From Candidatus Poribacteria bacterium (GTDB taxonomy: Bacteria; Abyssobacteria; SURF-5), in the NCBI GenBank assembly GCA_016215705.1, contig JACRIR010000044.1:1-12497 (forward strand): a stretch of DNA of 12,497 nt, written 5' to 3'. The notes under the pieces were generated by a model that saw only the letters and a list, made by a program, of their open reading frames with translations, was not told the origin of the DNA and did no database searches. Shown in pieces: positions 1 to 12,497 of this stretch (positions within the stretch are counted from its first letter, which is position 1; every line of letters begins with the position of its first letter). The position numbers and the translations under genes were made by a program.

Positions 1-145
1 AAATAAGGTGCTATACTTATGTAGGACATCTGAGGCCTCCTTTGCCAAAAGGTTTGTTTGCCAATCCCTTTTTAGCAGAAGATTCCGAAGATGTCCATTC
101 TCTTTTAACTAAGACTCACCAACTAATTTGGAGAAGAACCTGATT
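1..145. other. Intergenic edge, no gene recognised
   Basis: I find no supportable coding region or RNA here. The minus-strand DUF2442 gene ends just inside (stop at 146-148), so this is its 3' flank. No convincing hairpin followed by a T-run was seen on the minus strand. The left window edge cuts whatever lies beyond. Confidence 0.4.
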
Positions 146-391
146 TCATTTTCTCCTCCTTTTATCTTGGCGGATTACATACAGAACAGACACGCTGAAG
201 TCCTGCTCGTGGGGCCATGCCACTCCTCCGAACGCCACTGTTACGCGGCGAAAGTAATTCGGTTCCCTCAGTTCATGGAAAATCCCCTTGTCCAGATAGG
301 GCGAAACGTCGAATAAGCCTTTCCTGCCATCCGACAGTTGGATTCTCAGCCTGTAATCCCCGAATGGTTCTGCCGATATGACGTTGACCAT
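146..391 (-). CDS. DUF2442 domain-containing protein
   Basis: This is a small protein of about 81 residues from the chosen ATG at 391. The pattern is that of DUF2442: a short strand ending in DYRLRIQLSDG, then GLFDVSPYLDKGIFHEL, a phenylalanine-containing turn (NYFRRV) and the closing VAWPHEQDFSVSVLY. Family members are typically 75-100 residues and often sit in toxin-antitoxin-like gene pairs, commonly beside DUF4160 proteins; the biochemical role is not established. I chose ATG 391 because GAGGA lies 7 nt upstream and the DUF2442 homology begins there. An in-frame TTG at 460 would add 23 residues and overlap the HEPN stop as TTGA, so translational coupling from that start is also possible. 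It is the last gene of the MNT-HEPN-DUF2442 operon. The usual DUF4160 partner is absent from the window. Confidence 0.8.
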   Translation of the reverse strand: MVNVISAEPFGDYRLRIQLSDGRKGLFDVSPYLDKGIFHELREPNYFRRVTVAFGGVAWPHEQDFSVSVLYVIRQDKRRRK

Positions 392-456
392 GGCCCGGTC
401 CTCATAATGCTGTTCCAAAGCATGTTCAGTTGCTGGAATGAGATGGTTGACCTTAG

Positions 457-867
457 TCAAACCAGCCCTTTCAGGGCGTACAGGATTGCGTCTCTTACGG
501 ATTGCGCTAAGTCCAGGGCTTCTTCAGCTTGCTCGCGAGTTGGCTCGGGGATGTCGCCCGGATAGCGGATCACAACTCCGTAGGGATTCAGCTTTGTCAC
601 ATCCTTCAAGCCGTCAGCCAACTTCTTGTCTATTCGGCTTATCAGGTCGAGCAACTCACCGAGAATGTGAGTCTTGGGGAATTCAACTTGATGCCTCGAC
701 AGGTAAGCTTTCAAAAACTTCTCAGCAGCCTGCTGTGAGTGAAAGCATGACGGATATAAGGAAGTTCGCTCTTCCGAAAGCAGGGCTTCTGCCGCGTCCA
801 TGTCCGCATCAGCTTTCCGAAGCCACTGTCTGACGATATCTCGTCTAACCTCTTCAGGCGGCCTCAT
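457..867 (-). CDS. HEPN domain protein (partner of MNT nucleotidyltransferase)
   Basis: This 136-residue, mostly helical protein has the HEPN signature (PF05168-like). An N-terminal helix WLRKADADMDAAEALL (15-30) is followed by the core CFHSQQAAEKFLKAYL (41-56), then FPKTHILGELL and a late RYPGD (101-105) before the last helix. HEPN proteins paired with an MNT-fold nucleotidyltransferase form a widespread two-gene module. In the HepT subgroup the HEPN protein is an RNase toxin with an RX4-6HXY motif, which the MNT partner neutralises by AMPylation. I do not see that motif here: the only R...H spacing in the right area is R58 to H67, which is too long. So RNase activity is doubtful, and this may be the other large HEPN group of unknown role. 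The start at 867 overlaps the 3' end of the MNT gene by 14 nt, implying coupled translation. Confidence 0.88.
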   Translation of the reverse strand: MRPPEEVRRDIVRQWLRKADADMDAAEALLSEERTSLYPSCFHSQQAAEKFLKAYLSRHQVEFPKTHILGELLDLISRIDKKLADGLKDVTKLNPYGVVIRYPGDIPEPTREQAEEALDLAQSVRDAILYALKGLV

Positions 868-1174
868 AGATCACTTTCCCGTATTTGTTGGCGGGGTAGG
901 CGATGCCACCTATGACTTCTTTGCTTTCCTCGAACCACTCTGTGGAAATCACAATGACATCGAACGGATACCCAAGCCCTCGGAGCGCATCATGGATTCG
1001 CACGCTCTCTTCAGAATGATCGGCGGGGTTCGGTTCCACAACGAGTAGGTCCACGTCGCTGTCACGGGTCATTGTGTTGGTGGCGGCTGAGCCGAAGAGA
1101 ATTATTTTGTCCGGGGAGGCGATAGAAAGAATTCGCCGGGTGATCTCATGAATCAAAGACTCGTCAATTCCCAT
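854..1174 (-). CDS. MNT-family nucleotidyltransferase (MntA-like antitoxin candidate)
   Basis: This 106-residue protein has a minimal nucleotidyltransferase fold. The diagnostic GSX10DXD motif is complete: G28-S29, ten residues, D40-V-D42. A third acidic residue, D72, lies in the strand FDVIVI, so all three metal-binding acids of the pol-beta superfamily are present and the enzyme is probably active. In characterised MntA-HepT pairs the MNT protein transfers AMP to a tyrosine of the HEPN toxin; whether that applies here depends on the HEPN partner, which lacks the classical RNase motif. It is the first gene of a minus-strand operon and overlaps the HEPN gene by 14 nt. ATG 1174 is the natural start. 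AAGGA lies about 12 nt upstream, a rather long spacing. Confidence 0.9.
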   Translation of the reverse strand: MGIDESLIHEITRRILSIASPDKIILFGSAATNTMTRDSDVDLLVVEPNPADHSEESVRIHDALRGLGYPFDVIVISTEWFEESKEVIGGIAYPANKYGKVIYEAA

Positions 1175-1207
1175 GGAGAGATTAGGTCCTTTCGGCTCAT
1201 TTCACTT

Positions 1208-1236
1208 ATGCTACCACATTGCCGATTTTTCCGCAA
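1208..1236 (-). promoter_or_regulatory. Putative sigma70 promoter of the MNT-HEPN-DUF2442 operon
   Basis: On the minus strand, TTGCGG (1236-1231) and TAGCAT (1213-1208) are separated by 17 nt, about 35 nt upstream of the MNT start codon. The -35 box is a weak match and no operator symmetry stands out, so this is a prediction only. Confidence 0.4.
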
Positions 1237-1330
1237 CGCCAGAGCGAGGCTGGCTGGAGGCTGGAGGGAATACAGATCACGGTTTCAGGGTGAAGCCGAG
1301 TTTCAAGTTTCAGGACTCAAATCTTCAGCC

Positions 1331-1575
1331 TCATTTCCGAAGTAAGCGGATTAGGCCGTTGAGCACCTTGGCGGTTTCTTCACACTTGGCGTTGAGGGTT
1401 CGAAGTCGTCTGGATGCAGATAGCCGAGGCGATCAGCAAGGCCAATTTGGTATTCGAGTTCCCGTGCGGAACCGTACGACCCATGATCGTCGCAAACAGC
1501 CTTAGAGCAGCAAATCTGCTCGGCTATGTCAATAAATGCATTCTCCCTGACTCTGTCTCTGCAGCAGAGGAAATG
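1331..1575 (-). pseudogene. Relic of a four-helix-bundle protein (23S rRNA intervening-sequence family)
   Basis: Read on the minus strand, about 1480 to 1399 gives GSARELEYQIGLADRLGYL followed by HPDDFE. After a one-base shift near 1397-1399 the next frame continues LNAKCEETAKVLNGLIRLL-RK and stops at 1333-1331. These two pieces are the conserved third and fourth helices of the small four-helix-bundle family: an ELEYQ..LA..LGYL helix, then a C-E-E-.-.-K-.-LN-.-LIR helix. Upstream, AFIDIAEQ (near 1540-1520) resembles the family's IAEG core but is followed by unrecognisable sequence, and I find no start codon or N-terminal helix. The gene is therefore frameshifted and eroded at its 5' half. Family members are about 115-125 residues with unknown function. 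Plus-strand ORFs in this interval have no recognisable content. Confidence 0.6.
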
Positions 1576-1599
1576 AATCTATTGAGGCGCCAGTTCCGT

Positions 1600-1629
1600 T
1601 TGACGGTTCTATGGCATTTTGAGTAGAAT
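1600..1629 (+). promoter_or_regulatory. Putative sigma70 promoter of hicB
   Basis: TTGACG (1600-1605) and TAGAAT (1624-1629) are separated by 18 nt. A short dyad, AGCGGC/GCCGCT (1645-1650 and 1653-1658), lies just downstream in the predicted leader, where a HicB-type operator could be; that link is inference. Confidence 0.5.
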
Positions 1630-1688
1630 TAGGCAAGGACTGTGAGCGGCTTGCCGCTGGTGACCATGGAAAACCGGGAAGGAGAACA

Positions 1689-1907
1689 ATGAGGACTTTC
1701 ACCGCCTATGTCGAATGGGACCCTGAGACGAAACTGTATGTGGGAATAGTGCCCGGCATCGCCGGCGCGCATACGCAGGGCGCCACACTGGACGAGTTGC
1801 AGAAGAACCTCAAAGAAGTTCTGGAATTGTGTCTCGAGGATTACAGGGAATCTCCCGAAGACCTCCCTGTATTCGTCGGCCTCCAGCAGATTGAGGTCTC
1901 TGCGTGA
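1689..1907 (+). CDS. hicB: HicB-family antitoxin-like protein
   Basis: This 72-residue protein has the partial RNase-H-like fold of HicB. A first strand TFTAYVEWDPETKLYVG is followed by IVPGIAGAHTQGATLDEL, then the amphipathic helix QKNLKEVLELCLEDY, and an end at VFVGLQQIEV. HicB proteins bind and block the HicA mRNA-cleaving toxin. Those with a C-terminal DNA-binding domain also repress their operon, but this short form has none, which is common in the family. The start is firm: AAGGAG (1679-1684) sits 4 nt before ATG, behind a good promoter. Its stop TGA overlaps the GTG start of the hicA remnant. Because that toxin is destroyed, this antitoxin looks orphaned, although its own frame is intact. 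Confidence 0.85.
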   Translation: MRTFTAYVEWDPETKLYVGIVPGIAGAHTQGATLDELQKNLKEVLELCLEDYRESPEDLPVFVGLQQIEVSA

Positions 1908-1989
1908 CTCGGCTCCCCATCACCGTACCCCGCCATTCCGGCAGAGACCTTGCTCGCCCGTTGACTCGCGAAATCATCCGCGAAATAGA

Positions 1990-2174
1990 ACTCAGTCCCC
2001 AATGCTGTTCACGTAAGGGTGACCCGTCCATGTGGTGGCGAACTGGGACATAATTCTGTAGGTGCGAATTTATTCGCACAAAGGGCTTCCGCCTTGTTTT
2101 CGGACAAACCATGCGAATAAATGCGCACCTACAGAATCATGCGTCCGTTAAGTGAACATCATTGACTCAGTCCC
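1990..2174. mobile_element. 165-bp MITE-like element with 17-20 bp terminal inverted repeats and a 10-bp target duplication
   Basis: The element runs 2000-2164. Its left end CAATGCTGTTCACGTAA and right end (2148-2164), read in reverse complement as CAATGATGTTCACTTAA, agree at 15 of 17 positions; extended to 20 bp, 17 match. Both sides carry an identical ACTCAGTCCC (1990-1999 and 2165-2174). It encodes no transposase, so it would need one supplied in trans. A 10-bp duplication is compatible with IS4-related or ISAs1-type transposases, but I cannot assign the family. The inner part holds a second long inverted repeat (separate entry). Excision in silico rejoins the HicA reading frame, which independently supports these boundaries. 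Confidence 0.85.
2053..2137. repeat. Long imperfect inverted repeat nested inside the MITE
   Basis: The arm 2053-2078 (beginning ATTCTGTAGGTGCGAA) and the arm 2112-2137 are reverse complements over 26 nt with one mismatch. They flank a 33-nt GC-richer loop. The arms contain the near-palindrome TGCGAATAAAT(T/G)CGCA. The unit could be a separate REP/MITE-type insertion inside the larger element, or its normal core. Transcribed, it would fold into a very stable hairpin. Confidence 0.8.
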
Positions 2175-2239
2175 GAACAGTTCGTGGAAGAACTGACGAG
2201 GCTATAAGCTACGAGTCAGCTTCCAGGCGCCAGCCAGCC

Positions 2240-3391
2240 TCATAAGTTCGCCTTATGCAACCTGTTCCGGAGGCTTGGTTTCCTGTCGTGTTCGCAGTGC
2301 AGGGCGTTCATGCGGTTGGCAAACTCGGTGGTCTTGCCTTGCATACGGGCGAGGTCACGCAGGTCAATGAGGATGGAGACGGCCTCGTCGTACCGCTTTT
2401 GTTGCTTGGTTGCGATGAGGTTGTCAACTTCGGTCCATAAGGCGGCTTCCTTGCCGAAAAGAGATTCGACGTGTCTCTTGTGGTTTTCGGTCCGGATTTT
2501 CTCAAGACGGGCCTCTTCTTTTGCCTTTTTTTCAGCCTCGCGCTTCTTTCGTTCTTTGGAGATCACCTCGGCGCGGGCGACAAGCTCACCAACGCTTCGC
2601 CGGCCGCCGCTTTGTAAACCAGAGGCGGAATCTGCCGCGCCGCGAATTTCGAAGAGGGCTCGCTGCCTGAATTCGGCGGCGACATGCGGATCGTCCCCAT
2701 CGAGCAATCGCATAAGAAACGAATCCTTGTCCTTCGAAGGTAAGTTGGCCACCCATGTTGCCAGGTCGTCTTTTGACGGGCCGTGCGGGAGTTTTTCGCC
2801 GCTTTTTTCCGAGACGGTTGCGATCAGATCGGGGTCTATGCGGAGAAATTTCGCCAGACTCTCAAGTGGCTCACTGAGTGATGAGAGTCCGGGAGGCACA
2901 GGCGGATCGAGGTCATCGTCCGCGAGCATACCTCTGTGCACGGCGCTCAGCCATCCAAGGTAGAGGCAGCGGTGGTCGCCATTCATCAGGTCCGACCGCA
3001 GAGGTATCAGCGAATCCAGCCATCCCTCTCCTTCTTCCCATCCGGGCTCTTCTTCGTTGGAATCGAACGAGAGAACGAGATGGTCGCCATCCATACGGCT
3101 CCACAGCGTTTCGTCCGCGTGGTATCCAGCCACTGTGTCGGGATTGAGCAGTCGTTTCGGAATCCGGAAGATAAGTCGGCGGGTTCCCCAGTTGGCGACG
3201 TAGAGAAAGGCGTCGAAGTATTTCTCCATCCACTTATCCACATTGCCTTTGAAGCTGCCCCAGTTGTATACGTTGACGAAGCTGGTAGGCGTTATCTCTG
3301 CGCGAGAGGAGTAATCGCGCAATTCATCCATTTGCTTTTGTGTCAAGCGGTGATCAACGGCCTGGAATTCATAATATTGGTATTCGCTCAT
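2240..3391 (-). CDS. Conserved hypothetical protein with C-terminal coiled coil
   Basis: This 383-residue soluble protein has no signal peptide or membrane segment. The N-terminal part (about 1-180) has a distinctive pattern: YQYYEFQAVD (4-13), ITPTSFVNVYNWGSFKGN (33-50), YVANWGTRRLIFRIPKRLL (64-82) and a later LYLGWLSAV. Residues 270-312 are a highly charged Lys/Glu/Arg coiled coil. The C-terminus (334-383), YDEAVSILIDLRDLA ... HDRKPSLRNRLHKANL, resembles from memory the tails of SWIM zinc-finger proteins; no SWIM cysteines are present here. I recognise it as a conserved family of unknown function found with genes like its two upstream neighbours. Its ATG overlaps the stop of the upstream gene as ATGA, so translation is probably coupled. 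It is the last gene of the operon. Confidence 0.85.
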   Translation of the reverse strand: MSEYQYYEFQAVDHRLTQKQMDELRDYSSRAEITPTSFVNVYNWGSFKGNVDKWMEKYFDAFLYVANWGTRRLIFRIPKRLLNPDTVAGYHADETLWSRMDGDHLVLSFDSNEEEPGWEEGEGWLDSLIPLRSDLMNGDHRCLYLGWLSAVHRGMLADDDLDPPVPPGLSSLSEPLESLAKFLRIDPDLIATVSEKSGEKLPHGPSKDDLATWVANLPSKDKDSFLMRLLDGDDPHVAAEFRQRALFEIRGAADSASGLQSGGRRSVGELVARAEVISKERKKREAEKKAKEEARLEKIRTENHKRHVESLFGKEAALWTEVDNLIATKQQKRYDEAVSILIDLRDLARMQGKTTEFANRMNALHCEHDRKPSLRNRLHKANL

Positions 3392-3729
3392 GGTTGGTTG
3401 ACCTCAAGCTCAGGCTTTGCAACGGCCTCGTTTTGCAGTTTTTCTTCCCGCTTGCGAGCCTTCTTCTGCTCGTCGAGGCGAACCTTTTCCTCGAGTGACA
3501 AGACGACGTCCGGTTGTTTCTTGCCGAAGCGTTTGAAGTAGAGGTGCTCGATGAATTGCGGGAGCGGCATCTTCCACGGCTCCTGCTCGTGGTTGTCCAG
3601 CTTGCCAAGCTTATTGGGATTCATCCCGAGTTCGCGAGCCATTTGAACCTGAGCATGAGACAAGTGGTGTCGTTTGCGAGCGTCTATCCATGCTTGGAGC
3701 TTCTGGTTAGGTTTCTTTTTCTTGGGCAT
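3388..3729 (-). CDS. Small basic conserved hypothetical protein, helix-turn-helix-like
   Basis: This 113-residue, very basic protein starts MPKKKKPNQK. The conserved core is WIDARKRHHLSHAQVQMARE (14-33), LGMNPNKLGKLDNHEQEPWK (34-53) and LPQFIEHLYFKRFG (56-69). The run of two short helices (AQVQMARELGM, then NPNKLGKL) suggests a helix-turn-helix-like nucleic-acid-binding fold, but this is inference from pattern only. The C-terminal 35 residues are charged and probably disordered. RBS AAGGAG (3746-3741) lies 11 nt upstream of ATG 3729, inside the end of the DUF6880 gene. Its stop overlaps the next start (ATGA), so the three genes form one unit. I recognise the sequence as a widespread uncharacterised family, with no proven role. 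Confidence 0.85.
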   Translation of the reverse strand: MPKKKKPNQKLQAWIDARKRHHLSHAQVQMARELGMNPNKLGKLDNHEQEPWKMPLPQFIEHLYFKRFGKKQPDVVLSLEEKVRLDEQKKARKREEKLQNEAVAKPELEVNQP

Positions 3730-3737
3730 TGAATGCG

Positions 3738-4839
3738 TTACTCCTTATACCGGGACCAGAAACTCGACTTCCGACGATGGGTCTCCAGGAGCTTTGCCTT
3801 GTAATCCGTGTGCACGGCAACTTGGCCCCAATCGGTAATCATGCCGGCCAGTTTGTCGAGTTTCTTCAGGGGATTGCATGATGATTCGGGTCTCATCCTC
3901 GATCACTTGTTCACGCTTGTCGTTCCCGATAGTCGCCAGTAGTGTGGTCAGGTTCTGCGTGTGCCGGTAATTGTGAAATATGCGCCAGGCGATTTCCGCT
4001 GCCTTTTCCCGATCGCCCAATTTCTCATAGACAGACAATAGCAGCCGGTTGCGTTTGCCTGCCTCGAAGGTTTCCTCTTCTGGAATGCGTTGCAGCCAAC
4101 TGAGGGCTGTTTCGGCGCTTCCCGAATCGAGCCAAACTTCTGCGATGTCGAGGCAGGAGGCTGTGGTGATTTGAGGCCACGCCGCGAGGCGCGCTTTTTC
4201 GAAGAGTGGCGCATCTTTCAATTGCCTCGCAAGCGATCCTATGCCGATGAAGTAGCCTCGAGAGCAGTATTCGTCCGTTTCCTTTTCTGCGAGCCGCCAC
4301 AGTCTTTCGACAAGATTGCGCATGGATTCTTCCGCAAGGTATTCGCGGGCGCAATCAATGAGAACGTCTCTCACACCATAGGAATCCTTTCGCAGAAGCT
4401 TCAAAACCAAATCACACAGCCAGTCCTTGTCTGTGCATTGCGACGCATAGTGAACAAATAGATCACGGGCTTCGTCGCGAAATACATCCCCGATAAATCC
4501 GTCCGAATCGTCGCAATACTCAAAAGCCGTGTCATCAACTTCGTAAAAAGCTGCAACCAATTCAACGCCTGTTCGCGGGTCGCAATTGCCGGCTTTCAAG
4601 TCTTCAAGCAGCGTTCGCAATTCGTCCGCGAACTCCGAGGATTTGGTCCTGCCGACAAAGCCCCGTCTCCGTCTGACCTCGGCCAGTCCGGCCTTGAACC
4701 TCACCGTGTTTTCCTGCGGCGTTGCGATCAGTCGTTTCACAAGGTCGGCAGCGGCTTCACTGGTCTCGGCAAGCTGTAACAGAGCGTCGGCCAGTTGCTC
4801 GGGTTGCAGCCGGATCAGTTTTTCACGCGCATCATCCAT
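3738..4839 (-). CDS. DUF6880 family protein, frameshifted near the C-terminus
   Basis: A helical-repeat-like protein of about 366 residues when corrected. The N-terminus has the DUF6880 look (LQPEQLADALLQLAETSEAA, 11-30), and the family hallmark DDTAFEYCDDSDGFIGDVF lies at 102-120. Residues 200-310 look like TPR-type helices (ALSWLQRIPEEETFEAGKRN, then KAAEIAWRIF). As read from ATG 4839 the frame ends at 3745 with an unlikely tail after M321. Shifting one base near 3876-3885 gives a convincing ending: PLKKLDKLAGMITDWGQVAV, DYKAKLLETH and RRKSSFW, with stop TAA 3740-3738. This matches the family pattern of a His followed by RK..FW. The shift is either a real mutation or a sequence error. RBS AAGGA is 8 nt upstream of the ATG, within the end of a truncated upstream gene. 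Function unknown. Confidence 0.82.
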
Positions 4840-4905
4840 TCGCTATTTCCTTTTCGGCTTTTGCCAGTAGCGCCTTGAAACGAAAGAAATGGCATGCGTT
4901 TTCCT
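4832..4905 (-). pseudogene. 3' remnant of a gene upstream of the DUF6880 gene
   Basis: In the frame ending at TGA 4834-4832 the minus strand reads IQENACHFF, RFKALLAKAEKEIANG, an alpha-helical C-terminus with plausible composition. It overlaps the DUF6880 start by 8 nt (ATGGATGA), a typical operon arrangement. The frame closes upstream at a TGA near 4902, and no longer ORF is found. Thus only the last 23 or so codons of a former first gene appear to survive. The product is not identifiable. Confidence 0.4.
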
Positions 4906-5059
4906 GGATGCCTCACAAAGCCAGTCCTAAAGTAACAAATTCCCTCCCACGATGTCAATGAGCGATTCGACATCGGACAATTCGTGCGGACCGCTGGATT
5001 CGAGATCAAGCGGCGTGTCGCTCAAATGTGCCCTATCCGCATCAGGTCCGGCTGGGATT
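4906..5059. other. Decayed intergenic sequence with no clear gene
   Basis: A minus-strand frame across 5045-4927 gives LDLESSGPHELSDVESLIDI and then VGGNLLL and a stop. Its composition looks protein-like and vaguely recalls C-terminal parts of nucleotidyltransferase-type proteins, but I cannot assign it. It is probably the end of another broken gene. Confidence 0.3.
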
Positions 5060-5102
5060 GAATAGTGCCGGCATCGCCGGAGCCCATACACGGGGCGCCG
5101 CA
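5060..5102 (+). pseudogene. Second, degenerate hicB fragment
   Basis: These 43 nt match the hicB coding segment 1744-1787 (the part encoding GIVPGIAGAHTQGAT) at 38 of 44 aligned positions, with five substitutions and one missing base in the run of Cs, which shifts the frame. Similarity fades on both sides. It is a relic of a related hicB, not an expressed gene. Confidence 0.6.
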
Positions 5103-5228
5103 TGACGCGACTTAAACACTGAACCATGAACAGGTTCCGTCTTTCGTCCTATTTGTTAACAAAAAGTTCCTTGACCTATTCTCCCCAATCGTTCATCATA
5201 AGCGTCAGGGTGCTTTGCGATGCGCCCG

Positions 5229-5266
5229 GGGTTTTAAGTCTTTGGTTCGAGTCCCGGGTAAACCCA
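5229..5266 (+). other. tRNA-like 3' fragment (acceptor/T-arm minihelix)
   Basis: GGTTCGAGTCC (5244-5254) is a textbook T-loop region. GGGTTT (5229-5234) can pair with AAACCC (5260-5265), followed by an A in discriminator position. The T-stem is imperfect, no D or anticodon arm is present, and no matching full-length 5' half was found. It may be a deleted tRNA gene or an old integration scar, but chance resemblance is not excluded. Confidence 0.25.
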
Positions 5267-5467
5267 TAAGGAAATGAGGGAATGGCCCAGCGCTTCGCGA
5301 GGGAAAAAGGATAATGGAAAAACGGTCAATAGGGAAAACAAAAGATCGCCCCGTGTCTCTCTCCGAGGCTTCCGAAGTCCCGCGCCTCGCGAATTCGTGG
5401 TATTCCTGTTGCAGTTTTCTTTGGAAAGAAGCATGCCAAAATGCGTTCTATGGGCTCAATGCCAAAA

Positions 5468-5493
5468 AACACGTCACTCGCGTCACTCGCGTC
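5468..5493. repeat. Tandem CGTCACT-type repeat
   Basis: The sequence repeats (A/C)GTCACTCG units in tandem, ending in CGTCAC. A related array with CGTCACAA/CGTGTCACAA units lies at 5628-5652. No function is seen. Confidence 0.5.
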
Positions 5494-5627
5494 ACAAAAC
5501 CGCAAAAAAGCGCTCTGAATCAGACATCCGCGCACGACGCAAACCTGTGCCACCGAATTACTTGCGTATTCCCTTCCGCATCTCGTCCTTCGCCTTTCGC
5601 CTCTGTCTCTGTCGTCCATGAAAGCGC

Positions 5628-5652
5628 GTCACAACGTGTCACAACGCGTCAC
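5628..5652. repeat. Tandem 10-nt CG(C/T)GTCACAA repeat
   Basis: Two and a half copies of a 10-nt unit CGYGTCACAA are seen, related in core (GTCAC) to the array at 5468-5493. No function is seen. Confidence 0.5.
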
Positions 5653-5803
5653 GCAGAAGGCAGAAAAATGAGATCATCCGCGTTTATCCGTGTTCATCGG
5701 CGGTTAATGAGCAGTTCTTTGGCCCTTTTCTCTGTTCAATCCGGAATCTATTATCCAAAATCGAAGCATTTGCGTTTCGGTTTGTGGCGTGTTGCAAGCC
5801 CGT

Positions 5804-5832
5804 TTGACATGCTCATCTCACCGTGCTAGAAT
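5804..5832 (+). promoter_or_regulatory. Sigma70 promoter of the thiamin operon
   Basis: TTGACA (5804-5809), a perfect -35, is followed after exactly 17 nt by TAGAAT (5827-5832), a 5/6 match to TATAAT. Transcription would begin near 5839-5840, directly at the 5' edge of the TPP riboswitch aptamer, which strongly supports the assignment. Confidence 0.85.
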
Positions 5833-5837
5833 TGAAA

Positions 5838-5922
5838 CCAGCTAGGGGTGTGCTGGGACACTGAGAGTCTTAACGACAACCCTCTGAACCTGACCTGGAT
5901 AATACCAGCGTAGGGAAGCGGA
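5838..5922 (+). ncRNA. TPP riboswitch (THI element)
   Basis: The conserved aptamer blocks are present in order. AGGGGTG (5844-5850) and ACTGAGAG (5860-5867) form the pyrimidine-sensing half. ACCCTCTGAACCTGA (5879-5893) and TGGATAATACCAGCG with TAGGGAA (5896-5917) form the pyrophosphate-sensing half. The short P1 helix pairs GCT (5841-5843) with AGC (5917-5919). It binds thiamin pyrophosphate. With the terminator at 5956-5994 it should switch off transcription of thiS and the following genes when TPP is plentiful. Confidence 0.96.
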
Positions 5923-5955
5923 CAATCAGATTTGCTTTGTGGGACGGACCATCGT

Positions 5956-5994
5956 GCCGCATTTCCTATGGGGAATGCGGCTAATTGTTTTATG
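5956..5994 (+). terminator. Intrinsic terminator, riboswitch expression platform
   Basis: An 11-bp stem pairs 5956-5966 (GCCGCATTTCC) with 5971-5981 (GGGAATGCGGC), with one G-U pair, closing on the tetraloop TATG. It is followed by TAATTGTTTTA, a moderate U-run. It lies about 35 nt after the aptamer and before thiS, as expected of a transcriptional OFF switch. I did not identify the antiterminator pairing with certainty. Confidence 0.8.
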
Positions 5995-6106
5995 GGTGCT
6001 CTGCTCAATGATGAGTAATGAACGATGAATGATGAACGACGCAGGGCGAGACGGCGGTTATTGTCTTCCTGACAATTAGCCGGATGCTTGGAATGGTGAA
6101 CAAGCC

Positions 6107-6313
6107 ATGCAAATAAGTCTGAACGGGAAGCCATACGAGAGCGCCGACGGTATGACAGTGGCGCAGTTGCTGAAACATCTGGGAATTGAAGGAAACCGTG
6201 TGGCGGTGGAACTCAATCTCAATATTCTGCCGAAGCAGGAATATGCCACGACCGCGCTCAAAGAAGAAGACCAAGTTGAGGTCGTCCATTTTGTTGGCGG
6301 CGGAACCAAATGA
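6107..6313 (+). CDS. thiS: Thiamin biosynthesis sulfur-carrier protein ThiS
   Basis: ThiS is the small beta-grasp (ubiquitin-like) protein whose C-terminal glycine is adenylated by ThiF, converted to a thiocarboxylate, and used by ThiG as sulfur donor for the thiazole ring. The 68-residue sequence fits: MQISLNGKPYES, TVAQLLKHLGI, then RVAVELNLNILPK and the C-terminal VEVVHFVGGG. It continues two residues beyond the GGG as T-K before the stop, whereas ThiS normally ends in Gly-Gly. So processing or another start of chemistry would be needed (see findings). It is the first gene after the TPP riboswitch. The start ATG 6107 is fixed by homology; the ribosome site is weak (GGTG about 8-11 nt upstream). 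No thiF is present in the window. Confidence 0.93.
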   Translation: MQISLNGKPYESADGMTVAQLLKHLGIEGNRVAVELNLNILPKQEYATTALKEEDQVEVVHFVGGGTK

Positions 6314-6631
6314 GTAGGCGAAAGGTGAAAGGGAAAAGGCGAAACGACGCCACCTGAAGCGCGAGGAGTTCAAAGTCCAAAGTTTGGAGCGAGTCAATTG
6401 TGCATTTGGATTGAGAAGAGGGAAAGAAGTCGGACACCAATGATATGGATTGAACGAATTACGCGAATAAAGGAGAATTTGCAGTCGCAGATGAAAACGA
6501 ATGCCAATCAGTGAAAATCTGCGAAATCTGCGGATCATATGCTTTGGCGTTTCTTTGCGAACTTCGCGCCTTTGCGGTTTGATTAGATGTTATCACTGAG
6601 GTTTGTGCTTCAATGATTGGGAGAGGTGAAT
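6314..6631. other. 318-bp gene-free spacer between thiS and thiG
   Basis: No ORF with protein-like content was found on either strand. The spacer begins with a purine-rich GGCGAAAGGTGAAAGGG stretch (6317-6333). It later holds AATCTGCGAAATCTGCGGAT (6516-6535) and TTTGCG...CTTCGCGCCTTTGCGG (6554-6577), short reiterated motifs of the same style as those before the riboswitch. No terminator or second riboswitch is evident, so thiG may be read through from thiS. Confidence 0.6.
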
Positions 6632-7408
6632 ATGGCTGATGAACTCGTTATTGCGGGCCGGAAATTCCAGTCGCGGCTTCTTATTGGAACCGGCAAGTAT
6701 GCGACATTTGATCTCATGCGACAAGCGCTCGAAGTTTCGGGCGCGGAGATAGTCACGGTCGCCGTGCGGCGAATCAATATCTCGGACAGAAGTAAGGAAT
6801 CGCTTCTCGACTACGTTGACCAGAAGAAATACACGCTTCTCCCAAACACCGCGGGTTGTTACACGGCGGAGGATGCGATACGGACAGCGCGTTTGGGCCG
6901 CGAGGCCGGCCTTTCGGATATGGTCAAGCTGGAAGTCATCGGCGATGAGAAGACTCTCTTTCCCGACAACGCCGGACTCATCGAGGCAGCGAAAGTCCTT
7001 ATCAAAGAGGGATTCATTGTCATGCCGTATACGAACGATGATCCGATCGTGTGCAAGAGACTCGAGGAAATTGGTTGTGCTGTGGTCATGCCGCTCGCCG
7101 CGCCGATAGGCTCGGGATTGGGCATAAGGAATCCCTATAATATACGTATTATCAAAGAGCAGGCCAAAGTGCCGGTCATTGTTGACGCGGGTGTCGGCAC
7201 GGCCTCCGACGCAGCAATCGCAATGGAACTCGGCGTTGACGGCGTTTTGATGAATACCGGCGTCGCAGGCGCAAAGGACCCCGTACTCATGGCCGACGCA
7301 ATGCGCCAGGCGGTCGAGGCCGGACGCAAGGCGTTTCTGGCGGGTCGTATTCCGAAAAAGCTGTACGCGACCGCGAGCAGTCCGCTCGAGGGAACGCTTA
7401 GGGAATGA
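6632..7408 (+). CDS. thiG: Thiazole synthase ThiG
   Basis: ThiG is a TIM-barrel enzyme that builds the thiazole phosphate of thiamin from 1-deoxy-D-xylulose 5-phosphate, dehydroglycine and the ThiS thiocarboxylate. The 258-residue sequence is full length. The Schiff-base lysine lies in [10 protein letters not shown] (K99). Other family blocks are LLIGTGKY (17-24), TVAVRR (42-47), [20 protein letters not shown] (71-90), [17 protein letters not shown] and the phosphate-binding [37 protein letters not shown] start it at ATG 6632, where GAGAGGTGA sits just upstream and [10 protein letters not shown] matches family N-termini. An in-frame TTG at 6617 would add five residues but lies on the ribosome site. 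It follows thiS after an unusually long spacer and precedes thiE by 35 nt. Confidence 0.96.
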
Positions 7409-7443
7409 TGAGTGATGAATGCGGAACTTAGGGACGAACAATA

Positions 7444-8094
7444 ATGGTGGTGGGAACAAGTGGTCGAGTTGATTTCGACCTTTATCTAATCACTGACCGC
7501 CATCAATGCAGCGAACGGGATTTGGCTGCATGCGTCGAGAAGGCGCTGCGCGGTGGAATTCGCGCCGTCCAAATGCGCGAGAAGGACCTCTCGACTCATG
7601 AACGATTCGAGGTCGGAACACGATTGCGCCAAGTGACAAACGGGTTCGGGGCGCGACTGCTCGTAAACGGAGACGCTGCGCTTGCCCTTGCGATCGGCGC
7701 CGACGGCGTTCATTTGCCGCAAGACGGGTTGCCAACGGATGTCTGCCGGAAACTGGTCGGACCGGAGATGCTGATAGGTGTTTCGACGCACACTATGGAG
7801 GAAGCGCGCGAGGCGCAAGAAAAGGGCGCTGATTTCATAACGTACGGTCCGATATACTACACACCCTCGAAAGCGCAGTACGGCGAGCCGAAGGGCATAG
7901 AATCCCTTCGCACGGTCTGCGGAACCATCCGGCTGCCGGTGTTTGCGTTAGGAGGGATGAAGACCGATAACGTGGTCGATGTCCTCTCGGCAGGTGCGGC
8001 TGGAATTGCAATGATATCTGCGATTCTCGGAGAAAACGACATCGAGCAGGCTGCCTCACTACTTGCAGGAAAGTTGCAGGCAAAGAAAGGTTGA
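7444..8094 (+). CDS. thiE: Thiamin phosphate synthase ThiE
   Basis: ThiE condenses HMP pyrophosphate with thiazole phosphate, releasing pyrophosphate, to give thiamin phosphate. The 216-residue TIM barrel has the expected blocks: LYLITDR (13-19), the pyrophosphate-binding VQMREKD (42-48), LLVNGDAALALAIGADGVHL (72-91) with HLPQDG, GVSTHT (112-117), YGPIYYTPSKAQYGEPKG (134-151) and the phosphate-binding FALGGMK (167-173) with GAAGIAMISAI near the end. TenI-type paralogues share the fold but usually lack parts of these sites, so ThiE is the better reading, also from context. The start ATG 7444 has AGGG about 11 nt upstream. Its stop lies 5 nt before the thiC ATG, so the two are translationally linked. 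Confidence 0.93.
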   Translation: MVVGTSGRVDFDLYLITDRHQCSERDLAACVEKALRGGIRAVQMREKDLSTHERFEVGTRLRQVTNGFGARLLVNGDAALALAIGADGVHLPQDGLPTDVCRKLVGPEMLIGVSTHTMEEAREAQEKGADFITYGPIYYTPSKAQYGEPKGIESLRTVCGTIRLPVFALGGMKTDNVVDVLSAGAAGIAMISAILGENDIEQAASLLAGKLQAKKG

Positions 8095-8099
8095 TTCGA

Positions 8100-9383
8100 A
8101 TGACCCAGTTTCTGAAAGCGAGAGAGGGAATTCTCACCCCCGAAATGCAGCATGTAGCCCGGACGGAAAAGCTGGAGCCGGAATACATCAGGCAGGGGAT
8201 TGCGGACGGCAGTGTCATAATCACGCGAAATGACCATCATAGGGGCGCTAATCCGTTGGGAATCGGCGGGCGATTAACGACGAAGGTGAACGCAAACATA
8301 GGCACGTCGGGCGACCACGCTGATATAGCTGAAGAGCTTCAAAAGCTTGAGGTCGCTATTGCGGCGGGCGCGGACACCGTAATGGACTTGAGCGTCGGTG
8401 GCCCGGTGGACAAGACACGCAGAGAGATCATCGCGCACTCGAGCATCCCCGTCGGCACCGTGCCGATCTATCAAGCGGCCCTCTCAGCGCGTCTTCGCGG
8501 GAAATCATTTGTCGAGCTCGATGTGGAAGAGATATTCGATACGATCGAGCAACATGCGAGCGACGGAGTCGATTTCGTGACAGTTCATTGCACCGTCACG
8601 CAGGAAGCCGTCGCGCGTCTGAAGAAACACACGCGCATTCTCGATATCGTCAGTCGCGGCGGCGCGCTTATGTTTGAATGGATGGCATTCAACAAAAAGG
8701 AAAACCCGCTGTACGAACATTTCGACCGCCTGCTCGCCATTGCCGGGAAATGCGACATGTCGCTTAGTCTTGGCGACGGCATGCGACCGGGGTGTCTCTC
8801 GGATGCGACCGACCGTGGGCAAATCCAGGAACTCATTCTCCAGGGCGAACTCGTTGAGCGCTGCCGGGAAGCGGGCGTCCAGGTAATGTGCGAAGGGCCC
8901 GGCCATGTCCCGCTCGACCAGATAGAGGCCAACATGATATTGCAGAAGAGGCTTTGTCGCAGCGCGCCTTTTTACGTCCTTGGGCCGCTGGTGACCGACA
9001 TCGCTCCCGGCTATGACCATATTACGAGCGCGATCGGAGGCGCGATCGCCGCAATGGCCGGCGCCAATTTCCTTTGCTACGTAACGCCGTCGGAGCACCT
9101 GCGGCTTCCCAGTATCGAAGACGTGAAGGAAGGCGTCATCGCGTCGCGCATCGCGGCCCACGCCGCCGACATAGCGCGCGGTCTTCCGGGCGCTATGGAG
9201 CGCGATAACGCCATGGCGCGCTGCCGGAAGAAACTTGACTGGGAAGGTCAGATCGCTCTTGCGATAGACCCGGTCCGCGCGCGCGCGTTGCGCGAGAGTC
9301 GCCATGCCGCTGACACCGATGTCTGCACGATGTGCGGCGAATTTTGCGCAATCAAGATAACCCAAAAAGCTCTTACGATGTGA
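8100..9383 (+). CDS. thiC: Phosphomethylpyrimidine synthase ThiC
   Basis: ThiC is a radical-SAM enzyme that rearranges aminoimidazole ribotide into HMP phosphate, the pyrimidine half of thiamin. At 427 residues it is of the short class, lacking the N-terminal domain of the ~600-residue E. coli type. Visible blocks are NPLGIGGRLTTKVNANIGTS (51-70), TVMDLSVGGP, TVHCTVTQEA, RGGALMFEWM, LSLGDGMRPG, MCEGPGHVPLDQ and VLGPLVTDIAPGYDHIT. The C-terminal cluster-binding cysteines are CTMCGEFC (about 409, 412 and 416), i.e. CX2CX3C, against CX2CX4C in the long E. coli-type enzymes. I use ATG 8100, with AAAGG 9 nt upstream. A TTG at 8091 is in frame but overlaps the thiE stop. It is the last thi gene of the operon. 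Confidence 0.96.
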   Translation: MTQFLKAREGILTPEMQHVARTEKLEPEYIRQGIADGSVIITRNDHHRGANPLGIGGRLTTKVNANIGTSGDHADIAEELQKLEVAIAAGADTVMDLSVGGPVDKTRREIIAHSSIPVGTVPIYQAALSARLRGKSFVELDVEEIFDTIEQHASDGVDFVTVHCTVTQEAVARLKKHTRILDIVSRGGALMFEWMAFNKKENPLYEHFDRLLAIAGKCDMSLSLGDGMRPGCLSDATDRGQIQELILQGELVERCREAGVQVMCEGPGHVPLDQIEANMILQKRLCRSAPFYVLGPLVTDIAPGYDHITSAIGGAIAAMAGANFLCYVTPSEHLRLPSIEDVKEGVIASRIAAHAADIARGLPGAMERDNAMARCRKKLDWEGQIALAIDPVRARALRESRHAADTDVCTMCGEFCAIKITQKALTM

Positions 9384-9393
9384 GGCGCCCAGA

Positions 9394-10824
9394 TTGAAGT
9401 ACCCTCGCTTCGCGAACGCCGTTGCCTTTCCTCTTGTCATACTCATAGCGCTTGCGATGCGCCTGCTCTTCTACACCGGCCCCATCGGAAGTGACGACCA
9501 CGACTACTATCTGGGCGCATATGAAGTATACAAGGGAACCTACCACCCGTCCGACAACTATTGGAAAAACCGCTTTGGCATGCTCCTCCCGATCGCCGCG
9601 TCGTACGAACTTTTCGGGACGAATGAGTTTGCGGCGGCAGTATGGCCGATGGCTTGTTCGCTTGCCGCCGTTGTTGTGTGCTATGCGCTTGGCAAGTTTC
9701 TTGTTGATAAGAGAACGGGCCTCCTCGGGGCCCTGCTTCTGGCTTTCTATCCCCTCGATATTCATTATTCGGGCATGATCTTGCCTGATATTCCGCTGTC
9801 CTTTCTGATGGCTGCCTCCGCACTCGCCTTTTTGCGCGCCTGTCAAAGCGAGAAATACGGACCGATTCTCTTTTTTGTGTCGGGATTGATGCTGGCAATA
9901 GCATACTCTTGCCGCTCGATGGCGATTATTATAGGGCCCTTCTTGCTCATGTACGTTGCCTTCTTCAGAAAAAAAATGTCCCTGTCGTATCTCCTCTTTG
10001 CGGCAGGTTTCCTGACAATCATTTTTTCGGAAGGCATATATTATTATCTGAACGGATTGAGTCCACTGCATAATCTTCGGCTCAACGCCAACGCTGCGAT
10101 TGCCGTCAACTCTTCAGGCGAATGCTCTACAAGCCAAAGTTACTATCCGCAAGCGGTCTTTCAGAATCTCACGGTTTTCGGACCATATTTCTTTCTGTTC
10201 CTTCCCGCGATGGCCTTCAGCTTGATCAAACGTGAGCGTGGAGCGCTCATACTCCTGACATGGGCAGGAACCATACTGCTCATTCTTCAATTCGGTTTCG
10301 TGAGCATCTCGCCCCTGATCCCGCTCCTCAAGGTCCGCAAGTTCCTCATTTTCACGAATGTTCCTCTGGCGCTGCTGGCCGCATGGGCTCTCATGAAGCT
10401 GAGTGGCCGGCTCCGCTTGTCCATAGTTGTCGCGATCATTGGGGTCTCCATCTACTTGATTCTGCCGTACAACTATTGGGCCAACGGCACTCCGGAAACA
10501 TCCGGAGCGAACGTCCGAAAGGTTGTAGCATATCTGAAGCAATTGCCGCCGAAACCTGTCTATGCCGACCTGCGCACGGCTGCGATGCTCATGCTCGTCT
10601 CGGGCTTCGAGATGAAACTCGACCAGTTCCGCGATCTATACGAAGTCACCTCGCCACAGGAACTAAAGAACTGCTATGTCGTCATAAACAAGTTTTATGC
10701 ACGGTTCGATACGGCGAACCCGTACGCGAGAGTGCCGTATTTCGTCGCCAATTATCCTATGGGGGTTCCCGCCTATTGGAGAGCGAAGGATTTTGAACTG
10801 TCGGCGGTGCTGAATGTGCCTTGA
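9394..10824 (+). CDS. GT-C family membrane glycosyltransferase (ArnT/PMT-like)
   Basis: This 476-residue integral membrane protein has about ten hydrophobic helices, the first at 10-27. The first extracytoplasmic loop carries the acidic pair in GPIGSDDHDYYLGAYEVYKG (29-48), the hallmark of GT39/ArnT-like GT-C transferases, which move sugars from polyprenyl-phosphate donors outside the membrane. A conserved YSGMILPDIPLSFLMA (125-140) also fits, matching the usual P-(D/E)-.-P motif. The C-terminal domain (from about 370) is a small soluble segment, as in the PMT_2 group. Donor and acceptor cannot be told. The start must be TTG 9394 (TTG AAG TAC CCT), 10 nt after the thiC stop with GAGG 9 nt upstream; the first internal ATG lies in the first helix. 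The position behind thiC suggests co-transcription, with no evident link to thiamin. Confidence 0.85.
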   Translation: MKYPRFANAVAFPLVILIALAMRLLFYTGPIGSDDHDYYLGAYEVYKGTYHPSDNYWKNRFGMLLPIAASYELFGTNEFAAAVWPMACSLAAVVVCYALGKFLVDKRTGLLGALLLAFYPLDIHYSGMILPDIPLSFLMAASALAFLRACQSEKYGPILFFVSGLMLAIAYSCRSMAIIIGPFLLMYVAFFRKKMSLSYLLFAAGFLTIIFSEGIYYYLNGLSPLHNLRLNANAAIAVNSSGECSTSQSYYPQAVFQNLTVFGPYFFLFLPAMAFSLIKRERGALILLTWAGTILLILQFGFVSISPLIPLLKVRKFLIFTNVPLALLAAWALMKLSGRLRLSIVVAIIGVSIYLILPYNYWANGTPETSGANVRKVVAYLKQLPPKPVYADLRTAAMLMLVSGFEMKLDQFRDLYEVTSPQELKNCYVVINKFYARFDTANPYARVPYFVANYPMGVPAYWRAKDFELSAVLNVP

Positions 10825-10832
10825 GCAGAGAT

Positions 10833-10919
10833 GAAAGGCGAAAGGGCAAAGGCGAGGCAGAGCGGAATCAGGAAGAAGAAGAGAAGGGGTGGAGCAGGCG
10901 AAAGGCGAACAAGGAAAAG
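10833..10919. repeat. Purine-rich GGCGAAAGG-type simple repeat
   Basis: GGCGAAAGGGCAAAGGCGAGG (split around 10837-10857) and AGGCGAAAGGCGAAC (10898-10912) fill the spacer before the DUF402 gene. Like copies lie at 6317-6345 and, in complement, near 5589-5603. In frame this reads as a low-complexity Arg/Lys/Glu peptide, which is why I do not count it as coding. Confidence 0.5.
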
Positions 10920-11426
10920 ATGCGCCGGAAAGTGACTGAAGAAAAACGGCATTTGAACAAGCCGACTGAATATTACGAGTGCGAACTGCTTGATAGTCAG
11001 CCCGGGCATGCGGTCTTACGTTACGTGAGTGACCGGACGTTTGCGAGCACGAGGCTCGGCGTAACGTTTCCGCCGGGCTGCGTAACCATCGCTCTCTATT
11101 GGGAAGAACGCCCATATGTGTTTTGGGGGGTTTTCTCGCCCGCGGGCGGGATACTCGGGTACCTTGTCCATATTTGCGAAAAGGTTAACATCGGCAAAGA
11201 ATCGGTCAGCTATCTGGATATGCTGCTCGACCTGTGGTTCTATCCGGACGGCAGGCATGTCATTCTGGACGCGGACGAGGTCGAGGAGTGTCTCGCGTCG
11301 GGCCTGCTCACCACGGACGACAAAGCCTACATCGAAAAGGCGAAAGAGAATGCTGTCAAAGATTTTGCTCTGAATGTCGAGGAGTTGAAGGCTTTTTCCG
11401 CTCACCTCCGCCAGGAGGCTCTATGA
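10920..11426 (+). CDS. DUF402 domain-containing protein
   Basis: This is a 168-residue soluble protein. The DUF402 core is clear in the C-terminal half: SVSYLDMLLDLWFYPDG (95-111), then VILDADEVEE (114-123) and a helical ECLASGLLTTDDKAYIEKAK. The N-terminal half is a beta-rich barrel (YYECELLDSQPGHAVLRYVS, YWEERPYVFWGVF). Some DUF402 proteins are nucleoside di-/triphosphatases using the acidic residues of the LD.DE stretch; others are RNA-binding. Which applies here is unknown. I start at ATG 10920, with AAGGA 5-6 nt upstream. An upstream in-frame start at 10821 would prepend 33 low-complexity residues made of intergenic repeat. It is the last gene before the rRNA operon and may be co-transcribed with the glycosyltransferase gene. 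Confidence 0.85.
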   Translation: MRRKVTEEKRHLNKPTEYYECELLDSQPGHAVLRYVSDRTFASTRLGVTFPPGCVTIALYWEERPYVFWGVFSPAGGILGYLVHICEKVNIGKESVSYLDMLLDLWFYPDGRHVILDADEVEECLASGLLTTDDKAYIEKAKENAVKDFALNVEELKAFSAHLRQEAL

Positions 11427-11472
11427 ATTCTCTTCGCCCATACGAACATGGGGACTTTTGACGCGGAAATGG

Positions 11473-11490
11473 TTCCCGCTTTTGCTGGAA
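11473..11490. repeat. REP-like imperfect palindrome
   Basis: TTCCCGCTTTTGCTGGAA folds as a 7-bp stem with one mismatch and a TTTT loop, followed by TGACA. This resembles a degenerate copy of the common TTCCCGC..GCGGGAATGAC intergenic palindrome. It could also weakly terminate transcription after the DUF402 gene, but no clear U-run follows. Confidence 0.35.
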
Positions 11491-11541
11491 TGACAAAAAG
11501 CAGCGAAATCAGCGGGCTGAAGAAGAAGCTAAAGAAAAGAC

Positions 11542-11570
11542 TTGACAAGAACAGAATGATATGCTAACAT
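11542..11570 (+). promoter_or_regulatory. Sigma70 promoter of the rRNA operon
   Basis: TTGACA (11542-11547), a perfect -35, and TAACAT (11565-11570) are 17 nt apart, placing the start near 11577, about 350 nt before 16S. A second, weaker candidate, TTGACC (11644-11649) with TAAAGA (11667-11672) at 17 nt, lies inside the leader. Confidence 0.75.
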
Positions 11571-11926
11571 GATGATGTTGAGGTTATGGTGATTATGTTC
11601 TTTGTCTGTTCGTTAAGACCTCAGGGGAGATTGATAGGTTTGATTGACCTAGATAAATCCACGGGCTAAAGACACCGCGAGTGCCTTTGGTTGCGAGGCT
11701 TAACGAACGGGCGTCAACCCAAAAAGTTGATGCCCGTTGATTTTCGGGACAAAGACATACGGCTCTTTGAAAATTGAGGAAGATGCATTGCCTATAAGCA
11801 AGCGTGCGTAGGCGGGTGATGGAAGAGCGCTTAGGTGACTCTCCATTACCCCCAAATCCTTTGAGCTTAAGTGAAGCAGGATAAACAGTCGAGCGAGTAA
11901 TCGCGCGGCTGTGTTCTACACTTTTT
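11571..11926 (+). other. rRNA operon leader with hairpins and a boxA-like antitermination site
   Basis: There is no ORF. Structured elements are: a long-range helix between 11608-11622 and 11695-11708 (GTTCGTTAAG paired with CTTAACGAAC); a 13-bp hairpin at 11706-11738 with loop CCAAAAA; GCTCTTTGAAAA (11762-11773), a good match to bacterial rRNA boxA; a bulged ~13-bp stem between 11814-11827 and 11839-11851; and CACTT/AAGTG just before 16S. The later stems are likely part of the 16S processing stalk, whose 3' half would lie beyond the window. Confidence 0.65.

Positions 11927-12497
<571 letters not shown>

What the first reader, a model, noticed from the sequence alone, without database searches (positions are those of the whole stretch)
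1990..2207. Miniature transposable element caught inside hicA, with exact 10-bp target duplication
Seen directly: ACTCAGTCCC on both sides (1990-1999, 2165-2174), terminal inverted repeats CAATG.TGTTCAC.TAA at 2000 and 2164, and 165 bp of non-coding DNA between. Deleting element plus one repeat fuses ...EIELSP to EQFVEELTRL-stop, a normal HicA end. Boundaries, duplication and reading frame agree independently, which makes this an unusually clean insertion event.
Basis: partly seen in the sequence, partly recalled or inferred. Interest (0 to 1): 0.75.

Follow-up and report, generated by a model that had tools for sequence, protein, structure and literature searches.

The report
IS4-type MITE carrying a REPIN
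A 165-base non-coding jumping element with the ends of the IS4 transposon family, itself carrying a second kind of mobile repeat (a REPIN), has landed in an already broken toxin-antitoxin gene; the insertion is ordinary, but the same two-in-one build turns up in other, distant bacteria.

Summary
Window 2000-2164 is a 165-bp element with 17/20-matching inverted ends and an exact 10-bp target duplication (ACTCAGTCCC). No such structure arose in 200 shuffles. An orthologous hicBA in a genome of the same family has no insert. The ends match the published IS4-subgroup pattern. The same ends close two contigs of this genome directly behind an IS4-family transposase C-terminus, and bound a complete 1,416-bp IS4 element in Neptuniibacter (457-aa transposase, 36% identical to E. 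coli InsG).

(1) hicA also carries an in-frame 35-codon internal deletion that removes the Gly-Ser-His segment, so the gene is broken independently of the insert. (2) The "non-coding" core is a REPIN: two inverted GTAG-type REPs of a family found at more than 25 other places in this genome.

Elements with the same ends and 10-13 bp duplications occur in Pseudomonas, Acidobacteria, Deltaproteobacteria, Cyanobacteria and others. 20 of 28 have strongly hairpinned cores (controls 1 of 54). In three other genomes the core is a host-specific repeat, and the composite is multi-copy there, so it moves as a unit. Best reading: an IS4-family MITE carrying a host REPIN, cut-and-pasted in trans. It is a new variant of a known kind.

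The parts
2000..2164 (.). 165-bp MITE, IS4-type ends, single full-length copy in this genome
1990..1999 (+). left target-site duplication ACTCAGTCCC
2165..2174 (+). right target-site duplication ACTCAGTCCC
2000..2019 (+). left terminal inverted repeat CAATGCTGTTCACGTAAGGG
   Evidence: 17/20 complementary to the right end; 1 mismatch to CAATRCTGTTCACTTAAG
2145..2164 (-). right terminal inverted repeat (CAATGATGTTCACTTAACGG on the minus strand)
   Evidence: fits the IS4-subgroup end pattern -AATR--------WTW (PMC2266710)
2049..2141 (.). REPIN: inverted pair of REP sequences with 30-bp arms (2049-2078 / 2112-2141) and a 33-nt spacer
   Evidence: 93% complementary arms; fold z about -5; same REP elsewhere in the genome
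2058..2079 (+). REP 1, GTAG-tagged: GTAGGTGCGAATTTATTCGCAC
2112..2132 (-). REP 2, GTAG-tagged, inverted (GTAGGTGCGCATTTATTCGCA)
1904..1999 (+). hicA remnant, 5' part; 35 codons missing in frame after codon 6 (junction at about 1921/1922), including the Gly-Ser-His segment
   Evidence: alignment with G002 orthologue; Pfam HicA positions 33-57 of 58 only
2175..2207 (+). hicA 3' end (EQFVEELTRL-stop), cut off by the insert
1689..1907 (+). hicB antitoxin gene, intact reading frame, overlaps the hicA start
   Evidence: PF15919 at its cut-off; 89% identical orthologue in G002

Best explanation
The 165-bp sequence is a non-autonomous DNA transposon (MITE) of the IS4 family, IS4 subgroup. Shown: it has IS4-type terminal inverted repeats, an exact 10-bp target duplication and no transposase gene; a transposase C-terminus with the same kind of end lies in the same genome; its core is a REPIN of this genome's own REP family. 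Inferred: an IS4-family DDE transposase made elsewhere in the genome binds the two ends, excises the whole unit and inserts it by a staggered cut of one helix turn, so the REPIN core travels as passenger. Here the unit landed in a hicA whose middle is also deleted, and truncates its reading frame about 17 codons into the element. How the REPIN came to lie between IS4-type ends is not shown. Either RAYT-type transposition put a REPIN into a MITE, or two IS4-type ends came to flank a REPIN.
For: Exact 10-bp duplication and 17/20 ends, none in 200 shuffles. Empty site in the orthologue G002:C18. C118 and C139 of the same genome begin with an identical 58-aa transposase C-terminus whose stop codon lies in the end TTAAGTGAACAGTATTG. 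That peptide matches annotated IS4-family transposases in Rhizobium (53%, E=2e-4; 2e-6) and E. coli InsG (43% over 30 aa). The Neptuniibacter contig holds a 1,416-bp element with ends CAATGCTGTTCACTTAAG and a 457-aa transposase 36% identical to InsG, E about 1e-79. Ends and duplication length fit the published IS4 subgroup (AATR--------WTW, 10-13 bp, 1400-1650 bp; PMC2266710). Twenty-eight distinct 100-320 bp elements with such ends and 9-12 bp duplications, this one included. A 549-bp Pseudomonas element with an 11-bp duplication keeps both transposase termini but lacks the middle (L118), which is the expected deletion intermediate. REP family at more than 25 other places of this genome. In P. 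fluorescens FW300-N2E3 several 177-200 bp copies with REPIN inside have their own 11-13 bp duplications.
Against: This exact element is single-copy in its genome, so transposition of this unit with its core is inferred from the other genomes. No complete IS4 element could be read in this draft genome; only the last 187 bp at two contig ends are there, and the YREK/DDE part of that transposase is not available. The left end deviates from the subgroup pattern at one position (G instead of W at position 14). The C151 element has no target duplication. Three Y1/RAYT-like genes exist in the genome but none was found next to this REP.
Confidence: 0.9

Rival explanations
1. The element is an IS4-type MITE, and the REPIN inserted into it later, by RAYT activity, at this site or elsewhere. 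The composite never moved as a unit in this genome.
For: The composite is single-copy here. The second MITE with these ends in the genome (C151, 124 bp) has no REPIN. REPs of this family sit at many sites outside MITEs.
Against: In P. fluorescens, Amphritea and an Oscillatoriales genome the composite with the core inside is multi-copy, with separate duplications for several P. fluorescens copies. Target duplication, ends and arms here are all little decayed, which suggests no long history at this site.
Confidence: 0.35
2. A REPIN or other RAYT-mobilised element alone inserted in hicA, and the outer repeats are part of it.
For: The inner 93 bp are REPIN-like.
Against: Other REPINs of the genome do not carry the CAATG..TGTTCAC ends. 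RAYT/IS200-type transposition is not known to make 10-bp duplications (general knowledge). The outer ends recur with unrelated cores and transposase genes.
Confidence: 0.02
3. Chance repeats or an assembly chimera inside a pseudogene, not a transposition.
For: The genome is a draft of 270 contigs with 2.4% estimated contamination.
Against: Zero matches in 200 shuffles; 0.01 TIR matches expected in the window, 2 seen. Elements with such ends and duplications recur in other genomes. The downstream hicA sequence continues in register with the orthologue.
Confidence: 0.02

Closest known systems
IS4 family, IS4 subgroup (E. coli IS4/InsG; De Palmenaer et al., PMC2266710)
   Same: Ends of pattern AATR--------WTW; 12-13 of the first 18 bases of the two ends equal to E. 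coli IS4; duplication of 10 bp (subgroup 10-13; E. coli copy 12).
   Different: 165 bp instead of 1400-1650; no transposase; unrelated core.
REPIN / GTAG-tagged REP with RAYT (PMC3116915, PMC3733652)
   Same: Two inverted GTAG-tagged palindromes around a short spacer, repeated through the genome.
   Different: Here the REPIN sits inside an IS4-type MITE; no cognate RAYT was found next to copies of this REP.
177-bp REPIN-bearing IS4-type MITE of Pseudomonas fluorescens FW300-N2E3 (seen here; possibly the R6 family of Pf0-1, 177 bp, PMC2718517)
   Same: Same ends, 11-13 bp duplications, host REPIN as core.
   Different: Multi-copy, other REP sequence. The link to R6 rests on equal length only and was not tested.
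ISRm22, an IS4-family IS inserted into REPs (PMC1525189)
   Same: IS4 family associated with REP sequences; palindromic target duplications, as for the elements here on average.
   Different: There the IS lies inside a REP; here a REP pair lies inside the element, and its own target ACTCAGTCCC is not palindromic.

Membership tests
MITE of IS4 family, IS4 subgroup | terminal inverted repeats of pattern -AATR--------WTW | tested here: met
   Right end CAATGATGTTCACTTAA fits at all positions; left end fits except G at position 14
MITE of IS4 family, IS4 subgroup | target duplication of 10-13 bp | tested here: met
   exact 10 bp
MITE of IS4 family, IS4 subgroup | short, no transposase gene | tested here: met
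   165 bp; no ORF of 40 aa or more lies inside it
MITE of IS4 family, IS4 subgroup | autonomous partner with the same ends and a YREK/DDE transposase in the same genome | tested here: inconclusive
   Only the 3' end of such an IS (58 aa plus TIR) is present at two contig ends. YREK (YHERWEIELGFRDIK) is present in the complete Neptuniibacter element with these ends
MITE of IS4 family, IS4 subgroup | several copies with the same ends in the genome | tested here: met
   C98, C151, two IS ends at C118/C139, one decayed end at C56; cores differ
MITE of IS4 family, IS4 subgroup | transposition shown by experiment | not testable with these tools
   -
REPIN (core 2049-2141) | two inverted REPs with GTAG tag, short spacer | tested here: met
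REPIN (core 2049-2141) | high copy number in the genome | tested here: met
   48 matches at E<=0.001, more than 25 other places
REPIN (core 2049-2141) | cognate RAYT flanked by the same REP | tested here: inconclusive
   Three Y1-transposase genes in the genome, none with this REP in the fetched flanks, but two of the three lie at contig ends so one flank is missing. The REPIN label therefore rests on anatomy and copy number
HicA toxin | complete dsRBD-like fold with catalytic His (Gly-Ser-His) | tested here: not met
   35 codons including GSH missing against the G002 orthologue; Pfam HicA matched only at positions 33-57, below cut-off

The most novel reading that the evidence does not exclude
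Across bacterial phyla, IS4-subgroup MITEs repeatedly acquire their host's own REP/REPIN palindromes as core, and these composites then multiply by the IS4 transposase. REP sequences would thus have a second, RAYT-independent way of spreading, and the hairpin core may be kept because it helps the MITE (for example by insulating it from transcription, or by bringing the ends together).
Probability: 0.3. Interest if true: 0.6.

Novelty: new variant of a known kind. Interest (0 to 1): 0.4.

Why it matters
The single insertion is ordinary. What could matter is the recurring architecture. REP/REPIN sequences are usually explained only through RAYT tyrosine transposases. If IS4-type MITEs carry them in unrelated genomes (here, P. 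fluorescens, Amphritea, an Oscillatoriales cyanobacterium), part of REP dispersal may be due to a DDE transposase with classical target duplications. That is directly testable by counting REPINs bounded by IS4-type ends and by a transposition assay. The TIR consensus CAATRCTGTTCACTTAAG is also a practical handle for finding a widespread, apparently undescribed MITE group: no paper on transposable elements in the open library searched prints it.

Tried and rejected
- The four PF01609 (DDE_Tnp_1) hits in the own genome (C270, C224, C205, C198) were checked as the partner transposase; no CAATG..TGTTCAC ends were seen in the stretches printed beside those frames, and the TIR search did not hit those contigs.
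- The Rhizobium and Neorhizobium IS4 copies gave a right end (CAATACGGTTCACATAACGA in L060) but no left end, so they are not usable as full-length partners.
- Protein scans for the 57-aa C-terminus in genome contigs and viral contigs by degenerate peptides found nothing; a TIR pattern scan then worked.
- The idea that the sequence between TIR and REPIN comes from a second element family (GAGACTGTCCC ends, which flank 11 of 29 REP copies) was tested by alignment. The scores did not exceed shuffles, so it was dropped.
- An Rfam match for the element: none at the gathering threshold.
- The element as a transcription terminator: no terminator-like site by the simple scan.
It lacks the catalytic segment, and no further joins were made.

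Full report
WHAT IS THERE. The window reads ...GAA ACTCAGTCCC | CAATGCTGTTCACGTAAGGG ... CCGTTAAGTGAACATCATTG | ACTCAGTCCC GAACAG... (the first repeat's A is the last base of GAA). The direct repeat is exact (1990-1999, 2165-2174) and the ends of the 165-bp insert match as inverted repeats at 17 of 20 positions. A scan of the whole window for this kind of structure finds this place only, and none in 200 shuffles. The TIR consensus has two matches in the window, exactly these, with 0.01 expected.

THE HOST GENE. Upstream lies an intact hicB (1689-1907; PF15919 at its cut-off). In the only near relative with a good match, G002 of the same family, HicB is 89% identical. It is followed by an uninterrupted 77-residue HicA, VTRLPVVDFKTMEKVLLRLGFKSVRQKGSHVFYRHADGRTTTVPHHAGRDLARPLTREILREIDLTPEQFIEELAKL. 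That is the empty site. The alignment also shows that the window's hicA lacks 35 codons in frame directly after codon 6 (VTRLPI | TVPRHSG...), including the Gly-Ser-His segment. A histidine at this position is essential in HicA proteins (PMC12297915). So the toxin gene here carries two independent lesions, and which came first cannot be read from the sequence. G035 (HicB 71% identical) also has a degraded hicBA, so loss of this toxin is not peculiar to the insertion.

WHOSE ENDS. In the same genome the end sequence recurs at C151:37103-37226 (a 124-bp element with another core and no duplication), as a decayed single end at C56, and at position 171-187 of contigs C118 and C139. Those two contigs begin with the same 187 bp (99% identical): the last 58 codons of a protein, whose TGA stop lies within the inverted repeat. 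The peptide matches annotated IS4-family transposases of Rhizobium (53%, E=2e-4), and E. coli InsG weakly (43% over 30 residues). Contigs that stop inside a repeated IS are what a short-read assembly gives for a multi-copy element (inference).

THE FAMILY. One, in Neptuniibacter, is a complete 1,416-bp element with both ends and a 457-aa transposase. That protein is 36% identical to InsG over 409 residues (E about 1e-79) and carries Y-2-R-3-E-6-K (YHERWEIELGFRDIK). A Pseudomonas element (L118, 549 bp, 11-bp duplication) keeps both ends of the transposase gene but not its middle, as expected of a step from IS to MITE. The published IS4 subgroup has ends -AATR--------WTW, duplications of 10-13 bp and lengths of 1400-1650 bp (PMC2266710). 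E. coli IS4 itself starts TAATGCCGATCAGTTAAG and sits in a 12-bp duplication. The window's right end fits this pattern fully; the left end misses it at one position.

THE CORE. Between the ends lies an inverted pair of 30-bp arms (2049-2078 / 2112-2141, 93% complementary). Each arm holds a GTAG-tagged palindrome (GTAGGTGCGAAT..ATTCGCA on the left, one base different on the right). This genome holds 48 matches to the element at E<=0.001, at more than 25 other places. Nearly all are this REP, alone or as inverted pairs with spacers of similar length. The core is therefore a REPIN by anatomy and copy number. Three Y1 (RAYT-like) transposase genes exist in the genome, but none has this REP beside it in the fetched flanks, so the mobilising RAYT is not identified.

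A RECURRING BUILD. Twenty-eight distinct elements of 100-320 bp with such ends and duplications of 9-12 bp were found in the fetched loci, the window's own included. Their interiors fold far better than shuffles (median z -4.65; 20 of 28 below -3), whereas neighbouring stretches of equal length do not (median -0.35; 1 of 54 below -3; p about 7e-10). In three other genomes the core was shown to be a host repeat. In P. fluorescens FW300-N2E3 the core is the REPIN GTGGCGAGGGAGCTTGCTCCCGC..., with 116 matches in the genome, and 177-200 bp composites sit in their own 11-13 bp duplications, two of them exact. In Amphritea there are 84 matches, three of the six best lying in 204-205 bp composites. 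In an Oscillatoriales genome there are 45 matches, four of the six best lying in 134-158 bp composites. The target duplications are on average palindromic (self-complementarity 0.50 against 0.27 for shuffles), although the window's is not. This sample is biased: it contains mostly elements with at least one exact consensus end, several Pseudomonas genomes, and the hairpin test alone does not prove a REP.

HOW IT MOST LIKELY WORKS. Inferred from the family: an IS4-type DDE transposase supplied in trans binds both ends, cuts the element out and joins it to a target opened by a stagger of one helix turn, leaving 10 bp duplicated (IS4 cut-and-paste, PMC2266710). The REPIN rides along. In other genomes this is supported by multi-copy composites with separate duplications. 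In this genome the composite is single-copy, so it remains open whether the REPIN joined a MITE here or in a recent ancestor.

VERDICT. The added value is the IS4 affiliation and the MITE-plus-REPIN architecture, which recurs in unrelated genomes and which no paper found here describes (subscription literature was not searchable). R6 of P. fluorescens Pf0-1 (177 bp, PMC2718517) may be such an element, but only its length was compared.

Noticed in passing
window 1904-1999: hicA carries an in-frame 35-codon internal deletion besides the insertion, while hicB keeps an intact frame 89% identical to its orthologue: an orphan antitoxin.
   Followed up: yes
window 5068-5102: 35-nt stretch 86% identical to part of hicB (1753-1787): a second hicB remnant in the same window.
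   Followed up: no
own genome C105:3181-3300: A hicB N-terminal fragment (40 aa, 95% identical) lies within a long open frame of 370 codons.
   Followed up: no
window 457-1174, minus strand: HEPN and nucleotidyltransferase (MNT) genes side by side, a typical HEPN/MNT toxin-antitoxin pair, next to the hicB/hicA remnant.
   Followed up: partly
window 5834-5933 and 6107-9383, plus strand: TPP riboswitch (Rfam, 68 bits) ahead of what look like thiS, thiG, thiE and thiC genes.
   Followed up: partly
window 11927-12497, plus strand: The contig ends within a 16S rRNA gene (Rfam SSU_rRNA_bacteria, positions 1-549), probably an assembly break at a repeated rRNA operon.
   Followed up: no
L003, L005, L006, L007, L017, L019, L023, L024, L028 (own genome): 11 of 29 REP flanks contain GAGACTGTCCC-like sequence: REPINs of this genome may also sit inside a second TIR element family with ends GAGACTGTCCCRTAATT.
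   Followed up: partly
L071 (G035:C74): Another degraded hicBA: a stop codon in hicB and a deletion in the middle of hicA, independent of any MITE.
   Followed up: partly
L190 1232-1692: Pseudomonas sp. Leaf48: two 198-bp elements with these ends side by side inside one exact 13-bp duplication, a possible composite or tandem unit.
   Followed up: no
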